A DNA stretch of 64,000 nucleotides from a virus: positions 1-64,000 of the IMG/VR virus record IMGVR_UViG_3300032893_000029, one strand, 5' to 3'. The notes under the pieces were generated by a model, which had not been told where the DNA came from, did not search any database, and saw only the letters and a list, made by a program, of their open reading frames with translations. Made by a program: the position numbers and the translations under genes. Positions 1 to 64,000 of this stretch are shown here, one piece after another. Within the stretch, counting starts at the first letter, position 1, and each line of letters begins with the position of its first letter.

Positions 1-433
1 TGTCGCGAAGCCGGAAGCCGTTCGGACCATAGATGCAGTAGGCGTTCGGATCGTCGGGTGCCGACCAATCCGCTGACGACACCGGCACCCAGACCAGAGC
101 GCCGAGATTGGACGGCATCTGCTTTGTCGGTGGCGTCGGCGAGCCCAATCCGGAGACGAAACCCATCAGCACGTCGAACGGGATGACGCCGCCGAGCTCG
201 CCGATCTGGATCGGCGGCCGGTTGTACTGGCAGAACATCATCGGCACCGTGACGTTCGGCAGTGTCAGCGGCTTCAGGTTCGCCTCGAACTGCACCGTTA
301 CGATCGAGCCGGAGATCGCGACAACGGACGCCGGCAGCGCAAGGCCGCGCTTGGCGAAGCCGTCGGCAACCTTCTGCTTGATCCAGCGTTCCATAGACTT
401 CGTGAAGGGTTTCTTCTGACTGTAGTTCGCCAT
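1..433 (-). CDS. Baseplate spike protein, Gp138-N-like (partial)
   Basis: The reading frame begins at an ATG 2 bases after the hub gene stop and runs open for 144 codons off the left edge, so the C-terminus is missing. The visible part has a basic helical start followed by a beta-rich region with MMFCQYNRPPIQIGELG, typical of the OB-like N-terminal domain of membrane-puncturing baseplate spikes (Gp138 type). Its position directly after plug and hub fits a spike that sits under the hub and pierces the outer membrane. Family assignment is by motif feel and gene order only. Confidence 0.6.
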   Translation of the reverse strand, partial: MANYSQKKPFTKSMERWIKQKVADGFAKRGLALPASVVAISGSIVTVQFEANLKPLTLPNVTVPMMFCQYNRPPIQIGELGGVIPFDVLMGFVSGLGSPTPPTKQMPSNLGALVWVPVSSADWSAPDDPNAYCIYGPNGFRLRD

Positions 434-434
434 G

Positions 435-1445
435 TCAGCCCGTCGTCGAAACCGGTGTCGTCGCCGCGTCGAACACCGTCACCCAGGCATCGGCCTGGTC
501 CGAACGGAAGTCGCCGACGTGGCGGACATTGATGAGCTCGAAAGTCCCCTTGAATGTCGCATTGGCATTGACCAGCGGCGAAACGGCACCGGCAGACGAT
601 GTCACCAGCGCCGGCGGCATCGTAATGAAGTCCGCGATACTGAGATCCGCCCGCATCGGGCATTTGAATTGCAGGGTCGACGGATCGAGCCAGGTCGGCT
701 GGCCGATGAGCTCCTGGAACAGGATCGGCTTCGGCGTCGTCGACACGGTGCCGTCACTGACGACGATCTGGTTGCCCTTCAGCGAGATATCGACGCCGCG
801 GTAATTCGGGCTGTTGATCAGCGCCGCCGTGGTCTCCTTCAGGTATTCGGCGAACTGCTGAAGATTGTTATAGGCCCAGGGCTGATCTTCGGTCGCGACC
901 AGGTTCGGACTGATGTTGATCACGGGATCGGCGAGACCGGGAAACGCGTTGGTCAGAACGATGGCAAGCACGCCGGCGAGTTGGGTTCCCTTCTGCCAGG
1001 TGCCGGTGATGTTGACCGGATTGCTGTCGCTGCCGAGCGGCGGCACGATGATGAGATCCAGCGTCTGCTCGACATCGATCCAGTTGCCGAACGCCGGAAA
1101 CACCGTGCCTTTCACCAGAAGGCCGGCCTGCTTCGGGTTTTCCAGCGGCAGGCCCGCGGTGAACCCGCCATAGACTTCGATGCCGGCGCCGTTGAGATTG
1201 TTGGCCTGACTGATTTCCGCCAGCGCCGGGCCCTCGAGCTGCACCCAGCCCTGGCCCGCCGGTTCGGCATAGGGCGCGACGGGAATATCGATGTTGATGT
1301 TCATCGCCCCGAGCAGCGGGGTCCCGCTGGAGAGCCCGTTTGACGTGCTGGTGTAGCTCGAGCCGGTGTTCAGTCCGGCGAGTGAGCGCGGCACGATCAA
1401 GGCGCCGGTGTCGGGATTGGTCAGCTTGACGCTGTAATACCTCAC
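435..1445 (-). CDS. Baseplate hub protein
   Basis: 336 aa. The start overlaps the preceding plug gene by ATGA. The protein is beta-rich with few charged stretches and opens with YYSVKLTNPDTG. In contractile phages with a plug protein, the next gene normally encodes the gpD/gp44-like hub that forms the trimeric end of the tail tube, and the following gene is the spike, as here. I see no enzymatic motif. The call rests on order and composition; it could be another baseplate protein. Confidence 0.55.
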   Translation of the reverse strand: MRYYSVKLTNPDTGALIVPRSLAGLNTGSSYTSTSNGLSSGTPLLGAMNINIDIPVAPYAEPAGQGWVQLEGPALAEISQANNLNGAGIEVYGGFTAGLPLENPKQAGLLVKGTVFPAFGNWIDVEQTLDLIIVPPLGSDSNPVNITGTWQKGTQLAGVLAIVLTNAFPGLADPVINISPNLVATEDQPWAYNNLQQFAEYLKETTAALINSPNYRGVDISLKGNQIVVSDGTVSTTPKPILFQELIGQPTWLDPSTLQFKCPMRADLSIADFITMPPALVTSSAGAVSPLVNANATFKGTFELINVRHVGDFRSDQADAWVTVFDAATTPVSTTG

Positions 1446-1933
1446 GGCGAAATCTCGAATTGCTGCGCGTCTTCGCGGAAGACCAGCGTCGATTCCTCGA
1501 AATATCCGCCGGCGATATTGATGTCGTAGCTCGCCGTCCCGGGTACCGATGTCGGGCCGGGATAAGGGATCAGGTCATAGATGAACGTCGACGGACCGGT
1601 GATGAAACACTCCTGAAGGCCGTTGTAGGCGTCGGGCGTCGCGCCGGAGATCGTCAAATCGACGACATCGCCGATGACATAGCCGTGCGGTTCCGATGTC
1701 GTCGCTTCGGCCTGGTTGCCGGACCAGGTCAGCGTCTCGATCGCGATACCTGTCGGCGAACCGATGAGCGGCAGATAGAAGATCGTCGTGCCGCTCAAGT
1801 CCTCGAGCTCGATGTACCAGCGCTGCCCGGCGCCGAGCCATTTCACCGATGCGGTGTAGACATTGCCGTCGAGCGTCGGCTGAAAGACGAAAGGGCCTGT
1901 GGGCGACGGCGTGAACCGGACGATCGTCGTCAT
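1442..1933 (-). CDS. Baseplate plug protein with inserted beta domain
   Basis: 163 aa, start chosen at the ATG that overlaps the upstream stop as ATGA; an in-frame upstream extension to 2050 would be arginine-rich noise. Residues 1 to about 55 (TLDGNVYTASVKWLGAG, RWYIELEDLSG) match the short beta-barrel plug family known from cyanophage Pam3 gp18. The plug core appears split by an inserted domain (about residues 60-125) with HGYVIGDVVDLTISG and YNGLQECFITG, which recurs in the sheath and a head protein of this phage. The plug lines the tube end between tape measure and hub. Confidence 0.6.
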   Translation of the reverse strand: MTTIVRFTPSPTGPFVFQPTLDGNVYTASVKWLGAGQRWYIELEDLSGTTIFYLPLIGSPTGIAIETLTWSGNQAEATTSEPHGYVIGDVVDLTISGATPDAYNGLQECFITGPSTFIYDLIPYPGPTSVPGTASYDINIAGGYFEESTLVFREDAQQFEISP

Positions 1934-2670
1934 AGCGGAGGTCCGGCCGGCGCCGATATCTGCGCCGCACCGGCGCCGCTCGCCGCCGGCACGACGCTCG
2001 ATGTGACGACGCTGCCGGGCTGTCCCTGTGTCGCCGAAAGACCGGACCACGGCAACATGCCGTTCTCGCTGAGCACCTGAGCGCCGGACTGATAGCGTGT
2101 CATCAGGCTGTTCGCCGCCTGGTCTGCCTGCGCCACGGTGAGCAGCGGTTGCCAGAATTCCCAGATGTAGATGTTCTGGACCTGCTTGTCGGCGCCTTCT
2201 GGACCCTGATCCCTGATCTCATTGAGAAGAAGGCTGTCGTAGATCAGCGCCGGCGACGAATAGATGAAGCTGCCGCCCAGGGCGACGTGCTGTTGCAGCG
2301 TCTGCTTCAGCGATGTCATCACGGCCTGCTTCGTCGTATAGCCGCCATTGGTCTTCGCCGGGCAGATCATCTTGACGCTCAGCGTCAACGGATCTGCGAT
2401 CGCTGCATTAGCCGCGACGTTCTGGTTGGCATAGGGGTATTGGCCATACCGGAATTTCAGCAATGTCGAGCCGGGCTCGATCTTGTAGGTCGCGAAGAAG
2501 TCGCTGGCATTCATCGGCGTTGTCGTCGCCGGGCTATAGACGCCGTTGGCGAAGCTGCCGGGCTCCGTCAGAGCGACGATCGGCATCATGCCGCCCTGCA
2601 TGATGTTGGCGACGCCGCCGACAAGCGTGATCGGGCAGATCGTATAGTTGTACTCGAAATCGGTGATCAT
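1930..2670 (-). CDS. Putative baseplate/tail structural protein
   Basis: 246 aa, overlapping both the tape measure (4 bases) and the plug gene (4 bases). It lies where contractile phages encode the protein joining tape measure and baseplate. It is beta-rich at the start (ITDFEYNYTICPITLVGG), has a mixed central region, and ends in a low-complexity tail rich in Gln, Gly, Ala and Pro. No enzymatic motif or family is recognised, so the structural role is inferred from its position alone. Confidence 0.5.
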   Translation of the reverse strand: MITDFEYNYTICPITLVGGVANIMQGGMMPIVALTEPGSFANGVYSPATTTPMNASDFFATYKIEPGSTLLKFRYGQYPYANQNVAANAAIADPLTLSVKMICPAKTNGGYTTKQAVMTSLKQTLQQHVALGGSFIYSSPALIYDSLLLNEIRDQGPEGADKQVQNIYIWEFWQPLLTVAQADQAANSLMTRYQSGAQVLSENGMLPWSGLSATQGQPGSVVTSSVVPAASGAGAAQISAPAGPPL

Positions 2671-4475
2671 CGCGGCAATTGGGTCGCGTTGACGCTGATG
2701 TTGCCGCCGGTCCTGTCATGGATCGTCACGGCGACCGCGGCGTGCTGTTTGGTCTTCATCGCAGCGACGATGCGGCGCGCCAGGCTGGCATCCGGATTCG
2801 CCGGGTTCTCATATTCCCGCTCGATGATGCGGACCTTTTCCGCCAGCGTCGTCGCCCGCCGGAGCTCGTCGCCGACCTTCTTGTAGGGGCCCTTTGTAAG
2901 TTCCCAATTCATGAAGGCGAGTTGCGTCAGTCTTTCGTCATAGGCGCCCTCGATCGTGACGCCGTGTTCCCGCTCGAATTTCTTCAGCGCGGCGAGCCGG
3001 GCGCCGTGCCACTGAAACAGGCCATACGATGTTCCTTTGTCGCCGACCTTGGTTGGATCTTCGCCGCTCTCCCACATCGCGTTGCCCTGGAGCGCCGCGG
3101 CGGTGTCGGCATCCCAGCCCATGCGGCGGATGTCGATGTTGGTTTCGAGACTGCCGAAGCCGCCGCGTCTGCTGAGCCAGGAGCCCGGATCGTACCAACG
3201 AAACGGCCGGTTCGGATCGGCGTCGAAAAGCCGGTTGTAATTGCCCTTCGGATCGGCCGCGTAATCTTCGCGCTGGCCCTTGATGTACCCCGCGGTACCG
3301 AAAGCAACGGCGCCGGCGGGACCGCCGGCGACGAAACCGACAGCGGCGTGAACTGCGGTTTCACGAAAGGTCTGCTTCCCCAGCGTCTTCAACGCATCGC
3401 TGACCGCGATCGACAGGTTCTTCACATCGACGATGAAGCCCTTTATGTCGGTCTTGAAGTCCGGACTGCCGAGATAGGTCGCGAGGGCCTCGAGCTCTTT
3501 CTTCACCTCCGGGCTTTTCAGGAATGCGGTGATCACGCCGGCCGCGGCCGTGCTCAACCGTCCCAGCGTCGGGATCAAAGGATGCAGGCCTTCGATCAGC
3601 GCGGTCTCGATGACGTTTTTTGAGGACTTCAGCGCCTTGTCGAAATCCTGCCAGTGCTCCAGCACGCTATCCTGAAGGCCAAGCGTCTTACGTTCGGTCT
3701 CGTATTGCCGGATCAGATCGTTGAGCTCGCCGGGGCGCTGTTTCAGCCGGCGGAGCTCTTCGACATCGATGCCGAGTTCGCTGAGCCCATAGATCTGTGC
3801 GGCCTGGCCAAGAAATTGCGTCGGCGTCTTCTGCGCGATGTCGGCGGCGTGACGCAGCAACGACACCGCCACGCTTGCGGTGTCGCCGGCGAGCTCCTGT
3901 TGCGACAGCCCGGCGCGGATCAGGTTGGACCGCTTCTGGATGTCGGTCAGCGCGGCGTTGACATTGCCGAGCACGCTGTCGGGATCGACGAAGCGGCTGA
4001 ACTCCAGACCAAAAGCCTGCTGTTCGCCGGCAGAGACGCCGAGCCCCATCGCCGATCGCCGGCGTGCCGATGCCGACTGCGCCAGGGCATCAAGACCAAA
4101 AAGGCCGGCACCCCCCAATCCGAGGATGCCGGCCGCGCCGATGCCGCCCCATTTCAGGAGCCGGCTTCCAATGGTTGTGACGGAGGAGACGATGCCTTTG
4201 AACTCGCTGCCGACCGCGGACCAGTATTCGCGGGAGCGACGGCCCTGTTCGACGATCCGCTCATTCTCTTCGCGGAAGGCCTTTGCCAGATCGACGACAC
4301 CGACCAGGCCGGCACCGAGATTGCCGAAATCGATCTTGTTGGCCGACACCGCGGCGTCATCGAAGGCCGCGGGAACCTGCTTTACATCCTCAAAAAAGCT
4401 CTGCCACTTCTTCAGAAAGTCGCCGAGTTTTCCCTTTGGGTCGATGTCGATGTCGAGGATCGGCTTGATTGTCAT
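2667..4475 (-). CDS. Tail tape measure protein with tail-lysozyme domain
   Basis: 602 aa. The N-terminal three quarters is helical, with an Ala/Gly-rich hydrophobic stretch near residues 105-130 and another near 375-395, as in tape measure proteins, which set tail length and are ejected with DNA. Near residues 455-560 a phage tail-lysozyme domain is visible (ALQGNAMWESGEDPTKVGDK, TSYGLFQWHG), giving local peptidoglycan cleavage during entry. The gene directly follows the frameshifted chaperone pair, the classic position. At about 600 aa including the enzyme, the tail should be short. Confidence 0.85.
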   Translation of the reverse strand: MTIKPILDIDIDPKGKLGDFLKKWQSFFEDVKQVPAAFDDAAVSANKIDFGNLGAGLVGVVDLAKAFREENERIVEQGRRSREYWSAVGSEFKGIVSSVTTIGSRLLKWGGIGAAGILGLGGAGLFGLDALAQSASARRRSAMGLGVSAGEQQAFGLEFSRFVDPDSVLGNVNAALTDIQKRSNLIRAGLSQQELAGDTASVAVSLLRHAADIAQKTPTQFLGQAAQIYGLSELGIDVEELRRLKQRPGELNDLIRQYETERKTLGLQDSVLEHWQDFDKALKSSKNVIETALIEGLHPLIPTLGRLSTAAAGVITAFLKSPEVKKELEALATYLGSPDFKTDIKGFIVDVKNLSIAVSDALKTLGKQTFRETAVHAAVGFVAGGPAGAVAFGTAGYIKGQREDYAADPKGNYNRLFDADPNRPFRWYDPGSWLSRRGGFGSLETNIDIRRMGWDADTAAALQGNAMWESGEDPTKVGDKGTSYGLFQWHGARLAALKKFEREHGVTIEGAYDERLTQLAFMNWELTKGPYKKVGDELRRATTLAEKVRIIEREYENPANPDASLARRIVAAMKTKQHAAVAVTIHDRTGGNISVNATQLPR

Positions 4476-4478
4476 GCC

Positions 4479-4775
4479 TCACCTCTTGTCCAAAGCGGCC
4501 AGCATGTAGCGATTGCGGAACTGGTGGGCGCTTTCATAGTCGAGCTCGTAGTGCTGCGCCAATTCGGCGAAGCCCTCATTCGCAGCCCAATCGAGAAGTC
4601 TTGCGACTAGGCCGCCGGCGTCTTCGCGGAAGAACTGTCTGTCGCGGTCGATATCGGCAATGAACTCTGGAACTCCATAGCCCTCGATGACGTAAGTTGC
4701 CCGTCCCACACTTTCAAAAGCGGCCTGAATGTCTGTTCCAGCGTCTTCTTCGCCTCGATCGACGAGGCCAAGATA
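4479..4775 (-). CDS. Tail assembly chaperone, -1 frameshift extension
   Basis: This frame is open from the U8 slippery run at 4775-4782 to its stop four bases before the tape measure start, giving 98 codons after a -1 shift from the upstream chaperone. The fusion would be 232 aa (134 plus 98). The only independent start is a GTG at 4709. The C-terminal part contains QFRNRYMLAALDKR, helical and basic, as expected for the T-domain of lambda G/GT-type chaperones. Its place immediately before the tape measure gene supports the role. Confidence 0.7.
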   Translation of the reverse strand, partial: YLGLVDRGEEDAGTDIQAAFESVGRATYVIEGYGVPEFIADIDRDRQFFREDAGGLVARLLDWAANEGFAELAQHYELDYESAHQFRNRYMLAALDKR

Positions 4776-5176
4776 AAAAAAACGATGGCGTTCCGCGTCA
4801 GATCGCCGGCTTCTTCGTCGATGCGGCCCTGTTTCAGGGCGGTGTCCAGCGGCAGCATTTCCCAGCCGTTGTCGCCGGCGACAAAGACATTTGTCAGCCG
4901 GATCATTTCGTTGATCAAGCCGTTCTCGACGCCGTCGGGACCGTCCCAGACATTGTCCTGCTTCGCGATGTCCTCGATGGTCAGCGCGGCGGTGCGCCAG
5001 CCCGCGGTCCAGACATAGCGGAGACCTTCGCCCCAGATCTGCGAATAGGCCTTGGCGATGATCCTGTAGTAGCGGCGGAAGACATCGGCGGAGAGCGGCG
5101 CGGCATGGACAAAGATCTGCCCGTCGCCGCTGTCGACGGAGAATGTGAGATTGAGCTTCTTGTCGATCCGGATCAT
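4607..5176 (-). CDS. Tail assembly chaperone (G-like)
   Basis: 189 aa if translated in the zero frame; start overlaps the tube gene stop as ATGA. Mostly helical after a beta-rich first 40 residues. The last 55 residues after the slippery site (LEQTFRPLLKVWDG onward) end in a Ser/Thr/Ala-rich tail of low information, whereas the -1 frame gives a well-formed continuation, so both products are expected. Chaperones of this type coat the tape measure during tail assembly. Confidence 0.7.
   Translation of the reverse strand: MIRIDKKLNLTFSVDSGDGQIFVHAAPLSADVFRRYYRIIAKAYSQIWGEGLRYVWTAGWRTAALTIEDIAKQDNVWDGPDGVENGLINEMIRLTNVFVAGDNGWEMLPLDTALKQGRIDEEAGDLTRNAIVFFILASSIEAKKTLEQTFRPLLKVWDGQLTSSRAMEFQSSLPISTATDSSSAKTPAA
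4774..4783 (-). other. Programmed -1 frameshift slippery site
   Basis: In the coding strand the sequence reads GTT TTT TTT ATC in the zero frame, so U UUU UUU is available for tandem slippage of two Phe tRNAs by -1. After the slip the next codon is UAU and the new frame stays open to 4479. The frame relationship between the two tail ORFs is exactly -1, and the gene pair sits between tube and tape measure as in other phages using this mechanism. Confidence 0.7.
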
Positions 5177-5640
5177 GAGCCGGCGCCGTTATAGAGATCG
5201 GAATTGATCGGATAGAAGCCCCTGATGCGGAGCCGGTAGCCGTTGTCGCGGCCGTTGAACGTCAACTGCTCGACGCCGCCGATAGAGCAGTTCCGCAGGA
5301 TGTACGGCGACAGCTTCGACGAATCCGGGCGGACCGTGATGTCGCCGAGATCGGAATTGGTCTCCATCTTCCGCTTGTAGCTGTCGGCGAAGGCCTGCGA
5401 AGTCAGAAGATGGCAGCGGAGCTCCGACATCAGATAGGGCTGCGGCGACTTCGTCGCCCCGGTCGCATTTTCGATGTATTCGACGGAATCGCCGGTGAAG
5501 GCCAATTGCAGCATTTCGCGGCCGAGATAGGGCGCCGTGATGTTGTAGGCCGTGAACAGCGGAATCGTCACGCTGCCGCGGACCCGATTGAGAAGACCCT
5601 GCGGCACATTCGGGTTCACGCCCGGAGAATTACCTGGCAT
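5173..5640 (-). CDS. Tail tube protein
   Basis: 155 aa, preceded by a strong GAGGAG ribosome binding site. Size, beta-rich sequence and place between sheath and tail chaperone fit the contractile-tail tube. SVTIPLFTAYNITAPYLGRE and YRLRIRGFYPINSDLYNG are typical of the DUF3277-like tube class, though that assignment is by resemblance. The tube polymerises as stacked hexamers inside the sheath. Confidence 0.65.
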   Translation of the reverse strand: MPGNSPGVNPNVPQGLLNRVRGSVTIPLFTAYNITAPYLGREMLQLAFTGDSVEYIENATGATKSPQPYLMSELRCHLLTSQAFADSYKRKMETNSDLGDITVRPDSSKLSPYILRNCSIGGVEQLTFNGRDNGYRLRIRGFYPINSDLYNGAGS

Positions 5641-5658
5641 TGAAGCATCTCCTCGAGA

Positions 5659-7053
5659 TTACGGGAATTGGACGGCGTTGAGATTGATGATGACCTGCTC
5701 AAAGCCGAGTTGCGGCGAGAACGCGACCTGGAGACCGCCGTATTTCCGGGCCTGATAGTTCGACGGGTTCAGCAAGACATACGTCGTGAACGGCACGGCG
5801 TTGATGGCGATGTTGCCGGCATAGACGCCGTTGGTGACGTTGTTGGCGAATGTCGTCGGATCGGTTTCGACCAGGATCGGATTTCCGAGCAGGAGACCAT
5901 AACTGACGCCGGTGGCGCAGACGCCCTCCTCGACGCTCTGCAAGGTGTTGATGCCGGCCTGGTCGTAGTACAGCGGCGCCAGCGGATCGTTTGAGCCATT
6001 GATCACGGCGTTGGTCAGCGCCAGATCGGATTGCAGGATCAGCCAGTCGATCGAGTACCAGTAATCGATGGCGTTGACATCCATCGTGGTGCCGTAGGCG
6101 AGCATGGCGTTTGAGATCCCGCCTTCCGCGGCGGATTTCACGATGTTGACGCCCGCGGCCTTGAGCTCAGCCAGGATCGTCGAGTTGCCGGCCTTCGGAT
6201 ACACCGTGACATCGAACTGGAAGTTGTAGCAGAACTGCGTCGCCTTGTTCGTCGCGCTTGGATTGCGGTTCAGCACGTTGAACATCGTGGCGACGACACT
6301 GAACTCCGTCGCCGGCGCCGCCGGCGCCTGGACTTCACCGATCACCGACTTGACGCCGGCAAAACTGGTGTAGTTCCCCGTCGTCATAGTGGTGTCGAAA
6401 TAAGTCATGTCGTTGGTCGCTTCGTATTCTTCGACCAGCGTCACGTATGTCGATTGCGAGGACCATTCCGGCGGGACGCAGTAATGATAGAAATATCCGA
6501 CATCGCCGTCCTCGTATTCGGTGTTCGGATATTTTTCGAGATAGGTCGCCAGCGCCGCGATGGCATTGACGCTCCCCAGCGCGCCGAGCTCGAGCACATA
6601 GACGGCAAGCGTCGAGCCCTGGGCCCACCACTCCGCATTCATGTCCGTGACTTCCGCGACGGACACCGAAACATAGGTGCCGAGCACGGTTTCCGAGCCG
6701 GGATTCCCTGCCAGCGGATAGGTGAAGGCCGACGCGCCGGTGATCGTACAGGGGAAGGTGCCGTTGTAGCCCGACGGTGTGCAGCCCGCGATCGTCAGAT
6801 TGACTATGTCGCCGATCTGGAACGGCAACGGCGCCTCTGTTGTCGCCGATACCGTACCGCCGGACCAGGACAGCGAGGCCAGCGCCGCGGCGGGGGTCAG
6901 GATCGATGCGAGATCGGTTTCCGCGGTGAGAAGCTGGATCGACCCGGCGGTCAGCGTCGTGCCGCCGTGGCTGACGAAGCAGCCGGTGTTCTGCAACGTC
7001 AGCGGTTCGGCGGCGACGCTCTGAGTTGCATTTACGACAGTGATGTCACCCAT
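5659..7053 (-). CDS. Tail sheath protein with inserted beta domain
   Basis: 464 aa. The C-terminal half shows the sheath pattern, ending RKYGGLQVAFSPQLGFEQV, typical of DUF3383-type sheaths of small myoviruses. Residues about 60-125 carry an extra domain (PFQIGDIVNLTIAG, PSGYNGTFPCTITG) homologous in pattern to inserts in the plug and in the 278-aa head protein. This is the main evidence that the virion has a contractile tail. The gene is followed directly by the tube gene, the normal order. Confidence 0.75.
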   Translation of the reverse strand: MGDITVVNATQSVAAEPLTLQNTGCFVSHGGTTLTAGSIQLLTAETDLASILTPAAALASLSWSGGTVSATTEAPLPFQIGDIVNLTIAGCTPSGYNGTFPCTITGASAFTYPLAGNPGSETVLGTYVSVSVAEVTDMNAEWWAQGSTLAVYVLELGALGSVNAIAALATYLEKYPNTEYEDGDVGYFYHYCVPPEWSSQSTYVTLVEEYEATNDMTYFDTTMTTGNYTSFAGVKSVIGEVQAPAAPATEFSVVATMFNVLNRNPSATNKATQFCYNFQFDVTVYPKAGNSTILAELKAAGVNIVKSAAEGGISNAMLAYGTTMDVNAIDYWYSIDWLILQSDLALTNAVINGSNDPLAPLYYDQAGINTLQSVEEGVCATGVSYGLLLGNPILVETDPTTFANNVTNGVYAGNIAINAVPFTTYVLLNPSNYQARKYGGLQVAFSPQLGFEQVIINLNAVQFP

Positions 7054-7079
7054 ACCGGGGTCCCCTCTCTAGAGCGCGC

Positions 7080-7544
7080 TTACTGCTGGAAGCCGTGCGC
7101 GTTGACCGCGGCGTTGGTGTTGCCGGAGCCCAGCGCCGGCAACGTCAAGACGATCGCGGTATCGACGGCCGATGCCGGAAGCGGCTTCGGGAAGTTGACG
7201 ACAAGCGGCGTCAATCCGGTGTTGACGCCGGCAGGCACCGCGATGATGAAGGTCATCGTACCGCCGAGAAGCCCGGTCAGCGTAGCCTCGACGACGCCGG
7301 CGGCAGTTGCGCCGGTACCGGTGATGACGAAGCCATCGATGTAGGTTGTCTTCCCCGCGACTGCGGCCAACGTTGCCACCGCGGCAGCATTGGCGACATT
7401 GCCGCTGGCACCGATGATCTGCGTCTGTTCCGCCGCCGGCGGTTCATCCGAAATGATGAGATAGCCGTTGCCATCGACCTGGACCGGCATCTGCTTACCG
7501 CTCGGGTTCTGCCCGAACATATTTCCCTGGATTCCGTTCTGCAT
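7080..7544 (-). CDS. Putative virion protein, Gly/Ala-rich beta domain
   Basis: 154 aa from the ATG with a GAGGAG site 9 bases upstream; an upstream in-frame extension to 7607 overlaps the previous gene. After a 40-residue linker with VQVDGNGYLIIS, the rest is a small-residue beta sandwich (TYIDGFVITGTGATAAGVV). Its length, lack of Cys, and place between the connector genes and the sheath suggest a minor structural or decoration protein. No family recognised with certainty. Confidence 0.55.
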   Translation of the reverse strand: MQNGIQGNMFGQNPSGKQMPVQVDGNGYLIISDEPPAAEQTQIIGASGNVANAAAVATLAAVAGKTTYIDGFVITGTGATAAGVVEATLTGLLGGTMTFIIAVPAGVNTGLTPLVVNFPKPLPASAVDTAIVLTLPALGSGNTNAAVNAHGFQQ

Positions 7545-7557
7545 CGTCTGGTTCTCC

Positions 7558-8055
7558 TCAAGAAGCGGCGCAGAGCACGCCGACATTCGACAGATTTGCG
7601 GTGGCAACGCCGGTGTTCTGGATCGTCACGGCGAGCGCCTGAAACGGCACCCGATCGACGAAGCCGGTCCATGCCGGCTCATCGGCGAGCATGTTGATCG
7701 TCACAAGACCGCCGACTGGAATCCGCCCGGCCGTGTCGAGGTAGCGCTGTGCCGTCAAGATTCCGGTCAGCGACAACTCTGCGCCGATCGACACCAGCAA
7801 AAACCCTTCGCAGAGAATGAAGCCGCTGTCCCAGGTGTCATCCGCTGCGAGTGTCGACGGCGCCGGCATCGGGATCGTCGGGGTGAACAGCGGCGTCGCC
7901 GTCACCGGCAACGGATTGGAATCCGACACCGGCAGGCCGTTGATTTCGGGAACGGAATGCGGCGTCAGTTGACCGGCATCGTTCCTTTCGGCCTGAAGCG
8001 GGACCTTGTTCTTGAAGGCGTCAAGAACGGTGAGGGAGACAGTCTCGTCCGCCAT
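7558..8055 (-). CDS. Putative virion decoration protein, paralogue of the 123-aa protein at 18 kb
   Basis: 165 aa. Residues about 65-165 align by eye with the whole protein encoded at 17990-18361: TLAADDTWDSGF/TLAAGATWNSGL, AQRYLDTAGRIPVGG/IQRYGDTAGLAPVGP, VTIQNTGVATANLSN/VTFENTGGVAANISN. An extra 60-residue N-terminal arm contains VPEINGLPVSDSNPLPV, the type of segment that often docks virion proteins. Probably an exposed beta-sandwich subunit. The paralogy is visible; the role is inferred. Confidence 0.55.
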   Translation of the reverse strand: MADETVSLTVLDAFKNKVPLQAERNDAGQLTPHSVPEINGLPVSDSNPLPVTATPLFTPTIPMPAPSTLAADDTWDSGFILCEGFLLVSIGAELSLTGILTAQRYLDTAGRIPVGGLVTINMLADEPAWTGFVDRVPFQALAVTIQNTGVATANLSNVGVLCAAS

Positions 8056-9174
8056 CTATACCCCCGCGAAAACGGCGAGATAGCCGCTGTTGTCCGGATC
8101 GGAAAAATCGAGCGACGGCTGTTCCACGATCGGCGGAATCGGGCCGGCGCCTGACGGGAAGAACTCCGGAATGCATTCCTCGATCAGCGCCCGCGCGATC
8201 TGGTTCATCCGCTGCTGGAAGTAATTGATCTCAAAAACGATCTCTTTCTTCTGCACGATGACGCCGAGCTCGGTCTGCACCCGATGCAGGTCCTTGATCA
8301 CGGGCATGTTCATGATGCCGAAGTCGTCGGGATTGTTCTCTGCCCATTGCTGGACGAAGTCGGCGAAATCCAGCGCGGCGTCGTTGTTCAGGCCGAACAG
8401 CGTGATGCGGACGGTTTCCTTGCAGATCTGCCAGCGGTTCATCTGGCTGTCGAAACTCGGGGCCGAAGCCAGGGCTTCCGTCGTTTCCGGCGAGATGAAG
8501 ACCGAACCCCACGGCGGCGTCAGATTGGCCGGAACCAGAAACGCCGGATAAAGCGGGATGTCGTTGCCGAAGGCCTCATAGAACGCCGGCGTGTAATAAT
8601 TCATCTTCAGCCACAACGGCAGGCTGTTCGACACGATCTGCTTGGTCTGAAGATCGCTGAGCTCGTCGACAAGCTGGATCGCGGTGTCGGGATAGACGGC
8701 GTCGCCTTCGTAGTGCCACAGCCCGGCGGCGCGATAGAGCAGGCCGTGCGAACCGAAGGCGAAAGTCAGATCCTTGTAGCGGCCGATCCAAAGCTGGTTC
8801 GGCCCGACCTGGTTGAGCTTTTCGATCGGGCCTTCCGACGTGAAGACCATCCGATTGACGGAGAAGTTCTGGTCTTCCCTCTGGTCGCGCCGCGAGGCGT
8901 AGTGCAGCGAGCCGCGTTGCGTGAAGGTCGACGCCGGCGCCGCCAGGGTCTGCGGCGTGTTCAACGGGACTTCGTTGAAGCCCATCACGTTGAACAAAGT
9001 GCTCTTGCTGACCAGATCGGACTTGACCCAGAAGACATAGCCGTCCAGCGGCAGTGCGACGCGGACGTAAAGCGTGAAGCAGACTTCTTGCTGTTCCGAG
9101 ATCGCCCGCTCGCCCTGCTTCAGGGCGGCGTCCAGCGGCGATGCTACATCGGCGCCTTCGTCAAGCGACGGCAT
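8056..9174 (-). CDS. Conserved virion protein of unknown function
   Basis: 372 aa, starting 14 bases inside the preceding gene. No recognised domain. It has many aromatic residues (for example LWLKMNYYTPAFYEAFG) and ends with a Pro-rich region. Its length, soluble character, and position between the head-closure genes and the sheath suggest a neck or tail-terminator-linked structural component. Nothing in the sequence points to an enzyme. Confidence 0.6.
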   Translation of the reverse strand: MPSLDEGADVASPLDAALKQGERAISEQQEVCFTLYVRVALPLDGYVFWVKSDLVSKSTLFNVMGFNEVPLNTPQTLAAPASTFTQRGSLHYASRRDQREDQNFSVNRMVFTSEGPIEKLNQVGPNQLWIGRYKDLTFAFGSHGLLYRAAGLWHYEGDAVYPDTAIQLVDELSDLQTKQIVSNSLPLWLKMNYYTPAFYEAFGNDIPLYPAFLVPANLTPPWGSVFISPETTEALASAPSFDSQMNRWQICKETVRITLFGLNNDAALDFADFVQQWAENNPDDFGIMNMPVIKDLHRVQTELGVIVQKKEIVFEINYFQQRMNQIARALIEECIPEFFPSGAGPIPPIVEQPSLDFSDPDNSGYLAVFAGV

Positions 9175-9481
9175 TCAGATACGACCAGCCGTAATGCGCG
9201 AGATAGGACGCCTTGAAGGCCATCCTGATGCCGCCGCTCCGCGCCCAGGCCTTTTCGCGTTCGATCCACATCATGCGGATCGCCGCGCCGCCGGCGCCTC
9301 TGAGCATGTGGATCGAGCGGTCCGGTGTTCCCGTCGGGGGGAGACATGCTGCCTCCCCCGCGATCGGTGCCCCACGGCGTTCGGGTTCGACGCCGTAATC
9401 GACATAGCCGCCGCCGGGACGGAACCAGTGCGTCACCAGGCTCTTGCCGGCGCGTTGTGCGGTCGAGACTTCAATGCTCAA
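9161..9481 (-). CDS. Small virion/neck protein
   Basis: 106 aa, overlapping the genes on both sides (11 and 14 bases), as in a head-tail connector cluster. It contains WFRPGGGYVDYG and ends in KASYLAHYGWSYLNAVA. There are no Cys pairs and no membrane segment. The likely role in the head-tail junction rests only on neighbours. Not recognised. Confidence 0.5.
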   Translation of the reverse strand: MSIEVSTAQRAGKSLVTHWFRPGGGYVDYGVEPERRGAPIAGEAACLPPTGTPDRSIHMLRGAGGAAIRMMWIEREKAWARSGGIRMAFKASYLAHYGWSYLNAVA

Positions 9482-9998
9482 CGATCACCTCCGCTACAGC
9501 GGCATTCTGGAACGTCGCGGTGTCGATCAGCGACGGCCGCGGCGGATTTGTTTTCGCATAGGGATGCCGGAGGCGGTGATTGATGCCGCCCTGCCGGTAC
9601 GGCGTCTTGCCCGATGCGATCGTCGGCAGGCCGCGCAATTCGGCGCCGGGATAGGTCTCGATTTCCGAATTGGCGAGAAACTGTTTGAACATCGTCGTGA
9701 TCCGAGACGACGGACCGCCGAACGGATCGAGTGTCAGCGGCGCCCCCATCATCAAGGCCTCGACGGTGTCGGCCAGCCCGGTCTCGATTTCGGCGACGAT
9801 TTCGGCCTCGTGCATTTCGAAGAAGACGGCGAAGACTTCGTAATTCCGCTCCAGCCATTCAGCGACTTCGCCGGTTGTCACCGGATCGGCCGCTTTCTGC
9901 ACCTTGGCCTTCTTCGATTTCTTCTTCGCCGGCCTTTTCGGCTTCTGACTGTGCGTATACGGCATGTCGATGACACCGAAGCGGAGCTTCAGCTTCAC
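9471..9998 (-). CDS. Putative neck protein, HK97 gp10-like
   Basis: 175 aa using a GTG start that overlaps the upstream stop as GTGA; an in-frame GTG 12 bases earlier is less likely. The first 45 residues are strongly basic (KPKRPAKKKSKKAK). The C-terminal PRPSLIDTATFQNAAVAEV resembles the end of HK97 gp10-type neck proteins, in which a conserved 'IDT...yq.s' strand closes the fold. These proteins sit between head connector and tail terminator, which fits the order here. Confidence 0.5.
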   Translation of the reverse strand: MKLKLRFGVIDMPYTHSQKPKRPAKKKSKKAKVQKAADPVTTGEVAEWLERNYEVFAVFFEMHEAEIVAEIETGLADTVEALMMGAPLTLDPFGGPSSRITTMFKQFLANSEIETYPGAELRGLPTIASGKTPYRQGGINHRLRHPYAKTNPPRPSLIDTATFQNAAVAEVIVEH

Positions 9999-10465
9999 GA
10001 CAGACCCCACAGCGAGCCCTGCCGCTGCGCGAATTGCAGATAGACCCGCCCGAAGGGGTCCTTGAGATATTGCAAATCGGCGAGCGTGAGATCCTTCAAT
10101 GCCTGCGGTACTTCAAGACCGGCTGATGTGCCTTGATCGCCGGCGGACTGCACGACGCCGCTGACCGGACCCAGGATGTTGTACTTCTCCCGCATGTACT
10201 CGAAATACGGTTTGCCGTTCTTGTACTGCGGCGCATCCGGCGGGTCCTGTGCGAAGTTCAGAAGGTTCGACCCGGCGAGATTGTAGACCATCAGCACATA
10301 GATATCGCAGGAGACTTGGAGAAAGCGCGGGCTGACGATGTCGACGGCGACATTGAAGGCCCACCCCCAGAACGGTGAGTCCTGGGGGAGGATCGTAAAG
10401 CTGATGCCGTTTGTGTTCGCCCACGCCTGAAAGCCGGCGAGCGTTGCCGGATTAGGAGTTGGCAC
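9995..10465 (-). CDS. Putative head-tail connector protein
   Basis: 156 aa, overlapping genes on both sides by 14 and 4 bases. It contains FTILPQDSPFWGWAFNVAVD and two short hydrophobic stretches, and ends with DPFGRVYLQFAQRQG. The size and the place two genes downstream of the major capsid match adaptor or stopper proteins of the DUF4054 or similar type, but I do not recognise the family. Confidence 0.5.
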   Translation of the reverse strand: MPTPNPATLAGFQAWANTNGISFTILPQDSPFWGWAFNVAVDIVSPRFLQVSCDIYVLMVYNLAGSNLLNFAQDPPDAPQYKNGKPYFEYMREKYNILGPVSGVVQSAGDQGTSAGLEVPQALKDLTLADLQYLKDPFGRVYLQFAQRQGSLWGLS

Positions 10466-11039
10466 TTTGCGCCAATTGCTTCTGGCGGCGCTTGCTGATT
10501 TCCGGTTTCAGGCCGGTCTTGCCGCGCAGCGACGCGACTTCTTCGGCCGATCGCGTGCTGTCGACATCATAGCCTTCGGCCAGCATCGGCCCGTCTCGAT
10601 CGACGGTGCCCGTGGTGTCGAGTTGTTCCATCGACACCCTAGTCTCGTCGGCCTGCATGAGATCCTGGGTCGTGATGGCGGCGAGCTCGCGGCGCTTGCG
10701 GCCTTCGGCGGTCTTGAGACCGCTGTTGAACCGCAACGCCTTGTCGATGGCGTTCTTCGGCACCGGGCGGTCATAGCTGAAGACATAATCGGTATAGCGC
10801 ACCATCCGATTGACATCGCTGACATCGATCGCGCCGTAGCGCTTTAGCTGTCTGACGATGGAGTCGGCGACCATCTTATGGGCAAGATCGCCGCCGACTG
10901 GTTCCTGTCTTCCCGGCTTGATTTCGACCATGCGGGGCAGGACGCCCTTCTGGTCGACGGACTCGCCTTGCTTGTCGAAGTCCAGCCGGAAATAGAACTT
11001 CTTCGTCTGGCGAGTCGGGTTTGCGACGTACAGTTTCAT
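10452..11039 (-). CDS. Virion-associated protein downstream of capsid
   Basis: 195 aa. It begins MKLYVANPTRQTKKFYFRL, a beta-strand-rich start, followed by helices and a basic C-terminus (KPEISKRRQKQL). It lies 45 bases after the major capsid gene. Comparable small proteins at this place are head-completion or decoration components. No motif gives a firmer function. Confidence 0.5.
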   Translation of the reverse strand: MKLYVANPTRQTKKFYFRLDFDKQGESVDQKGVLPRMVEIKPGRQEPVGGDLAHKMVADSIVRQLKRYGAIDVSDVNRMVRYTDYVFSYDRPVPKNAIDKALRFNSGLKTAEGRKRRELAAITTQDLMQADETRVSMEQLDTTGTVDRDGPMLAEGYDVDSTRSAEEVASLRGKTGLKPEISKRRQKQLAQSANS

Positions 11040-11084
11040 GTTGAAGTCTCCGTTGCTTCTTGGGGCTAGAAACGCGGGGATCGG

Positions 11085-12110
11085 TTAGTCCGAATAGACC
11101 GCCGACAACAGCGTGATTACGGTGGAGCGGACGCCCCAGCCGGACGTGATGCGCCATTCCTGGAGCATGTCCGTCATGCCGCGAGGCGCCGGCGAGAGGA
11201 TTTCACGCGGTGCGGCCATGTCGGAATACTGGGTGACGCACGTCGGATTGTTGGGGTTGAGCTTCTGGAAGACGTTGGTGTCGATGACGCCCATCGGCTT
11301 CGGGTTCTCGACCTTCGGCATGTCGATGATGATCAGATCGGCGCCGCCCTGGCCCTGACCGATCAGGGTGTCGTCGTAGACCCAGTTCAGCTTGTCCTTA
11401 TTGGTCATAAGGATGTCGTCGATCGTGCCCTTCGTCGAAACCGTACCGGCGCCGGGACGCTGGTACTGCACGAGCTCGACGATGTTGTACTCGAACGGCC
11501 CGAGAGCGCGCTGAGGACCAAGGATCGTGAACTCGCGGCCGATTCCCATCTGGAACGTCCGGGTCTTCATCTGCTGGATCTGCTGCGCGATGAAGAACGC
11601 GAACTGGCCGTTGTCGTAGGTCACCAGCGTATCGTTGCCGAAGCTGTCCGGAGGCAGATTGAGCGAGATCGCGCCGGGGGCGTTGATGATGCCCTCGTTA
11701 AGCTGAGGGTTCATGCCGTAGAGGCAAGCGTCGCGGGCGAGAAGATAATGCGCCTGGCGCCCGCCGAGACGGTAGGCTTCCGGAACCGGGAAGCCCCAAT
11801 TGCTGCCGGCCCTGACGTCGTGGTGATTGTACTGGGCGGCGACCTGAAGCTGATAGGTCGCCGTCGAGATGTAATCGGCCACGATGTCGACGCCGGGCAG
11901 TTCGTTGAACGCGGTCTGTCCCGCCGCGGCCTTCGTTCTGACGTTCAACGTCTTCATGTAGACGTAGAGGTCATCTTCGGCGAGGCGGACCCGCATCGAG
12001 CTTCCCTCGAGCAGATCGATGAAGCCCGACGGCTGACTGATCTGCGTCAGCAACTCGGGTTCGATGAACGAGGGATGCGTGATGACAAAAGACGGTGCTT
12101 GGATGGTCAT
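11085..12110 (-). CDS. Major capsid protein (DUF2184-type)
   Basis: 341 aa. Features of the DUF2184 HK97-fold capsid family are visible: an N-terminal arm, a central GPQRALGPFEYNIVELVQYQ segment, and the C-terminal GWGVRSTVITLLSAVYSD strand. The size, the preceding scaffold/protease and 278-aa head gene, and the following connector genes all agree. It forms the shell after proteolytic maturation by the fusion protease encoded at 12965-14938. Confidence 0.75.
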   Translation of the reverse strand: MTIQAPSFVITHPSFIEPELLTQISQPSGFIDLLEGSSMRVRLAEDDLYVYMKTLNVRTKAAAGQTAFNELPGVDIVADYISTATYQLQVAAQYNHHDVRAGSNWGFPVPEAYRLGGRQAHYLLARDACLYGMNPQLNEGIINAPGAISLNLPPDSFGNDTLVTYDNGQFAFFIAQQIQQMKTRTFQMGIGREFTILGPQRALGPFEYNIVELVQYQRPGAGTVSTKGTIDDILMTNKDKLNWVYDDTLIGQGQGGADLIIIDMPKVENPKPMGVIDTNVFQKLNPNNPTCVTQYSDMAAPREILSPAPRGMTDMLQEWRITSGWGVRSTVITLLSAVYSD

Positions 12111-12125
12111 TGGCTCCTGGCCTCC

Positions 12126-12962
12126 TTAGATCTGGATGATGGCGGCCATGCCGTCGTAGTTCCACGTCGCATTGGTACCATCCCAATCGACGACCATGCA
12201 GTTCGTCGTGAGGATATCAAGGACGAGGACGTTCAGCGCGGCATTGCTGACGGTGCCACCAGTGATGGTGAGCGTGAGGCCTGTCGGGCCGGTGAAGTTC
12301 AGGGTTTCCCCCGTGGTGCCGGCGGTTGCGGTCTGTTCGCCGTCGAGTTCGGCGTAAGAATCGGTTCCGGTTACGGCGGAGAGCTCGAAAGTATCGCCGG
12401 GCTCGAGACCATGCGCCGCCGCCGTGGTCAACGAGACGGCGCCGGTTCCGGACGTGTAAGTGCCGGAAGAGACCGTCGTGTTGCTGTACGGCACAAGCTG
12501 CTGGTTGTTGTAGTCCCAGGAGACCTTGCTGTTGATCGGCGAGCCCTTCAGCGCGGCGATGCCCGGTGTTGCCTTGACGGCGATCCGCTGGCCGCTGCCG
12601 AGTTTGTAGAACTCGACCTGGCCATAGGACGGCGCCAGCGGCACCGGACTTTGCGGCGTGATGATCTGTGCATACGACCACACCGAGAAGCCGTTGATCA
12701 AAGCGACGGATGTCGCGCGCCCGACGGCACCGCCAAGAGCGGAGCGCGGGTTGGTGACACCGCCCAGCGGGATGTCGACATAGATGCCGACGCCGGCCCA
12801 CATCGGAAGGGTTTCCGAAGAGGACAGATAGCCGGAGGCCTTCTGGTAGACCTTTGCCGGTTCGGGATAGACCTGGCCTTGGACCAGTCCATACGAATCG
12901 GTGACGAAGGCGCCGCCGGCAACCGTCGTGCCGAGCGGGTTGAAAGGAACGTTCGCAGTCAT
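12126..12962 (-). CDS. Head structural protein with inserted beta domain
   Basis: 278 aa between protease/scaffold and capsid. The first 155 residues (VPFNPLGTTVAGGAFVTDSY, GGVTNPRSALGGAVGRATSV) resemble capsid-cement proteins that co-occur with DUF2184 capsids. Residues about 175-250 carry a domain with AAAHGLEPGDTFELSAVTG and a Thr/Gly-rich tail; it matches inserts in the sheath and plug. The chain returns at the end to NVLVLDILTTNCMVVDW. Probably a decoration or cement subunit. Confidence 0.6.
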   Translation of the reverse strand: MTANVPFNPLGTTVAGGAFVTDSYGLVQGQVYPEPAKVYQKASGYLSSSETLPMWAGVGIYVDIPLGGVTNPRSALGGAVGRATSVALINGFSVWSYAQIITPQSPVPLAPSYGQVEFYKLGSGQRIAVKATPGIAALKGSPINSKVSWDYNNQQLVPYSNTTVSSGTYTSGTGAVSLTTAAAHGLEPGDTFELSAVTGTDSYAELDGEQTATAGTTGETLNFTGPTGLTLTITGGTVSNAALNVLVLDILTTNCMVVDWDGTNATWNYDGMAAIIQI

Positions 12963-12964
12963 GG

Positions 12965-14938
12965 TTAGTTACCCCCGCGGCCGAGATTTTTGCCCTTCCA
13001 GTCGCCGACGGCACGTTGTCCGACGCCGGCGAATGGATCCATCCAGGCGCGCGTGTCGCCGAAGAACTCGACGACGGTGTGCCCGTTTTCCGTGCTGCGG
13101 ACCTCGCGGAGCCGCCCATCGGGATGCCCGCCGGGACGGCGTGCATGTGCCTTCGCCGCTTCGTAGACTTTCGTCTCGACTGCGGTGAAGGTCGCTTCGT
13201 CAGCGATCGGGAAGTCCGAGACATCGAACAGTTTCGTGTCCTTCCATTCCTCGCTGTACTGCTTCAGACCAGCGGCGAGCGAGCGCCGATAGTTTGCCAG
13301 ATCTTCGCCCGGCATCGGCGCTCTGGCCTGAGATCCATTCGCCAGATAGACGGCGTCGGCCCTGGCCTGCACCTGTGCGAAAGCCGCGCGCTCTTCCGGC
13401 GTCCGCGGTTTTGTCCGGTTGTCGATCGCATCGATGCGTGTCGCCAGACCGGCGATGGAATCATCGCGGGCGGCTTTGGCCGCTGCATCGGCCGCGGCTT
13501 TGGCGGCGTCGTCGCGGGCTTTCTTCGCCGCGTCGTCACGCTCTTTGCTCTCGCACTCTTCGGCGTCCTTGCGGGCGCGTTTGGCGCGATCGGCGGCCTT
13601 TTCCTTCGGTTCGCCTTCCTTCTCGAATTTGGCGGCGAGCTCGCCTTCTTCGGAATCGTGACGCGACTTGTATTTGTCGTCGTCGTCGTCATCGCGACGC
13701 TTCGAGAAATGCTTGGCGTCGTCGCGGGCCTTCGCGGCGTCGTCACGCGCCTTTTCGGCGTCGTCACGGGCCTTGTCTTTCTGCTCGACGGCGTCCATGC
13801 GCGCGTGCAGAGCATCCATGCGGCCAACCACACCGCCGACGGCATCAGCCACTTTGCTAATGGTGTCGGCGACCTTATCGAGCTTTGCGTCTCTTTCGGC
13901 GTCCTTCCGAGCCCGGTCTTCGGCCGCCTTCTTTTCCTCTTCCGTCATGACAGAGTCTCCACGAGTTTCATTCGGAACGCCTTCTGGATCGCCACCTTTG
14001 TCCCAAACGCCTTGCCCGCAGATGGCGATATGATCGAGCAAAACGGCTTTTCCTTCGACAAGCCAGGTACGGCCTTTGTCGTCATGAAAGCGCTGATCCG
14101 GATCGGCCTTGTTGCCGAGCAGCACGCTTGGCGATGTCGACCAGACCTCGTCGGGATCGGCAAGCCTGTTGCCGGCGTCGAGATCATGGATCTTGGCGAT
14201 GCCCCAGACTTCGTCGCCCTTCAGATAGGGCAACATGATGGCGCCGATGACGCGCTTTCGATATTCCTTCGTCGTCAATGTCGCGCCGGGCGGATGTTCC
14301 CAGATCACCGACAGCCCGTTGCAGCGCGCCAGGAACTCATCGTTGAGATAGAGCGTCGGATCGCGCCAGACGAATTCGTTGAACTTCGGACGGAAAGACT
14401 GCCCGGTTCCGGTGATCCGGATCGCGAACAGCCAGATGTTTTTGTAGCGCTGCGGGCTCGTCAGTTCGCCGGCGGCGATGGCCCTGGCGATGCCGAGCTC
14501 GTCCATCGTCATTCTGTCGAGCGCGATCTTGACGCCGGGATGCAGCGGTTCCGGCGGCTGATCCGCCGGCGCCCAGGCAAAGCCGACATGCTCGGCGTTC
14601 AGCTTCGGGACGAAGCCGGCATCCTTTTCGCTGACGACATCGACGAATGTCGTGAAGTCGACGGGATCAGGCGCGACCGGCGGCGGAGCATCGTCGATCG
14701 TCGGCGGGGGCAGCGGTTGCAGGATCGACCGCGCCAGAAACAACAACTGTCCTTTGGGCCGGCGCCCAATTTCCTCTTCGCATTCCCGCGCCGCGCATTC
14801 TTCCGCGGATTCGCCGTGCTCGATGGCGCCACCGGGCAGACACCAGAAGCCCGGGAAGTCGCTGGTCTGCGACCGCTTCAGAAAGAGAACCTTGTTGTCC
14901 GGCGCCAGGAACAGCACGCCGGCGCCGCGGACTGTCAA
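12965..14938 (-). CDS. Nudix hydrolase / prohead protease / scaffold fusion
   Basis: 657 aa with three parts. Residues 1-155 form a Nudix domain with an intact Nudix box at 37-59 (G37-x5-E43-x7-R51 E52 x E54 E55 E56 x G58). Residues about 165-325 look like a DUF2213-type capsid-maturation protease (LSVIWEHPPGA, MLPYLKGDEVWGIAKIHDLD, LLDHIAICGQGVW). Residues about 335-520 are a very charged Asp/Lys/Ala-rich coiled coil, as in scaffolds, followed by a conserved-looking 135-residue end. Directly upstream of the head and capsid genes. The Nudix addition is unusual; the box looks catalytically competent. Confidence 0.75.
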   Translation of the reverse strand: MTVRGAGVLFLAPDNKVLFLKRSQTSDFPGFWCLPGGAIEHGESAEECAARECEEEIGRRPKGQLLFLARSILQPLPPPTIDDAPPPVAPDPVDFTTFVDVVSEKDAGFVPKLNAEHVGFAWAPADQPPEPLHPGVKIALDRMTMDELGIARAIAAGELTSPQRYKNIWLFAIRITGTGQSFRPKFNEFVWRDPTLYLNDEFLARCNGLSVIWEHPPGATLTTKEYRKRVIGAIMLPYLKGDEVWGIAKIHDLDAGNRLADPDEVWSTSPSVLLGNKADPDQRFHDDKGRTWLVEGKAVLLDHIAICGQGVWDKGGDPEGVPNETRGDSVMTEEEKKAAEDRARKDAERDAKLDKVADTISKVADAVGGVVGRMDALHARMDAVEQKDKARDDAEKARDDAAKARDDAKHFSKRRDDDDDDKYKSRHDSEEGELAAKFEKEGEPKEKAADRAKRARKDAEECESKERDDAAKKARDDAAKAAADAAAKAARDDSIAGLATRIDAIDNRTKPRTPEERAAFAQVQARADAVYLANGSQARAPMPGEDLANYRRSLAAGLKQYSEEWKDTKLFDVSDFPIADEATFTAVETKVYEAAKAHARRPGGHPDGRLREVRSTENGHTVVEFFGDTRAWMDPFAGVGQRAVGDWKGKNLGRGGN

Positions 14939-15210
14939 CGCCGGATTTCCGTCGTCGTGTTGCCGCGCGCCGGGATCGTTCTGTCGCGGAACCGCCGCAT
15001 GAAATCCGGCCTGACGAACCCTGGTGCCGCCGCAACGGCATTGTTCCCGATCAGCGCCGTGTCTGCGATCAGCGTCTGCGCTTCGCCATAATCCCTGCCG
15101 TGCCTCCAGCCGGCTTCATAGCTGGTCTTCCATGTGATCAGCGCGACGGCGGCGCAGAGACAGAGGCAAGTCAGGATTTCGCGGCGATGCTTCACAATCG
15201 TTTCGGTCAT
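14935..15210 (-). CDS. Single-span membrane protein
   Basis: 91 aa from the ATG one base after the beta-helix gene stop. One clear membrane segment (EILTCLCLCAAVALITW, residues about 11-27) with two Cys is followed by a 60-residue soluble, basic tail. Its last four bases overlap the start of the Nudix fusion. An i-spanin-like or assembly role is possible, but the lysis genes are elsewhere, so I leave the function open. Confidence 0.55.
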   Translation of the reverse strand: MTETIVKHRREILTCLCLCAAVALITWKTSYEAGWRHGRDYGEAQTLIADTALIGNNAVAAAPGFVRPDFMRRFRDRTIPARGNTTTEIRR

Positions 15211-15211
15211 G

Positions 15212-17506
15212 TCAGGAGCCCTTGCAATCGTAGACGCCGGCATCGCTGCCGGTACCGGTCACGGTCGCCGCCGAACCGCTGGTCGGTACCATCTTTACGG
15301 GGTTCAGCGCCGTGGTGTCCTGGGCGAAGCAGCTATAGGTCGTGTTCGACGCGAACGGCAGGCCGGTGACGCTGACCGTCCCGCTGGAAAGCGTGAATGT
15401 CCCCGTGATTTCGTTTTGCACACCCGCCGCGGAACCCTGATGAAAGGTGACGGCCGTCGGGTACATCTTGTTCCACTCGACAACCGCGGCACTGGTCAGC
15501 GACGGACAGTTGATCGCCGCCGGCGTCGTGCTCGGCATCGTTATGACGTTTGCGGAGATCGACAGGCCGGCGCCGGTCTCGCTGCCGCACCGGATGCCGC
15601 CGGTCGTGTTGGACGCCGCCACCGAGGCATCGATGATGTTGCCCTTGATCGCGACGTTCGTGAACGAAGCGGGGCTTCCGACATCGATCGCCTGCCAGAC
15701 ATAGGTCGAGGAATTGTCGTTAAAAATGCTGTTGCCGGCCAACGATACGTTCGTCAGTGCGATCGAGCTCGCCAGGATTGCGGTGGCGTTCTGGTAGGAA
15801 CTGTTGTTGTTGGACTGGTCGACGAAGTTGTTGCCATTCGCCGTGATATCTGTCCCGCCGCTCAGATAGAGTCCGATCCAGCCGCCATAGACTTCATTGC
15901 CGGAGACCGTTACGTGTTCGGCATTCTGGAGGCGAATGTCGTCGAGCGCGTCGGTGATGTTGCCCTGCGGATTGACGAACGTATTTCCGATGATCGACGC
16001 GACGCCGCCGTAGGTGCTGGCATTTGAAAGCCAGAGCGCGGCGAGGATGTTCGTGTTTGTCGAGCGATGGGTATTCGACAGATCGACATCGTCAAAAAGA
16101 TTGCCAGCAACGGTCAGTTGTTGGGCATCGTTCACGAGGTTCAGAACGGAATCGTAGAACTCGTTACCCGTTATAACCGTGACCGCGGTGCCTGTGACCT
16201 TCGTGACTTCTTTGGCGCTTGTCACATACGGGGTGTCATGACCGCTCGATTGGACCAGGTTTCCGGTAACGACGGCGTAGCCACCGCCCGCAATGTCGAA
16301 GCCCCCCATATCGCAGTGATAAAAAACGTTCCCCGCGATGACATATTGAGTGTCATACGACGCCGAGACGGTGTTGAAGCAATACCCGGTCGACGTATCG
16401 ACGATGTTGTTTGAGATCACAGCCCGGGTCGCGCCGGTCGAGGTCGACATCGCGCCGGTCGCAAAGGTGTGGCCGTATTCCGCGACAGTCGGCAGCGTCG
16501 AGCCGGTGAACTGGTAGACCTTGTAGAAGTGGTTTCCCGACTCCTCGAAATCGACCATCGTGCCGTTGCCGCCGGGCCACGAGCCGTTTCCAGCGATGTT
16601 GGTGAAATAATTGTCGGCGACCCTGGCGTAGCTTGCGTTGTCGATTTCGAGCCCATTCACGCTCGAATTCTGAAAAATGTTGTGGTCGACGACGGCGCGG
16701 CCCGTGATGGAATTGATAAAGACCAGATTGCCGTAGGACCAGTTCTGCGACTGCGCCGAGCGGTTCGAGCTATTGCCGCCGAAGACGCCATTCGTGATCC
16801 GGATGTTTCCGGTCAGCGGCGAGCTCGGACCGCTTCCGAACTGAAGCGGAAGATCGACGCGCTCGATGACGGCGGAACCAGCAGCGGTCGGACCGCCTTG
16901 CGCAAAAGATACGCCATATTTGAGCGTCAGCGTGTCGCTGGTGCAGGGCGCGCCAGCGACGGACGTGCCGCACGCCGAAATTATGTCGGGATAGGTGTAA
17001 TCATTGTTGGCATAGCTGGCATCGCGGATGAAGACGTTGTCGCCGACACAGAACAGCGTATGGCCGCCACTGACCAGATTGACCGTCGTATCGCCGGAAT
17101 GGACGATACCGGTCGAACCGGAGGCCGTTGTCGTCGTCGCGACGGAGCCGGTCAACTTCAGTGTGCTTCCCCTGAGATCCAGAAGCGCCGGCAGAACTGT
17201 CGTGCTGCCCGGAATGCCGACACCGCAACCGCCGATCGTGTAGGTCTGGTTTGCCGGGAAAAACACCGCGCCAGCGTTCCCAGCCGCGATGACGGCGTTG
17301 TCGATATTGGTGACGTCCGTCACGCCGCTGCCAGTCGACATCTGGACGTAAACGATATTGGCGTTCCAGACCGGGCCGTTGTAATCGGCCATCATCACTG
17401 AAGCGGCGACGATCGCGGAAGCCAGCACGCCGGCGGAGCGCCAGGCGCCGAGGCCTTTGGTCAGTGCATCGAGCGAGCGACGGCCGAATTCGAGGATCTG
17501 TCTCAC
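15212..17506 (-). CDS. Right-handed beta-helix protein (pectate-lyase-like fold)
   Basis: 764 aa from a GTG start with AGGAG 8 bases upstream. The N-terminal 45 residues contain a hydrophobic segment (GVLASAIVAASVMMA). From about residue 60 there are many short repeats of the form 'visgNtf', for example AVISNNIVDTSTGYCFNTV, which indicate a long parallel beta-helix as in tailspikes and polysaccharide lyases. The last 60 residues form a small separate domain. Located in the head cluster, not among tail genes, so it may be a capsid-surface or secreted depolymerase. Catalytic residues cannot be named by eye. Confidence 0.7.
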   Translation of the reverse strand: MRQILEFGRRSLDALTKGLGAWRSAGVLASAIVAASVMMADYNGPVWNANIVYVQMSTGSGVTDVTNIDNAVIAAGNAGAVFFPANQTYTIGGCGVGIPGSTTVLPALLDLRGSTLKLTGSVATTTTASGSTGIVHSGDTTVNLVSGGHTLFCVGDNVFIRDASYANNDYTYPDIISACGTSVAGAPCTSDTLTLKYGVSFAQGGPTAAGSAVIERVDLPLQFGSGPSSPLTGNIRITNGVFGGNSSNRSAQSQNWSYGNLVFINSITGRAVVDHNIFQNSSVNGLEIDNASYARVADNYFTNIAGNGSWPGGNGTMVDFEESGNHFYKVYQFTGSTLPTVAEYGHTFATGAMSTSTGATRAVISNNIVDTSTGYCFNTVSASYDTQYVIAGNVFYHCDMGGFDIAGGGYAVVTGNLVQSSGHDTPYVTSAKEVTKVTGTAVTVITGNEFYDSVLNLVNDAQQLTVAGNLFDDVDLSNTHRSTNTNILAALWLSNASTYGGVASIIGNTFVNPQGNITDALDDIRLQNAEHVTVSGNEVYGGWIGLYLSGGTDITANGNNFVDQSNNNSSYQNATAILASSIALTNVSLAGNSIFNDNSSTYVWQAIDVGSPASFTNVAIKGNIIDASVAASNTTGGIRCGSETGAGLSISANVITMPSTTPAAINCPSLTSAAVVEWNKMYPTAVTFHQGSAAGVQNEITGTFTLSSGTVSVTGLPFASNTTYSCFAQDTTALNPVKMVPTSGSAATVTGTGSDAGVYDCKGS

Positions 17507-17507
17507 G

Positions 17508-17978
17508 TTATTTTGCTCCTACGGCGCCGGGTGTGCTGCTCGAGCTCGCAATCGCGGAGATCGCATCGGACGGGACATAGCTGCCTTCCCAGGACCGGTG
17601 CCAAAGCGGCGGGATCGTGATTTCGCCGGCGGCGCAGGCACTGCCGGTAATGGTCGCCGTTGAGCCGACGGAAATGCAGATCGTCGCCGTCGGACTGTCG
17701 TTGACGATGTCGCAAAAGACCTTGCAGGCCCCGGCCGTGATGATGGTCGAGGCCGTCGTTCCGATCGTCACCGCGGAATAGGCACCCGATGAATTCGTCG
17801 GCAAGAAGGTCCCGCCACCGCCGCTCATATTGACCTTGAGCGAGCCGTCGGAATTGACCGTCGCGGATTTCAGTGTCGACGGGTCCTGGATCTGGACCGG
17901 CGATCCGGCGACCTGCGCATCGGCGAACGAGGGCGCGAGCAGGCACGCCGCAAGTGCGGCGAGAAAAAGTCTTTTCAT
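17508..17978 (-). CDS. Secreted beta-domain protein with Sec signal peptide
   Basis: 156 aa. It opens with a textbook signal peptide (KR, then LFLAALAACLLAPS, cleavage after FADA). The mature part is small-residue and beta-rich with three Cys (AGACKVFCDIV, SACAAGEI), fitting disulfides in the periplasm. Stop and start nearly touch the beta-helix gene, implying joint expression. A virion gene cluster rarely encodes Sec substrates, so this pair may act on the cell surface. Confidence 0.6.
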   Translation of the reverse strand: MKRLFLAALAACLLAPSFADAQVAGSPVQIQDPSTLKSATVNSDGSLKVNMSGGGGTFLPTNSSGAYSAVTIGTTASTIITAGACKVFCDIVNDSPTATICISVGSTATITGSACAAGEITIPPLWHRSWEGSYVPSDAISAIASSSSTPGAVGAK

Positions 17979-17989
17979 GTCATGCTCCC

Positions 17990-18361
17990 TCAGTGTGGGC
18001 CGGCGAGAAGGACGCAGTTCGAAATGTTCGCCGCGACCCCTCCGGTATTTTCGAAGGTGACTATGAAGGTCTGGTACGGCGCGCCGTCCGTCACCGACAG
18101 CGATGCCGGCTCATTGGCGACGACGTTCAGCGGAATCGCCGGGCCGACCGGTGCCAGCCCAGCGGTGTCGCCGTAACGCTGGATCGATGCGGTGCCATTC
18201 TGATCGCTCGTGATGCAGAACGTCAGATTCGGGTTCAGCGTGCGATTGCGGAGCAACCCGCTGTTCCAGGTCGCGCCCGCGGCGAGTGTTGTTGGGAACG
18301 GCGTCGGCGGTGTCAGCGGGTACGTGATGTTGCGCACACCGACGGAAGTGTTTTGCGGCAT
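17990..18361 (-). CDS. Putative virion decoration protein, paralogue of the 165-aa protein at 8 kb
   Basis: 123 aa beta-sandwich-like protein, no signal peptide. It aligns along its whole length with residues 65-165 of the protein at 7558-8055 (see IQRYGDTAGLAPVGP and VTFENTGGVAANISN). It therefore represents a duplicated virion module. Four bases separate it from the upstream gene. A capsid-surface role is inferred from location. Confidence 0.55.
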   Translation of the reverse strand: MPQNTSVGVRNITYPLTPPTPFPTTLAAGATWNSGLLRNRTLNPNLTFCITSDQNGTASIQRYGDTAGLAPVGPAIPLNVVANEPASLSVTDGAPYQTFIVTFENTGGVAANISNCVLLAGPH

Positions 18362-18364
18362 CGG

Positions 18365-18664
18365 CTATCCCTTCGTTATTTCGAGCATGACCGCATCGAG
18401 GCGACGATGCGCGGAGTCCAGCCTGGCAAAACTATCTTCGCGGTGTTCGGTCTCCCGCTCTTCTTCCGAGAAAAACTTGTCCAGGAGACCCCGAAGCTCC
18501 TTCCAGTCCCCGTCGCTCATGTCGTCGCGCACGGGTTCCGAATCGTCGACACCAGTGATCAGCCCCTTGTTTCTCGATGCATAGAAGACCCGCTCGCCTT
18601 TTTCGGCGCCGTATTTCTTCTGCATCGCGGCCATGATCGTTTCGCCTTTGGCCGTCAGAGGCAT
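18365..18664 (-). CDS. Conserved small phage protein (MPLTAKGE family)
   Basis: 99 aa, with ATG overlapping the upstream stop as TGATG; a TTG three bases earlier is possible. The N-terminal MPLTAKGETIMAAMQKKYG and GERVFYASRNKG are widespread in short phage head-cluster proteins of unknown function. The C-terminal 45 residues form a charged helix (FFSEEERETEHREDSF). Confidence 0.6.
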   Translation of the reverse strand: MPLTAKGETIMAAMQKKYGAEKGERVFYASRNKGLITGVDDSEPVRDDMSDGDWKELRGLLDKFFSEEERETEHREDSFARLDSAHRRLDAVMLEITKG

Positions 18665-19167
18665 CAAATCGTCTCCATCAATTTCAGCAGCGATTCGACT
18701 TCTGCCTGAATGCCGTCAAGTCGGCTGTCGAGATCGTCCGCCGGCGGCGCGCCGGCGGTGTCTGGCCGGCGGGCAACGAGCTCGCAGAAATCGATCATGT
18801 TGGACTCCAACAGGATCGTAGAACTGTAGTGCTCTTTCCCCGGGTTGCCGGCGTTCGGATCGAACACCTTGGTTGCGCCGGCGCGGCCGTCGAGAAGGAT
18901 CGCGTGTTCGCCGCCCTTGTCGTTCAGCGATATGACGCCGAGCACGTAAAGCCCGGATGTCAGCGGCTCGCCTCTATCGCCAATCCGAAGCCAGATTCCG
19001 CGTTCGGCGAGCCAGGGCCCGAATTGCTCCGGCTCGAAATCCTGCTCGAGATTGATCCCGAGCTCTTCGACAGGAATGCCGAGTGCCATCGCGAAGCATG
19101 TCGCGAGACAGCACCGGTCTGTCGGCTGGCGCTGATGGACGATCGGATCGGCGAGGCGAAGGATCAT
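18664..19167 (-). CDS. Papain-like cysteine peptidase (C39/BTLCP-type)
   Basis: 167 aa. The order of likely catalytic residues is TDRCCLATCFAMALG (nucleophile Cys at about 19-20), GGEHAILLDG (His), then VFDPNAG (Asp/Asn), as in bacterial papain-fold peptidases. The last 25 residues form a separate helix. It overlaps the DUF6527 gene upstream by 4 bases and the small protein downstream by 1 base, so the three are one unit. The substrate is unknown; virion protein processing or a host target are both possible. Confidence 0.6.
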   Translation of the reverse strand: MILRLADPIVHQRQPTDRCCLATCFAMALGIPVEELGINLEQDFEPEQFGPWLAERGIWLRIGDRGEPLTSGLYVLGVISLNDKGGEHAILLDGRAGATKVFDPNAGNPGKEHYSSTILLESNMIDFCELVARRPDTAGAPPADDLDSRLDGIQAEVESLLKLMETI

Positions 19168-19472
19168 CTTTCGACGCCGTCTTCAAGAAAGCCGTGCCAA
19201 TGATATCTGCCGGTTACCTCGTCTTTCCCGATTCCGATCGATGGCGACAGCGTCGCCTGCGGAAACGGTTTGACGATCTTCCACTCCGGACCGCCGGCGT
19301 CGGCAAGGCCTTCGAACCACATCGCGCTTTGCATCCCGCAGCCGCAGGGACAGGCGTGGCCGATTCCCATCTTGATGTCGGCCTGGTTGCGCATGAACCA
19401 ATAGGCGCGGGGGCGATGAGCGTCGGCGTTGTCCTGGCTCGAGACTTCAAAGGCGACGGCGTTTCGTGGCAT
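19164..19472 (-). CDS. DUF6527-like protein
   Basis: 102 aa. It contains HACPCGCGMQSAMW, a Cys-rich knuckle, and FPQATLSPSIGIGK followed by YHWHGFLEDG, the pattern of the DUF6527 family found in phages and mobile elements. A terminator ends only 11 bases upstream of its start, so it is the first gene after an intra-operon break. Function unknown; it probably binds zinc and pairs with the peptidase encoded next. Confidence 0.6.
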   Translation of the reverse strand: MPRNAVAFEVSSQDNADAHRPRAYWFMRNQADIKMGIGHACPCGCGMQSAMWFEGLADAGGPEWKIVKPFPQATLSPSIGIGKDEVTGRYHWHGFLEDGVER

Positions 19473-19483
19473 CGGCGTTCCCT

Positions 19484-19522
19484 TAAAAAGGCCATGCCGG
19501 CGTCGTTACCCGCCGGCATGGC
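19484..19522 (-). terminator. Rho-independent terminator inside the virion operon
   Basis: A perfect 12-bp stem (GCCATGCCGGCG with CGCCGGCATGGC) and 8-base loop is followed on the minus strand by CTTTTTAA. It separates the packaging/portal block from the capsid block, so capsid genes need read-through, antitermination or their own promoter. Confidence 0.8.
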
Positions 19523-19608
19523 ATCAAGTCGGGGAGTACCCAGCTAAGGGCAACATCGGCCCGGAACTGTCCGGAACCGGCCGATGCATCGGACGCCTCG
19601 CGGCGAAT

Positions 19609-19686
19609 TCAGTGTATGTGCGCCAGCGCGGCACCGATCACAGTCAGGTGCGCCGCCAGCATGTAGATCAGGGCTAGCACCTTCAT
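19609..19686 (-). CDS. 25-residue membrane peptide
   Basis: The ATG overlaps the stop of the GcrA-like gene as ATGA. The peptide MKVLALIYMLAAHLTVIGAA continues with LAHIH and is one membrane span with no charged residue after Lys2. Overlap coupling and the clean hydrophobic pattern support it; it is very short, so expression is uncertain. The terminator lies 87 bases downstream. Confidence 0.45.
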   Translation of the reverse strand: MKVLALIYMLAAHLTVIGAALAHIH

Positions 19687-19850
19687 GCCGCGAGCTCCCC
19701 GGATTTTTTCTCGGCCTTCAGCCGATACAGCTTTCCGGCGACTGCATTACGCGATTTTCCGATCGCGCGGCCGATCGTGCTGAAGCTCTTGTCCTCGGCG
19801 TGCAGCGCCTTCAGCACGGTAAGCTGCTCGTCGCTCCATCTCTCATTCAT
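19683..19850 (-). CDS. GcrA-like mini-protein (DNA-binding domain only)
   Basis: 55 aa, start ATG overlapping the minor head stop as ATGA with AAAGGA upstream. WSDEQLTVLKALHAEDKSFS and IGKSRNAVAGKLYRL match the N-terminal HTH of the alphaproteobacterial cell-cycle regulator GcrA. The C-terminal sigma-70-contacting part of GcrA is missing. It could compete for GcrA sites or regulate phage genes. An in-frame extension to 19949 lies inside the previous gene and is not supported. Confidence 0.65.
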   Translation of the reverse strand: MNERWSDEQLTVLKALHAEDKSFSTIGRAIGKSRNAVAGKLYRLKAEKKSGELAA

Positions 19851-20683
19851 CTCGACAGTTCCTTTCTGACCGCTTCGAGGGATTCGAGTCCCTTCTTTGT
19901 CAGCATGTCCGGCGCCGCGCGGTAAAGCGCCGATACCGTATAGAACCACTGCATCCAGCAGCGGCAGAAAATCTCTTCACCGACCGCGGTGTATTGATCG
20001 TAGAAACCCATCGGACCCGGTTTCACCAGCCCGCGTGCCAGGGCCCAATTCCCGCGGAGCATGAAGATCTGCTCGTCGCGTTCCTTGTGGTCCTCGCGGT
20101 AATTGTAGTGCGGCGTCCGCCAGTTCGAATGCCACATCCCGGCAATGGCGCCGCCGTCTCTGGCGAGGATGTCGGAAATCGCGGCCGTCATCTTGTGCGA
20201 CTGGTCGATGAGCACGCGGCGCTCTTCGAACTTCACCAGCCCAAGCGGTTTGGCGATCTGCGCCCTGGTCTCGGCGCGTTTCGCCACATCGGTTCCGCCG
20301 GCGGGGATCGATGTCGCCCAGCCTTGGAAGCGCTGTAGCGTCTTCGCCATCATCTGGTCGCGGTTCAGTCGGATCAGACCGGCCGATGCCATGATGCGGC
20401 GATCGACTTCGGCCCGAAGTGCCGGGCGGACCCGCTCGATGGTGAAGCGCTCGATTCCGCGATGCATCGCCAGGATGCCGCCGCGATCGATGAGCTTGCG
20501 ATAGGTCTCCTCGAGCACCATTCGAAGCTGCCGCTCGAGCTCGTATTCCGGTGTCAGCGTCCTTTCCGCTGCTTCTTTGATTGCCTTCAGCCAGCGATCG
20601 ACGCGCTCCTGGCTGTCGAAGCCGTGCTCGACAAGATCGTTGATCGCCGCGCGGAGAACATCGGAATAGCTCCGGGCAACCAT
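19847..20683 (-). CDS. Minor head / head morphogenesis protein
   Basis: 278 aa directly after the portal, sharing one base (TGATG-type overlap). The C-terminal pattern, from HSNWRTPHYNYREDHKERDE to EIFCRCWMQWFYTVSALY, is the Cys-containing signature of SPP1 gp7/Mu gpF-like minor head proteins. The first 150 residues are helical. Such proteins bind the portal inside the prohead and are often injected. Confidence 0.7.
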   Translation of the reverse strand: MVARSYSDVLRAAINDLVEHGFDSQERVDRWLKAIKEAAERTLTPEYELERQLRMVLEETYRKLIDRGGILAMHRGIERFTIERVRPALRAEVDRRIMASAGLIRLNRDQMMAKTLQRFQGWATSIPAGGTDVAKRAETRAQIAKPLGLVKFEERRVLIDQSHKMTAAISDILARDGGAIAGMWHSNWRTPHYNYREDHKERDEQIFMLRGNWALARGLVKPGPMGFYDQYTAVGEEIFCRCWMQWFYTVSALYRAAPDMLTKKGLESLEAVRKELSR

Positions 20684-22167
20684 CAGGGCCTGGCCGGAAG
20701 CTTCCTGATTTCGGCGACGACGTGCGGCCAGCGATCACTGCTGTCGGCGTGCGAATACGGCGTCGCCTTCGGTTCGCCGGGTTCGGTCATCTGCGTCGGC
20801 GGTTCATAGGTCGCGATGTCCGCGATTTCCAGATGGAGCTCAGCCGGGAAGAATTCCTTCTGCTCGTTGATAACCGACTGGACCCACTCGACGACGGTCG
20901 CTTTGTTCGGCTGATCGCACGCCGGCATGATGACTTCGGCCGCGGCGAGCGTCGACCGCATCAGGAAGTCGTGCTTCTTTGCCTTCTCGCTGTCCGGCTC
21001 CGTCAGGAGATTCGGCCATTTCGTCTTGAAGGAATTCTTCGCCTCATAGAAGAACGTCGTGTAATCGACGCCGCCGTACTGCTCCGGGAACTTCGCCTGA
21101 AGCGACTTATAGAACTGCTTGTTCCAGGCGCGGTGCATGACGATCAGATCGAACCAGGCGAACAGCGATTCCATTTCCTCGCGCTTGTCGTCGATGTAGT
21201 GCGCGACATATTTCGCATCCTCTGACCCCGTCGAGAACGCGTGCGCGAAGGTCTCGTTGTTCAGCATCACCGCCGGCATGTCGTCGCCGGACGCGATGTT
21301 TTCGAGGATGTTGCGGCGCGAATTGCCGAAGGCGCCGTCGAGATTCTGCATGTTCAGCGTCTCGACCTTATCCTTCTCGCCGACTTGCAGAACGTTCTCT
21401 GTCTCCGCTTCCTTCAGGAGATTGCGCTTGATCGAGCCGAACTTCTCCGCGATCCAGTCGACGGCCGATGAGACCGTCTGCATCATGACGACGAGCAGGC
21501 CGGCCTTCTTGACCACCATGTCATCCGTCACCATCGAACTGATGAAGGACTTCAGCGGATAGAGACAGGGCTGGTAGACGCTTCGGCCGGTGAAGCCGTA
21601 AGCCGACGGCGTGTAGCTGATATAGATCGGGTCGCCGTGCATGACGACATGGGCGCGGGAGCGGTGATAGGCCGTCCCGGCGATCGCGATGCCGTCGACC
21701 TTCTGGAAATCGACGGAGTTCGGGTCCTGGTTCAAGACCAGCGAGCCCGCAGTATTCAGCGCGTCGAGGATGTTGAAGCTGATGGCGAGCTCGGCGAGCC
21801 TGTCATAGGGCAGCGGTTCCATCGGATCGATGCCGTTTGCCATCAGGCAGACCGATGAAATGCCGTACACCCGCGACATCGTCTTGACGTTCAGGATGTG
21901 CTTCTTGACCTCGAGCGCCTTCCATTCCTTTTCGAAGGCCTCTTTGAGATCCTGTTCCGGGCCGCCGGTGATCGAGATTTCGCGGGCCTGCGACAGCGCC
22001 AGCTTGATCGGGAAGCGCGCGATCTTCGCACCCAGCGGGTGATATTCGAATATCACCTTGCACATTTCGTAGGACGGTTGCGCTCCGGGCTGGAGCTCGT
22101 CGGTGCAGATGAAACTTTGGAGCGAGGTCCCGAGATTTGCGGGACCGATGACGGACGTTTTCGACAT
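20683..22167 (-). CDS. Portal protein (DUF1073-type)
   Basis: 494 aa between terminase and minor head gene. Segments such as LSQAREISITGGPEQ, FGNSRRNILENIASGDDMPA and ETFAHAFSTGSEDAKYVAHY match the anti-parallel wing and crown of DUF1073 portals. Twelve copies form the DNA entry ring. The start overlaps the previous stop as TGATG, and its own stop couples to the minor head gene. Confidence 0.8.
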   Translation of the reverse strand: MSKTSVIGPANLGTSLQSFICTDELQPGAQPSYEMCKVIFEYHPLGAKIARFPIKLALSQAREISITGGPEQDLKEAFEKEWKALEVKKHILNVKTMSRVYGISSVCLMANGIDPMEPLPYDRLAELAISFNILDALNTAGSLVLNQDPNSVDFQKVDGIAIAGTAYHRSRAHVVMHGDPIYISYTPSAYGFTGRSVYQPCLYPLKSFISSMVTDDMVVKKAGLLVVMMQTVSSAVDWIAEKFGSIKRNLLKEAETENVLQVGEKDKVETLNMQNLDGAFGNSRRNILENIASGDDMPAVMLNNETFAHAFSTGSEDAKYVAHYIDDKREEMESLFAWFDLIVMHRAWNKQFYKSLQAKFPEQYGGVDYTTFFYEAKNSFKTKWPNLLTEPDSEKAKKHDFLMRSTLAAAEVIMPACDQPNKATVVEWVQSVINEQKEFFPAELHLEIADIATYEPPTQMTEPGEPKATPYSHADSSDRWPHVVAEIRKLPARP

Positions 22168-22430
22168 CAGCCCGGAACGATTCCGGCAAGACCGAAGCCA
22201 GGCGTTTCAGGCCCGACGCGCTCGTGCTCGCACCGCGCATGATAGGCAAGCCAGCGCCCCCACTCGTCGCCACGCCGGTATTGAAAGTTCACCAGCGCAT
22301 CGCGACCACTGAGGCATTTGCGCTTGGTCGGGAAATAGGCGAACTCGATGCTGCACTGATGGACCCGCGGCAGCACGTCCGGAACGCGGCAGTTCGCGAC
22401 CATCACAAGGGCATAGACCCAAATCAGCAT
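22167..22430 (-). CDS. Small protein with N-terminal membrane or signal segment
   Basis: 87 aa with AAAGGCG ahead of the ATG. MLIWVYALVMVANC could be a lipoprotein-type or plain signal/anchor; four more Cys follow (HQCSIEF, KRKCLSG, ARCEHE). It is wedged between terminase and portal and translationally coupled to the portal. Not recognised. Confidence 0.55.
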   Translation of the reverse strand: MLIWVYALVMVANCRVPDVLPRVHQCSIEFAYFPTKRKCLSGRDALVNFQYRRGDEWGRWLAYHARCEHERVGPETPGFGLAGIVPG

Positions 22431-22573
22431 CGTGTCGCCTTTCTGAGAGACCGAAGCGGGCGATGTTGTGCTCGCCCGCCATTCCAGATCATGCGATCGG
22501 AATTTTCATGCCTCTGGATCTCTGCCGGCACAACCCGGGTTAAAGCTTCGATCCTTCGGCCTCTTGCTCTCAT
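22431..22573 (-). other. Spacer with hairpin between packaging genes
   Basis: This 143-base gap holds an 8-bp hairpin (GCGGGCGA with TCGCCCGC) at 22456-22479 on the minus strand without a T-tract, so it is not an obvious terminator. No supported gene is seen. Confidence 0.4.
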
Positions 22574-22858
22574 CTATCCGATACCGACCGCGACGTTGTT
22601 CGCGTCGGCTTTGATCTTTTCCCAGACTTCGTTCTCGACGCGGTAGAGATATCGCAAGGCGACTTCGCTGTTCCGCGCGCGGGCCTTTTTGATCAGACGC
22701 CAGCAACGCCGGTACCGCGACCTCAGATGCTTGTTGACCATCCGCCAATGCGGACCGCAGATAATCTCGGTGTTGTTGCCGGCCCATTCCTTCGACGCCG
22801 TCCTTCCGCATCCGATGACGCAGCACGGGATTCGGTCTGGCTTCAGCGGCCGGATCAA
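22574..22858 (-). CDS. Small Cys-rich DNA-associated protein, TTG start
   Basis: 94 aa. The TTG start overlaps the TerL stop as TTGA, with CGGAGGG just upstream, so the frame is well placed even though a longer open frame extends upstream inside terL. CCVIGCGR and ICGPHWRMVNK give a likely zinc knuckle (C-C-x3-C ... C-x2-H), followed by a very basic helix (RSRYRRCWRLIKKARAR). Possibly an HNH-related or structural nucleic-acid-binding protein next to terminase. Confidence 0.6.
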   Translation of the reverse strand: MIRPLKPDRIPCCVIGCGRTASKEWAGNNTEIICGPHWRMVNKHLRSRYRRCWRLIKKARARNSEVALRYLYRVENEVWEKIKADANNVAVGIG

Positions 22859-24987
22859 TAGCCCTCCGGATTCCCAAGTGCGAGCACGACGCCGAGCAGG
22901 AAGGCGCAAAGCAAATCGCCGGGCTCCTTGCTGTCCTTCTTTTCGTCGATCCGGAATGTCTCGATGTGGTCGAGCAGGAAATTCCGGGTCTGTCCGCCGA
23001 AATCGATGACCTTGTCGTCGGCCGGCTGCGCGATCTTTATCAGGTCGCGCTCGAGATAGGCCGCAACCGCGGTGGCACGTTCGGCAATACCGATGTTCGC
23101 GATCGCGTCGTTGATCGGCAGGATCGGCAGGCGCCAGCGGGCGCCATGCTGATAGACGACGGCGCCGGTCTCCTTGTTGATGACGAAGATACCGAGCGGC
23201 CTTGTCTGCGCCGGCCTTGCGAGTTCGACGAGTCTGCCGACGGCACGCTTCAGCCATTGTTCCGACAGTGCTGTTCCGACCGGTGCGAGATCCCAATCAA
23301 GGATTGTCAGCGCGTTCCCGCCGACCTTGCGGCGACCGAAATAGACGATGCCGGCGCTATCGTTGTCCCTGCCGGTCTTCACGCCGGAAAACATCACGGC
23401 GAACACACTGTCGAGCAGCCGCGGCGGTGTGACGGGCTGGCCGCGGAAGCGCAGCTTTTCGATGTCGAAGAAGCCGTCCGATGCGCGCGAGCTCAAATAG
23501 TTGAACGCTCCGGCGCCGCCGTCGACTTGGTCATCGTGTCCTTTTGGGAACGCGCAGAGCTCATCGATGAATTCCTCGTTCCAGGCGCCGCGGACCAGGT
23601 AGACATTGCCGGCCTCGCATTGATCGGCGAAGGGTTCGGCCCGGGTGCCTTTGTCGCCGGTTTCCCGATCGGCTCTGACGCGCCAGCCGGCGAGCATCGC
23701 GATGTAGCTCTGTGCCTGTTCCTTGCCGGCCTGGCCGGGGTCCTCGTTCAGATGGATGTGGGTTTCTTTGCCGTCGATCTCGGCCGTCGCTTTGACTTCC
23801 TTTCGGACTTCATGCGCCGACTTCTGAAACCGGTTGACGTTCTCGATGTAGTAGCTGGTGTCGTCGGTCGACATCTTCAGCCCGACGGTGAAATCCGGAT
23901 CGGTGCTGTCCGACGGCGCCGAGGCGGCGAGGTCCCATTTCCGGACACGGCGCGTGATCTTCGCATCCGCGGGAACGCGATCGATGATCTTGCCGTCGAA
24001 CCATTTGCGCTGAAACATCCCGCCTTCGCGGGCCGTCGGGCGCTGCTGATACTGTGCGGCGTAGGCGTGCGGGCCCAAGCCCTTCTTCTGCGCTTCGACC
24101 GCTTCCCGGGGGAAGCGTATCGGTTCCAGAAGCTCGCCTTCCTCCTTGCGCCAATCGGCGCCCCATCTGGTGACGCAGCGGCGCGACTTCTCGAATGTCA
24201 TCGGCAGCATGACAACCACGGTATCCGGCACGACTTCGCGCCAGACCCTGCCGATGTCTCGCGGTCCGGTGCATTGCCAGATACCGACCATTGCCGACTT
24301 CGTCAGGCTGTTCAGTCGGCTCAACGCGCCTTCGCGGAAGAGACGCGTCACTTCGGCAAGCTGGTTCTTGTATTCGACCGTCTTCACCGACAGCGGATCG
24401 TCGATGATGAGACGGTCGCCGCGTTTTCCCATCAGCGAAGCAAACGGTGCGCCGAGGCGCCAGCCCGTTGCAGTGTTCTGGAACGAATAGACGCCGGCGG
24501 TCGTTAATTCGATGAGCGGCCAGCGCTCCTGGTACCAGTCCGACTCGATTAGCGCCTTGCAGCGATCGTTGTCGCGATCGGTCAGGGTCTTTTCGTAGGA
24601 CGTGCAGAGATAGCGATAGGTCGAATAGCCCATCGCCCATTCCCATGCCGGCCAGAACACCGACACGATCAGGCTCTTCATGCAGCCCGGCGGAATCTCG
24701 ATGATCAGTCTCGTGATCTCGCCGCGCGTCACCGCCTCGAGGTGTGCGCAGATCAGTTCGATGTGCGGCGACAGGATGAATTCGGCGCGGGGCTCGAGGA
24801 CATGCCAGGCCTCGCGGATAAACCCGACCAGTGTTTTGCAGCGGTCGCGGCTTTCCTGAAGAAGCTCCTCACGCGTCCTGTTGTGCTGGTCCCTCTTCAG
24901 AGCCTCGCGACGCTGCCTCTCCAGCATCACGCGGGATAGCAAGGCCGATTGAGCGGAGAAGGTCCTGGAGGGTGGCGAACTGTTCAT
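22855..24987 (-). CDS. Terminase large subunit, C-terminally extended
   Basis: 710 aa. ATPase: Walker A variant PPGCMKS at 99-105, Walker B RLIIDDPL at about 192-199. Nuclease: RKWDLAAS (Asp352) and HDDQVDG (484-490). This accounts for about 500 residues; a further 210-residue region follows, with DSVFAVMFSGVK, DNDSAGIVYFGRR and KEPGDLLCAFLLGVV, which looks like a second RNase-H-fold domain. An internal ATG at 24927 would shorten the overlap with terS. It packages DNA into proheads through the portal. Confidence 0.85.
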   Translation of the reverse strand: MNSSPPSRTFSAQSALLSRVMLERQRREALKRDQHNRTREELLQESRDRCKTLVGFIREAWHVLEPRAEFILSPHIELICAHLEAVTRGEITRLIIEIPPGCMKSLIVSVFWPAWEWAMGYSTYRYLCTSYEKTLTDRDNDRCKALIESDWYQERWPLIELTTAGVYSFQNTATGWRLGAPFASLMGKRGDRLIIDDPLSVKTVEYKNQLAEVTRLFREGALSRLNSLTKSAMVGIWQCTGPRDIGRVWREVVPDTVVVMLPMTFEKSRRCVTRWGADWRKEEGELLEPIRFPREAVEAQKKGLGPHAYAAQYQQRPTAREGGMFQRKWFDGKIIDRVPADAKITRRVRKWDLAASAPSDSTDPDFTVGLKMSTDDTSYYIENVNRFQKSAHEVRKEVKATAEIDGKETHIHLNEDPGQAGKEQAQSYIAMLAGWRVRADRETGDKGTRAEPFADQCEAGNVYLVRGAWNEEFIDELCAFPKGHDDQVDGGAGAFNYLSSRASDGFFDIEKLRFRGQPVTPPRLLDSVFAVMFSGVKTGRDNDSAGIVYFGRRKVGGNALTILDWDLAPVGTALSEQWLKRAVGRLVELARPAQTRPLGIFVINKETGAVVYQHGARWRLPILPINDAIANIGIAERATAVAAYLERDLIKIAQPADDKVIDFGGQTRNFLLDHIETFRIDEKKDSKEPGDLLCAFLLGVVLALGNPEGY

Positions 24988-25456
24988 CCGACAACTTCGT
25001 CAGGTCGAGATTGTCGAACAGGCCCCGTCCATCTGGTCCGGTCAAGGCGAGACGATCGTCCCAAGGGTCTTCGAAGTCCTTGCCGCGGCCGAGCATCCGA
25101 AGTGCGAACTCGATCGCCTTCTGCTCGCCCTTCAGGATGTTGAGATAGAGGGCATCTGCCGCCGACTTCAGAAGCTTGCCCTTCGCCATCCGCAACTGCG
25201 GACCGTAGTGCTTGGCGAGAGTGTCTTCGTCGATGTCGAGGAAGTCCGCGATCACCGATCGCTTGTACTTCAACTGCACATAACGCTCGACGGCAGCGAT
25301 GGTCTCTTCCGTCGGCTGGTGCGGCGGGCGTCCCGTCGTACCCTTTTTGCCTCTGAGCTTCGGCGCTCGTTTCTTGCGATAGGGACCCCGACGTTTCTTC
25401 GGCTCATCAGGGGATCTGGTCCCGCTTTGGCCTTCGCTTGTCGCGTCCTTGCTCAC
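24869..25456 (-). CDS. Terminase small subunit
   Basis: 195 aa immediately upstream of terL and overlapping it. A basic N-terminus (KKRRGPYRKKRAPK) precedes an HTH region (ERYVQLKYKRSVIADFLDID, DTLAKHYGPQLRMAK) typical of TerS DNA-recognition domains, then oligomerisation helices and an acidic tail. It selects packaging sites and regulates the large subunit. Confidence 0.7.
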   Translation of the reverse strand: MSKDATSEGQSGTRSPDEPKKRRGPYRKKRAPKLRGKKGTTGRPPHQPTEETIAAVERYVQLKYKRSVIADFLDIDEDTLAKHYGPQLRMAKGKLLKSAADALYLNILKGEQKAIEFALRMLGRGKDFEDPWDDRLALTGPDGRGLFDNLDLTKLSDEQFATLQDLLRSIGLAIPRDAGEAASRGSEEGPAQQDA

Positions 25457-25516
25457 AATTCACGTCGAACCGAAAAAATCCTCTGACGGAGGCAAAAATC
25501 CGTGATGGCAGAATCG

Positions 25517-26206
25517 CTAAAGCTTTTCTGCGGAATCTGTCAAGCGTCTCGGTTTTGTTCGGCCCTGCTTCTTGCGACCGGCCGAACGCTTTTTCGGTTT
25601 TCCGGCGAGCGCGTCCAGCGCATCACAAACGCGCGCCGTTACGCGGTTTTTGTCGAAGCGAATACGTGCCGCACGTACCGCCTCAACCATCGTGTAACCC
25701 TCACCACAAAATTTTCTGCAAATCGTGTAATCGGCTCGGGAGAGACGCTGTTTGATCCTTCCGATTTCCTGTGCTGATTCGGCTTGCGCCCGCGACCACG
25801 GCGTCTGTTGTCCGCCGCCTCTGACACGCTCGAGATCTGTGCTGTCGCGTCCGCTGCTGTTCAGGCGTTCGCATAAGGTTCGCAGGTGTTCGCCGGCGCA
25901 GAACTGTTCGAAGGTAATCCGGCCCTGGTGATAGGCCAGGGTCAGCGGGTGCTCGCCGGAGTTCACCCAGCGTAGCGATCGGCCAACGGAGTATTCGGCA
26001 AAATCCTCAATGACGGGATCGACGCCGGGACCGCGGGGCGCTTCTGTCAGCGCCTTCAATTCCTGTTCGGTCAGGCCGCGCGCCATGCGGAGGGTGCCGC
26101 GGGGATTGAGCTCCCCTCGCAGTTTCGCGTGATGCGGTTTCGGTAACTCCTCGCGCTCGAGCTCGACACGCGAGATTTTCTTGCCGCCTAACGGCTGCTT
26201 ACCCAT
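25517..26206 (-). CDS. DUF6456-like protein, first gene of the late operon
   Basis: 229 aa. The central part (ITFEQFCAGEHLRTLCERLN, then LERVRGGGQ) and the end (NRVTARVCDALDALAG) resemble DUF6456, an alphaproteobacterial helical domain of unknown function. The C-terminus is strongly basic (KPKKRSAGRKKQGRTKPRR). Being first in the minus operon, it may be regulatory or assist packaging. Family call by resemblance only. Confidence 0.5.
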   Translation of the reverse strand: MGKQPLGGKKISRVELEREELPKPHHAKLRGELNPRGTLRMARGLTEQELKALTEAPRGPGVDPVIEDFAEYSVGRSLRWVNSGEHPLTLAYHQGRITFEQFCAGEHLRTLCERLNSSGRDSTDLERVRGGGQQTPWSRAQAESAQEIGRIKQRLSRADYTICRKFCGEGYTMVEAVRAARIRFDKNRVTARVCDALDALAGKPKKRSAGRKKQGRTKPRRLTDSAEKL

Positions 26207-26393
26207 TCGACAAGGGTCCGGACAGTCCCCGATCCGGAATCGCCCGTTGAATCTGACGGGTCAAGGGTTTAGAGCAGTTCTGCGCAGGCTGGCGGGGTTC
26301 GGTTCCCGAAACATCCGTAAATCTCGCCTTCCCCTTCTAACGCTGGTCGACCGTTAGGCGCACGTCGACCGTTGCAGCTTGGGGGAGCATCCT
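26207..26393. promoter_or_regulatory. Divergent control region between late and early operons
   Basis: This 187-base gap separates the leftward virion operon from the rightward early genes, so it should hold promoters in both directions. Visible elements: TTGAAT and TTAGAG 16 bases apart at 26247-26274 (rightward candidate), and the 10-bp direct repeat GTCGACCGTT at 26346-26355 and 26364-26373, offset by 18 bases, which may bind a regulator. No strong consensus pair is seen. Confidence 0.5.
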
Positions 26394-26612
26394 GTGAGAG
26401 ACCGAACCGTCTTCATCATGCTCGATGCGCTTGCCGTCGATCTGGCGCGATGCAACACGATCGACCGAGCTCAATTTCTGATCGATGAGGCCAAGGCTGC
26501 GGCGGAGCGCAAGATACCGCCGGCACCGCGGGAACTGCCGAAGCTCGGCAAGCTCGAGCCTACCAATCGGAAGGCGCGGCGGGCTAAGGCGAAACGAGAG
26601 CGGGCGCGTTGA
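26394..26612 (+). CDS. Small early protein with basic C-terminus
   Basis: 72 aa from a GTG with GGGGGAG 7 bases upstream; an in-frame TTG at 26379 overlaps that site and is less likely. The helical N-terminus (FIMLDALAVDLARCN) is followed by a Pro stretch and KARRAKAKRERAR, suggesting nucleic acid or protein binding. First gene of the rightward early operon. Not recognised. Confidence 0.55.
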   Translation: MRDRTVFIMLDALAVDLARCNTIDRAQFLIDEAKAAAERKIPPAPRELPKLGKLEPTNRKARRAKAKRERAR

Positions 26613-27046
26613 GCCGGCCGAAGCGGAAACCGGTGCCGATCGCGACGCGTCGGGCGGTGTGTCGCCGACAAAACGGGACCTGTAAGTGCGGCTGCGGGGA
26701 GCCGGTGTTTGTCGAGCGGGGGCGGCGGACGCATTTCGATCACGAGCCCGCGTTGATCCTTCGGGACATCAATGCCGACGGCAGCGATTACGATCCGCCA
26801 CAGCATTCCGTCGACCACCTCGATGCTTATGCACACATTTCTCACGCCAGGCGGAAGACTTCGGGGCTCGGTGCGACGACGGCGGGATCTGATATCGGGA
26901 AGCGGAAAAAGGAGCGACGGCGCGCCAAAGGCCAGAAGCCGAAACAATGGTGGATGTCGAGACCGATGCCGAAACGCAAAACGGTCTGGCCGAAACGGAA
27001 ACTGGCGAAGGGTCGCGGTCTTGCGCGTCGGCCGCATCCGCGGTAG
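26609..27046 (+). CDS. HNH endonuclease
   Basis: 145 aa from a TTG that overlaps the previous stop as TTGA. CKCGCGEPVF supplies a zinc-binding Cys set; HFDHEPALILRD, SVDHLDAYAHISHARRKTSG carry the His/Asn-type core seen in small phage HNH nucleases. The tail is extremely basic (KRKKERRRAKGQKPK). It may nick DNA during packaging or recombination, or be a selfish endonuclease. Confidence 0.7.
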   Translation: MSRPKRKPVPIATRRAVCRRQNGTCKCGCGEPVFVERGRRTHFDHEPALILRDINADGSDYDPPQHSVDHLDAYAHISHARRKTSGLGATTAGSDIGKRKKERRRAKGQKPKQWWMSRPMPKRKTVWPKRKLAKGRGLARRPHPR

Positions 27047-27078
27047 GCCGGACAAACCGATTTGCTTACACCCCGGAA

Positions 27079-27191
27079 GGGCGGGGCCGGCGATAGCGAG
27101 CCAGAGAGATTCCGGAGCTCTGGTGTTGCAGTCCGGTCCCGCCCGTAGCGGGGATCGCAGTGGGAAACGGATGATGTCCGTAGCGACCCAC
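27079..27191 (+). ncRNA. Structured non-coding region (candidate RNA)
   Basis: The 398 bases between the HNH gene and the next CDS contain no convincing gene. A 12-bp helix (27079-27090 with 27133-27144, one G-U pair) encloses a 6-bp hairpin CCAGAG/CTCTGG at 27101-27123. A second unit pairs GTGGG with CCCAC (27160-27164, 27187-27191) around ACGGA/TCCGT (27167-27181). Further GC-rich hairpins follow up to about 27330. No known RNA family is recognised; strand is assumed from the neighbouring genes. Confidence 0.45.
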
Positions 27192-27412
27192 CGAAGGGGC
27201 GGCGCTCTTCCGACTATGCCGGCTCCCGGTACGATTCTCGGAAGCGTTGCAGGCAGACGAAACGGTCGAGTAGGCAGAGGTCGCGGGTGCGGGTCCCGCT
27301 TGGCGCCGGCGGAAGACGCGACGCCAATAGCTCAGAACCCGGGTAAGAGAGAGCGCTGCCGAAAGACCGGCCTTCCCCACCTCACCAAGAAATGTTAATG
27401 CCGGAACTGCCA

Positions 27413-27436
27413 CGCGTCGCAGCGCGAGCTCAGGAG
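27413..27436 (+). promoter_or_regulatory. TCGCAG-loop hairpin before ribosome binding site (copy D)
   Basis: CGCG-TCGCAG-CGCG forms a 4-bp hairpin (27413-27426) six bases before AGGAG of the 27445 gene. Loop and spacing match the hairpins at 29148, 29846 and 34254, although the upstream CTTTACAG block is absent here. Confidence 0.5.
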
Positions 27437-27444
27437 AACGCCCG

Positions 27445-27669
27445 ATGAAACACATCTTCATCCTCATGCTGATCTTCAACCGGGAACCGATGGTTCGGGT
27501 CGGAAGCTTCGACACCAAAAAGGCGTGCGATGCCGCCGGCTTCCCTCTGACCTACGGCGGAGTGGTGGAGGAAATGAGGAGCAAAGGCTGGATCAGGGAG
27601 GGCCAGTTAGTCAGCATCAGCGGAAGATATGCTGACGATTACACATGCGTTATGGCCAACGGCAGATGA
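27445..27669 (+). CDS. Small hypothetical protein
   Basis: 74 aa with a strong AGGAG site. Starts MKHIFILMLIFNREPMVRVG, a beta strand or weak hydrophobic start, then a helix with KKACDAAGF. This resembles short phage proteins with a 'fdt.eaC.aA' helix. It is coupled to the next gene by ATGA. Function unknown. Confidence 0.6.
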   Translation: MKHIFILMLIFNREPMVRVGSFDTKKACDAAGFPLTYGGVVEEMRSKGWIREGQLVSISGRYADDYTCVMANGR

Positions 27670-27884
27670 GGCCCGCCATGCGGATTCGGCCCGACAGCGC
27701 CTTCATGCATTTCCATCGAGAGAACGTAAGCGGCGCCCTTATGCGCCGACTCTTGCGGATCAGATCGGTCTTCCGATCCTACAAACGGCTGATCTATCCC
27801 AACATGCCGTGGATCGGCGATGTGCCACGCGAGAACGTCGCGCTGATCCGGATGCGGGTGCAGGCGGCGAGGAAGCGTCGATGA
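27666..27884 (+). CDS. Small basic hypothetical protein
   Basis: 72 aa, ATG overlapping the previous stop as ATGA; the end is again an ATGA overlap. It is rich in Arg (MRRLLRIRSVFRSYKRLIYP) with no domain. The double coupling is the main support. Function unknown. Confidence 0.5.
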   Translation: MRPAMRIRPDSAFMHFHRENVSGALMRRLLRIRSVFRSYKRLIYPNMPWIGDVPRENVALIRMRVQAARKRR

Positions 27885-28153
27885 AACTCGGACTGTTCTA
27901 TGTCGACAACAACCGCCGGTGCCGCGAGGCCAGATATCCGGGATATCGACGTATGCCGATTTCTGGCTATGAGGAATCGGTCAGCTTCCCGACGTGCAAT
28001 GCCGACTTCGAAGTCACGGCGACCGGGATTTTCTTCATCGACGACGCCGGGAATGTCATGCGGTCCGCAGAGCTCGTGCCGACTATCCGAATCCAGAAAT
28101 GCGTCACGCCGGTAATCATCACTGTCTGCAACTATGGGAAGAGGGTCGGGTGA
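27881..28153 (+). CDS. Hypothetical early protein
   Basis: 90 aa, start and stop both overlap neighbours (ATGA, TGATG). It contains two Cys near YVDNNRRCREARYPG and FPTCNADFEV and a beta-rich middle with GIFFIDDAGNVMRSAE. No family recognised. Confidence 0.55.
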   Translation: MKLGLFYVDNNRRCREARYPGYRRMPISGYEESVSFPTCNADFEVTATGIFFIDDAGNVMRSAELVPTIRIQKCVTPVIITVCNYGKRVG

Positions 28154-28431
28154 TGCCGGGCTATCGCGCGGAATTTCCTGATGGTGTCCAGCGGCGCATC
28201 CGGAGGAGCAAACGGGTCTTCACCCATGCCTGGCGCGTCAAGGGTCTCTTCGGCGCCGAAAAGAAAAACATCGCGGAGTACGGCTTTGCCGGTTCGCGGT
28301 TTCTTGCTGAAGCCGCGGCGCACACCGTCGCCTCACGTTTCGCCAAGTACGGCAACGGCGATTATTCCGACATCGATCCGATATCCGATATCGTTACCGA
28401 GATCGTCACCGTGGTCGAAACCGATGGCTAA
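28153..28431 (+). CDS. Hypothetical early protein
   Basis: 92 aa starting in a TGATG overlap. It has a basic N-terminal half (RRIRRSKRVFTHAWRVKG) and an acidic end (DYSDIDPISDIVTEIVTVVE). No domain recognised; charge pattern suggests a small nucleic-acid-associated or adaptor protein, but that is inference. Confidence 0.55.
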   Translation: MPGYRAEFPDGVQRRIRRSKRVFTHAWRVKGLFGAEKKNIAEYGFAGSRFLAEAAAHTVASRFAKYGNGDYSDIDPISDIVTEIVTVVETDG

Positions 28432-28768
28432 GGTCGATCCCTGTTATTCGGTTCAGTGTCCGGCGTGCGGGGCGCCGAAACATCATCGCTGCAAAAGCGC
28501 GAACGGGAAAAAGACTGCCGATCCGCATATCGATCGCCGGCGCGATTTCCAGAACGGCACAACAACACCGCCGCGGGTTCCGTGGTCGGCACCGGATGTC
28601 GCGACGACGCGCATGAAGTCGCCGCTGCTCGAGCTCATCAAGGATCGTAATCGCGCCATCATCGAAAATCTCGCCAAAGGACTTTCCGTCACGCTGATGT
28701 TCGGCGCCGTCCCGCTGACGACGTTCTATCCCGATGGTCGCGTCGAGCATCACGAGGATATGTTCTGA
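28424..28768 (+). CDS. Zinc-ribbon protein
   Basis: 114 aa, overlapping the previous gene by 8 bases. The N-terminus CPACGAPKHHRCKSANGK, then DPHIDRRRDF, is the phage zinc-finger pattern C-x2-C ... C ... H-x2-R. A second region (LSVTLMFGAVPLTTFYPDGR) is beta-rich. Probably binds nucleic acid; partner unknown. Confidence 0.6.
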   Translation: MAKVDPCYSVQCPACGAPKHHRCKSANGKKTADPHIDRRRDFQNGTTTPPRVPWSAPDVATTRMKSPLLELIKDRNRAIIENLAKGLSVTLMFGAVPLTTFYPDGRVEHHEDMF

Positions 28769-28992
28769 TGACGGACAGGAGCATTCATCCGAGGGCGGTG
28801 TCCTGGCAGCGCGACGGCGATACCGGCTATTCGTCGTCGGTCGGTGTTGTCTGGCGCGGGCCGGACAATCGCTGGTACGCGCAACCGGGTTCGAACATGC
28901 TTGAAGAAGACTTCTCGAACTGGCGAGCCGCAGCGCGTGCATGTGAGGAATGGCACGGGCGGCGCAGCAAGGCAACGGAACGTCTCCGCTAG
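28768..28992 (+). CDS. Small hypothetical protein
   Basis: 74 aa, start in a TGATG overlap. Two beta strands with Trp (VVWRGPDNRWYAQPGS) and a C-terminal helix (NWRAAARACEEWHGRR). It is the last gene before the parS-containing gap. Not recognised. Confidence 0.55.
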   Translation: MTDRSIHPRAVSWQRDGDTGYSSSVGVVWRGPDNRWYAQPGSNMLEEDFSNWRAAARACEEWHGRRSKATERLR

Positions 28993-29018
28993 ACCCGCTA
29001 CGGCCTTATCCCCAGCAA

Positions 29019-29034
29019 TGTTTCACGTGAAACA
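29019..29034. promoter_or_regulatory. parS: parS centromere-like site
   Basis: TGTTTCACGTGAAACA is a perfect 16-bp palindrome identical to the bacterial chromosomal parS consensus bound by ParB/Spo0J; the dyad extends to 20 bp (29017-29036). It lies in a 191-base gene-free gap that also has GGCCGAAAA direct repeats at 29047 and 29081. Two ParB-family proteins are encoded at 35875 and 53770. It could recruit phage or host ParB for segregation, silencing or DNA condensation. Confidence 0.85.
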
Positions 29035-29105
29035 TTCATGCTTGGAGGCCGAAAAGTGATTTATAAACGGTCGCTTACTAGGCCGAAAATCAAGCAAAAA
29101 TAGTG

Positions 29106-29183
29106 CTTTACAGCCCCGGGCTTGGTGCCTGAACCTCTTCCCATCAAGACCGGTCGCAGCCGGTCGCGCATCAGGAGGACAAA
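29106..29183 (+). promoter_or_regulatory. Leader element A: CTTTACAG block plus TCGCAG hairpin
   Basis: CTTTACAG at 29106, TGCCTGA at 29126, then a 6-bp hairpin GACCGG-TCGCAG-CCGGTC at 29148-29165 and AGGAGG eight bases on. TTTACA and TGAACC are 17 bases apart. The same layout stands before the genes at 29881 and 34285 with different stem sequences but the same loop. Likely a promoter plus RNA regulatory hairpin. Confidence 0.65.
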
Positions 29184-29351
29184 ATGCCGGTATCCGAAAA
29201 GACAGTCCGCGTCCCGGTCGGCGGAAACGACACCGACGAGCTCGAGAAGCTGGTCGACGAGATTCTTTCCCGTCCGGAAAACGCGGACTACGAATTGGTC
29301 GACATATCGTCCGACGATGCAGTGACCGAGCTCACGCTTCGGCACATCTGA
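29184..29351 (+). CDS. Small acidic protein controlled by leader A
   Basis: 55 aa, ATG 6 bases after AGGAGG. Sequence MPVSEKTVRVPVGGNDTDEL continues into an acidic helix and ends VTELTLRHI. Compact, highly acidic (about 14 Asp/Glu), so it might mimic DNA or bind a basic partner, but nothing is recognised. The dedicated leader suggests high or regulated expression. Confidence 0.6.
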   Translation: MPVSEKTVRVPVGGNDTDELEKLVDEILSRPENADYELVDISSDDAVTELTLRHI

Positions 29352-29374
29352 AACGACAAACGGAGGCGGATTCA

Positions 29375-29803
29375 ATGGCTCGGCTCAAATCAAACGGCGA
29401 AGTCGTCGGCACGATCGAAGGGATTCACGGTTCGAAGCGCTATATGTCGAACCGCGTCATCCTGAAGAACACCGGACACGGTTGGAAAAAATACGGCCGG
29501 TTGTCACCCGACATCGATCCGCGCACGGCGTTCGCCGAAGCGGTCGCAAAACAGAACAAGATGCTGGAACAGCGTCCGGCATACGCCGCATTCCGCAACG
29601 CGATTCATCGGGCCTGCGGTCTCTCGAAACGCTGGAGGCTCTATTCGGCAATCCAGTTGATGCCCGACGACGCCGACGGCGTCTGGTCGGAGGCCTGCGA
29701 CGGATACGACGCGGTCCACCTCGATCTGGACGAAGTCGTCGAGCTCTGCCGGCTCTACAAGGCAGCTATGAAAGAGAATTCCGAAGTCGACGCCGCGGCG
29801 TGA
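29375..29803 (+). CDS. Hypothetical protein
   Basis: 142 aa with GGAGG 10 bases upstream. It starts basic (MARLKSNGEVVGTIEGIHGS) and has a helical middle (FRNAIHRACGLSKRWRLYSA) and an acidic end. The SNGEVVGTIEG opening resembles that of the 160-aa protein at 30116 (SATYVGTIEW), so the two may share an N-terminal beta motif. Function unknown. Confidence 0.6.
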   Translation: MARLKSNGEVVGTIEGIHGSKRYMSNRVILKNTGHGWKKYGRLSPDIDPRTAFAEAVAKQNKMLEQRPAYAAFRNAIHRACGLSKRWRLYSAIQLMPDDADGVWSEACDGYDAVHLDLDEVVELCRLYKAAMKENSEVDAAA

Positions 29804-29880
29804 CTTTACAGGGGCCCGCTGGGTGCCTGACCATCACGACATCAAGAGCGTTCGCAGCGCTCGCACTTAGGAGGACAGCA
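29804..29880 (+). promoter_or_regulatory. Leader element B: CTTTACAG block plus TTCGCAG hairpin
   Basis: CTTTACAG starts right after the upstream stop codon; TGCCTGA is at 29824; GAGCG-TTCGCAG-CGCTC pairs at 29846-29862; AGGAGG follows at 29869. TTTACA and TGACCA are again exactly 17 bases apart. Compared with copies A and C the stem has changed on both sides while the loop is kept. Confidence 0.65.
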
Positions 29881-30111
29881 ATGCTTAAGATCGAATTCAA
29901 TACCCGCGAATATGAATTCTCGCACGGCCACAAGCCGCGCGGGCGCGGATCATGGGCGTTCTTTCCCAATCGCAAGACGCTCATCGAGCAAGCGATGTGG
30001 ACGCCGTCGATGACCTACGGCGAGGCCAAGCGCTGGATCGCCGCCAAGCTCCGTTCGGCACATTGTCCCGATACGGATCACGACAGCATCGAACTCTTTG
30101 TCGGGAGCTAG
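29881..30111 (+). CDS. Small protein controlled by leader B
   Basis: 76 aa. MLKIEFNTREYEFSHGHKPR, then a Trp/Phe-rich segment (GSWAFFPNRK) and a helix with MTYGEAKRWIAAKL. Looks like a compact alpha/beta domain. Not recognised. Confidence 0.6.
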   Translation: MLKIEFNTREYEFSHGHKPRGRGSWAFFPNRKTLIEQAMWTPSMTYGEAKRWIAAKLRSAHCPDTDHDSIELFVGS

Positions 30112-30115
30112 ACCG

Positions 30116-30598
30116 ATGGCCCGCATCAATGAGAGTGCGACCTACGTCGGCACGATCGAGTGGCTCGAGAGCGGCAACCGTGTCGCGCTGTACTTCGGCG
30201 AAAACCGCAACACCGGCGAGGCGATTGTCTGGCAGAGCCTTCTAGGACGTTCCGGCAATCCCGGCGCCGATCGCCGCAGTGGCCCCGGTATCAGTCGACA
30301 CACCGGCCGCAACATCACGAAGCTGCTCGCCGAACTCAATCGGTATCTTAACGGCGGCGAACTCGTGTGGGCCGATCGCAGCGACAAGGTGTTCGACGCG
30401 CTGCTTCGGCGCGTCGATTTCGTCGCCACGAAAGACGAAGCGATCGAGCTGCGCGGCAAGCTTCTCTCGGAACGCGTCGACGCGTTGCGCCAGCTCCGAT
30501 TCGAGGCGTGCAAGCGATCCGGTGTCGGCCTCTACATTGAAAAGCTGGATGCTAGGATCAAGGCGCTCGACGAAGCCATCGCGGAGTTCGGGCCATGA
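30116..30598 (+). CDS. Hypothetical protein
   Basis: 160 aa. N-terminal beta region (SATYVGTIEWLESGNRVALY), a Gly/Arg loop, then a long charged helix with KLLSERVDALRQLRFEACKR and a C-terminal coiled segment. Coupled by ATGA to the next small basic gene. No family recognised. Confidence 0.55.
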   Translation: MARINESATYVGTIEWLESGNRVALYFGENRNTGEAIVWQSLLGRSGNPGADRRSGPGISRHTGRNITKLLAELNRYLNGGELVWADRSDKVFDALLRRVDFVATKDEAIELRGKLLSERVDALRQLRFEACKRSGVGLYIEKLDARIKALDEAIAEFGP

Positions 30599-30759
30599 CC
30601 GACGACAGACTCGACCTCAACGATCTGCGCCGCGCCCATGCCCGCGAAAAGCTTCGTGTGCAGAGACAGCGCGAACGCGACAGGCGTGCCCGGGAACAGC
30701 GTGAACACCGCAACCGCAAACAGTACAACCGGTTTCTCCGTCAGCACGGCGAAGCCTGA
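30595..30759 (+). CDS. Very basic Arg-rich small protein
   Basis: 54 aa, start ATGA-overlapped. Nearly one third Arg (LRVQRQRERDRRAREQREHR), a single amphipathic charged helix likely to bind RNA or DNA. Similar short basic helices act as antiterminators (N-type) in other phages; that is only a possibility here. Confidence 0.5.
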   Translation: MTDDRLDLNDLRRAHAREKLRVQRQRERDRRAREQREHRNRKQYNRFLRQHGEA

Positions 30760-30770
30760 AAGGAACAGCC

Positions 30771-31094
30771 ATGATCACGAAAACCAATGCCAGCGCCTAC
30801 GTCCGCCCGCTTGAGAACTGGCGAGCGGTTTGGGACAAGGTCCGGCCGTCTTCTGCCGCAGAGCTCGGCAAACATATTCTCGGTGATGTCACCGGGTATC
30901 GATCTCCGACCCATCAAGACGACGACGCCGAACAAGTCGGCCGCGCCGTCATCGCCTACCAACAACCGCTTGTAGATCTGCTCAGCGAGGCGGAAAGCTT
31001 CATCGCCGGATTTGAGGGCGACACGACGCAGAAAGGTGTCGACGATCTGCTCGACCGCCTCCGCAACGCGATCCTGAGGGCGACGGTGTCATGA
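30771..31094 (+). CDS. Hypothetical protein
   Basis: 107 aa, AGGAA upstream. Helical, with KVRPSSAAELGKHILGDVTG and a second half ending LLDRLRNAILRATVS. ATGA overlap with the next gene. Not recognised. Confidence 0.55.
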   Translation: MITKTNASAYVRPLENWRAVWDKVRPSSAAELGKHILGDVTGYRSPTHQDDDAEQVGRAVIAYQQPLVDLLSEAESFIAGFEGDTTQKGVDDLLDRLRNAILRATVS

Positions 31095-31660
31095 CCACGA
31101 TCGAATTCGAACGCGTCATCCGCGACTGCAAGGCCAATGACCGCTGCAACGATCCGCGCTTCCTGATCGCCGATTATGATGTCGTCATCGACGGTACGGT
31201 TCGGGCGACGTTTTCCAGGAATGCCGGCTCCAAGGGCTACCGGCTCTATGCGCCGGACGGTTTCCCGATCACGGCGGAACCGATGAAGTGGAACGAGGAC
31301 CCGAACTGGCGAATCGTTTCGGCGGAAACCAAGAGCGAATTCGGCTCCATCCTCGCCGAACTTCTGCTGGCGCAACGCATCCCGACGCCGGCGGATGTCG
31401 AACAGCGGATCGCCGGCGAAGCCCGGGCGCGTGAAATCGCGATCGAGCTCCATGTTGAGGCCGGTCGGGAACGGGTCGTGAAGAAGCACGCGATGGAACT
31501 TTATCGGCACATGATTGATGACCGCCGGGTCAACGGTGCCGCAGCGGTTGCCGTCGGGCCGCTCCTAGCGAAGATCGACGCGGAGCTCGCCGAACACGAA
31601 GCCTGGGTCAGAGAAGCCTGCGAAACCGGCGCGATCAGCATCTGGAGTCTGCCGTCATGA
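31091..31660 (+). CDS. Hypothetical protein
   Basis: 189 aa. The first 90 residues are beta-rich (LIADYDVVIDGTVRATFSRN, KGYRLYAPDG); the rest is helical and charged with GEARAREIAIELHVEAGRER. Coupled to genes on both sides by ATGA. Not recognised. Confidence 0.55.
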   Translation: MTTIEFERVIRDCKANDRCNDPRFLIADYDVVIDGTVRATFSRNAGSKGYRLYAPDGFPITAEPMKWNEDPNWRIVSAETKSEFGSILAELLLAQRIPTPADVEQRIAGEARAREIAIELHVEAGRERVVKKHAMELYRHMIDDRRVNGAAAVAVGPLLAKIDAELAEHEAWVREACETGAISIWSLPS

Positions 31661-32274
31661 AAAATCGATTCCCACGCGAATTCTACATCCCCGCCGGCAG
31701 CGTCAAAGTTGCCGACAAGAACTCGACCGCGGTCGCATATCTGTACGACACGAAGAGCAGCAAGCCCGGCGCGGTCTGTTTCGCCGGGAAGGCTGACAAG
31801 CCGGCGGCGAAGTTCTATTTCAACGGACCGAAACAGCGGGAGCAGTTCGTGAAAAACTTTTTCGAGCGCCAGCGCGCGATCGAGGCCAACCGTGTTGCTG
31901 CTAGGCAGAACCGGAAGGCCTTCGTGCATTCCGTTCAGGTCGGCGACATCTACAGGACGTGCTGGGGCTACGACCAGACCAATGTGGAATTCTTCGAAGT
32001 CGTCGAAGTGAATGGCAAATACGCCCTGCTTCGCGAGATCGCCGCGGAATCGATCAGCAACGGCCACGGCCAAGACACGCTGATGCCGCTATCCGGCGCC
32101 TTCCTGACGCCGCGATATAAGGGCGACGATCGCGGCCTGCCGATCCGGCGGCTGATACAGCCTCACGGGATCAAGATCGATGATGTCCGCACGGCACGGG
32201 CATGGGGCAAGCGCGTCGCCGGCGTCGTCATCGGACAACCGGCAACGGCAACATCTTCGGGATGGGGGCACTGA
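31657..32274 (+). CDS. Conserved phage hypothetical protein
   Basis: 205 aa. Segments VAYLYDTKSSKPGAVCFAGK, KFYFNGPKQREQFVKNFFER and VGDIYRTCWGYDQTNVEFFE recur in phage and plasmid proteins of unknown function; the last is a beta barrel-like module starting with a soft 'GDIy..sWGYDQTNvdfY' motif. Intact by length. Function not known. Confidence 0.6.
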   Translation: MKNRFPREFYIPAGSVKVADKNSTAVAYLYDTKSSKPGAVCFAGKADKPAAKFYFNGPKQREQFVKNFFERQRAIEANRVAARQNRKAFVHSVQVGDIYRTCWGYDQTNVEFFEVVEVNGKYALLREIAAESISNGHGQDTLMPLSGAFLTPRYKGDDRGLPIRRLIQPHGIKIDDVRTARAWGKRVAGVVIGQPATATSSGWGH

Positions 32275-32360
32275 TGACCAAGGCGCTGTGGTTGCTGCTT
32301 CTCGGAAGCTGTTCGCTGTGGGCGCTTGTCATCGGCGCCGCCTGGCTGGTGTCGCCATGA
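32274..32360 (+). CDS. 28-residue membrane peptide
   Basis: Start in a TGATG overlap, end in an ATGA overlap. MTKALWLLLLGSCSLWALVI then GAAWLVSP: one membrane span, with LLGSC that could be a lipobox. The precise coupling to both neighbours argues that it is translated. Confidence 0.5.
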   Translation: MTKALWLLLLGSCSLWALVIGAAWLVSP

Positions 32361-33208
32361 TATCTGACGCGAAAGGCACCGAACTGATCAAGCGCGCCAG
32401 CATTGACGAGTTGATCGGCCATCGAAACCGTGCGCTCGAGCTCTACAAGACGGCGTTCGACATGATCGTGTCCGGCAACGAGGCGTTTTCCAGGGCGGTG
32501 CCATCGAAGATCGGATACGCCCATATCGGCCGCGAGGAAGTCGACCGTCTTAACTTCATCAGCGAACCCTATGTCGAGCGGACCCGTGACGACTTCGTCG
32601 AGCGGTGCCGCAAGCACATCGATCGGATGTTGTGGGAGCATCTTCTGCTCGCCACCGGGATCGGCGATGTCATGGACGCCGCGCAAAAGGAACAGTTCCG
32701 CAAGCAGGTCAGCGATAACCCGCCGGTCTGTTCCGCGGAAACCTGCGCGGCGACCTGTCTGACGCTCGCCGGCAGGGCGCCGGAGCTCTTCGACCGCTCC
32801 GTTATCACGGTGTTCGAAAGTCTATGCCGCCGGCGCTACAAGTCGCATGATGGCTGGGAAATCGGGCCAAGGATCATCATGACCTATACGGTGTCGTTCT
32901 GGTCCGGTTCGTTTTCCTGGTCCTACAGTTCCTATGCCAACGGCCGCGACAGGGTCCGCGATATGGATCGCATCTTCCACATCCTCGACGGCAAGACACC
33001 GCCGGGACAGGAAGCCGATTGCACCAATCTAGTCGCGCAGGCGATGACGGACCGGAATCAGAAACAGTTCTCGACGCCGTATTTCCGGTTCCGCTGGTTC
33101 GAAAACGGCAACCTTCATGTCTACATTCTCCGCGACGATCTGCGGGAGAAGGCGAACCGCATCGTGGCGCGTCACCACGAAAACACTCTCGCCGATACGA
33201 GGATCTGA
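32357..33208 (+). CDS. DUF4942-like protein
   Basis: 283 aa. The C-terminal FRFRWFENGNLHVYILRDDL followed by a short helix is the hallmark of DUF4942, a domain in phage and plasmid proteins often located near methyltransferases. The N-terminal half is helical with CSAETCAATCLTL. Function unknown. Confidence 0.65.
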   Translation: MISDAKGTELIKRASIDELIGHRNRALELYKTAFDMIVSGNEAFSRAVPSKIGYAHIGREEVDRLNFISEPYVERTRDDFVERCRKHIDRMLWEHLLLATGIGDVMDAAQKEQFRKQVSDNPPVCSAETCAATCLTLAGRAPELFDRSVITVFESLCRRRYKSHDGWEIGPRIIMTYTVSFWSGSFSWSYSSYANGRDRVRDMDRIFHILDGKTPPGQEADCTNLVAQAMTDRNQKQFSTPYFRFRWFENGNLHVYILRDDLREKANRIVARHHENTLADTRI

Positions 33209-33211
33209 TCG

Positions 33212-33436
33212 ATGACAACCACTGAGGACAAAAAGAACGGAGAATTTGTTATGGAAACTTTTGTCGATGTTGACGGATCGACGCGCTGCAAAGCATGTGC
33301 TCTCCACCCGGATGAATGCACTTGCCGTCCAGATCATCCAATCCGCCGGATTGTGAATACCGCGTTTGAGCGCGAAGCCGCGATGCAGAAGTTCTTACGC
33401 GTCTGCGGTCGAAACGTATTCGTTGGCTCTGACTAG
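33212..33436 (+). CDS. Small Cys-rich protein
   Basis: 74 aa; the ATG at 33251 (preceded by GGAGAA) is an alternative start giving 61 aa. CKACALHPDECTCRPDH is a likely metal-binding knuckle. GC content is lower than in neighbours, hinting at separate origin. Not recognised. Confidence 0.5.
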   Translation: MTTTEDKKNGEFVMETFVDVDGSTRCKACALHPDECTCRPDHPIRRIVNTAFEREAAMQKFLRVCGRNVFVGSD

Positions 33437-33447
33437 AAAATTAACCG

Positions 33448-33900
33448 ATGACGAAATTCGAAACTCCGGCGTTGCAACGAGCCTACGATGTCGCGGTCAA
33501 AGCGTTCCACGATAAGCAAAGCTATCTCTATGCTGACGGGAAGCCATTGCGCGGATCATCGGACCGTCACTCATTCTGGAATGGATTCAACGGTCATCCG
33601 CCGCGGCACGCGAAAACGTCGATTGCTTACGCGACATGGGCGGCTGGCCGCGACATGCGCGAGCAAGCACGACGCCCGACTGACCAGGACGTGCTCGAGC
33701 TCTTGACGGCCGCGGAAAACGGCCTTGCATCGATGATGACCGAGCTATCCATGATCCTCGAAAGTCACTGCAAGCTTGACCGGAACTACAAGCCGCGACG
33801 CGCCACGCTCGATCCTGGTGTCAAACGGTTTGTCGAGACGCTTGAAGAAAAAATCTCGCAGGCGCGTAAAGCGATCGCGAACTGCAGGAAACCATCTTGA
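33448..33900 (+). CDS. Hypothetical protein
   Basis: 150 aa. N-terminal GYDVAVKAF-like helix, FWNGFNGHPPRHAKTSIAYA (a pattern reminiscent of small 'FW.G....' phage proteins), then two long helices ending with KISQARKAIANC. Function unknown. Confidence 0.55.
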   Translation: MTKFETPALQRAYDVAVKAFHDKQSYLYADGKPLRGSSDRHSFWNGFNGHPPRHAKTSIAYATWAAGRDMREQARRPTDQDVLELLTAAENGLASMMTELSMILESHCKLDRNYKPRRATLDPGVKRFVETLEEKISQARKAIANCRKPS

Positions 33901-34058
33901 CGCGCCCGCCGGCGATCGTCTCGGTCCTGATGCGCGGGATATTCATCGGCGGGTTTCTCGCGGTGCTGCTATGGGCATTTTGCCTTCTGCCGCCTCGTCG
34001 GATGGGTCTAGGCCGGGCCCCCGGGCGGGACCCTTCGCAGGGGCCCCGCCAGACCTAA
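33897..34058 (+). CDS. Possible TTG-started membrane peptide
   Basis: 53 aa from a TTG overlapping the previous stop as TTGA, the same coupling used by two other genes here. Residues about 14-32 (GIFIGGFLAVLLWAFCLL) make one membrane span; the rest is Pro/Arg-rich and overlaps a strong hairpin, so the 3' half may be fortuitous. Confidence 0.35.
   Translation: MTRPPAIVSVLMRGIFIGGFLAVLLWAFCLLPPRRMGLGRAPGRDPSQGPRQT
34024..34050 (+). promoter_or_regulatory. Strong hairpin with TTCGCAG loop
   Basis: GGCGGGACCC pairs with GGGCCCCGCC (one A-C mismatch) around TTCGCAG, the same loop as leader B. TTAGGAG follows 20 bases later without a clear gene. The gap 34059-34210 also has GGGCCCGG direct repeats but no gene. 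Could be a terminator-like or degenerate leader element. Confidence 0.4.
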
Positions 34059-34210
34059 CCAGGGCGCTTAGGAGACGGTGGGAACCATCAATCCCTAGTC
34101 AGGCCTCCCCTTTCGGGGCCCGGCCCGTATAGCACGAATCAGGGCCCGGAAAAGACCCCGCCGCCGGTCAAAAATGGCGGAATTCCGGGGAAAAAATCGT
34201 CCGGTGGTGG

Positions 34211-34284
34211 CTTTACAGCTCCGGGCTGACTGCCTGAAACTCGAATCATCAAAGGGGATCGCAGTCCCCCGCTAGGAGTCCGAA
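34211..34284 (+). promoter_or_regulatory. Leader element C: CTTTACAG block plus TCGCAG hairpin
   Basis: CTTTACAG at 34211, TGCCTGA at 34231, hairpin GGGGA-TCGCAG-TCCCC at 34254-34269, AGGAG at 34274, ATG of radC at 34285. TTTACA and TGAAAC are 17 bases apart as in A and B. Confidence 0.65.
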
Positions 34285-34905
34285 ATGACCTACGACGAAA
34301 ACCCCTACGGAAACCTTTCCGATGTCGAGCTCGTCGAATTCGTGCTCGGCCCCAAGGCCAAGGAAGGCATCGCGGAAACGCTGGTCCAGTCCTTCGGCAA
34401 TTTTCAGGAAGTTGTCGCGGCGACTCCGGTCCGTCTTTCCGAACACGGGCTTTCCGACCATGCCGTTACGCGGCTGAAGAAATTCCACACCGCGGCGACG
34501 CGGATGCACGCCCTTAAGGTTCTCAATCGGCCAGCGATGTCGAGTTGGGCGGATGTCACCGAATATCTCACGGTGAAGATCGCCAGACTGGAGCACGAGG
34601 AATTTCATGTGCTGTTTGTCGACCGCAAAAACAACCTGATCGCCGACGAAAGGATGAGCCGCGGCACGATCGACCACGCCCCGGTGTATCCGCGCGAAGT
34701 GGTGAAGCGGGCGCTCGAACTCAATGCCGCCAGCATCATCCTCTCGCACAATCACCCCAGCGGCGACCCGACACCCAGCCGCGCCGATATCGACATCACG
34801 CGAAAGATCGTCGACGCCTGCAAGGCCATCGACATCCGGGTGCTCGATCACGTCATTGTTGGCCGCAATGGCACGGCCAGCATGAAGGCCTTAGGGCTGA
34901 TCTGA
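34285..34905 (+). CDS. radC: RadC-like JAB-domain protein
   Basis: 206 aa. The JAB metalloprotease-like motif ILSHNHPSGDPTPSRADID is complete (His-x-His and Asp), with the upstream Glu region VDRKNNLIADERMSRG. The N-terminal 70 residues match the helical part of UPF0758. RadC proteins occur in many phages and elements; a role in DNA repair or anti-restriction has been proposed, the activity is unproven. It has its own leader element. Confidence 0.8.
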   Translation: MTYDENPYGNLSDVELVEFVLGPKAKEGIAETLVQSFGNFQEVVAATPVRLSEHGLSDHAVTRLKKFHTAATRMHALKVLNRPAMSSWADVTEYLTVKIARLEHEEFHVLFVDRKNNLIADERMSRGTIDHAPVYPREVVKRALELNAASIILSHNHPSGDPTPSRADIDITRKIVDACKAIDIRVLDHVIVGRNGTASMKALGLI

Positions 34906-34927
34906 AAATCAAAGGAGAGACCGGACC

Positions 34928-35161
34928 ATGCGTTACGGACAAAAAAACGGCGACGGCCCGACAGCCGGCAAAAAGGCAACCGTCTATGAAATCGCCATGC
35001 CGGACGGGTCGATCGTGAAGAAGCGGGTATTCCGAGACGATATGGGCGACACGCTTATAGCCACGGCTCTCCGGCACAACGGCAAAATCTTGGCCGTTGT
35101 CTGGCCGGGAGTTCCGGAATGGGAAGGCGACTTTGGGCAGCTTGTCGCGAGGAAGGTCTGA
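34928..35161 (+). CDS. Small hypothetical protein
   Basis: 77 aa with GGAGA upstream. Beta-rich (ATVYEIAMPDGSIVKKRVFR) with a helical middle. It looks like a small beta domain seen beside radC in some phages. Function unknown. Confidence 0.55.
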   Translation: MRYGQKNGDGPTAGKKATVYEIAMPDGSIVKKRVFRDDMGDTLIATALRHNGKILAVVWPGVPEWEGDFGQLVARKV

Positions 35162-35162
35162 C

Positions 35163-35336
35163 ATGAAAAAGCTCACCAGAGCCCATCAAAAAATCCTGTC
35201 GCAAGCGCTCGACATCGCGGTGTCGATCTGGTCGAGCAACGCGACGTGCCCGACATTTCCGAAGCCGGTCCGGCAGGCCTATCGTCGCCGCGTCGATAAT
35301 GTTGCCGCGCTTCGGAAGAAACTCGACTTTCACTGA
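35163..35336 (+). CDS. Small basic helical protein
   Basis: 57 aa, ATG one base after the preceding stop. MKKLTRAHQKILSQALDIAV and RQAYRRRVDNVAALRKKL: two helices, basic. Not recognised. Confidence 0.5.
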   Translation: MKKLTRAHQKILSQALDIAVSIWSSNATCPTFPKPVRQAYRRRVDNVAALRKKLDFH

Positions 35337-35348
35337 AGGAGATATTGT

Positions 35349-35882
35349 ATGGGGACTAAACGCGAAATTATTCCATTCTCGCCGCTTCCCGGCAAAGAGT
35401 GGCGCGCCATCGAGGAATGGATGGGATACGAAGTTAGCAATTTTGGCCGGGTTCGGCGCGTATCTCTGATGGTCGCGCGACCAAATTCAGATGGCTATCC
35501 AATGGTTCATCTCAGTTTCGGCAAACGAGGCAAAGCCAGACTTCGGGCAGTGCATATATTGGTGACGCAGGCGTTTCACGGTCCACGGCCATCGCCACGG
35601 CATACCGCATCGCATGAAGACGGCGTCAGAAGCAATTGTCGTTCAGACAATCTCTTATGGGAAACACACTCGGAAAATCTGGCTCGCCGAAGGGACCACG
35701 GGACACATATTGTCGGTGAGCGCAACGGCACGGCCAAGCTCACCACCAACCAGGTATTGGAAATTCGAGCGAAACGCGCAGCCGGGCCGCGCGGAATAGT
35801 CAAAGCCCTAGCGCTAGAATACGGCATGTCGGAGTCAACAATCAGCCGTATCTGTCTTCGGCAAGGATGGTCTCATGTCTAA
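35349..35882 (+). CDS. HNH homing endonuclease with NUMOD4 and HTH
   Basis: 177 aa. Starts with a NUMOD4-like segment (EWRAIEEWMGYEVSNFGRVR), then an HNH_3-like core (VTQAFHGPRP, ASHEDGVRSNCRSDNLLWET) and a C-terminal HTH (ALEYGMSESTISRICLRQGW). The His-Asn residues of the core are present. Its last 8 bases overlap the ParB start. GC is lower than neighbours, typical of invasive endonucleases. Confidence 0.75.
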   Translation: MGTKREIIPFSPLPGKEWRAIEEWMGYEVSNFGRVRRVSLMVARPNSDGYPMVHLSFGKRGKARLRAVHILVTQAFHGPRPSPRHTASHEDGVRSNCRSDNLLWETHSENLARRRDHGTHIVGERNGTAKLTTNQVLEIRAKRAAGPRGIVKALALEYGMSESTISRICLRQGWSHV

Positions 35883-36774
35883 AATTCGAGTGGACCGTAT
35901 CAAACCCGATCCGGGCCAGCCTAGAAAACTCTTTGATCTTGCGGACCTTCAAGAGCTCGCCGCGTCGATCAAAGCCAACGGATTGCTGCAGCCGATCCTG
36001 GTCCGGCCGGCAGAGAAAAAAGGCGAGTTCTACATCGTCGCCGGCGAGCGGCGCTGGCGCGCCCAAAAGCTGCTGATCGACGCCGGCGAGAAGGGCTTCA
36101 CCCAAATCGAATGCTCGCTCGCCGGACTGCCGGGCAAGCCGATGAAGGAAGTCACCCTCCGGGTGAAGCAGATCGTCGAGAACGTCGTCCGTGCCGACAT
36201 GACGCCCCTCGAGGAAGCCCACGCCTTCCAGAACCTGCTCGAGCTCGGTCTTGATGAGCAGAAAGCGGCGAGCCACATCGGCATTCCGCTGAGCAAGTTC
36301 CAGCGCAGTGTGTCACTGCTCCGGCTCGAGCCGCAGATTGCGAAGCTGCTCGCGGCGAAACAGATCGATGTCCCGCAGGCCTATCAGCTTGCCAGGCTCC
36401 CCCGCCACGAAGACCAGATGCAGATCCTTCGCCTGCTGAACCGCGGCGAGCTCGGCAAGTGGAAATCCTTCGAAGCCGCGATCGATGCGAAGCTTGAAGG
36501 CGTCACCCAGGAAGATTTCTTCGGACCCGGTGCGCCGGCGGCAACCGAAAAGGAAGTCGCCGAACTCAACGCGATGGAGCAGAAGATCGAGCGGGTTGCC
36601 GGGCTTCTGTCGGCCGGCTGGTCCAAGGGCGCCTGTATCGTCGCCAACAAGGTCTCCCCCGATCGCGCCCGACACATGGCCGACAGGCTCGCCGCGATCC
36701 GGCTTACCGTCCGCACGATGGAAGCAGAATTGCGAGCTATTAACGCTCAAGCGAAAATTGCCCTGGAGACATGA
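35875..36774 (+). CDS. ParB/Spo0J-family protein
   Basis: 299 aa. N-terminal ParB domain with IKANGLLQPILVR and the CTP-contacting GERRWRA motif (57-63), then an HTH (LDEQKAASHIGIPLSKFQRS) and the helical LAAKQIDVPQAYQLARLP segment characteristic of Spo0J-type ParB. The last 100 residues are a coiled, phage-specific end. No ParA gene is visible nearby. It is the best candidate to bind the parS site at 29019. Two homing endonucleases flank it. Confidence 0.75.
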   Translation: MSKIRVDRIKPDPGQPRKLFDLADLQELAASIKANGLLQPILVRPAEKKGEFYIVAGERRWRAQKLLIDAGEKGFTQIECSLAGLPGKPMKEVTLRVKQIVENVVRADMTPLEEAHAFQNLLELGLDEQKAASHIGIPLSKFQRSVSLLRLEPQIAKLLAAKQIDVPQAYQLARLPRHEDQMQILRLLNRGELGKWKSFEAAIDAKLEGVTQEDFFGPGAPAATEKEVAELNAMEQKIERVAGLLSAGWSKGACIVANKVSPDRARHMADRLAAIRLTVRTMEAELRAINAQAKIALET

Positions 36775-37266
36775 GTGCTCACGAAAGCGGTCGTTAGGAG
36801 GCTTTTCGATTACAACCCTGTCACCGGTTCGCTCACCTGGCGCATCAGCCCCGCCAACAGAGTGAAAGTCGGAGACGAGGCCGGGACGGTTAGTTGTGGA
36901 TACCGAAGAGTCCGGATCAAGAATAAGCCATATCTCGCGCACATCATCATCTGGATCTGGATGAAGGGCAGGCTACCGAAACGAAAAATCGACCATCGCG
37001 ACGGAAATGGTTCGAACAACAAATGGTCGAATCTTCGGATGGCAACATCTACAGAAAACCAGCGGAACACAAAGCTTAGAAAAGATAATTCCTCAGGCGT
37101 CAAAGGTGTTTCATTTCATAAACGATACGGGAAGTGGGCGGCCTACATCACCATCAACAAAAAGACGATCACAATAGGCTTTTTCGACAGCGTCGAAGCA
37201 GCGGCAGAAGCAAGACGCAATGCCGCGCTGAAACACTTTGGCGAGTTCGCTCGCGAAGTGGCATGA
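36775..37266 (+). CDS. HNH homing endonuclease with AP2 domain
   Basis: 163 aa from a GTG overlapping the ParB stop region. IDHRDGNGSNNKWSNLRMAT is a complete HNH_3 core; GVKGVSFHKRYGKWAAYI to FFDSVEAAAEARR is an AP2 DNA-binding domain. Sequence is clearly AT-richer than neighbours. A free-standing homing endonuclease, different in type from the one upstream of ParB. Confidence 0.8.
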   Translation: MLTKAVVRRLFDYNPVTGSLTWRISPANRVKVGDEAGTVSCGYRRVRIKNKPYLAHIIIWIWMKGRLPKRKIDHRDGNGSNNKWSNLRMATSTENQRNTKLRKDNSSGVKGVSFHKRYGKWAAYITINKKTITIGFFDSVEAAAEARRNAALKHFGEFAREVA

Positions 37267-37292
37267 TTCACAATCAGTTATAGGAGAATTAA

Positions 37293-37907
37293 ATGCCAAT
37301 TCCACCGACAAAACACGGTCTACCAGCTATGGCCTGCGTCTCCGCGCTCCAGAAATGCATCCGCCGCGGCCTCGAGCGCGAGGCGATGGAGTTCGCCGTC
37401 GAACTCCATGAAACATCGAAGGGCTTCAATACAATGCTCTGCAATCGCCTAGAAATAATTAGTCATGAGGACATCTGCATTTTTTCGAGCCCGCACATCG
37501 TTCCTTTCGTCAAGGCGTGCTGCGATCAGGCTAGGGAGTGGTACGACCCGAAGATGCTGAAGCCCGGCAAATCCAGGATGGCGATCGGCAACGCGATCCG
37601 CATGATGGCGCGGGCACCGAAGAGCCGGGAAGGCGATCATTTTCACGTCGCCGTCGGGCTGCGCGCCGCGCTCGAACACTACGTCCCGGAAATCCCGGAT
37701 TGGGCGAACGACGGTCACACTCTCGTCGGCAAGCGCATGGGCCGCGGCCTCGACTTCTTCCGGGAAGTCTCGACGCAGCTATATCCGGCGCCGGCCGTCG
37801 CAGACCCTTACGAGGAAGAGTTTTACCGCCTTCTCGCGCTCAAAGCGCGACAGCCTAAGACGGCGACACCGGGAGACTTTCTTGGCGCGGAAGATCAAGA
37901 CGAGTAG
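37293..37907 (+). CDS. RarA/clamp-loader C-terminal-like protein
   Basis: 204 aa. ACVSALQKCIRRGLEREAME and RLEIISHEDICIFSSPHIV match the helical C-terminal domain of RarA/MgsA-type AAA proteins (which read roughly 'SALqKaiRrgd...A', 'RL.iia.EDig'). No P-loop is present, so only the oligomerisation part is encoded. A role in replication is inferred. Its 3' end overlaps the convergent sulfotransferase-like gene by 53 bases. Confidence 0.6.
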   Translation: MPIPPTKHGLPAMACVSALQKCIRRGLEREAMEFAVELHETSKGFNTMLCNRLEIISHEDICIFSSPHIVPFVKACCDQAREWYDPKMLKPGKSRMAIGNAIRMMARAPKSREGDHFHVAVGLRAALEHYVPEIPDWANDGHTLVGKRMGRGLDFFREVSTQLYPAPAVADPYEEEFYRLLALKARQPKTATPGDFLGAEDQDE

Positions 37908-38547
37908 CCACGATATCGGCGACAAGCTGTTTGACGTCTAGGCCGTCCTGGTCACAGGTACTTTTCAGGGCCCACGTCAGGAAGTCCTGCATCGCTTCAC
38001 TGCTCTTGCGGAAGAGATCGTGGTGCCAAATCACCGGCACCGCGTTCTCGGCCGCTTTGAAGCGCAGATGTTCCGACATAAAGGTGTGTGCCGCGATCGC
38101 CCGCTGCCGGACACTGTGATGCTCGCCGACGCCGTACCCGCGGTTGTGCAGGGCCCAATAGGCGTGCTCATAGAAAGACCACACCCTGGCACGCGTCGGC
38201 GGGAACGACAGATCTGCCGGCCGCAGGAAGACGAAGCAGCGGAAGTGCCGCATGAAGAGCTCGAGCTTCATCGGCGAGAAGACTTCCTTGGTGAAGGTAA
38301 AGCCTTCCGTCCCCCACGTCTCCTTGATGCAGCGATCGGCCCGGAAATCGCCGGGATCGGCGATTTTGTCGTAGCACTCGACGAGCTCGCAGCCGAAGTG
38401 CTGCACCAGGGCCCGTTCGTGCTTGAAGTTCCGGATTGGATTAAAGAACTCCGGGGCACAGCGACAGCCCTCGATGTTCCTGGCGATCTGCTCGCCGAAC
38501 CAGGTCGACCCGCTGTTCGGCAGGCTCAGCATAAGAAGTGGTTTCAC
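37855..38547 (-). CDS. Sulfotransferase-like protein
   Basis: 230 aa. LSLPNSGSTWFGEQIARN at residues about 8-25 corresponds to the 5'-phosphosulfate-binding loop (P.sGsTW), and FRCFVFLRPADLSFPP with the following RVWSFYEHAYWA to the PAPS 3'-phosphate region. Last gene of the modification cassette, 8 bases after the glycosyltransferase. It might sulfate a sugar attached to DNA; a kinase-like role is an alternative since P-loops are similar. Confidence 0.55.
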   Translation of the reverse strand: MKPLLMLSLPNSGSTWFGEQIARNIEGCRCAPEFFNPIRNFKHERALVQHFGCELVECYDKIADPGDFRADRCIKETWGTEGFTFTKEVFSPMKLELFMRHFRCFVFLRPADLSFPPTRARVWSFYEHAYWALHNRGYGVGEHHSVRQRAIAAHTFMSEHLRFKAAENAVPVIWHHDLFRKSSEAMQDFLTWALKSTCDQDGLDVKQLVADIVATRLDLPRQESLPVSPS

Positions 38548-38555
38548 TGGCGCCC

Positions 38556-39320
38556 CTATTTCTGTGCGGTCTTGTTCGTCCTCTTCACCGCGATGCGAAT
38601 CGCGGCGACATCCCGATTTTTAGCAAATGCCGGCGGCTTGAACGAAACGGCGTCGCCCCAGGTGTGCCGCAGAGCTCGCGACGCCTTCTCGAACTGCTCC
38701 GGGGTCACCAGACCGACATTGCCGCCGCGGCCGGAAAAGACGCGGCCACAATCGAAATAGAACCGGATGTCGGCATAGACGCAGCGGTCCTCGAGCAGCG
38801 TTTGCAGCGTCCAGTCGACATCGGCGCGACCGAAGTACTCCGGCCGGTAGTGCCGCCGGCGGGCCCGTCCCATGACGCCGAAGGCGTTGCAGACCGATTG
38901 CGTCGGCACGATCGGGCGGACATCCGGTTTGATGACTGTGGTGTTCGGCGTCCTGGAGAAGCAGAACGTCGTCAGACCGAGGTCTTTCGTGTTGCGGGCG
39001 GAGTTTTCGAGGATGGCGAGGATTTCGTCGGGACTGTGGATGTAGCGCTGAGATCCCGTCGTCACCTTGACGCCGCGGAAATCGTCATCGATTTCGATGA
39101 GAATATCCGCGCTGACGTTATCCATCATCCAGTTGATCACATAGGGCAGGCCTTCCATCGGCGGGTGGAGCAGAAGCTTGTCCTTCGGGACTTCCGACGC
39201 GTAATCCTTGGCCTCGCGCTCGTCGACGCAGATCACAGCGGAGGGAAGCAGATGCCGCAGCAGCGGCATGTTGTGGGCGCGCCGGCGGGACGGGACCACG
39301 ATCCGGTAATCGAGCTTCAT
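38556..39320 (-). CDS. GT-A glycosyltransferase, TAGT-like
   Basis: 254 aa, ATG overlapping the membrane peptide stop as ATGA. DYRIVVPSRRRAHNMPLLRH, AVICVDEREAKDY, LPYVINWMMDN and the DxD-type ILIEIDDDFRGVKV are the layout of the TET/JBP-associated glycosyltransferases described from phage DNA-modification loci. These transfer sugars to oxidised bases. No TET/JBP oxygenase is seen in this window, so the acceptor is unknown. Confidence 0.55.
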   Translation of the reverse strand: MKLDYRIVVPSRRRAHNMPLLRHLLPSAVICVDEREAKDYASEVPKDKLLLHPPMEGLPYVINWMMDNVSADILIEIDDDFRGVKVTTGSQRYIHSPDEILAILENSARNTKDLGLTTFCFSRTPNTTVIKPDVRPIVPTQSVCNAFGVMGRARRRHYRPEYFGRADVDWTLQTLLEDRCVYADIRFYFDCGRVFSGRGGNVGLVTPEQFEKASRALRHTWGDAVSFKPPAFAKNRDVAAIRIAVKRTNKTAQK

Positions 39321-39478
39321 TTTGCTATCATAACCAAAACATTCGCCATCAGCGTTGTTGCCGCGGTCGCGAGGCAGGTAAGCAACAGTCGGTCGAATCC
39401 GCGCCAACCGAACCCATTAAAAACATCGGACCAGAAGGCGCCGAGCAGGAACAGGCAGATATACGATTCGGCTGTCAT
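39317..39478 (-). CDS. 53-residue two-span membrane protein
   Basis: Start and stop both overlap neighbours by ATGA. Two hydrophobic segments (YICLFLLGAFWSDVFNGFG; LLLTCLATAATTLMANVLVM) with WRGFDR between. Its conservation of coupling inside the modification cassette suggests it is real. Function unknown. Confidence 0.55.
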   Translation of the reverse strand: MTAESYICLFLLGAFWSDVFNGFGWRGFDRLLLTCLATAATTLMANVLVMIAK

Positions 39479-40146
39479 TTCTTCGGCTCCAGCAGCTTCA
39501 GCAATGTTTCGGCGCGGATCGCGCGCGATGTCCCCATCCGGCCGCGGCGCTTCTCCGGCTTCAAGCCGAACTTGTCGCAGAGCACGTTGAACTCGTGCGT
39601 CGTCGACGCCAGGACAACGAAGAAGTCGTAATGCTCGTGCGGTTGCAGCGCCATTCCAGGGACTTCAACGGACTCTTCGTCTTCTTCGTCTTCCTCTTCC
39701 TTCGCCAGCTTGTGACCGATGTCGGCGAGCAGCCGGCGGATTTCGGCGTTGGTTTCGTCGCGGGCCTTCTCGAGCAGAGCGGCAAGCTTTTCCTTGTTGC
39801 CCTTCGCCATCTGCGAGATCGGATCGTAGGTCAGCAAAATCTTGTCGGCCTCTTCGTCGTTAAGATCGACGATGAGAACCGGAACCTCCTGGTCATCGAG
39901 GATGTCGCTTCTGAGATGCCCGTCGAGCAGTTCGAACCCATCGTCGACTTTGCGGGCGACAACGGCGCCGACGATGCCGATTTCCTTCAGGATTCCGGTC
40001 AACGCGCCTTTCTGGCTTTCCGGATGGACGCGCCAGTTCTTCTTGTTGCGCTTGAGCTCTTTGCCTTTGATGCGGCGGAAATCGACGATGCGGTCACGAA
40101 AGGCCGTGCTGACTTCGGGAGCGGGTTTCGGTTTCGGCTTTGTCAT
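39475..40146 (-). CDS. ParB-like (ParB/sulfiredoxin fold) protein
   Basis: 223 aa. KNWRVHPESQKGALTGILKE, IGIVGAVVARKV, FELLDGHLRSDILDDQEVPV form a complete ParB-N domain with G-H-x-R. Residues about 155-175 are an acidic run (KEEEDEEDEESVEVPG), and the end carries a small domain with DFFVVLASTTHEFNVLCDKF. ParB-fold proteins often accompany phage DNA-modification genes, acting as kinases or nucleases. It couples to the membrane peptide downstream. Confidence 0.6.
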   Translation of the reverse strand: MTKPKPKPAPEVSTAFRDRIVDFRRIKGKELKRNKKNWRVHPESQKGALTGILKEIGIVGAVVARKVDDGFELLDGHLRSDILDDQEVPVLIVDLNDEEADKILLTYDPISQMAKGNKEKLAALLEKARDETNAEIRRLLADIGHKLAKEEEDEEDEESVEVPGMALQPHEHYDFFVVLASTTHEFNVLCDKFGLKPEKRRGRMGTSRAIRAETLLKLLEPKK

Positions 40147-40157
40147 TGCATGGCCCC

Positions 40158-40712
40158 TCAGATGGAAATCTCGCTTCGAAAACGCTTGTAATCACCGCCG
40201 CATGGCTCGACGAAAGACGCCCACGGCATTCGCTTCATCATCGAGGAATCGTCGACGCGCAGAACGCCGGCGCGCCGCGCGTCTGGTCTGAGCGCAAAAA
40301 CCCATCGATCCTTCGTCGCTTGCTGCTTGCCCTCCGTCCATGAACCGTTGCCGGTTGGGGGGGGGCGGAGACGATGCCATGTCGGCGCCCACGCCCAATT
40401 GCAGGCTCGATAGAGCGCGCCGGTATGGCCTTGCGACGGATCTGAATAGCTGACCACAGTCGTCGCTTCGACGTGAGAGCGCGCCCACTTCGCAAAGCGA
40501 GACCATTGACGCGATCCTGCATTCGGTTCGCCGAGCAGGCACCATCTGACCAGCTCGAGCCAATCACCAGGAAGCTTGCGCGATCGCGGAGACGAAAACA
40601 GCATGACGCCAAATTCGTCTTTCCATCCGAATGTCGCTGTCTTCGTCGGACCGAGATAGTGACGCCCGACCAGGACACGATTGCACTCTTCAACGCTCGC
40701 CAGCACTTGCAT
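40158..40712 (-). CDS. Mom-like DNA-modification acyltransferase (GNAT fold)
   Basis: 184 aa; the ATG lies against GAGGG, so GTG at 40706 may be the actual start. CNRVLVGRHYLGP, the LVRWCLLGEPNAGSRQWSRF stretch and VVSYSDPSQGHTGALYRACN correspond to the Mom layout ('HYs', 'RL....Na.S', 'vSfsDp..gH.GgiYkAsNf'). Mom enzymes of Mu-type phages convert adenine to a carbamoylmethyl form that blocks restriction. A terminator ends 14 bases upstream, so expression probably needs antitermination or a local promoter. Confidence 0.65.
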   Translation of the reverse strand: MQVLASVEECNRVLVGRHYLGPTKTATFGWKDEFGVMLFSSPRSRKLPGDWLELVRWCLLGEPNAGSRQWSRFAKWARSHVEATTVVSYSDPSQGHTGALYRACNWAWAPTWHRLRPPPTGNGSWTEGKQQATKDRWVFALRPDARRAGVLRVDDSSMMKRMPWASFVEPCGGDYKRFRSEISI

Positions 40713-40726
40713 CCCTCGTCATTCTC

Positions 40727-40762
40727 AAAAAAGAAAAGGACCGGCGGTTATCCCGCCGGTCC
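40727..40762 (-). terminator. Rho-independent terminator before the Mom-like gene
   Basis: Perfect 10-bp stem GGACCGGCGG/CCGCCGGTCC with a 5-base loop, followed on the minus strand by TTTTCTTTTTT. It closes the replication operon to its right. Confidence 0.85.
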
Positions 40763-40879
40763 CTCTGGAAGATGCGTTTCGTTCGCGAGAATCGCGATGT
40801 GAGAACCGTGCCTACATGACGTTCTCCTTTCGCTCTAGCTTCTGGGACCGGCGCACCGGTCCTTGGGTGCCTGGAAAGA
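40763..40879 (-). other. Structured untranslated segment
   Basis: Between the 79-aa gene and the terminator lie the hairpin GGACCGG/CCGGTCC (40845-40862) and, 16 bases after it, AAAGGAGAACGTC followed by ATG TAG, a start codon immediately followed by a stop. No gene is supported; it may be a 3' RNA or a leader for the downstream cassette. Confidence 0.4.
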
Positions 40880-41119
40880 CTAGGCCAGGTGATCGTCGAA
40901 ACCAAGCACGGCATCGACGAGCTCGGCGCCATAGATGTAGATAAGCCGTTTCCTCGACATACCGCCGCGGCGGTAGTGGTTAATCGAGGCGATGTCCTTG
41001 TTGCGGCGTTCCAAGCTGGCATTGAGAAGAAATTCCTCTTCGCGTCGGCGTTCTTCGGCGGACATCGGCTCCGGACGCCGGTGACGGGCGATCTTTGCCG
41101 CGGAAACCTCAGACGCCAT
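40880..41119 (-). CDS. Small hypothetical protein
   Basis: 79 aa; ATG lies 11 bases inside the previous gene. It contains charged helix EERRREEEFLLNASLERRNK and a C-terminal GMSRKRLIYIYGAELVDAVL, which resembles a short HTH. Not recognised. Confidence 0.5.
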   Translation of the reverse strand: MASEVSAAKIARHRRPEPMSAEERRREEEFLLNASLERRNKDIASINHYRRGGMSRKRLIYIYGAELVDAVLGFDDHLA

Positions 41120-41606
41120 CACCTTGCTCGACAGCACTGCCGGCGTTCGGCTCGACTTCTCCTGGCAGGAATTCGCCGGCGGCAGGATCGGCCGCGGCGC
41201 CGTTGACAGCGGCGAGCGGCGGGATCTGCGGGGCATCGACGATGTCTTCCGGTTTTGGTTGCCATTGAGCCAGTGCGGCCTGAAGAGCCGGGTGGCGCCA
41301 GCAGAGATCGTTGGTCTTGTGAACCTGTGGATAGACCGTGCGTAACTGCGTCGACTGCTTGCCGTTCGGCAGCGCGAGCGGAAGCAGCATGACGCGCGGC
41401 GGATCGGCTCGGCAGATCCGATTGGTGAAGTCGACGACGCCGCCGGGTCGTATTCCGGGATTCGACATCGGGCAATTGCCGCAGTTTGCGGCGTAGTGTT
41501 TCTGCGGCGCGCCAGCGGCGGCTTTCTCGGCTTCGACGTTCTGCTCTTCGGTCATTCGTGCTCTCCTCTTTCTGTCTCTGACGTACTTCGGGACGAAACG
41601 CGGCAT
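41109..41606 (-). CDS. Hypothetical Cys-containing protein
   Basis: 165 aa from ATG 41606 (GGAGGAAAA upstream); an in-frame ATG at 41555 with GAGGAGAG is an equally good start. NCGNCPMSNPG, ICRADPP, and NDLCWRHPAL suggest metal binding. The C-terminal third is Ala/Pro-rich. Located in the replication operon; function unknown. Confidence 0.55.
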   Translation of the reverse strand: MPRFVPKYVRDRKRRARMTEEQNVEAEKAAAGAPQKHYAANCGNCPMSNPGIRPGGVVDFTNRICRADPPRVMLLPLALPNGKQSTQLRTVYPQVHKTNDLCWRHPALQAALAQWQPKPEDIVDAPQIPPLAAVNGAAADPAAGEFLPGEVEPNAGSAVEQGDGV

Positions 41607-41608
41607 GG

Positions 41609-42691
41609 TTATTTTTCCTCCGCAAGCCGGATGACGACATCCTGGCCGTATTCGCGATCGAGCCTGGTCCGGTAATTATTCCGGACCCAACTGGCGCGAA
41701 ACGCTTTGGTGTAGACGAACTCGACGGACTTGCCATCCTCGACGACTTCGCAATCGGCGAACCAACTCAGGATTTCTGCGCTTTCGATTCCGGCGTGAAG
41801 CAGCCGGCCGACGTGATGGCCGATGCGGGCCCGCAGCCGATCGAGCTCGATGTCGATGTCATGCTTCGGCGCCATCTGTTCGAGATAGCCCTTGTAGGCG
41901 CCTTCGCGGAGCCAGGTCCGCGGATGCTGGACGAGAAGCGGGCCCGCCGATGACGGCCGGCGCTCGTTCTCCTCTTCGATCCAGCGGCCGTGCGCGTCGA
42001 TCGCGGCGATCATTTCTGCCGGCGTCGGCGGCGACTTCGAAAGCTGGATCGACTGGTAGGCCTGTTTCGCCGCCTCTTCGGATGAATCCCTCCGGAAGCC
42101 CGGCCAGCGCCGGAAGGCCGCCCAGATCTGGTCCCATGTCGGGACCGGTGGCGATGCTGTCTTTTCCGTCCCGAAAAGCGGCATCTCACTCTCTCCCCCT
42201 AGAGAGTTAAGGGACGGTTCTTCTGACGGTTCTCTATATGCGCTGTCGGATTCTGCACCCTTTCGTGTCGGCATCTGCACCGTTTGGGTCGGACTACGGT
42301 GCAGATTCTGCATCCTTTTTTTCCTTCGTTTCTGGAACCTACAGGCGTCGCAGTCGGGATTTTCCTGCTCGTGCAAACCCTGCAATTCCTGCACCCTTTC
42401 TAAGTCTATGACGTAGTGAACGAATCGGCTCCGGCCACCGAGATTGACCCCCTCCCCGATTGGCATCCCGTCCTCGTCGACCCGGATGATGATGCCGTCT
42501 TCCCGAAGCCGTTTCAGGGCATCCTGGGTCGCCCGAACGGATTGGCGGCACTTCGCAGCGAGATATTCGACACTTGGGAAGATGTTCTCGCCGTTATGGT
42601 CGCCAGCATCGGCGAGTGCGAGAAGGACGAGAAGCTGTCCCCCCTGGTAAAGGCATGTCCTCCAGATATCGGTCATGACCTGGATGCTCAT
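41609..42691 (-). CDS. Phage replication protein with N-terminal winged helix
   Basis: 360 aa, ATGA overlap with the upstream gene. FPSVEYLAAKCRQSVRATQD and KRLREDGIIIR form a winged HTH as in phage replication initiators/replisome organisers. A linker with Cys pair (CDACRFQKRRKKR) and low-complexity region is followed by a helical C-terminal domain (IWAAFRRWPGF, AKQAYQSIQLSKSPPTPAEM, HPRTWLREGAYKG) like primosome-loader ends. Likely opens the origin or loads the host helicase. Confidence 0.65.
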   Translation of the reverse strand: MSIQVMTDIWRTCLYQGGQLLVLLALADAGDHNGENIFPSVEYLAAKCRQSVRATQDALKRLREDGIIIRVDEDGMPIGEGVNLGGRSRFVHYVIDLERVQELQGLHEQENPDCDACRFQKRRKKRMQNLHRSPTQTVQMPTRKGAESDSAYREPSEEPSLNSLGGESEMPLFGTEKTASPPVPTWDQIWAAFRRWPGFRRDSSEEAAKQAYQSIQLSKSPPTPAEMIAAIDAHGRWIEEENERRPSSAGPLLVQHPRTWLREGAYKGYLEQMAPKHDIDIELDRLRARIGHHVGRLLHAGIESAEILSWFADCEVVEDGKSVEFVYTKAFRASWVRNNYRTRLDREYGQDVVIRLAEEK

Positions 42692-43038
42692 GGGCGATCG
42701 ACCTTCCAGGAAAGTCGATAAGTGTGCGCAGAAAACGGGTGCCAACTGATTCGGCCGCCAATCTTCGTTCTATTCTTTCGAATGACGTAACCGGCTCTGA
42801 CCAGACGATTGATTGAGCGCGCGATAGTGGCGCGATCTACACAGACAGCAGCAGCCATTTTTGTTTGGCTAACCCGGCACCAGTTTTTCTTTCGAGCCAA
42901 CAGGATCAAAAAACAGAGCACCCGCAGATCGTTGCGTTTTAGCGTCGGATCACTGCAAGCACCGAATGGCACCGCGATCTGCGCAGGCGGACGGCCAAAA
43001 AATTTCGGATCGGTTCTGAATTTTGCGGCGCGGGTCAC
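42688..43038 (-). CDS. Winged-helix protein, GTG start
   Basis: 116 aa from GTG overlapping the upstream stop as GTGA. LCFLILLARKKNWCRVSQTK, AAAVCVDRATIARSINRLVR and AGYVIRKNR are a MarR/replication-type wHTH. It precedes the larger wHTH replication protein and may share the task of origin binding, or regulate the operon. Confidence 0.6.
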   Translation of the reverse strand: MTRAAKFRTDPKFFGRPPAQIAVPFGACSDPTLKRNDLRVLCFLILLARKKNWCRVSQTKMAAAVCVDRATIARSINRLVRAGYVIRKNRTKIGGRISWHPFSAHTYRLSWKVDRP

Positions 43039-43823
43039 AGCATCGACCCCTGGCGTTTCGGGTCCGGTGTGACCGCTTCCGCCGGCATCCACTTAGCCGA
43101 TTTGTCCTTGATCTCGGCATAGACCCGGGGATGCTGCGCGCGGAATCGCGGCATCTGCCGGCCTTCGAAAAGCTTGCCGTCCTCGACGCGAAGCCATTCC
43201 TGCGCGATCCAGCGGCGGACATCGATGTTGAGCGCCTTGAAATCGGCACGGGTCACATGACCTCTGAGCTCGAGGATGACCGCGATCTTCAGTGCGCGGA
43301 CTTTCCAGTCCGTCAATTGCACCGGCGCTTTGCTGCCGGCGATGACATCCGGCACGAAATCCGGAAGTCTGCACCGCCGATACGGCGCCCGCTCGTGCCA
43401 GGCCTCCGACCAGATTCCGGTGTCGTCGATCGCTGGGAGCACGGGATCGAAAGCACCGCTGTAGCGGAATTTCAGATCGCCGTGCCCTTCCGGCCAGCAC
43501 CGCAGAATTGTCAGACCGAGATATTCGCAGATGCGTTCGAGCTTTTGCAGCCCAACATACGCCGGGACCAGAACGGCACGGCAATCCGGACCGTTGCGGT
43601 CGAAATAGCTGTTTCCCAGCGCCTGGTTGATGACATCGAGATTCATCGCCATCTTGGCCTGAATCCCGATCTGGAATCCGTCAACTTTCCTGACCAGAAG
43701 GATGTCCCAGCCGGCGGTTTCGTTGTAGGCGATCCAGGCCTCGCCGATGAGCGATGTGAAGCGGGCGCACAACGCGGCCTCGCTTTCGAACTTCGGCTCT
43801 TCGGTCCTGACCCCCTTTCGCAT
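43035..43823 (-). CDS. PD-(D/E)XK-like nuclease, putative
   Basis: 262 aa from ATG 43823 with GGAG upstream. The N-terminal IAYNETAGWDILLVRKVDGF then QIGIQAKM resembles the nuclease signature (Asp, then Q-x-K after a short strand), with an upstream Glu in LIGEAW. The C-terminal half has an HTH-like stretch. Its first place in the replication block suggests DNA processing. Assignment is tentative. Confidence 0.45.
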   Translation of the reverse strand: MRKGVRTEEPKFESEAALCARFTSLIGEAWIAYNETAGWDILLVRKVDGFQIGIQAKMAMNLDVINQALGNSYFDRNGPDCRAVLVPAYVGLQKLERICEYLGLTILRCWPEGHGDLKFRYSGAFDPVLPAIDDTGIWSEAWHERAPYRRCRLPDFVPDVIAGSKAPVQLTDWKVRALKIAVILELRGHVTRADFKALNIDVRRWIAQEWLRVEDGKLFEGRQMPRFRAQHPRVYAEIKDKSAKWMPAEAVTPDPKRQGSML

Positions 43824-43827
43824 CCCG

Positions 43828-44028
43828 TCAGCTCCGATAGATGCGGCGATTGCGTTTCGGTCTCGGCACGCCGGCGTCGTCAAGAATCTTTGCGATGGTC
43901 ATCATGCCGCGCCCCATGCGTGTGGCGATGGTCGACACGGCGAGATCGTGCGGCGGCTTCGCCAGCGCGATGATGCGATCGCGTTCTTTCTCGTCGATCG
44001 GTGGCAATGTCCGATAGGCGCCGCTCAT
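43828..44028 (-). CDS. Small HTH protein
   Basis: 66 aa, TGATG overlap. PPIDEKERDRIIALAKPPHD and VSTIATRMGRGMMTIAKIL form an HTH of the resolvase/Hin type, followed by a basic end (PRPKRNRRIYRS). Probably a DNA-binding regulator. Confidence 0.6.
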   Translation of the reverse strand: MSGAYRTLPPIDEKERDRIIALAKPPHDLAVSTIATRMGRGMMTIAKILDDAGVPRPKRNRRIYRS

Positions 44029-44600
44029 CAGACCGCTCCCTGATCGAAGAGCCCGACCTGGTCGCCCCAGTTGTCCCAGCCGGCGCGATCCGTTCTGGTG
44101 AACAGATCGGCGCGATTGACCAAGTTCCAGCAATGGGCGTCGACCATCGCGTAAAATTCTTCGGGCTTGCGGGAATGCTCGCGGGCCAGACCTTCGAATG
44201 TCGACGGAAACGGCTTGTGCTGCGGCGAGCCCGTGGTTGCGAGAAGAATCGGCTCGTGCATCGTCCGGACGCGATAGCCGGTCCCCATTCGGTTCTTGTT
44301 GTTGACGGTCTTTTTGAGCCAGACGATCTCGCTCTTCGGCACAAAGCCCCATGTCCGCACGATGTCCGTCGCGATGCCTTCGGCCATCGCCCAGCCCGTG
44401 GTCCAGAACAGCAGGAGGCAGTCCTTGCTGGCGAGCTCGCCAACCGGAAGGGCCTTGATGTCGGCCAGCGGCATGACCTTGTAATGGGGATCGGCACCCT
44501 TGGCGGTACCGGCGTCGGAATAGTTTTTGAAATCCAGCGGAACATCGGCAACAATCAACTCGTAGCCGAACATCCGCAGTCCGCCGAACTGCCAACTCAT
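44028..44600 (-). CDS. MT-A70-family methyltransferase with altered catalytic motif
   Basis: 190 aa, AAGGAG upstream of the ATG. LPVGELASKDCLLLFWTTGW, GFVPKSEIVWLKKT, GYRVRTMHEPILLATTG, EHSRKPEEFYAMVD and GWDNWGDQ are the full MT-A70 pattern. The catalytic DPPW is replaced by DVPL (VADVPLDFKNY), so adenine methylation may be lost or changed. All other blocks are intact, which argues against simple decay. Confidence 0.75.
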   Translation of the reverse strand: MSWQFGGLRMFGYELIVADVPLDFKNYSDAGTAKGADPHYKVMPLADIKALPVGELASKDCLLLFWTTGWAMAEGIATDIVRTWGFVPKSEIVWLKKTVNNKNRMGTGYRVRTMHEPILLATTGSPQHKPFPSTFEGLAREHSRKPEEFYAMVDAHCWNLVNRADLFTRTDRAGWDNWGDQVGLFDQGAV

Positions 44601-44703
44601 CGCACACGCTCCTTCGCGAGCGCTGCCATCTGTCCGTGATTCGCCGGACCCACGGCAAGGGGGTCCATCGCGTTTCGTTCCGGAAAAATTTCTAGCTGGC
44701 CTA

Positions 44704-44749
44704 CGCAAAACAAAGGGGCGCCTCCCGGCTGATCCCGGGAAGACACCCC
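44704..44749 (-). terminator. Terminator after the HTH regulator gene
   Basis: GGGGTGTC...GGCGCCCC arms with a CCCGG/CCGGG inner stem (44715-44749) followed on the minus strand by TTTGTTTTG. It lies between the regulator gene (44773) and the MT-A70 gene. Confidence 0.65.
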
Positions 44750-44772
44750 AGCATTACCCCCGACGCTGCTTC

Positions 44773-44976
44773 TTAAGCGGCAGCGATTCGTTCGTATTCG
44801 ACTGGCTTCCGGCGCAGGCCGAGCGGCTCGAGGACGCTGTCCCCGGGCTCGGATTTTTCGTTGAGGACATCGGAAACGTACTGCTTGGAGACGCCGTTCT
44901 TGGTCGCCCAGGCCGTGAGCGATCCTTCCGCTTCGACCGCCCGCCGGAGGATTCTTCGCACTTCCGCAGCTTTCAT
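44773..44976 (-). CDS. Cro/CI-type HTH regulator
   Basis: 67 aa. GSLTAWATKNGVSKQYVSDV is a Cro/CI HTH; the C-terminal LGLRRKPVEYERIAAA is the usual tail of small phage Cro-like repressors. It is transcribed divergently from the early genes at 45073, across a gap with a promoter-like TTGACA and a palindrome, so it probably autoregulates and controls the rightward operon. Confidence 0.65.
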   Translation of the reverse strand: MKAAEVRRILRRAVEAEGSLTAWATKNGVSKQYVSDVLNEKSEPGDSVLEPLGLRRKPVEYERIAAA

Positions 44977-45072
44977 CGCCTATCCGTCCGTAACCGTATT
45001 GACATTGGCTAGCCGAAATCGGTACTGAAATCAACAGGGCGATTCCCGCAGAGCAGGAAAAGGGGCGAGCCG
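44977..45072. promoter_or_regulatory. Divergent promoter/operator region
   Basis: TTGACA at 44999-45004 with TACTGA 18 bases downstream makes a rightward sigma-70-like promoter. Between them sits TTGGCTAGCCGAA (45005-45017), a near-perfect palindrome with GGCTAGCC core, well placed as an operator for the 67-aa HTH regulator. Confidence 0.55.
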
Positions 45073-45312
45073 ATGTCAGACAAGACCGTCCGGCTGGATC
45101 AATTCAGGCAGAAACGCCTGCGGGAAACCACGCGGGCCCGCTTCATCGATGAGGCCATCGAGGAGGTCGACATGCTAAAACGGCACCTCGAGACGATTCG
45201 CTCTGGCAAGACCAAGGAAATCGACCGCCAGATCACGCTGATCCAGGCCAAGCTGTCTGCGGCCTCGATCGAAGGGCTGCTCGATGCCGCCCGCGCGATG
45301 GGCAAGCCTTAA
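45073..45312 (+). CDS. Small coiled-coil protein
   Basis: 79 aa. MSDKTVRLDQFRQKRLRETT then a continuous charged helix to KLSAASIEGLLDAARAMG. TAATG coupling to the next gene. First gene of this rightward operon. Not recognised. Confidence 0.55.
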   Translation: MSDKTVRLDQFRQKRLRETTRARFIDEAIEEVDMLKRHLETIRSGKTKEIDRQITLIQAKLSAASIEGLLDAARAMGKP

Positions 45313-45680
45313 TGACGACGAGGGGAACCATGCTTGACACCGACGACATCTTCACGGCGCAAAAGGCGCTGTACTACGGCCATATCACGCAAGACGAATT
45401 CTGCGAACTTCTCGATGCCGGCGGTCTCGGCGCCGCTGCGATCGGGGAATATCTCGATGCCGTCAGGCTCGCCATCCGGGACAAATATGCCCTGCGCCGG
45501 CCGGCTCCGACGCGGCAAGGCGACATCGATTACGACCTCGTGCTTGCCGGGTCATGTTCAGATCCGCTCCGGCGGCAGGGAAGCCTCTTCGCCAGATCGG
45601 TCCGGCTTGTCATGGAGGCCGTTGTCATCACCGCGATCGTGCTGGCGGCGCTGGCCTATATCTGCTTCGGCGGGCGCTGA
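45312..45680 (+). CDS. Tail-anchored hypothetical protein
   Basis: 122 aa. Soluble helical N-terminus (DIFTAQKALYYGHITQDEFC) and a C-terminal membrane span (AVVITAIVLAALAYICFGG). The 'G.IT..EF...L' pattern resembles short phage helical domains. Function unknown. Confidence 0.55.
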   Translation: MTTRGTMLDTDDIFTAQKALYYGHITQDEFCELLDAGGLGAAAIGEYLDAVRLAIRDKYALRRPAPTRQGDIDYDLVLAGSCSDPLRRQGSLFARSVRLVMEAVVITAIVLAALAYICFGGR

Positions 45681-45895
45681 TGGCGGATGTCGATAAAATC
45701 GAAGCCGGCTGGCGCGAATACGCCGAAAACGTTCTGCCGGCAGAGGTCGGCGAAGAACAGAGAATCACGATGAAGATGGCTTACTTCGCCGGAAGCCTGC
45801 GAATGGCCCGGCTGATCAGCGAAGGCTTTACGAAAGAAGAAATCATCGCGTCGCATCTTAAGCATCTTGAAGATTGCCGCACAGGGAAACTCTGA
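45680..45895 (+). CDS. Small hypothetical protein
   Basis: 71 aa, TGATG overlaps at both ends. EAGWREYAENVLPAEVGEEQ, MKMAYFAGSLRMARLI: helical, similar in pattern to small phage proteins with 'MK.AFyAGa'. Function unknown. Confidence 0.6.
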   Translation: MADVDKIEAGWREYAENVLPAEVGEEQRITMKMAYFAGSLRMARLISEGFTKEEIIASHLKHLEDCRTGKL

Positions 45896-46821
45896 TGGCC
45901 GAGAACTCGGATATCTCCTGGTGTGACCACACGTTCAACCCGTGGATCGGCTGCACAAAAGTCGGACCTGGCTGCGATCACTGCTACGCCGAAAAGCTGG
46001 CGACGACGCGTCTCAAGGTCGGATGGGGCAAAGGCGCGCCGCGCCGGCGGACAAAACCGCAGAACTGGTCGAAGCTCCTGAAGTGGGACCGCGAGGCCGA
46101 TGCCTTCTATGCCGCCAACGGCCGCTGGCCGCGGGTCTTCTGCGCCTCGCTGGCCGACATCTTCGACAACGAAATCGATTCCGGCTGGCGATCGGATTTC
46201 TTCGACCACATCCGCAAGACCAGGAACATGGAAATCCTGATCGTCACCAAGCGGATCAGCAACGTCGAACGGATGCTGCCGCGGGATTTCGGGGAACACG
46301 ATGCCGATCGCCGCGTCATCCTGATCATCACCGTTGTCAACCAGCCAGAAGCCGATCGCGATGTTCCGCGGCTCCTCAAGCTGAAGCACAAGTTTCCCTG
46401 GCTTCGCGTCGGGCTCTCGATCGAGCCGATGCTGGGACCGATCCACCTTTATCCGTACTGGCTCGACCGCAATTTTGATGGTCGCCAGCAGCGCGGGCTC
46501 GGACCGACGCCGACAATTGATTGGGTCATCACCGGCGGGGAAAGCAAACAGCTTGACGGCATCCGTCCGCTGGTGGAGCTCGAGACGCAATGGGTCAGGG
46601 ATATCGATAGGGTCTGCGTGCGCTATCGTGTGCCGCACCATTTCAAGCAATGGGGATACACGATTCCGGCCGATCAACTTCTGCACACGACCGCAGCGGA
46701 CGATGCCGTCATCTATCGAGACAAGCGTGGAGCTCCAAGGCTTATCTGGCGCGAGGAATTCGGCAACGCGCTCTACGGCCATGAAGTCCGGCAATTCCCG
46801 GAACAGAGGATAGCAGCATGA
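45895..46821 (+). CDS. Phage Gp37/Gp68 family protein (DUF5131)
   Basis: 308 aa. ISWCDHTFNPWIGCTKVGPG then CDHCYAE is the conserved start with Cys cluster; VFCASLADIFDN, ILIVTKRISN, IDWVITGGES follow in family order. The three Cys (C-x6-C-x2-C) resemble a radical-SAM-like cluster site. Widespread in phages and alphaproteobacteria, function unknown. Full length by comparison with the family. Confidence 0.8.
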   Translation: MAENSDISWCDHTFNPWIGCTKVGPGCDHCYAEKLATTRLKVGWGKGAPRRRTKPQNWSKLLKWDREADAFYAANGRWPRVFCASLADIFDNEIDSGWRSDFFDHIRKTRNMEILIVTKRISNVERMLPRDFGEHDADRRVILIITVVNQPEADRDVPRLLKLKHKFPWLRVGLSIEPMLGPIHLYPYWLDRNFDGRQQRGLGPTPTIDWVITGGESKQLDGIRPLVELETQWVRDIDRVCVRYRVPHHFKQWGYTIPADQLLHTTAADDAVIYRDKRGAPRLIWREEFGNALYGHEVRQFPEQRIAA

Positions 46822-46970
46822 CCCGCAGAGACCTATTTGAAGAGAAACGCCGCGCCGCGCTGAAAGCCATGTCGTTGCGGGTTTTCACCGCGGTCGTGAT
46901 GCTGATCTGGATCGTCATCGTCGCCGGCGTCATCGAGGTTGTCTGGCATTTCGCCGCGAAATACTGGTAG
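46818..46970 (+). CDS. 50-residue single-span membrane protein
   Basis: ATGA-coupled to the previous gene. Basic cytoplasmic start (MTRRDLFEEKRRAALKAM) then a span (FTAVVMLIWIVIVAGVIEVV). Not recognised. Confidence 0.55.
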   Translation: MTRRDLFEEKRRAALKAMSLRVFTAVVMLIWIVIVAGVIEVVWHFAAKYW

Positions 46971-46994
46971 CGCCGTTATCTCGAGAAAGGAAAG

Positions 46995-47321
46995 ATGGGG
47001 AACATGAGCCACGAAGAGCCTGAGGATTTCACGAAATTGCGGAAGCAGCGGATCGAGGATTTCCGCGAAGTCGCGTCCGATCCGAACCAGGCATTCTGGT
47101 TCTGCGGTGTGCAGATCGAAGGCAGCGATGTCGTGTCGGCAGGCCTGATGGGGACGGCAGCGGCGCGTTATGTCTTCGGCGTCCTCTGCGAAGATGTCAG
47201 CCAGATGCATCGGTTCGGAAGATGCCCGTCTTGCGACCGTGTCGCGATGGCCTTCATCGCGGCGAAGGAAGCATTCGACAAAGTCATGTCCGCCGGACAA
47301 CAACTGGCGCACAAACACTAG
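46995..47321 (+). CDS. Hypothetical protein
   Basis: 108 aa; the internal ATG at 47004 is an alternative start. FWFCGVQIEGSDVVSAGLMG and a Cys pair (GRCPSCDRVAMAF) are the only notable features. Function unknown. Confidence 0.55.
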   Translation: MGNMSHEEPEDFTKLRKQRIEDFREVASDPNQAFWFCGVQIEGSDVVSAGLMGTAAARYVFGVLCEDVSQMHRFGRCPSCDRVAMAFIAAKEAFDKVMSAGQQLAHKH

Positions 47322-47331
47322 GAGTCCGACG

Positions 47332-47691
47332 ATGCAAATCGACAACGACACACTCAAGGTTGCGCTCGCCAAGGCCGTTCTCGACACGATGACGGCGGAG
47401 AAGCGCGAAGAAATCATCACGAACGCCGTTGCCTCGCTGCTCAATACCAAATCGAGCGACAGATACGATGCGCCGAGCGTGCTTCAACACGAGTTCAACA
47501 CTGCTGTCCGGGATCTCGCCCGCAAGATCGCGACGGAAGAGCTCGAAAGCAACGAAGAAGTAAAGGCCGCGGTCCGGAAGCTCATCACTGACGCCTGGAT
47601 CAAGCTCACCGGGCCGGACAATTATTCGAATATCGTCGGCAAGATCGCCGACGCGATGGCTGCTGGTCTCGCCGGTCGCGATCGTTTTTGA
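47332..47691 (+). CDS. Hypothetical helical protein
   Basis: 119 aa, AGGAG 7 bases before ATG. KVALAKAVLDTMTAEKREEI to the end is helical and acidic-basic mixed; similar short proteins precede nuclease genes in other phages. TGATG overlap with the 5' nuclease gene. Function unknown. Confidence 0.6.
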   Translation: MQIDNDTLKVALAKAVLDTMTAEKREEIITNAVASLLNTKSSDRYDAPSVLQHEFNTAVRDLARKIATEELESNEEVKAAVRKLITDAWIKLTGPDNYSNIVGKIADAMAAGLAGRDRF

Positions 47692-48974
47692 TGTCGGACC
47701 ACCTTCTCCTGATCGACGCCTCCGGGCTGGCCTATCGGGCGCTTTACACCGGCCCGAAGTTCGAGCGCCCGAGTGACGGCGCGGCGATCGGCGGCGTGCT
47801 GGCCTTCATCAAGATCGTCTGGAAGCTGCTCGGTGCCGCCCGTTCCGACATGCCGACACACGCCTGCGCGGTGTTCGATCTTCCAGGCCCGACCTTCCGG
47901 CACAAGCTGTTTCCGGACTACAAAGGCAACCGCGGACCGCGGCCGACGAAGCTGCGCGGCGAGTTCTCGCTGATGATGGAGGCGATCCGGGCCTTTGGCT
48001 TCCATCACGCCGGGATGTCGGGCTACGAAGCCGATGACATCATCGCCACGCTGGCGCATGTCGCCGATCGCGACGGCGCCCGCGTCACCATCGTCTCATC
48101 GGACAAGGACATGATGCAGCTTGTCCGCAAGGGGTGTGTCGAGATCGTCGATCCCCGCCGCAAGGCCCGCATCACCGAAGACGATGTCCTGAAGAAATTT
48201 GGCGTGCTGCCGGAATACGTCGCCGATGTCCAGGCGCTCGCCGGCGATCCCGTCGACAACATCCCCGGGATTCCGGGGCTTGGGCTCACCGGAGCCGGCA
48301 GGATCATCGGACAACACGGCTGTCACGTCGAAGGCCTGATCACATGGGCGAAGACGGCAACCGGCAATGATGCTGCCTTGATCCGCAAACACGTCGATGC
48401 GATCGAGCTCTGCGCCGGCCTGACCAGGCTTAAGACCGATGTCCCGGTGTTCACCGGCTGGGACCAGCTTACCGTCACCCCGACCAGGATCGAAGAAATC
48501 GAAGCGCTGCTCACCCGGCTGGAATGCCCAATGAAGCTCGACGCGCTGTTCAAGATCAATTTCGAGACGGCCCGTGAGGTCTCGGCCGATGTCGACCCGC
48601 TGGAATGGTGGAAGGAAGAAATCGATTTCCCCGGGCAGAAAATCCCGCTGGAGCCGCAATGCGGGTTTTACGAGCGCCGCTATGTCAAGGACGGCCCCTG
48701 GGTGCCGGCGCGCATCTTTGCCGTTCCCGTCCGCGATCCCGTTCAGGCCTCACTCGGCAAGATGACGATGCGGTGCGAAGTCGGGGGAGAACCCAAAGAC
48801 GCCGTTCAGGAATGGGACGCCTTGTGCTCTCATCCGATCAGCCAGGGCCGCTACAACGACATGATGGCGAAGGTCCACCGCCAGGGACGGCGGGGTTTCC
48901 ACAAGCCGGTGGATCTGTTGTCGGCGCCGGCACCGACAAATCCGAGACCGAAACAACGAAAGGCGAAACGATGA
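47691..48974 (+). CDS. 5'-3' exonuclease (Pol I 5'-nuclease type)
   Basis: 427 aa. Metal-binding and arch motifs are intact: LLLIDASGLAYRAL, FRHKLFPDYKGNR, GYEADDIIATLA, VTIVSSDKDMMQLV, LAGDPVDNIPGIPG. This FEN-like domain ends near residue 290; the following 135 residues (WWKEEIDFPGQKIPLEPQCG onward) are an unusual added domain with a basic end. It should remove primers and flaps in replication or recombination. Confidence 0.85.
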   Translation: MSDHLLLIDASGLAYRALYTGPKFERPSDGAAIGGVLAFIKIVWKLLGAARSDMPTHACAVFDLPGPTFRHKLFPDYKGNRGPRPTKLRGEFSLMMEAIRAFGFHHAGMSGYEADDIIATLAHVADRDGARVTIVSSDKDMMQLVRKGCVEIVDPRRKARITEDDVLKKFGVLPEYVADVQALAGDPVDNIPGIPGLGLTGAGRIIGQHGCHVEGLITWAKTATGNDAALIRKHVDAIELCAGLTRLKTDVPVFTGWDQLTVTPTRIEEIEALLTRLECPMKLDALFKINFETAREVSADVDPLEWWKEEIDFPGQKIPLEPQCGFYERRYVKDGPWVPARIFAVPVRDPVQASLGKMTMRCEVGGEPKDAVQEWDALCSHPISQGRYNDMMAKVHRQGRRGFHKPVDLLSAPAPTNPRPKQRKAKR

Positions 48975-49174
48975 TCGATGTTCATAAAAAAGCGCTCGAG
49001 GCGGCAAGGCAACTTCTCCCGGATGGCTTTGTCATTGTCCCGAAAGTCCCGACCGAAGCTATGCTCGCCGCGGCGAACAAGGCTTCGCTTTCAAACGCGG
49101 TGCTAATGGACGATACGCGCTTTGCCTGCGAGCGCGCGACATACGAAGCCGCAATCGCGGCTTACACCATCTAA
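48971..49174 (+). CDS. Small hypothetical protein
   Basis: 67 aa, ATGA overlap. IVPKVPTEAMLAAANKASLS is a short motif found in many phage proteins (PTeaMl.A). Function unknown. Confidence 0.55.
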   Translation: MIDVHKKALEAARQLLPDGFVIVPKVPTEAMLAAANKASLSNAVLMDDTRFACERATYEAAIAAYTI

Positions 49175-49191
49175 CCAAAAAGAGAAAAACG

Positions 49192-50733
49192 ATGACTGAC
49201 GGAACTGTCCTAGAACCCGGCATCGGGCACAACGCACCCCCGGAGCCAATCCGCTATCCCAGCGATGTTGCCATCCTTGAAGATCTGAAGCGGCGATATC
49301 CGGAGCTCGAGACGCGACCGGTCGAATGGGAAGCCGCGCTCGCCACCTTCCCGGAGAGCTTCACGCTTGAAGACGCCGATCGCGCCGCGGCGCTGCAAGA
49401 TCTGCTCGGTCAGATGGACAAGACAAAGAAGGTCTGGAAAGGCACGCTCGATGCCGAGACAGACGAGCTCGATACCAAGATCAAGATCATCCGCAATTTC
49501 TTCAAAAAGGGGATTGAGTGGATCGGCGGCGGTGCCAAGGAAAACGGTGTGCTCAACATCTGGCGCCCGCGCCATCAGGCCTTTCTCGATCTGAAGGCGG
49601 AAGACAACCGCCGCAAGGCCGAAGAGGAAGCGGAGCGCCAGCGGCAAGCTGCTGAGGAAGCCCGGCAGAAAGCCGAACACGACAAGCAACTCGCCTTCTG
49701 GCGCAGCTTCGATGCCGAAATGGCGCGGGCGCGGAAAGAAGCCGCGGAGCAGGCGGCGCGCGATGCCGAAGAAGACAAGATGTGGGCGGAGGCCCGCGCT
49801 GAGCTCGCCGCCTACGATGCCAGACAGGCGGAGAAACAGCGCCGTGAGGACGAGCGCCACGGCCGGGAACAGAATGTCGAGCATATCCGCGCGATGAAAC
49901 AACTGCATCGCGAGGCGAAGACGCTGGCCGACAGCGAGAACCAGATGATCATCGGCGAGCAATACAAAAGCGACGCCCGGCTCGACGCTCTTGTGCTTGA
50001 GGATGGCGAAATCGCGAAGCTCGCCCGCGAACTCCTGCACTCGCCCTATCTCGACGATGACCAGAAACAAACCGTTGAAGGCATCCGCGCCGATCTTGTG
50101 ATCTGGCGCGAACAGCGTCTCGCCCGCTTCGGCGATGCGGAACGTCTCGTGCATGAACGCCGGGCCCGCGAGGCGCGGGAACGCGAACAGCGCGAAGCCG
50201 AACAGGCCAGGATGCGGCGTCTCGGTGTCTGCCTTCTCCAGATCGGCGCCGAAGCGACGCGGCGCGCCAGGATCGAAGCGGAAGAGGCGGCGCAAGCGGC
50301 GAAGCAAATCGTCAAGGACGCCAAGACCGATGTGAAAGACGCCGAGAAGGCGGAGACGCTGGCAAACCGCGATGCCCGCACGGCGACACGCGAGGCCGGT
50401 TATTCCGAACGCGAAGCCGACAAGACGGAAAACCGTGCCGATCGGCTGGAACGCCGTGTCGAGACCGCAACGGATGCCGACTTCGGGCGCCATCGCGGCG
50501 AACTCGGTACCGTTGGCACGCTGACCGGCCACTACGCCGCGGACATCTTCGACTTCGAAGCCCTTCGGAAAACCTGTGGCGAGCTCGGACCCTACTTCAC
50601 CGATGACGCGCTGAACGGCGCCGTTTATCGCTGGATGACGGAGCGCCGCGGCACCTGGACCGAAGAGCGCAAGGAAGGGCTTCTGCCCGGCGTGACATTC
50701 ATGTGGATCGTCGACTCGAGGATCACGACATGA
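49192..50733 (+). CDS. Long coiled-coil protein upstream of Bet
   Basis: 513 aa. The N-terminal IGHNAPPEPIRYPSD is frequent in alphaproteobacterial phage proteins next to recombinases. Residues about 125-430 are extended charged coiled coil, with Ala/Glu/Arg repeats; the last 60 residues are globular (WMTERRGTWTEERKEGLLPG). Stop couples to the Bet-like gene by ATGA, suggesting a partner in recombination or DNA scaffolding. Confidence 0.6.
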   Translation: MTDGTVLEPGIGHNAPPEPIRYPSDVAILEDLKRRYPELETRPVEWEAALATFPESFTLEDADRAAALQDLLGQMDKTKKVWKGTLDAETDELDTKIKIIRNFFKKGIEWIGGGAKENGVLNIWRPRHQAFLDLKAEDNRRKAEEEAERQRQAAEEARQKAEHDKQLAFWRSFDAEMARARKEAAEQAARDAEEDKMWAEARAELAAYDARQAEKQRREDERHGREQNVEHIRAMKQLHREAKTLADSENQMIIGEQYKSDARLDALVLEDGEIAKLARELLHSPYLDDDQKQTVEGIRADLVIWREQRLARFGDAERLVHERRAREAREREQREAEQARMRRLGVCLLQIGAEATRRARIEAEEAAQAAKQIVKDAKTDVKDAEKAETLANRDARTATREAGYSEREADKTENRADRLERRVETATDADFGRHRGELGTVGTLTGHYAADIFDFEALRKTCGELGPYFTDDALNGAVYRWMTERRGTWTEERKEGLLPGVTFMWIVDSRITT

Positions 50734-51971
50734 CCGAAGTCAAAGAAAAGACAGCCCTTGAAACCGAACTGCCGCCGACCGCCGAAATGAAAGCCGGCCA
50801 GGAACTCGTCGCCGTCGCGAACAAGCTTCCGCTTCGGCTCCCCTATCCCCGCAACGCGCTCGATCTTTTCGGTGTCGATCCCTTCATGTGGAAGGCGATC
50901 ATCGATGTCGTCTATCCGCTGGCGCGATCGGTCGAGTCGATCATGCTGGCGATGTCATACTGCAAGGCCCGCAATCTCGACATCATGAAGCGAGTTGTCC
51001 ACATCGTTCCGATGTGGTCGCGCGCCGCCAATGACGGCAGAGGCGGACTGGTCGACACGCTCTGGCCCGGGATTGCCGAAGTCCGCATCACCGCGGCGCG
51101 GACACTTAACTACGCCGGCAAGGACTCCGAAATCGAAGGCCCGATGATGACAGCCGCGTTTGAACACGGCAAAGAGCGAGTCGAGCTCGAATTCCCGGAA
51201 TGGTGTCAGGTCACGGTCTACAAGATGATCCAGGGCGTCCGCTGCGCCTTTGTTGGACCCAAGGTCTACTGGCTCGAGGCCTATGGCACCGAAGCGCACG
51301 ACAGCGAAATCCCGAACGATATGTGGCGGACCAGGACGCGCGGCCAGCTTGCGAAGTGTGCCGAAGCCGCGGCGTTGCGTGCGGCCTTCCCCGAAGAGCT
51401 CGGCAACGAGTACGTCGCCGAAGAAATGGAAGGCAAGATCATCGAAGGTGTTGCCGTCCGCGTCGGTGAGATCCTGAAGGAACGCGTCGTCAACCCCGAC
51501 GGCACGATGAACCCCCCGAAACAGACCGGCACCGGCTTTGAGCGTCAGGAAACCCCGGCCCGGGCGGAGCCGGAAAGCCGCCAAACCGACGCCCCAGCCG
51601 CGGCCGGAGCCGCCGAATCCGGGTCTGCCGGTACTACCGGGCCCGGCGGGCGGGAAGCCGCCCCTAGCCCCTCAGAATCGCCCCGGGAAGAGCCCAAACC
51701 GGCCGAAAAGCCAGCGGCCGATCAAGCCGCCCTTCCCCTCCAGCCCGCGGCCGAACTGACCCCGGAACAGCGTCGGGAACAGGAATGGCAGGATTACCGA
51801 CAGGACCTTCACCGCCAGATCGTGTCCCTGCAAACCGGCATGGATGTCGATCTGTTCGAGGATCGGCATCTGCCGGAATTCGACGGCAGGCCCGCTGAGG
51901 AGCGCCAGCAATTCAAGGAGGCCTGTGCGCGGCGCTTCAACGAAATCCGTTCGCAGAGAAAGAGCCGCTGA
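50730..51971 (+). CDS. Bet/RecT-family single-strand annealing protein
   Basis: 413 aa. IDVVYPLARSVESIMLAMSY, CKARNLDIMKRVVHIVPMW and WPGIAEVRITA match the Red-beta core; RTRGQLAKCAEAAALRAAFP follows as in that family. Residues about 265-350 are a Pro/Ala/Glu linker, and a C-terminal helical domain begins at TPEQRREQEWQDYRQDL. It should anneal complementary strands in phage recombination and replication. Confidence 0.8.
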   Translation: MTEVKEKTALETELPPTAEMKAGQELVAVANKLPLRLPYPRNALDLFGVDPFMWKAIIDVVYPLARSVESIMLAMSYCKARNLDIMKRVVHIVPMWSRAANDGRGGLVDTLWPGIAEVRITAARTLNYAGKDSEIEGPMMTAAFEHGKERVELEFPEWCQVTVYKMIQGVRCAFVGPKVYWLEAYGTEAHDSEIPNDMWRTRTRGQLAKCAEAAALRAAFPEELGNEYVAEEMEGKIIEGVAVRVGEILKERVVNPDGTMNPPKQTGTGFERQETPARAEPESRQTDAPAAAGAAESGSAGTTGPGGREAAPSPSESPREEPKPAEKPAADQAALPLQPAAELTPEQRREQEWQDYRQDLHRQIVSLQTGMDVDLFEDRHLPEFDGRPAEERQQFKEACARRFNEIRSQRKSR

Positions 51972-52159
51972 TGCTGCGCAATGCCGTCATCGGGACGATC
52001 GGCTGTTTCGGCGGCTTCGTCGGGATCTGTATCTCGGTCATCATCGCCTCGAGCGTCGATCCTAATGCCAAGCATCTTAATGTTTGGCGCGTCTTGCTGC
52101 CGGCTTCTGTTTTGATCGGTGCGGTAAGCTTCGGCGTCGTCGGCGGATTGCTGCCATGA
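51971..52159 (+). CDS. Two-span membrane protein
   Basis: 62 aa, one-base TGATG overlap. Two spans (AVIGTIGCFGGFVGICISVI; VLLPASVLIGAVSFGVVGGL) separated by a charged loop. Function unknown. Confidence 0.6.
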   Translation: MLRNAVIGTIGCFGGFVGICISVIIASSVDPNAKHLNVWRVLLPASVLIGAVSFGVVGGLLP

Positions 52160-52479
52160 CGGAGGGTTTCAAGATCACGTGGCTCGATTCCGGACTGGAG
52201 CCGCGGTGTGCGCCGAATCCAAACTATCCCAACGGTATCGATGTCGATGTCAGTGACGGCGCGTTGAAAACCTGCCGCGTCGAGCTCCCTTATCCGGCGA
52301 AGCGCATCGGTCGTTATCGCGTCGAATGCGAGAAGTGCGGGATCAAGGCCGAATGCACGACAGCCGGCAGGCCGGATGATCCGACGAGCATCACCATCGG
52401 CTGCTACACCCAAAAACTCTTTCCCGGTGTGACCAGGATCACAATCGGGCCAAGCCCCGTAAAGGAGAAAAAGCCGTGA
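52156..52479 (+). CDS. Conserved phage Cys protein
   Basis: 107 aa. FKITWLDSGLEPRCAPNPNY, KTCRVELPYPAKRIGRYRVE and CEKCGIKAECTTAGRPDDPT recur almost unchanged in phages of alphaproteobacteria. The CxxC pair suggests zinc binding. Function unknown. ATGA and GTGA overlaps on both sides. Confidence 0.65.
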   Translation: MTEGFKITWLDSGLEPRCAPNPNYPNGIDVDVSDGALKTCRVELPYPAKRIGRYRVECEKCGIKAECTTAGRPDDPTSITIGCYTQKLFPGVTRITIGPSPVKEKKP

Positions 52480-53300
52480 GAACACAAGATGAAATCCTCG
52501 CCGAAGCCCGGCGATCGATTCGTGTCAGAGAAGATCCTTTCGGCACCTATCTCGGCGAACTTATCATGCGCTTGCCCTTCGATGTCGCCAATGAATTCCT
52601 CACGGTCGAAGCGACGGCGGAAAAATTCGGCGATCCAAAACCATGCGATGACGAAACCGTCATCGGCGAGCTCAGGGAGTACATGGCATTCGCCTGGGAC
52701 AAAGCCAACAATTGTCGCGGTCTTTCCGCGGTGCGATCGCTCTATCACATGAAGGCCTGGCTGTGGCTGCTCGGAGAAGATGACGCCGCGACACATCTGT
52801 TCGACGACTATCGTTTCTACGGCAAGCCGCAACTCGCCGCGATTTGCGAGCATTACGCGATCGACTGGAAAGCGCTCGATGACGGCAACTGGACCAACGA
52901 CGAAAGCTGCAACGGACCTGTTGGCTGTCCGGAACCGCTCAAATGGAACCAGCCGGCGCTTTCCGTCGAGACGCCGCCGGCGCCGGACAAGATCACCGCA
53001 GAAGAAATGCGCACGGTGTTCGGCACCGACATGCCGATCGAGGCGGTCAAGCTGCTCTGGGAAACGCCAGACGACTGGACCGTTGGTCAGGTCCGCGCCG
53101 AGCTCCGTCGCATCATGGAAGAGCGCAAGAAGGCAAGAACCATCACGATACATATAAAAGTCCCGCCGGAACCGCGGCTGGAAACCCCGACGACGGCGCT
53201 GCGCTGGAACGGCGGCGTGCTGGAACAGGCCTTCGTGCATCATGTCCCGCCGTCCTACACCGAAGAAATCGAGTGGCGCCGCGTTCCAGACGCCGAATAG
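52476..53300 (+). CDS. Hypothetical protein
   Basis: 274 aa from GTG overlapping the previous stop as GTGA. Helical N-terminal domain (AVRSLYHMKAWLWLLGEDDA), then a Pro-rich linker and a basic helix (AELRRIMEERKKART). No domain recognised. Confidence 0.55.
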   Translation: MRTQDEILAEARRSIRVREDPFGTYLGELIMRLPFDVANEFLTVEATAEKFGDPKPCDDETVIGELREYMAFAWDKANNCRGLSAVRSLYHMKAWLWLLGEDDAATHLFDDYRFYGKPQLAAICEHYAIDWKALDDGNWTNDESCNGPVGCPEPLKWNQPALSVETPPAPDKITAEEMRTVFGTDMPIEAVKLLWETPDDWTVGQVRAELRRIMEERKKARTITIHIKVPPEPRLETPTTALRWNGGVLEQAFVHHVPPSYTEEIEWRRVPDAE

Positions 53301-53310
53301 AGGGGGAGCC

Positions 53311-53595
53311 ATGACATACAAAATCGTGGCTGGCGCCGTCGTCGTTTTCGGTCTTGTCGTGTCGGTCTTCGCGATAGTTTCGCGCGTGCTGCCGCAACCG
53401 GCGCCAGGGCGCACGGTTGTTTGCGGCAACGATTTCTTCTTGCTGGAAAAGGGGTCGCAGCCCCTTGTCGGCACCGACGGCAATGTGCTGTGGCCGTCGG
53501 ACTGGTCGACAGAACAGGCGCGTCAGTACCGCGACAAGCATCACATCCCCGGCGGCTGGCGCCCGACGGACAGAACAGAAGAGAGAAAGCCGTGA
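53311..53595 (+). CDS. Membrane-anchored small protein
   Basis: 94 aa, GGGGGAG upstream. One N-terminal span (IVAGAVVVFGLVVSVFAIVS), then a soluble part with GRTVVCGNDFFLLEKGSQPL. Bases 53449-53466 within it form a 6-bp hairpin with a TCGCAG loop. Function unknown. Confidence 0.55.
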   Translation: MTYKIVAGAVVVFGLVVSVFAIVSRVLPQPAPGRTVVCGNDFFLLEKGSQPLVGTDGNVLWPSDWSTEQARQYRDKHHIPGGWRPTDRTEERKP

Positions 53596-53747
53596 ACACC
53601 GGAGTCGTAACGCTGTCGCTGTACTGCATCTTGTGGGGCATCTAGTCGATCAACCCGCGATTTCCGCCGGCCTGGCAATCCGGCATGTTCCTGCTTGCTA
53701 TTGTATTCGGATTCTTCGCCGGCATTTCCGTATCGACATCACCGTGA
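53592..53747 (+). pseudogene. Two-span membrane peptide interrupted by in-frame TAG
   Basis: From a GTG overlapping the previous stop as GTGA, a 52-codon frame reads a short hydrophobic start (TGVVTLSLYCILWGI), an amber codon at 53643-53645, then NPRFPPAWQSGMFLLAIVFG and a TGA. The second half is a clear membrane span. Either a point mutation broke the gene, or amber suppression gives the full protein. Confidence 0.5.
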
Positions 53748-53769
53748 AACTCAAAAAGAAAGGCAAACC

Positions 53770-55317
53770 ATGACTGACATCGCTGTTTCGAAACTGAAGT
53801 TCGGCCAGGACTACCCGCCGGGCTGCATCAACATCCGTTCCGTCGATCGCGACGCCGATCTTCCCGAGCTCACCGCGTCGATCAAAGCCGAAGGTCTGCT
53901 TCAGCCGCTGGTCGGTGTCGAGCATAACGGCGATTTCTACATCGCCGACGGCAACCGCCGGCTCGCCGCGCTTAAGAAGCTGAAGCTCGAAACGATTCAC
54001 GAAAGCAATCTCTGGCTGATCGACGGCACATCCGTCGAGGACATCAAGACCAAGGCGCTTGCCGCCAATATCCAGCGGGTGCCAATGCATGAAGTCGACC
54101 GCTACGAAGCCTTCGCCGCGCTGAACCTTCCGCCGGAGAAGATCGCGGAACGCTTCGGTGTCGATATCAAAGTCGTCAAGCGGGCGCTGGCACTCGGCAA
54201 CCTCTGCGATGTCATCCGCAAGGACTGGAAAGCCGGCAAGCTGAGATCGGATGTCGCTAGGGCCTTCACGCTCCAGCCGGATCTGAAGCTTCAGGAACAG
54301 GTCTACAACCGGCTTAAGAAATCGCACCAGATACATTCCGATTGGGTGGTCCGCCGCGAGATCACCGGCAATGTCGATGCGGAGCGTGTCGCCGATCTTC
54401 TGGCCTATGTCGGAGAGCCCGAATATCTCGCCGCCGGCGGCGTCATCGTCCATGACCTTTTTTTCGTCGAGAACGAGACGAGGTCCGTCGTCGGCAATTA
54501 CGAGCTTCTGGTCAAATGCGCGAAGGACAAGGCCGAAGCGTTTATCGCGAAGCTTAAGGAAGAAGGCTGGTCCTGGGTGGCGTTCGATTTCGAGCTCCCA
54601 ATGTACTGGCATCACGACATGCAGATCATCGGCAAAAAAGCCGACAAGGCCAAAACCGGCTGTGTCGTCGCGATCAAGAACGGGAAGCTCGATATCACTG
54701 TCGGCGTGTCGAAGACGAAAGCCAAGGTCGCCGGCGAGAAGCGGACTGAGGCAAAGAGGGCAAATCCGAATAAGATATCGAACGCCCTGATGCGCCGCAT
54801 CGACCGCTGGAACGCGGTGGCGACGAAGAAGGCGCTGACGATGATCGCGACACACAATGCCACCAACAATCCGCTAATGGCGGTCCTTGCGGAAACCGTT
54901 GCGAGGATCATCTTTCCGGATCGTGCCGGTTTCACTCCGGACCCTGTTACGAAGGCCTTGCCGGACATCCGCAATGCCACGCTCGAGATCACGATCGCGT
55001 CGGAACTTGTGAAGGCCTTCGACCGCAAGGACTATTTCTCCAACGCGCCGAAACTGGTTGTGCTGAAGGCGGTAGAGGAGTGCTTCGGCAAGGAAACGGT
55101 GACGAAGCTCGCCGCAAAATCGAAGCCTGACATCTGGAAGTTCGCGCTCGCCAATCTGCCGTCGACCTATCTGCCGCCGGCGATGCGGACGAAACGCTAC
55201 ACCGTTGCGAAAGCGAAGGATGGGACCAGACTGGCGGCTGAAGGCACGCTTGAGAAGGCCAAAGGCAAGAAAGGCCCGGCGAAGAAAAAGGCGCCGGCGC
55301 GGAGGAAGGCGGCATGA
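53770..55317 (+). CDS. ParB-family protein, long plasmid-type
   Basis: 515 aa. N-terminal ParB domain (LTASIKAEGLLQPLVGVEHN, IADGNRRLAAL with GNRR at 61-64), then an HTH (PPEKIAERFGVDIKVVKRAL) and helices with AGKLRSDVARAFTL. A long C-terminal region with a beta-rich part and a Lys/Ala-rich basic tail follows. Similar to ParB-like proteins of plasmids in Rhizobiales. Its DNA target is unknown and no ParA is adjacent. Confidence 0.7.
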   Translation: MTDIAVSKLKFGQDYPPGCINIRSVDRDADLPELTASIKAEGLLQPLVGVEHNGDFYIADGNRRLAALKKLKLETIHESNLWLIDGTSVEDIKTKALAANIQRVPMHEVDRYEAFAALNLPPEKIAERFGVDIKVVKRALALGNLCDVIRKDWKAGKLRSDVARAFTLQPDLKLQEQVYNRLKKSHQIHSDWVVRREITGNVDAERVADLLAYVGEPEYLAAGGVIVHDLFFVENETRSVVGNYELLVKCAKDKAEAFIAKLKEEGWSWVAFDFELPMYWHHDMQIIGKKADKAKTGCVVAIKNGKLDITVGVSKTKAKVAGEKRTEAKRANPNKISNALMRRIDRWNAVATKKALTMIATHNATNNPLMAVLAETVARIIFPDRAGFTPDPVTKALPDIRNATLEITIASELVKAFDRKDYFSNAPKLVVLKAVEECFGKETVTKLAAKSKPDIWKFALANLPSTYLPPAMRTKRYTVAKAKDGTRLAAEGTLEKAKGKKGPAKKKAPARRKAA

Positions 55318-56144
55318 AGATCCTTGTCATCGATCTGGAAACCATCGGCGAAGGCCCCGCCGATGGTGGCGTCGTCGAGCTCGGCTGGTGTGAAGTGCTG
55401 CAATTCAAGGTCTACAAATCTCCCCTCAGCACCGGTCCGGAAATAATCGATTACACCATCGGGGAATCCGGCGCGCACTTCATCGATCCCGGGATGCCGA
55501 TCCCGCCGGAATCCTCGATGCATCATCACATCATCGATTCCGATGTCGTCGGTGCCCGGCCGTTCGCGCTCGAGCTCGGCAACCTGCTGAAGGTCCGCGA
55601 GCCGACGGTGCTGGCGGCGCATTCGGCGAAGTTCGAACAGCGCTTCATCACGCCGGACATGACCGGCGGCTTGCCCTGGATCTGCACCTACAAATGCGGC
55701 CTCAGGCTCTACCCCGATGCGCCGTCCCATTCGAACCAGGGGCTACGCTACTACAACAAGCCCCAAGGCCTGATCCGGGAGAAAGGTCTGCCGGCACATC
55801 GCGCCGAACCCGACGCCTATGTGACGGCGTTTCACGTCCGCGACATGCTCTCGCTCGCATCGGTTGAGGATCTGGTAAAATGGAGTTCGGAGCCAGCGTT
55901 GCAGCGGACATGCCATATCGGCAGCTATCGCGGCGAGAAATGGGTCAACATCGAAAGCTCTTTTCTGCGCTGGGTCGCCGATCGGGACTTCGATGAAGAT
56001 GTCCACTACACCGTCAACCGCCTCTTGTTGCAGCGGCAGGGTCTTGACGGCGAAGAACTCGAGGCGGCACTTCACAAAATCCTGCACGGCGAAGAGGATC
56101 AAGACGATGTCGAGTTCGAGGAAATCGTCGACGAAAGCCGGTAG
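55314..56144 (+). CDS. DEDD-type 3'-5' exonuclease, ExoX-like
   Basis: 276 aa, ATGA overlap. ILVIDLETIGEG (Exo I), AAHSAKFEQRF (Exo II, with Glu in place of the usual Asp) and HRAEPDAYVT (Exo III). After the core, LVKWSSEPALQRTCHIGSYR and GEKWVNIESSFLRWV match the ExoX-type C-terminal extension. Likely acts on single strands during repair or recombination. Confidence 0.75.
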   Translation: MKILVIDLETIGEGPADGGVVELGWCEVLQFKVYKSPLSTGPEIIDYTIGESGAHFIDPGMPIPPESSMHHHIIDSDVVGARPFALELGNLLKVREPTVLAAHSAKFEQRFITPDMTGGLPWICTYKCGLRLYPDAPSHSNQGLRYYNKPQGLIREKGLPAHRAEPDAYVTAFHVRDMLSLASVEDLVKWSSEPALQRTCHIGSYRGEKWVNIESSFLRWVADRDFDEDVHYTVNRLLLQRQGLDGEELEAALHKILHGEEDQDDVEFEEIVDESR

Positions 56145-56373
56145 TGCCAGCGGCACGATTGACGCCGCGAAGGCCGCGGCAGAAGCGCTCAAGGACTTGA
56201 ATATGTTCTATGCGATCATCGCTCTATGCGAGCACAGTCTTTTCAGTGCCGACAGCCATCGCGGCGAGGCGGAAATCATCCGCATCTGCAAACGCCACTC
56301 CGCGGCGTGCCTAGACCGCTACGACAGCGCGATGAAAAAACTTCAGGACAAACAGAAGGAGCAGACATCATGA
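56107..56373 (+). CDS. Small hypothetical protein
   Basis: 88 aa overlapping the exonuclease end by 38 bases. Helical, with AAAEALKDLNMFYAIIALCE and a C-terminal charged helix. Function unknown. Confidence 0.5.
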   Translation: MSSSRKSSTKAGSASGTIDAAKAAAEALKDLNMFYAIIALCEHSLFSADSHRGEAEIIRICKRHSAACLDRYDSAMKKLQDKQKEQTS

Positions 56374-56651
56374 CACCGACAGCAACAGCTTTTGCCATCC
56401 TCACCCAGCTTATGGTGATGCACGGCGCGACGCCGCTCGATGCGCCACACCGTGCGACGGACGCCGTTCTTCAGGTCCGGCTGCGTCCGGTTACAGCCAA
56501 AGGCGTCGCACTTAAGGACGCGCCCTGGACCGATGTCGCCTATTGTGCGCCGAAAGATTGCGCCGGCGCGATGTGGCAGCAATCGAACGCCCGCAAGATC
56601 ACCGATGCCATCGCGGTTCTGGTCCCGCTGGCACTGAGGAGGAAAACATGA
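56370..56651 (+). CDS. Small hypothetical protein
   Basis: 93 aa, ATGA overlaps at both ends. TPTATAFAILTQLMVMHGAT helix, then beta region VLQVRLRPVTAKGVALKDAP with a Cys pair further on. Function unknown. Confidence 0.55.
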   Translation: MTPTATAFAILTQLMVMHGATPLDAPHRATDAVLQVRLRPVTAKGVALKDAPWTDVAYCAPKDCAGAMWQQSNARKITDAIAVLVPLALRRKT

Positions 56652-57292
56652 CTTATCTCAAACCCGGATTTCCTGAACTGCCGGTGCGGATGCGGAGCCG
56701 GCCGATCGACGATCGCGGTTATCCGGTGCCGTGGTTTGTCGGGAAAACTGACGCCGGCTGGGACTTCCGCGTCATCCGGCCGGATGGGATCGCGCTCGCC
56801 ATCCTGCGCGACACATGCTGGCTCTGTGGCGACCGGCTCGGCCGACACAAGGTTTTCTGCATCGGACCGATGTGCGCCATCACGCGGACAACATCGGAAC
56901 CGCCAAGCCATCTTGATTGTGCCGAGTTCGCGGTCAAAGCCTGCCCATTCCTTTCCAACCCCGACATGCGTCGCAGCCCGCGGCCGATGCCGGAAGGATC
57001 GAGTGATCCAGCGGGCATTCACATTCCCCGCAATCCCGGCGTGACATGCCTTTGGACGACGGAGACCTACAAAACGTTCCCTGTCGCCGGCGGCAGGCTG
57101 ATCAAGCTAGGCGATCCAAGTCATATCGCGTGGTGGGCGCGCGGACGGACGGCGACGCGCGAGGAAGTCGAGGAAAGTGTCAACACCGGACTGCCGCTTC
57201 TCCAGAAGCAGGCGATGGAAGACAGCGCAGAAGCCGTTGTCGACCTCGCCAAAAGGGCGGGCTGGTTTCGCGCAAATCTTCTACCGGCCTGA
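56648..57292 (+). CDS. Conserved phage zinc-binding protein
   Basis: 214 aa. CWLCGDRLGRHKVFCIGPMC plus HLDCAEFAVKACPFL: two CxxC-type sets of a small zinc domain common in phage proteins of unknown function. IKLGDPSHIAWWARGRTATR and a C-terminal helix complete it. Possibly DNA binding. Confidence 0.6.
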   Translation: MTYLKPGFPELPVRMRSRPIDDRGYPVPWFVGKTDAGWDFRVIRPDGIALAILRDTCWLCGDRLGRHKVFCIGPMCAITRTTSEPPSHLDCAEFAVKACPFLSNPDMRRSPRPMPEGSSDPAGIHIPRNPGVTCLWTTETYKTFPVAGGRLIKLGDPSHIAWWARGRTATREEVEESVNTGLPLLQKQAMEDSAEAVVDLAKRAGWFRANLLPA

Positions 57293-57294
57293 CG

Positions 57295-57561
57295 ATGGCG
57301 CTTTCACCCCATGACACCGCCAGGATCGTCGGCACGCTGACTCTGTTCCTCCGACACGAAGTCACTGACGCCGGCGGGACCCCGGAAGACGGCGCCGCCG
57401 TTCTGCGATTGATGTATGTCTCGGCGTTTTGCCTGCTGGCTCAACACGACGGCGTCAAGCGCGATGTCGCCACGGCCGCCCTTTTGAAAACCACCTATGA
57501 CGCTTTCGTGCCGGCGTGGCATATCGCGATCGATATCGCGAATGGAAAGAGACCGCGATGA
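57295..57561 (+). CDS. Small hypothetical protein
   Basis: 88 aa, two bases after the previous stop and ATGA-coupled to the HerA-like gene. Helical with RIVGTLTLFLRHEVTDAGGT. Function unknown. Confidence 0.5.
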   Translation: MALSPHDTARIVGTLTLFLRHEVTDAGGTPEDGAAVLRLMYVSAFCLLAQHDGVKRDVATAALLKTTYDAFVPAWHIAIDIANGKRPR

Positions 57562-59312
57562 CCAGCTTCCCAATCCCTGACGCCGTTCTAGCCCGTCACA
57601 TCGCGGTGCTGGGACAGACCGAGTCCGGAAAGACCTACGACAGCAAAAGCATTGTCGAGCACCTTGTCGGCGAGGGCTACCGCGTCTGCATCCTCGATAC
57701 CGTCAAGTCGGACTGGTGGGGCCTGACATCTTCCGCCAGCGGCAAGCGGCCCGGTCTGCCATTCAAAATCCTTGGCGGTCCGCGCGGGCATGTGCCGCTG
57801 CACGCCGGTGCCGGCAAGCCGATCGGCGAGCTCGTCGCCCGGGGCAAGTTGCCGCTGTCGATCATCGACATGCAGGATTTCGACATGGGCGAGCCGCAGG
57901 CCTTCTTTGTCGACTTCGCCAAGGCGCTGTTCAGGAACGTCAAGGGTGTAGTCTATCTCGTCATCGAGGAAGCCCATGAACTCGCGCCGAAAGAACGTGT
58001 CGGCGCCGACAAAGAGAACATGGCGGTGTATTGGGCGAAGAAGCTCGCCACGGCGAGCCGGACGAAAGGCATCCGGCTTCTCATCGCGTCGCAGCGGACC
58101 CAGGCCGTCCACAACGCGCTGCTGGGTAGCTGCGGGACGATGATTGCGCACTGTCTGCAACTGCCGGCCGATCAGAAACCGGTGAAAGACTGGCTTAAGG
58201 CCAACGTCGCCGACAAGGAGCTCTATCAGAAGATCGAGGGTGATCTTGCCTTTCTGCAAAGCGGCCACGCCTGGGTGTGTTCAGCAAAGGCCGGTTATTT
58301 TGAGAAGGTCCACTTCCCGAAGATCGCGACGTTTGACAACACCGCAACCCCGGACAAGGACAGCGGTGACTTCGATGTCGCCACGGCGCCGGTCGATGCC
58401 GATGAACTCAGGGCCATCATCGGCGATGCGATCAAGCAAGCCGAAGCCAATGATCCGGTGTTCCTGAAGAAGCGGATTGCCGAGCTCGAGCAAAAGCTGC
58501 GGAATCCGGTCTCGCTGGCGCCGCTGGTTCCGGCGGTCTCGACCGCTGATCTTACGGCCGCGACATGGAAGGGGTTCCGGGAAGGCTTTGAGAAAGGCAA
58601 GATCGCCGGCGATGCGGAGGCGCGTGTCCGCATCTACCGCGAATTGGTGGATCTGTTCGGCAAGAACATGGCGCAATTCGACGGTGCGCTGGCGACCGCG
58701 GCGAGCGATCTTGCCAAAGCGAGCTCCGGCCTCGAGCCAACGCTGAACGCGCCGCCGATGGTAAAGCCGCCGGAATCGGCCGGCAAAGCGCCTGATGCCG
58801 TCATCCGGACCGTTGAACCGCCTAGCGATCTGCCGAAGGCTATGCGCCGCGTGCTCGATGCAATCGCATGGTGGCGCAACATGGGGATCGAGCCTGTCGA
58901 GAAGAAGCGCGCCTGCATTGCCTGCGGTCTGTCGACGAAGGCTTCGACATTCGGCGTCTATCTTTCGAAGCTGAAAGAGCTCGGCTACATCGAAGTCGAA
59001 TCGCCAATGGTGAAGCTGACGCCGGCGGGCTTGGCGCTTGCCAATCCGCCGTTCGCGACGACGAATGAAGGCCTTTATCGCGTCGCCAGGGACATCCTGG
59101 ACAGCCAGCCGCAAAAGGTGTTCGAGCTCGTCTACAGTCGGCATCCGATCGCGGTCGACAAGGCGTGGCTCGCCGAAAGGATGAATCTCAGCCTCACCGC
59201 CAGCACGCTTGGCGTCTACATCAGCAAGGCGGCAAGCGTCGGGCTGCTCGAGACCCACAAGGGCGGCTTGGTATCGGTTCCGGCGTGGCTGTTCCCTGAA
59301 GGTGGCGCATGA
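57558..59312 (+). CDS. HerA/FtsK-like DNA translocase with duplicated winged helices
   Basis: 584 aa. Walker A GQTESGKT (19-26), Walker B VVYLVIEEAH (131-140) with LIASQRTQAVHNALLGSCGT as sensor/arginine region: HerA-type hexameric ATPase. After a coiled linker (about 300-430) come two similar wHTH units, CGLSTKASTFGVYLSKLKEL and MNLSLTASTLGVYISKAASV. Probably pumps or segregates dsDNA in replication, recombination or partition. No NurA nuclease is adjacent; the ExoX-like gene is four genes upstream. Confidence 0.75.
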   Translation: MTSFPIPDAVLARHIAVLGQTESGKTYDSKSIVEHLVGEGYRVCILDTVKSDWWGLTSSASGKRPGLPFKILGGPRGHVPLHAGAGKPIGELVARGKLPLSIIDMQDFDMGEPQAFFVDFAKALFRNVKGVVYLVIEEAHELAPKERVGADKENMAVYWAKKLATASRTKGIRLLIASQRTQAVHNALLGSCGTMIAHCLQLPADQKPVKDWLKANVADKELYQKIEGDLAFLQSGHAWVCSAKAGYFEKVHFPKIATFDNTATPDKDSGDFDVATAPVDADELRAIIGDAIKQAEANDPVFLKKRIAELEQKLRNPVSLAPLVPAVSTADLTAATWKGFREGFEKGKIAGDAEARVRIYRELVDLFGKNMAQFDGALATAASDLAKASSGLEPTLNAPPMVKPPESAGKAPDAVIRTVEPPSDLPKAMRRVLDAIAWWRNMGIEPVEKKRACIACGLSTKASTFGVYLSKLKELGYIEVESPMVKLTPAGLALANPPFATTNEGLYRVARDILDSQPQKVFELVYSRHPIAVDKAWLAERMNLSLTASTLGVYISKAASVGLLETHKGGLVSVPAWLFPEGGA

Positions 59313-59515
59313 TCTTCCGCCGCGACAACGGCAGGGTGTCCTTCCGCTGCAATCTCACCGGCTGCGAGACGACGATCGACACCGACCAGACCGATATCTG
59401 GCTCGCCGCCGATGTGCCGGAGAAGGCCGGATGGATCTGTATGAAGCGCGGGAAATACTGGACGCATTTCTGCTGTGCAGCGCATAGCGAAGCCCATTAC
59501 GGAGCCATCCTATGA
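59309..59515 (+). CDS. Small Cys-rich protein
   Basis: 68 aa. FRCNLTGCETTIDTDQTD and THFCCAAHSEAHYG suggest a compact zinc-binding domain. ATGA overlaps on both sides. Function unknown. Confidence 0.6.
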   Translation: MIFRRDNGRVSFRCNLTGCETTIDTDQTDIWLAADVPEKAGWICMKRGKYWTHFCCAAHSEAHYGAIL

Positions 59516-59784
59516 AATGCCAGATCGTCAAGGGACCCGGCGGATCGGCCATGATCATCTGCGGCTCGCGCCGGCAGAACGCGCTGACATGCGCGTTCTG
59601 TTCGGCAAAGGCGACACGGCTCTGCGATTTTGTCGTCGAACCACGCGTCGGGCATGTGCCACCGAAAACCTGTGACAAGCCGCTCTGCACGGCTTGCGCT
59701 GTCAGGTTCGGCACCGACAGCGATTCCTGCCCGGACCATCCGATTCCCGATGGCGCCGGCGAACAGCTTAAACTTGAGATCTGA
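59512..59784 (+). CDS. Zinc-finger protein
   Basis: 90 aa with nine Cys, including CAFCSAKATRLCDF and TCDKPLCTACAVRFG. This pattern is shared by a frequent phage protein type in which a first half with C-x2-C is followed by 'CD..LC..HA'. Function unknown; nucleic acid or protein binding likely. Confidence 0.6.
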   Translation: MKCQIVKGPGGSAMIICGSRRQNALTCAFCSAKATRLCDFVVEPRVGHVPPKTCDKPLCTACAVRFGTDSDSCPDHPIPDGAGEQLKLEI

Positions 59785-59796
59785 AAGGAGCATCGT

Positions 59797-59922
59797 GTGA
59801 TTGATAAGTTTGAGCCACAGAGGCCGCAGTACACCGCTCACATCGTCGATTGGATGCTATGGCAATTTCGTTTCCGCGTGCTAGTGCGGCCAGAGAGCCT
59901 CGTAAACCTGAACGTCCTCTAA
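59797..59922 (+). CDS. 41-residue hypothetical protein
   Basis: GTG start with AAAGGAG 7 bases before it; sequence MIDKFEPQRPQYTAHIVDWM continues with a Trp/Phe/Arg-rich end. Short, but fits the gap and its stop overlaps the next ribosome binding site. Function unknown. Confidence 0.45.
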   Translation: MIDKFEPQRPQYTAHIVDWMLWQFRFRVLVRPESLVNLNVL

Positions 59923-59934
59923 GGAGAAAAAGCG

Positions 59935-60309
59935 ATGTTTGACGAAAACGATGTCGTCGAGGTCCGCCGCTGCGTCGGCTGCGGCTGCACCGATCGCCGT
60001 GCCTGCCCGGAGGGCTGCTACTGGATCAAGCCGGATCTGTGCAGCACATGCTGGGCCGCGGAAGTCGATCCTCTCATCGAGGCTGCACTGGACTGGTCGA
60101 ACAGCGTGGCGGAGCGCGGCAACAGCCAGTCCGACACGTTTGCCGGCCGGATCGGCGACAGGCCTTGCCGGATAGAGGCCACGCCGAGCGCGATCCGGGT
60201 GTTCGATCACTTGCAGGTTGAAATCTTCTCTGTCGAGGCCGACGGCTGGCGGATGCTGCCGGCGTACCATCCGCGGGAACTGATGCCGCTGTTCGAGACC
60301 GCGCGATGA
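59935..60309 (+). CDS. Zinc-binding phage protein
   Basis: 124 aa, AAGGAG upstream. RRCVGCGCTDRRACPEGCYW and LCSTCWA form the phage 'CvgCGctd..AC..gC.Wv....CS.C' zinc domain. The second half is beta-rich. Function unknown. Confidence 0.65.
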   Translation: MFDENDVVEVRRCVGCGCTDRRACPEGCYWIKPDLCSTCWAAEVDPLIEAALDWSNSVAERGNSQSDTFAGRIGDRPCRIEATPSAIRVFDHLQVEIFSVEADGWRMLPAYHPRELMPLFETAR

Positions 60310-60761
60310 ACCCGTTCGAAGCCCTTCTTGTCAGCACCGCCGGCGCAATCGCCGGGGCGATCGTTCTCGAGCTCCAATGGCGGCTCGCATTCCAGAAGGG
60401 GCTTAAGGCCGGCAGCACGATTAAGGTCGCATTCGAAAAGCTGCTGCCGGCGCCGCCATCGGAGCTCTATGTCGATGTCATCGATCCGGAGGGCGCCGTG
60501 CTTGGGACGAAGAAGGCCGGCTTCTACATCGATGACGACGGCAATCTCTGCAACGCCGCCGATGTTGAAATCTTCGTCGGCGCCATTCCGTCGGCCCTTT
60601 TCTTCGTCATCCGGGCGGAATCCGCCCGCTGCATCATGCGGGCCACGCCGGCGACGTTTGACAATAAGGACGTGATCGGCAAAAACACCGTTGTCATACG
60701 GCGCGACGAAATATCGCTTCACATCGTTCCGCCGAAGAAGTCGGAAAGCCGAGTGTCATGA
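60306..60761 (+). CDS. Hypothetical protein with N-terminal hydrophobic helix
   Basis: 151 aa, ATGA overlap. ALLVSTAGAIAGAIVLELQW is a probable membrane anchor; the rest is beta-rich (LYVDVIDPEGAVLGTKKAGF). Function unknown. Confidence 0.55.
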   Translation: MNPFEALLVSTAGAIAGAIVLELQWRLAFQKGLKAGSTIKVAFEKLLPAPPSELYVDVIDPEGAVLGTKKAGFYIDDDGNLCNAADVEIFVGAIPSALFFVIRAESARCIMRATPATFDNKDVIGKNTVVIRRDEISLHIVPPKKSESRVS

Positions 60762-60961
60762 ACGCCTACATCGTGGTTTCCAATCTGCTCGAGATCGCCA
60801 GGCAGCGCGAACATCAGGCGCACGCCCGGCGCTTCGAAGCGCAGGAATCGGCAATGGTGGAGGTCGGCGACATCCGCGGCCGCGCCGCTGTGCTCACCAG
60901 GGCATTGACCGGCGGCTACGCCGCGAGTCTTCCGGCGTCGCTGATCCACCGCGCTGCCTAA
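60758..60961 (+). CDS. Small hypothetical protein, last gene of the early operon
   Basis: 67 aa, ATGA overlap. Helical (IVVSNLLEIARQREHQAHAR). It ends 7 bases before a strong hairpin. Function unknown. Confidence 0.5.
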   Translation: MNAYIVVSNLLEIARQREHQAHARRFEAQESAMVEVGDIRGRAAVLTRALTGGYAASLPASLIHRAA

Positions 60962-60968
60962 ACAAAAA

Positions 60969-60992
60969 GACCCCCGGATTTCTCCGGGGGTC
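60969..60992. terminator. Bidirectional hairpin terminator
   Basis: GACCCCCGGA/TCCGGGGGTC with a 4-base loop right after the early operon. On the minus strand it is followed by TTTTTGTTT; on the plus strand the tail is only TCTAG. It lies between convergent transcription units (early genes and tmRNA). Confidence 0.7.
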
Positions 60993-61145
60993 TCTAGAGC
61001 ACCGGCTTTCGCCGTCTGCCTTCACCATAGGATGCCCTACATCAGAACTGCAGGAGCATCAGCTTTCTTCGTCTTTCAGCCACCAGGACCGTTGTCGTGT
61101 TTGTCATGAAAACGACTCCTCTGTTTCGACTCGCACCCTGCCATA

Positions 61146-61179
61146 GAAAAAGGGCCCGGAGCTATGGCGCCCGGGCCCT
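61146..61179 (-). terminator. Terminator of the tmRNA transcript
   Basis: 9-bp stem AGGGCCCGG/CCGGGCCCT with an 11-base loop, followed on the minus strand by TTTTTC. It lies directly after the tmRNA coding piece. Confidence 0.75.
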
Positions 61180-61500
61180 CTCCTTCTGTTGCCAGGGCCC
61201 CTTAAGGGGCCCCCGGAGCTCAGGCCGCTACGCGGTCCGCTCCAGCGAACGTATTGTCGTTCGCATCTATGTTGCCCGCGGGTCTCCTGTGAGGCCTTCC
61301 CGCCCGTCGATCCTGTTTCGTCCCCTTATCGCCCACCGGCCAGACTGGTTACTGGGGCAATTCTGCCGCAAGCGGCGCGACCGTCGGTCCCCCGAGCGGA
61401 CTCGCGATGGGCGTTTCGGTGCCAACCGAAACTGGTGGAGACGCCGGGTACCGCCCCCGGGTCCGGCTCGATCCGTCCTCACGATCACTGATTTGCGAGC
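61180..61500 (-). ncRNA. ssrA: Permuted two-piece tmRNA
   Basis: Read on the minus strand: an acceptor piece ends in the tRNA-like CGTCTCC-A-CCA (CCA at 61435-61433), preceded by a T-arm CCGGG-GGCGGTA-CCCGG. A spacer with a perfect GTTTCGGT/ACCGAAAC hairpin follows, then the coding piece from 61325, GGGGACGAAACAGGATCGAC. GGGGACG pairs with CGTCTCC as a 7-bp acceptor stem whose third pair is G-U, the AlaRS identity element. The tag frame (61264-61220) encodes ANDNTFAGADRVAA, giving AANDNTFAGADRVAA with the charged Ala. A hairpin GGGCCCC-TTAA-GGGGCCC lies after the tag stop. The 5' boundary is approximate. It rescues stalled ribosomes and tags proteins for proteolysis. Confidence 0.9.
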
Positions 61501-61525
61501 GGCGGGACCATAGCGCCGGCGCGGA

Positions 61526-61556
61526 CAAGAAAAAAGCCCCGGCCGGAGCCGGGGCT
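61526..61556 (-). terminator. Terminator of the lysis cassette
   Basis: AGCCCCGGC/GCCGGGGCT with a CGGA loop, followed on the minus strand by TTTTTTCTTG, 58 bases after the last lysis gene. Confidence 0.8.
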
Positions 61557-61613
61557 GAAGTCTGAAGCGTACTCTGATGTCCCGCGAATCGGCGAAGCGA
61601 TTCGAAGCCCGAT

Positions 61614-61919
61614 TTATCGATGACCCCGCAGTTCTGTCAATTGCCGTCGCTGTCGGCCGCGGGCGAGATAGGGTCTCAAAAAGAACATGACACCGACGAC
61701 GAGAACGCAGGCGTGCATTCCGAGGATGCACCATCTGGCGCCCCCGATCGCAATCGGAAATTCTGCAAGATGGCTTACAGCCAGCACGAGCGAGCAATAC
61801 AGCCAGATTGCAACCGTCACTCTCATCCATATCGGATGATCGGCATAATCGCGCAAAAACACTGCAACCACGAAGAATGTACCGATCAAAAGAAGGATGG
61901 CGTCGAGACGCAGGAACAT
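61614..61919 (-). CDS. Holin-like membrane protein (3 spans)
   Basis: 101 aa, start shares a base with the previous stop (TAATG). Spans: LDAILLLIGTFFVVAVFL, VTVAIWLYCSLVLAVSHLA, WCILGMHACVLVVGVMFFL; basic C-terminus (RGRQRRQ). Size and topology fit a class I holin, located in a cassette with peptidase and lipase. Could be the partner or antagonist of the protein before it. Confidence 0.6.
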   Translation of the reverse strand: MFLRLDAILLLIGTFFVVAVFLRDYADHPIWMRVTVAIWLYCSLVLAVSHLAEFPIAIGGARWCILGMHACVLVVGVMFFLRPYLARGRQRRQLTELRGHR

Positions 61920-62233
61920 TACTGCTCTCCTTTACTGATGCCTCTTAAACGTTTCAGCACACCGATGGGGTCTTGCCTTATAGCGTTCACGCCGGCGATG
62001 GCGCCGCCGCAAAGACCCATGCCGGTCAGCCCGAAGAAAAATCCGAACGCACCGATCCACTCGTTGTCCCAATGCAACCACTGTACCAGCGGCACCGGCA
62101 GAAGGATCGACAGCGCGGAACCGCAGAGCACGATCGACAAACCGCTAAGCCAGGTGATCCTTCCCTGAAACAGGAAGGCAATCGCGACGCCGAACATCCC
62201 CCATTCGGCACCGCCGACAGACATCTTGTCCAT
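61919..62233 (-). CDS. Holin-like membrane protein
   Basis: 104 aa. Two to three hydrophobic segments (GMFGVAIAFLFQG; SGLSIVLCGSALSILLPV; AFGFFFGLTGMGLCGGAIAG) and a basic end. It lies between the peptidase and the second membrane protein. A holin/antiholin pair is the simplest reading; no experimental-type signature distinguishes them. Confidence 0.6.
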   Translation of the reverse strand: MDKMSVGGAEWGMFGVAIAFLFQGRITWLSGLSIVLCGSALSILLPVPLVQWLHWDNEWIGAFGFFFGLTGMGLCGGAIAGVNAIRQDPIGVLKRLRGISKGEQ

Positions 62234-62245
62234 GACGCAAAACCT

Positions 62246-63034
62246 TTATGCCGTGACCGCTGCCAGGTCGGATTGCAGTTGTGCGAGATCGAAGCCGCTT
62301 GGTGCAGTGCCGGATGTCCTGATCCAGTCCGGCGACAACACGGCGTAGGCTTCATCGGCGTATGCGGCGAGCCACGCCCATGTCAGCCGCTTCGGCGCTC
62401 CCCACGTGATGCAGGTCAGCCCGTTGGCATCATAGGCGACGAGCGGCACGGCATGACCGCCCCAGGAGTCCGGTTCCCATTCGCCGGTGAGCGTGAAGCC
62501 CGGCGAAAATCCCGGTGGCACATCCCAGACATCCTGCGACTGCGCCGACAGCGGCAGAGCGACACCGATGTAGGCGGCGCCGAACAACATCAGCGTCGCC
62601 TTAACGTCGGTCTGGTTCGTGAAATCGATCGAGGCGTAGGCGTTGATTTTGTGGCCGGCGATTCCGGTCTGTCGCCAATAGTTCAGAACGTCGAGCTCGA
62701 CGCAGCCGTTGTCGGTTGAGGCGTCACCGGGGACATAGCCGCCAAGAGTTTCGTAGGCGGCGAGGATCTGTGGATCTGGCGCGATGAACTCCGTTCCGGC
62801 ATCCGCGGTCCAGAGCTCGATGCAGTGCCCGACCGCGGCGATCGTGCAATCGCCCAAGCTGTCGTTCAGCATCATCGGCCAGTTGTTCTTGACCGCGGCA
62901 GTGTAATCCACCATCGCCGGCAGCGGCGGCAGCGCTTCCGGCTTCAGATATTTCGCCAGCTTCAGCGTTCGGCTGTCGTGCCGTGGTTTCGCTTTTCCGA
63001 GTCTGCAACGGGCAGGATCGTGAAACATCGTCAT
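62246..63034 (-). CDS. Papain-like (C1-type) cysteine peptidase in lysis cassette
   Basis: 262 aa from ATG 63034; ATG 63028 has better spacing to the GGGGGA site. MMLNDSLGDCTIAAVGHCIE (Cys nucleophile), SWGGHAVPLVAYDANG (His) and LTCITWGAPKRLTW (Asn/Trp region) give the papain order. No classic peptidoglycan hydrolase is seen in the cassette, so this may be the endolysin (a peptidase) or a host-modifying enzyme. Confidence 0.6.
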   Translation of the reverse strand: MTMFHDPARCRLGKAKPRHDSRTLKLAKYLKPEALPPLPAMVDYTAAVKNNWPMMLNDSLGDCTIAAVGHCIELWTADAGTEFIAPDPQILAAYETLGGYVPGDASTDNGCVELDVLNYWRQTGIAGHKINAYASIDFTNQTDVKATLMLFGAAYIGVALPLSAQSQDVWDVPPGFSPGFTLTGEWEPDSWGGHAVPLVAYDANGLTCITWGAPKRLTWAWLAAYADEAYAVLSPDWIRTSGTAPSGFDLAQLQSDLAAVTA

Positions 63035-63056
63035 TCCCCCTTTTTCAGATTTTACA

Positions 63057-63644
63057 TCACGTCGGTTCTAGACACAGAAGAGCGTCGCAATCCGGCGCCG
63101 GGATGAATTGCATCCCGGCAAGCCGTTTCGTTAATCTCGGATTCATTCCGATATTTTTGCTGTAGCCGTACTTCGCATAGTGGCAGCGCTTACAGAGCCC
63201 AAGCGAGTAATGCTTTCGCTCAGGGTGACATTCGGCCGGCAGATGTGCCTCGCGCCTTTTGTTCGGCCTCTCGTCCCAGCGACGGAGACAGTCCTTTATT
63301 TTTTCTGATCTTCGCGCGCCCATATAGGGCAATACCTGCCGCATTATCCGAGCAGCCGCATAGCCGCCAACTTGAGCGCGCAAAAATGGCTTCGTTCCGA
63401 GTCCATTTTTTCTTATCGGCTGACCGCTCACTCGACAATTTTCCATCAGCAGTGCTGCTCGACGGATCACATCTTCGTCTGTCATTTCGATACTAATTGC
63501 GATCGAGATACCGACGCAGTTTCGGTGTGGTCGCCAGACAAAGCTTCCTTCACCTTCAAGCAGGCCGGCGAGCCAAGCTGCTTCCAGATCGGTCAGCGCG
63601 CGTCCTTGATATATGCCTCGATTCCTTGGAGATAGAGTGTCCAT
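63057..63644 (-). CDS. LAGLIDADG-type homing endonuclease
   Basis: 195 aa from ATG 63644. AAWLAGLLEGEGSFVWRPHR is a LAGLIDADG helix with its catalytic acidic residue; one motif only, so it should act as a dimer. The C-terminal HYSLGLCKRCHYAKYGYSKN is a Cys-rich DNA-binding end. It starts 52 bases inside the lipase gene and sits between lipase and peptidase, interrupting the lysis cassette without breaking either gene. Confidence 0.75.
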   Translation of the reverse strand: MDTLSPRNRGIYQGRALTDLEAAWLAGLLEGEGSFVWRPHRNCVGISIAISIEMTDEDVIRRAALLMENCRVSGQPIRKNGLGTKPFLRAQVGGYAAARIMRQVLPYMGARRSEKIKDCLRRWDERPNKRREAHLPAECHPERKHYSLGLCKRCHYAKYGYSKNIGMNPRLTKRLAGMQFIPAPDCDALLCLEPT

Positions 63645-64000
63645 CGGTGCCTCGCAAAGACCCCCCAAGAGTCTCCGAGTTCCGGCGCTACATCAAGCGG
63701 AATGAAATCGCGCGGCGGCACATATGGCCAACTCGGCAGTGTCGGCGGCACCATCGTTACCGGATCGTCGCCGTTCTTGTACGACGCGATTGACACCGGG
63801 CCGAGAAGATCAGCGAGCTTCTGAAAGCCGGGGCGAGGCGAACCCATTACGACGACGCGTTGCGGCCGCTTCGATCTTACTTCGTGACGTGCCGCATGAA
63901 GCAGTGCATGCGCCGCACCGAGACTATGACCGCTGATTATGACTTTTGCGCCCAAGGTCGCGTCGACCTGGTCCCAAACGGCGCTGACGCCCTTCAGAAA
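63593..64000 (-). CDS. Lipase class 3-like protein (partial)
   Basis: The frame is open to the window edge; 135 C-terminal codons are visible. GAKVIISGHSLGAAHALLHA holds the nucleophile elbow GHSLG; VVVMGSPRPGFQKLADL, YKNGDDPVTMVPP and the final His in FARHRW supply the Asp and His regions of the fungal-type lipase 3 family. It may break down membrane lipid during lysis. N-terminus unseen. Confidence 0.7.
   Translation of the reverse strand, partial: FLKGVSAVWDQVDATLGAKVIISGHSLGAAHALLHAARHEVRSKRPQRVVVMGSPRPGFQKLADLLGPVSIASYKNGDDPVTMVPPTLPSWPYVPPRDFIPLDVAPELGDSWGVFARHRWTLYLQGIEAYIKDAR

Follow-up and report, generated by a model that had tools for sequence, protein, structure and literature searches.

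The precursor of the two-piece tmRNA is cut into two pieces that are paired with each other, and the product is charged with alanine and rescues stalled ribosomes together with SmpB. Phage tmRNAs were already listed in 2014 (PMC4131195), and a survey in 2022 reported 402 phages, 133 distinct tmRNA structures and 53 two-piece forms, 50 of which were from marine or aquatic samples (PMC9004378). As of 2025, 79 phage sequences are included in the tmRNA database (PMC11915505). The two-piece phage tmRNA is therefore a known kind, and several of its carriers infect relatives of the probable host of the phage analyzed here.

In the present study, we analyzed a window of 64,000 nucleotides from an IMG/VR record of 73,635 bases that is labelled linear. 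A sequence-only reading had described a complete permuted ssrA on the minus strand, with an acceptor piece ending in CCA, a spacer hairpin and a tagged coding piece, and had named ARAGORN and the RF01849 model beforehand as the check. Both matched. ARAGORN called one permuted tmRNA with the tag ANDNTFAGADRVAA (Table 1), and two Rfam covariance models gave scores well above their gathering thresholds: RF01849 alpha_tmRNA (65.5 bits, gathering 50, E 1.1e-15, 61470-61301 (-)) and RF04321 tmRNA_permuted (64.9 bits, gathering 47, E 3.1e-10, full model 1-213, 61481-61220 (-)). Both pieces are complete and in the permuted order with the CCA end, and the tag frame has an ANDN-like start and ends with AA and a stop codon. 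The helix around the end of the tag frame is presumably helix 5 of tmRNA. A further hairpin was read from the sequence between this helix and the terminator-like hairpin, whose stem and T run agree with the earlier proposal that the gene has its own terminator; our simple terminator scan omits it because only loops of 8 or less are covered. No second tmRNA was found in the whole record. From these features, it is highly probable that the phage carries a complete permuted ssrA as an accessory gene, which was derived from the tmRNA of an alphaproteobacterial host and works with the SmpB and AlaRS of the host.

Table 1. Features of the permuted ssrA locus and its flanks (positions in the window)
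Feature	Position	Strand	Basis
Last called gene of the convergent early region	60758..60961	+	Gene calling
Permuted ssrA (two-piece tmRNA) gene	61129..61525	-	Extent per ARAGORN
Terminator-like hairpin GGGCCCGG...CCGGGCCC + TTTTT, end of tmRNA transcript	61147..61178	-	Sequence, fold
Coding piece: 5' acceptor strand GGGGACG (start, 61325), D-loop-like part, tag frame, 3' hairpins	61179..61325	-	Rfam and sequence; 3' boundary approximate
Helix around tag-frame end and stop codon, GGAGC...GCTCC	61215..61243	-	Fold
Tag reading frame GCG...TGA (ANDNTFAGADRVAA)	61220..61264	-	ARAGORN, sequence
Intervening segment, 107 bases	61326..61432	-	Sequence; removal inferred from known two-piece tmRNAs
Spacer hairpin GTTTCGG-TTGGCA-CCGAAAC, 7 bp, opening the intervening segment	61432-61413	-	Sequence, fold
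Acceptor piece: T arm (61465-61442), acceptor-stem 3' strand CGTCTCC, ACCA end	61433..61481	-	Rfam and sequence; 5' boundary approximate
Acceptor 3' strand CGTCTCC+ACCA	61443-61433	-	Read from sequence
Terminator-like site upstream of tmRNA, end of lysis genes	61535..61556	-	Terminator scan
Holin-like gene, nearest called phage gene upstream	61919..62233	-	PHROG 2359 lysis/holin, E 6.1e-5

All seven pairs of the acceptor stem form (G-C, G-C, G-U, G-C, A-U, C-G, G-C), and the third is G3-U70, as had been read from the letters. The set of viral tmRNAs provides a natural covariation test of this stem. The sample consisted of 37 distinct permuted genes, namely the window gene and 36 further genes with an intact stem among the IMG/VR matches listed, and the stem was fully complementary in all 37. 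Most stem positions are set by the search motif and the GGGG anchor, leaving pair 5-68 as the free test; this pair was G-C in 17 genes, T-A in 11, C-G in six and A-T in three, with no mismatches; in the window gene it is A-U.

An exact repeat of 127 bases is common to both ends of the record (1-127 of the window and 73509-73635 of the record), and a gene that is interrupted at one end resumes at the other end, matching its arrangement in the relatives. The record thus very probably represents a complete phage genome that is circular and about 73,508 bases long. The large terminase, portal, head, sheath and tape-measure genes are in 1-26 kb of the window on the minus strand, and the baseplate genes are at the other end of the record. 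The region of 27-61 kb is mainly on the plus strand with recombination and ParB-like genes, and includes a minus-strand block (38-45 kb) with a replication gene. The tmRNA gene lies between two convergent regions, the plus-strand early region and the minus-strand late and lysis region, as had been proposed, and is flanked on both sides by phage genes in a record with head, tail, replication and lysis genes. Because ssrA is frequently used as an integration site (PMC11915505), a host ssrA bordering an integrated prophage, or a mixed contig, had to be considered; the sequence-only reading had named a host ssrA at an integration site as its main alternative. However, phage genes are present on either side, and the terminal overlap closes the circle. 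Furthermore, the gene has its two pieces in full, whereas only one part is expected at an attP located in ssrA, and neither a tyrosine integrase nor a serine recombinase was found in the record. No nearby integrase, partial ssrA or host DNA on one side was observed. We consider this alternative extremely improbable and, on the basis of the circular map and the complete gene, rejected it.

The terminator-like site upstream separates the tmRNA from the lysis genes, and the promoter scan found no sigma-70-like promoter for the tmRNA; the late expression suggested by the sequence-only reading was therefore not supported. The segment 61594-61520 (-), which overlaps the upstream site, gave a full-length but weak hit to the alphaproteobacterial sRNA suhB/mmgR (25.2 bits; gathering 41), and the terminator probably accounts for most of it. 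On the other side, a short ATG frame of about 21 codons (61107-61042 (-)) with a GAGGAG RBS-like site lies just after the tmRNA terminator, and is followed by another terminator-like site (60995-60966).

The large terminase (TerL) was closest, at about 40% identity, to those of Rhizobium and Erythrobacter phages, which suggests an alphaproteobacterial host. The major head protein is common to seven IMG/VR records (56-76% identity), and a 262-residue gene near the tmRNA is common to 14. All 21 related records, which are mostly fragments, lack a permuted tmRNA; the standard-form tmRNA model gave on them a single match below the cut-off, at a tRNA-Ala gene. One relative (G017; 78,844 bases), probably complete and circular because it has a 97-base terminal repeat, has no tmRNA. 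The viral stretches that carry tmRNAs each share at most one weak protein match with the window phage. Since the relatives lack the gene and its other carriers are unrelated, the tmRNA is best seen, from these comparisons, as an accessory gene that would have been gained separately by unrelated phages. Our results add a tmRNA to a group of contractile-tailed phages in which no other examined member has one, which points to sporadic gain. The sporadic occurrence and the lack of a visible promoter could also suggest a passively carried, decaying and non-functional copy. This is very unlikely, because all of the tested features are intact, including the compensated A-U at 5-68. As for tRNA genes, none was found in the window; a cluster of 21 tRNA genes is present at 5087-10470 of contig 3300021180_000018, a record that shares the 262-residue gene.

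In tmRNA tagging, the first A of (A)ANDNTFAGADRVAA stands for the alanine that the tRNA part carries; the AANDN... of the sequence-only reading therefore agrees with the tag from ARAGORN. The window tag ends with VAA (DRVAA), whereas LAA is the ending in most of the viral tags examined. The pattern ANDNTFAGA had no match in a genome collection of 84,980 species, from which records very near the window may be left out. A search of the genomes with a narrow acceptor pattern, which was over-specific, also found nothing. The tag pattern matched eight stretches in viral contigs; ARAGORN found a tmRNA in none of the eight, and RF04321 gave one weak match below the cut-off, elsewhere in one record. 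The first tag codons are predicted to lie in a 7-bp hairpin (61264-61245 (-)), in which the resume codon is paired.

These observations bear on the possibility that the RNA acts against trans-translation of the host by occupying SmpB, AlaRS or the ribosome, as a tRNA-like-only form in phage DS6A inhibits tmRNA (PMC4131195), or that the tag was changed for a phage-specific purpose. The absence of the tag pattern from the genome collection, the stable predicted hairpin at the resume codon and the VAA ending all speak for this reading. However, the full tag frame with its stop codon, the stop-codon helix and the intact acceptor stem argue for a working tmRNA, and viral permuted tmRNA tags vary widely in any case. 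We regard both possibilities as unlikely. The hairpin was also seen in several other viral tmRNAs; it was therefore rejected as a unique feature, and predicted pairing of the resume codon recurs among viral permuted tmRNAs. It is similarly improbable that the DRVAA end diverts tagged products away from a host protease or toward a different one, or that this tmRNA outcompetes that of the host, so that trans-translation would be redirected and not merely supplemented.

For the preferred reading, a working accessory tmRNA, we counted in favor the calls by ARAGORN and two Rfam models, the intact stem and the circular phage genome; the lack of a sigma-70-like promoter, the lack of a relative with a tmRNA and the predicted hairpin at the resume codon were counted against it. 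If the gene is expressed, the tRNA-processing enzymes of the host would cut the transcript into the acceptor and coding pieces, which would remain paired via the acceptor stem, and the intervening segment is expected, by analogy, to be removed. Host AlaRS would recognize G3-U70 and charge the acceptor with alanine. SmpB was not found in the record, and thus the phage would rely on the SmpB of the host, to which the charged tmRNA would bind to rescue stalled ribosomes. Addition of the tag AANDNTFAGADRVAA would direct the stalled peptide to host proteases. The phage would probably benefit because ribosomes are kept free while mRNA breaks down during infection. This copy with its own tag may be a usable test case for the benefit of tmRNAs to phages if a host is known.

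A permuted alphaproteobacterial form had been thought unusual in a phage, which our results did not support, as such genes are common in viral contigs. The acceptor-end motif occurs in at least 119 IMG/VR stretches, and ARAGORN read permuted tmRNAs in many of those listed. The exact coding-piece pattern had no match in viral contigs, nor did a whole-gene DNA search of phages and plasmids; the acceptor core alone as the query found phage and plasmid tmRNAs. ARAGORN identified permuted tmRNAs in two phage isolates, RcRudolph of Rhodobacter (OP009285) and DSS3P8 of Roseobacter (KT870145), with no tmRNA annotated at those places in the retrieved annotation tables, and 53 two-piece forms had been counted in phages (PMC9004378). 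Plasmids or chromids of Paracoccus, Methylobacterium, Bosea and Sinorhizobium also carry permuted tmRNAs. The RcRudolph gene (2437-2851 of stretch L170) overlaps RCRUDOLPH_61, which is annotated as a hypothetical protein but may not be a true gene. Viral stretch L080 has two permuted tmRNA genes (8159-8493 and 9090-9481) with differing tags, ANDNFASEDYALAA and ANENFALAA. Unusually long tags of 29 residues were seen in L043, L060, L066 and L143, and in L052 and L054 (ANDNALSNVTFVDFSAPVTAVNEDFALAA; AKKSTTFASILPVKVERVSLVQEALAASA). For tags of the ANDNxFA type, a small hairpin (TGCAAA...TTTGCA or GCGAACG...CGTTCGC) contains the resume codon, also in L080, L071, L119 and others.

The window gene shares with the alphaproteobacterial two-piece tmRNA (RF01849/RF04321) the order of acceptor piece, spacer and coding piece, the T arm consensus, the GGGG...CUCCACCA acceptor stem, and the ANDN start and AA end of the tag. 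It differs in its location in a phage genome and in a tag without a match in the genome collection searched. Methylophilales phage Melnitz also has a complete permuted ssrA and no detected integrase (PMC9004378). However, the Melnitz tmRNA adjoins an early promoter and has a linked glutamine riboswitch, whereas no riboswitch reached the threshold here, and the window tmRNA is placed where the early and late regions meet. RcRudolph and DSS3P8 are similar to the window phage as alphaproteobacterial phages with a permuted tmRNA, although their tags (ANDNVRMDAQALAA and ANINNAPMEMAIAA, respectively) are different, and the RcRudolph tmRNA adjoins a HIRAN-domain gene, whereas that of the window is near lysis genes.
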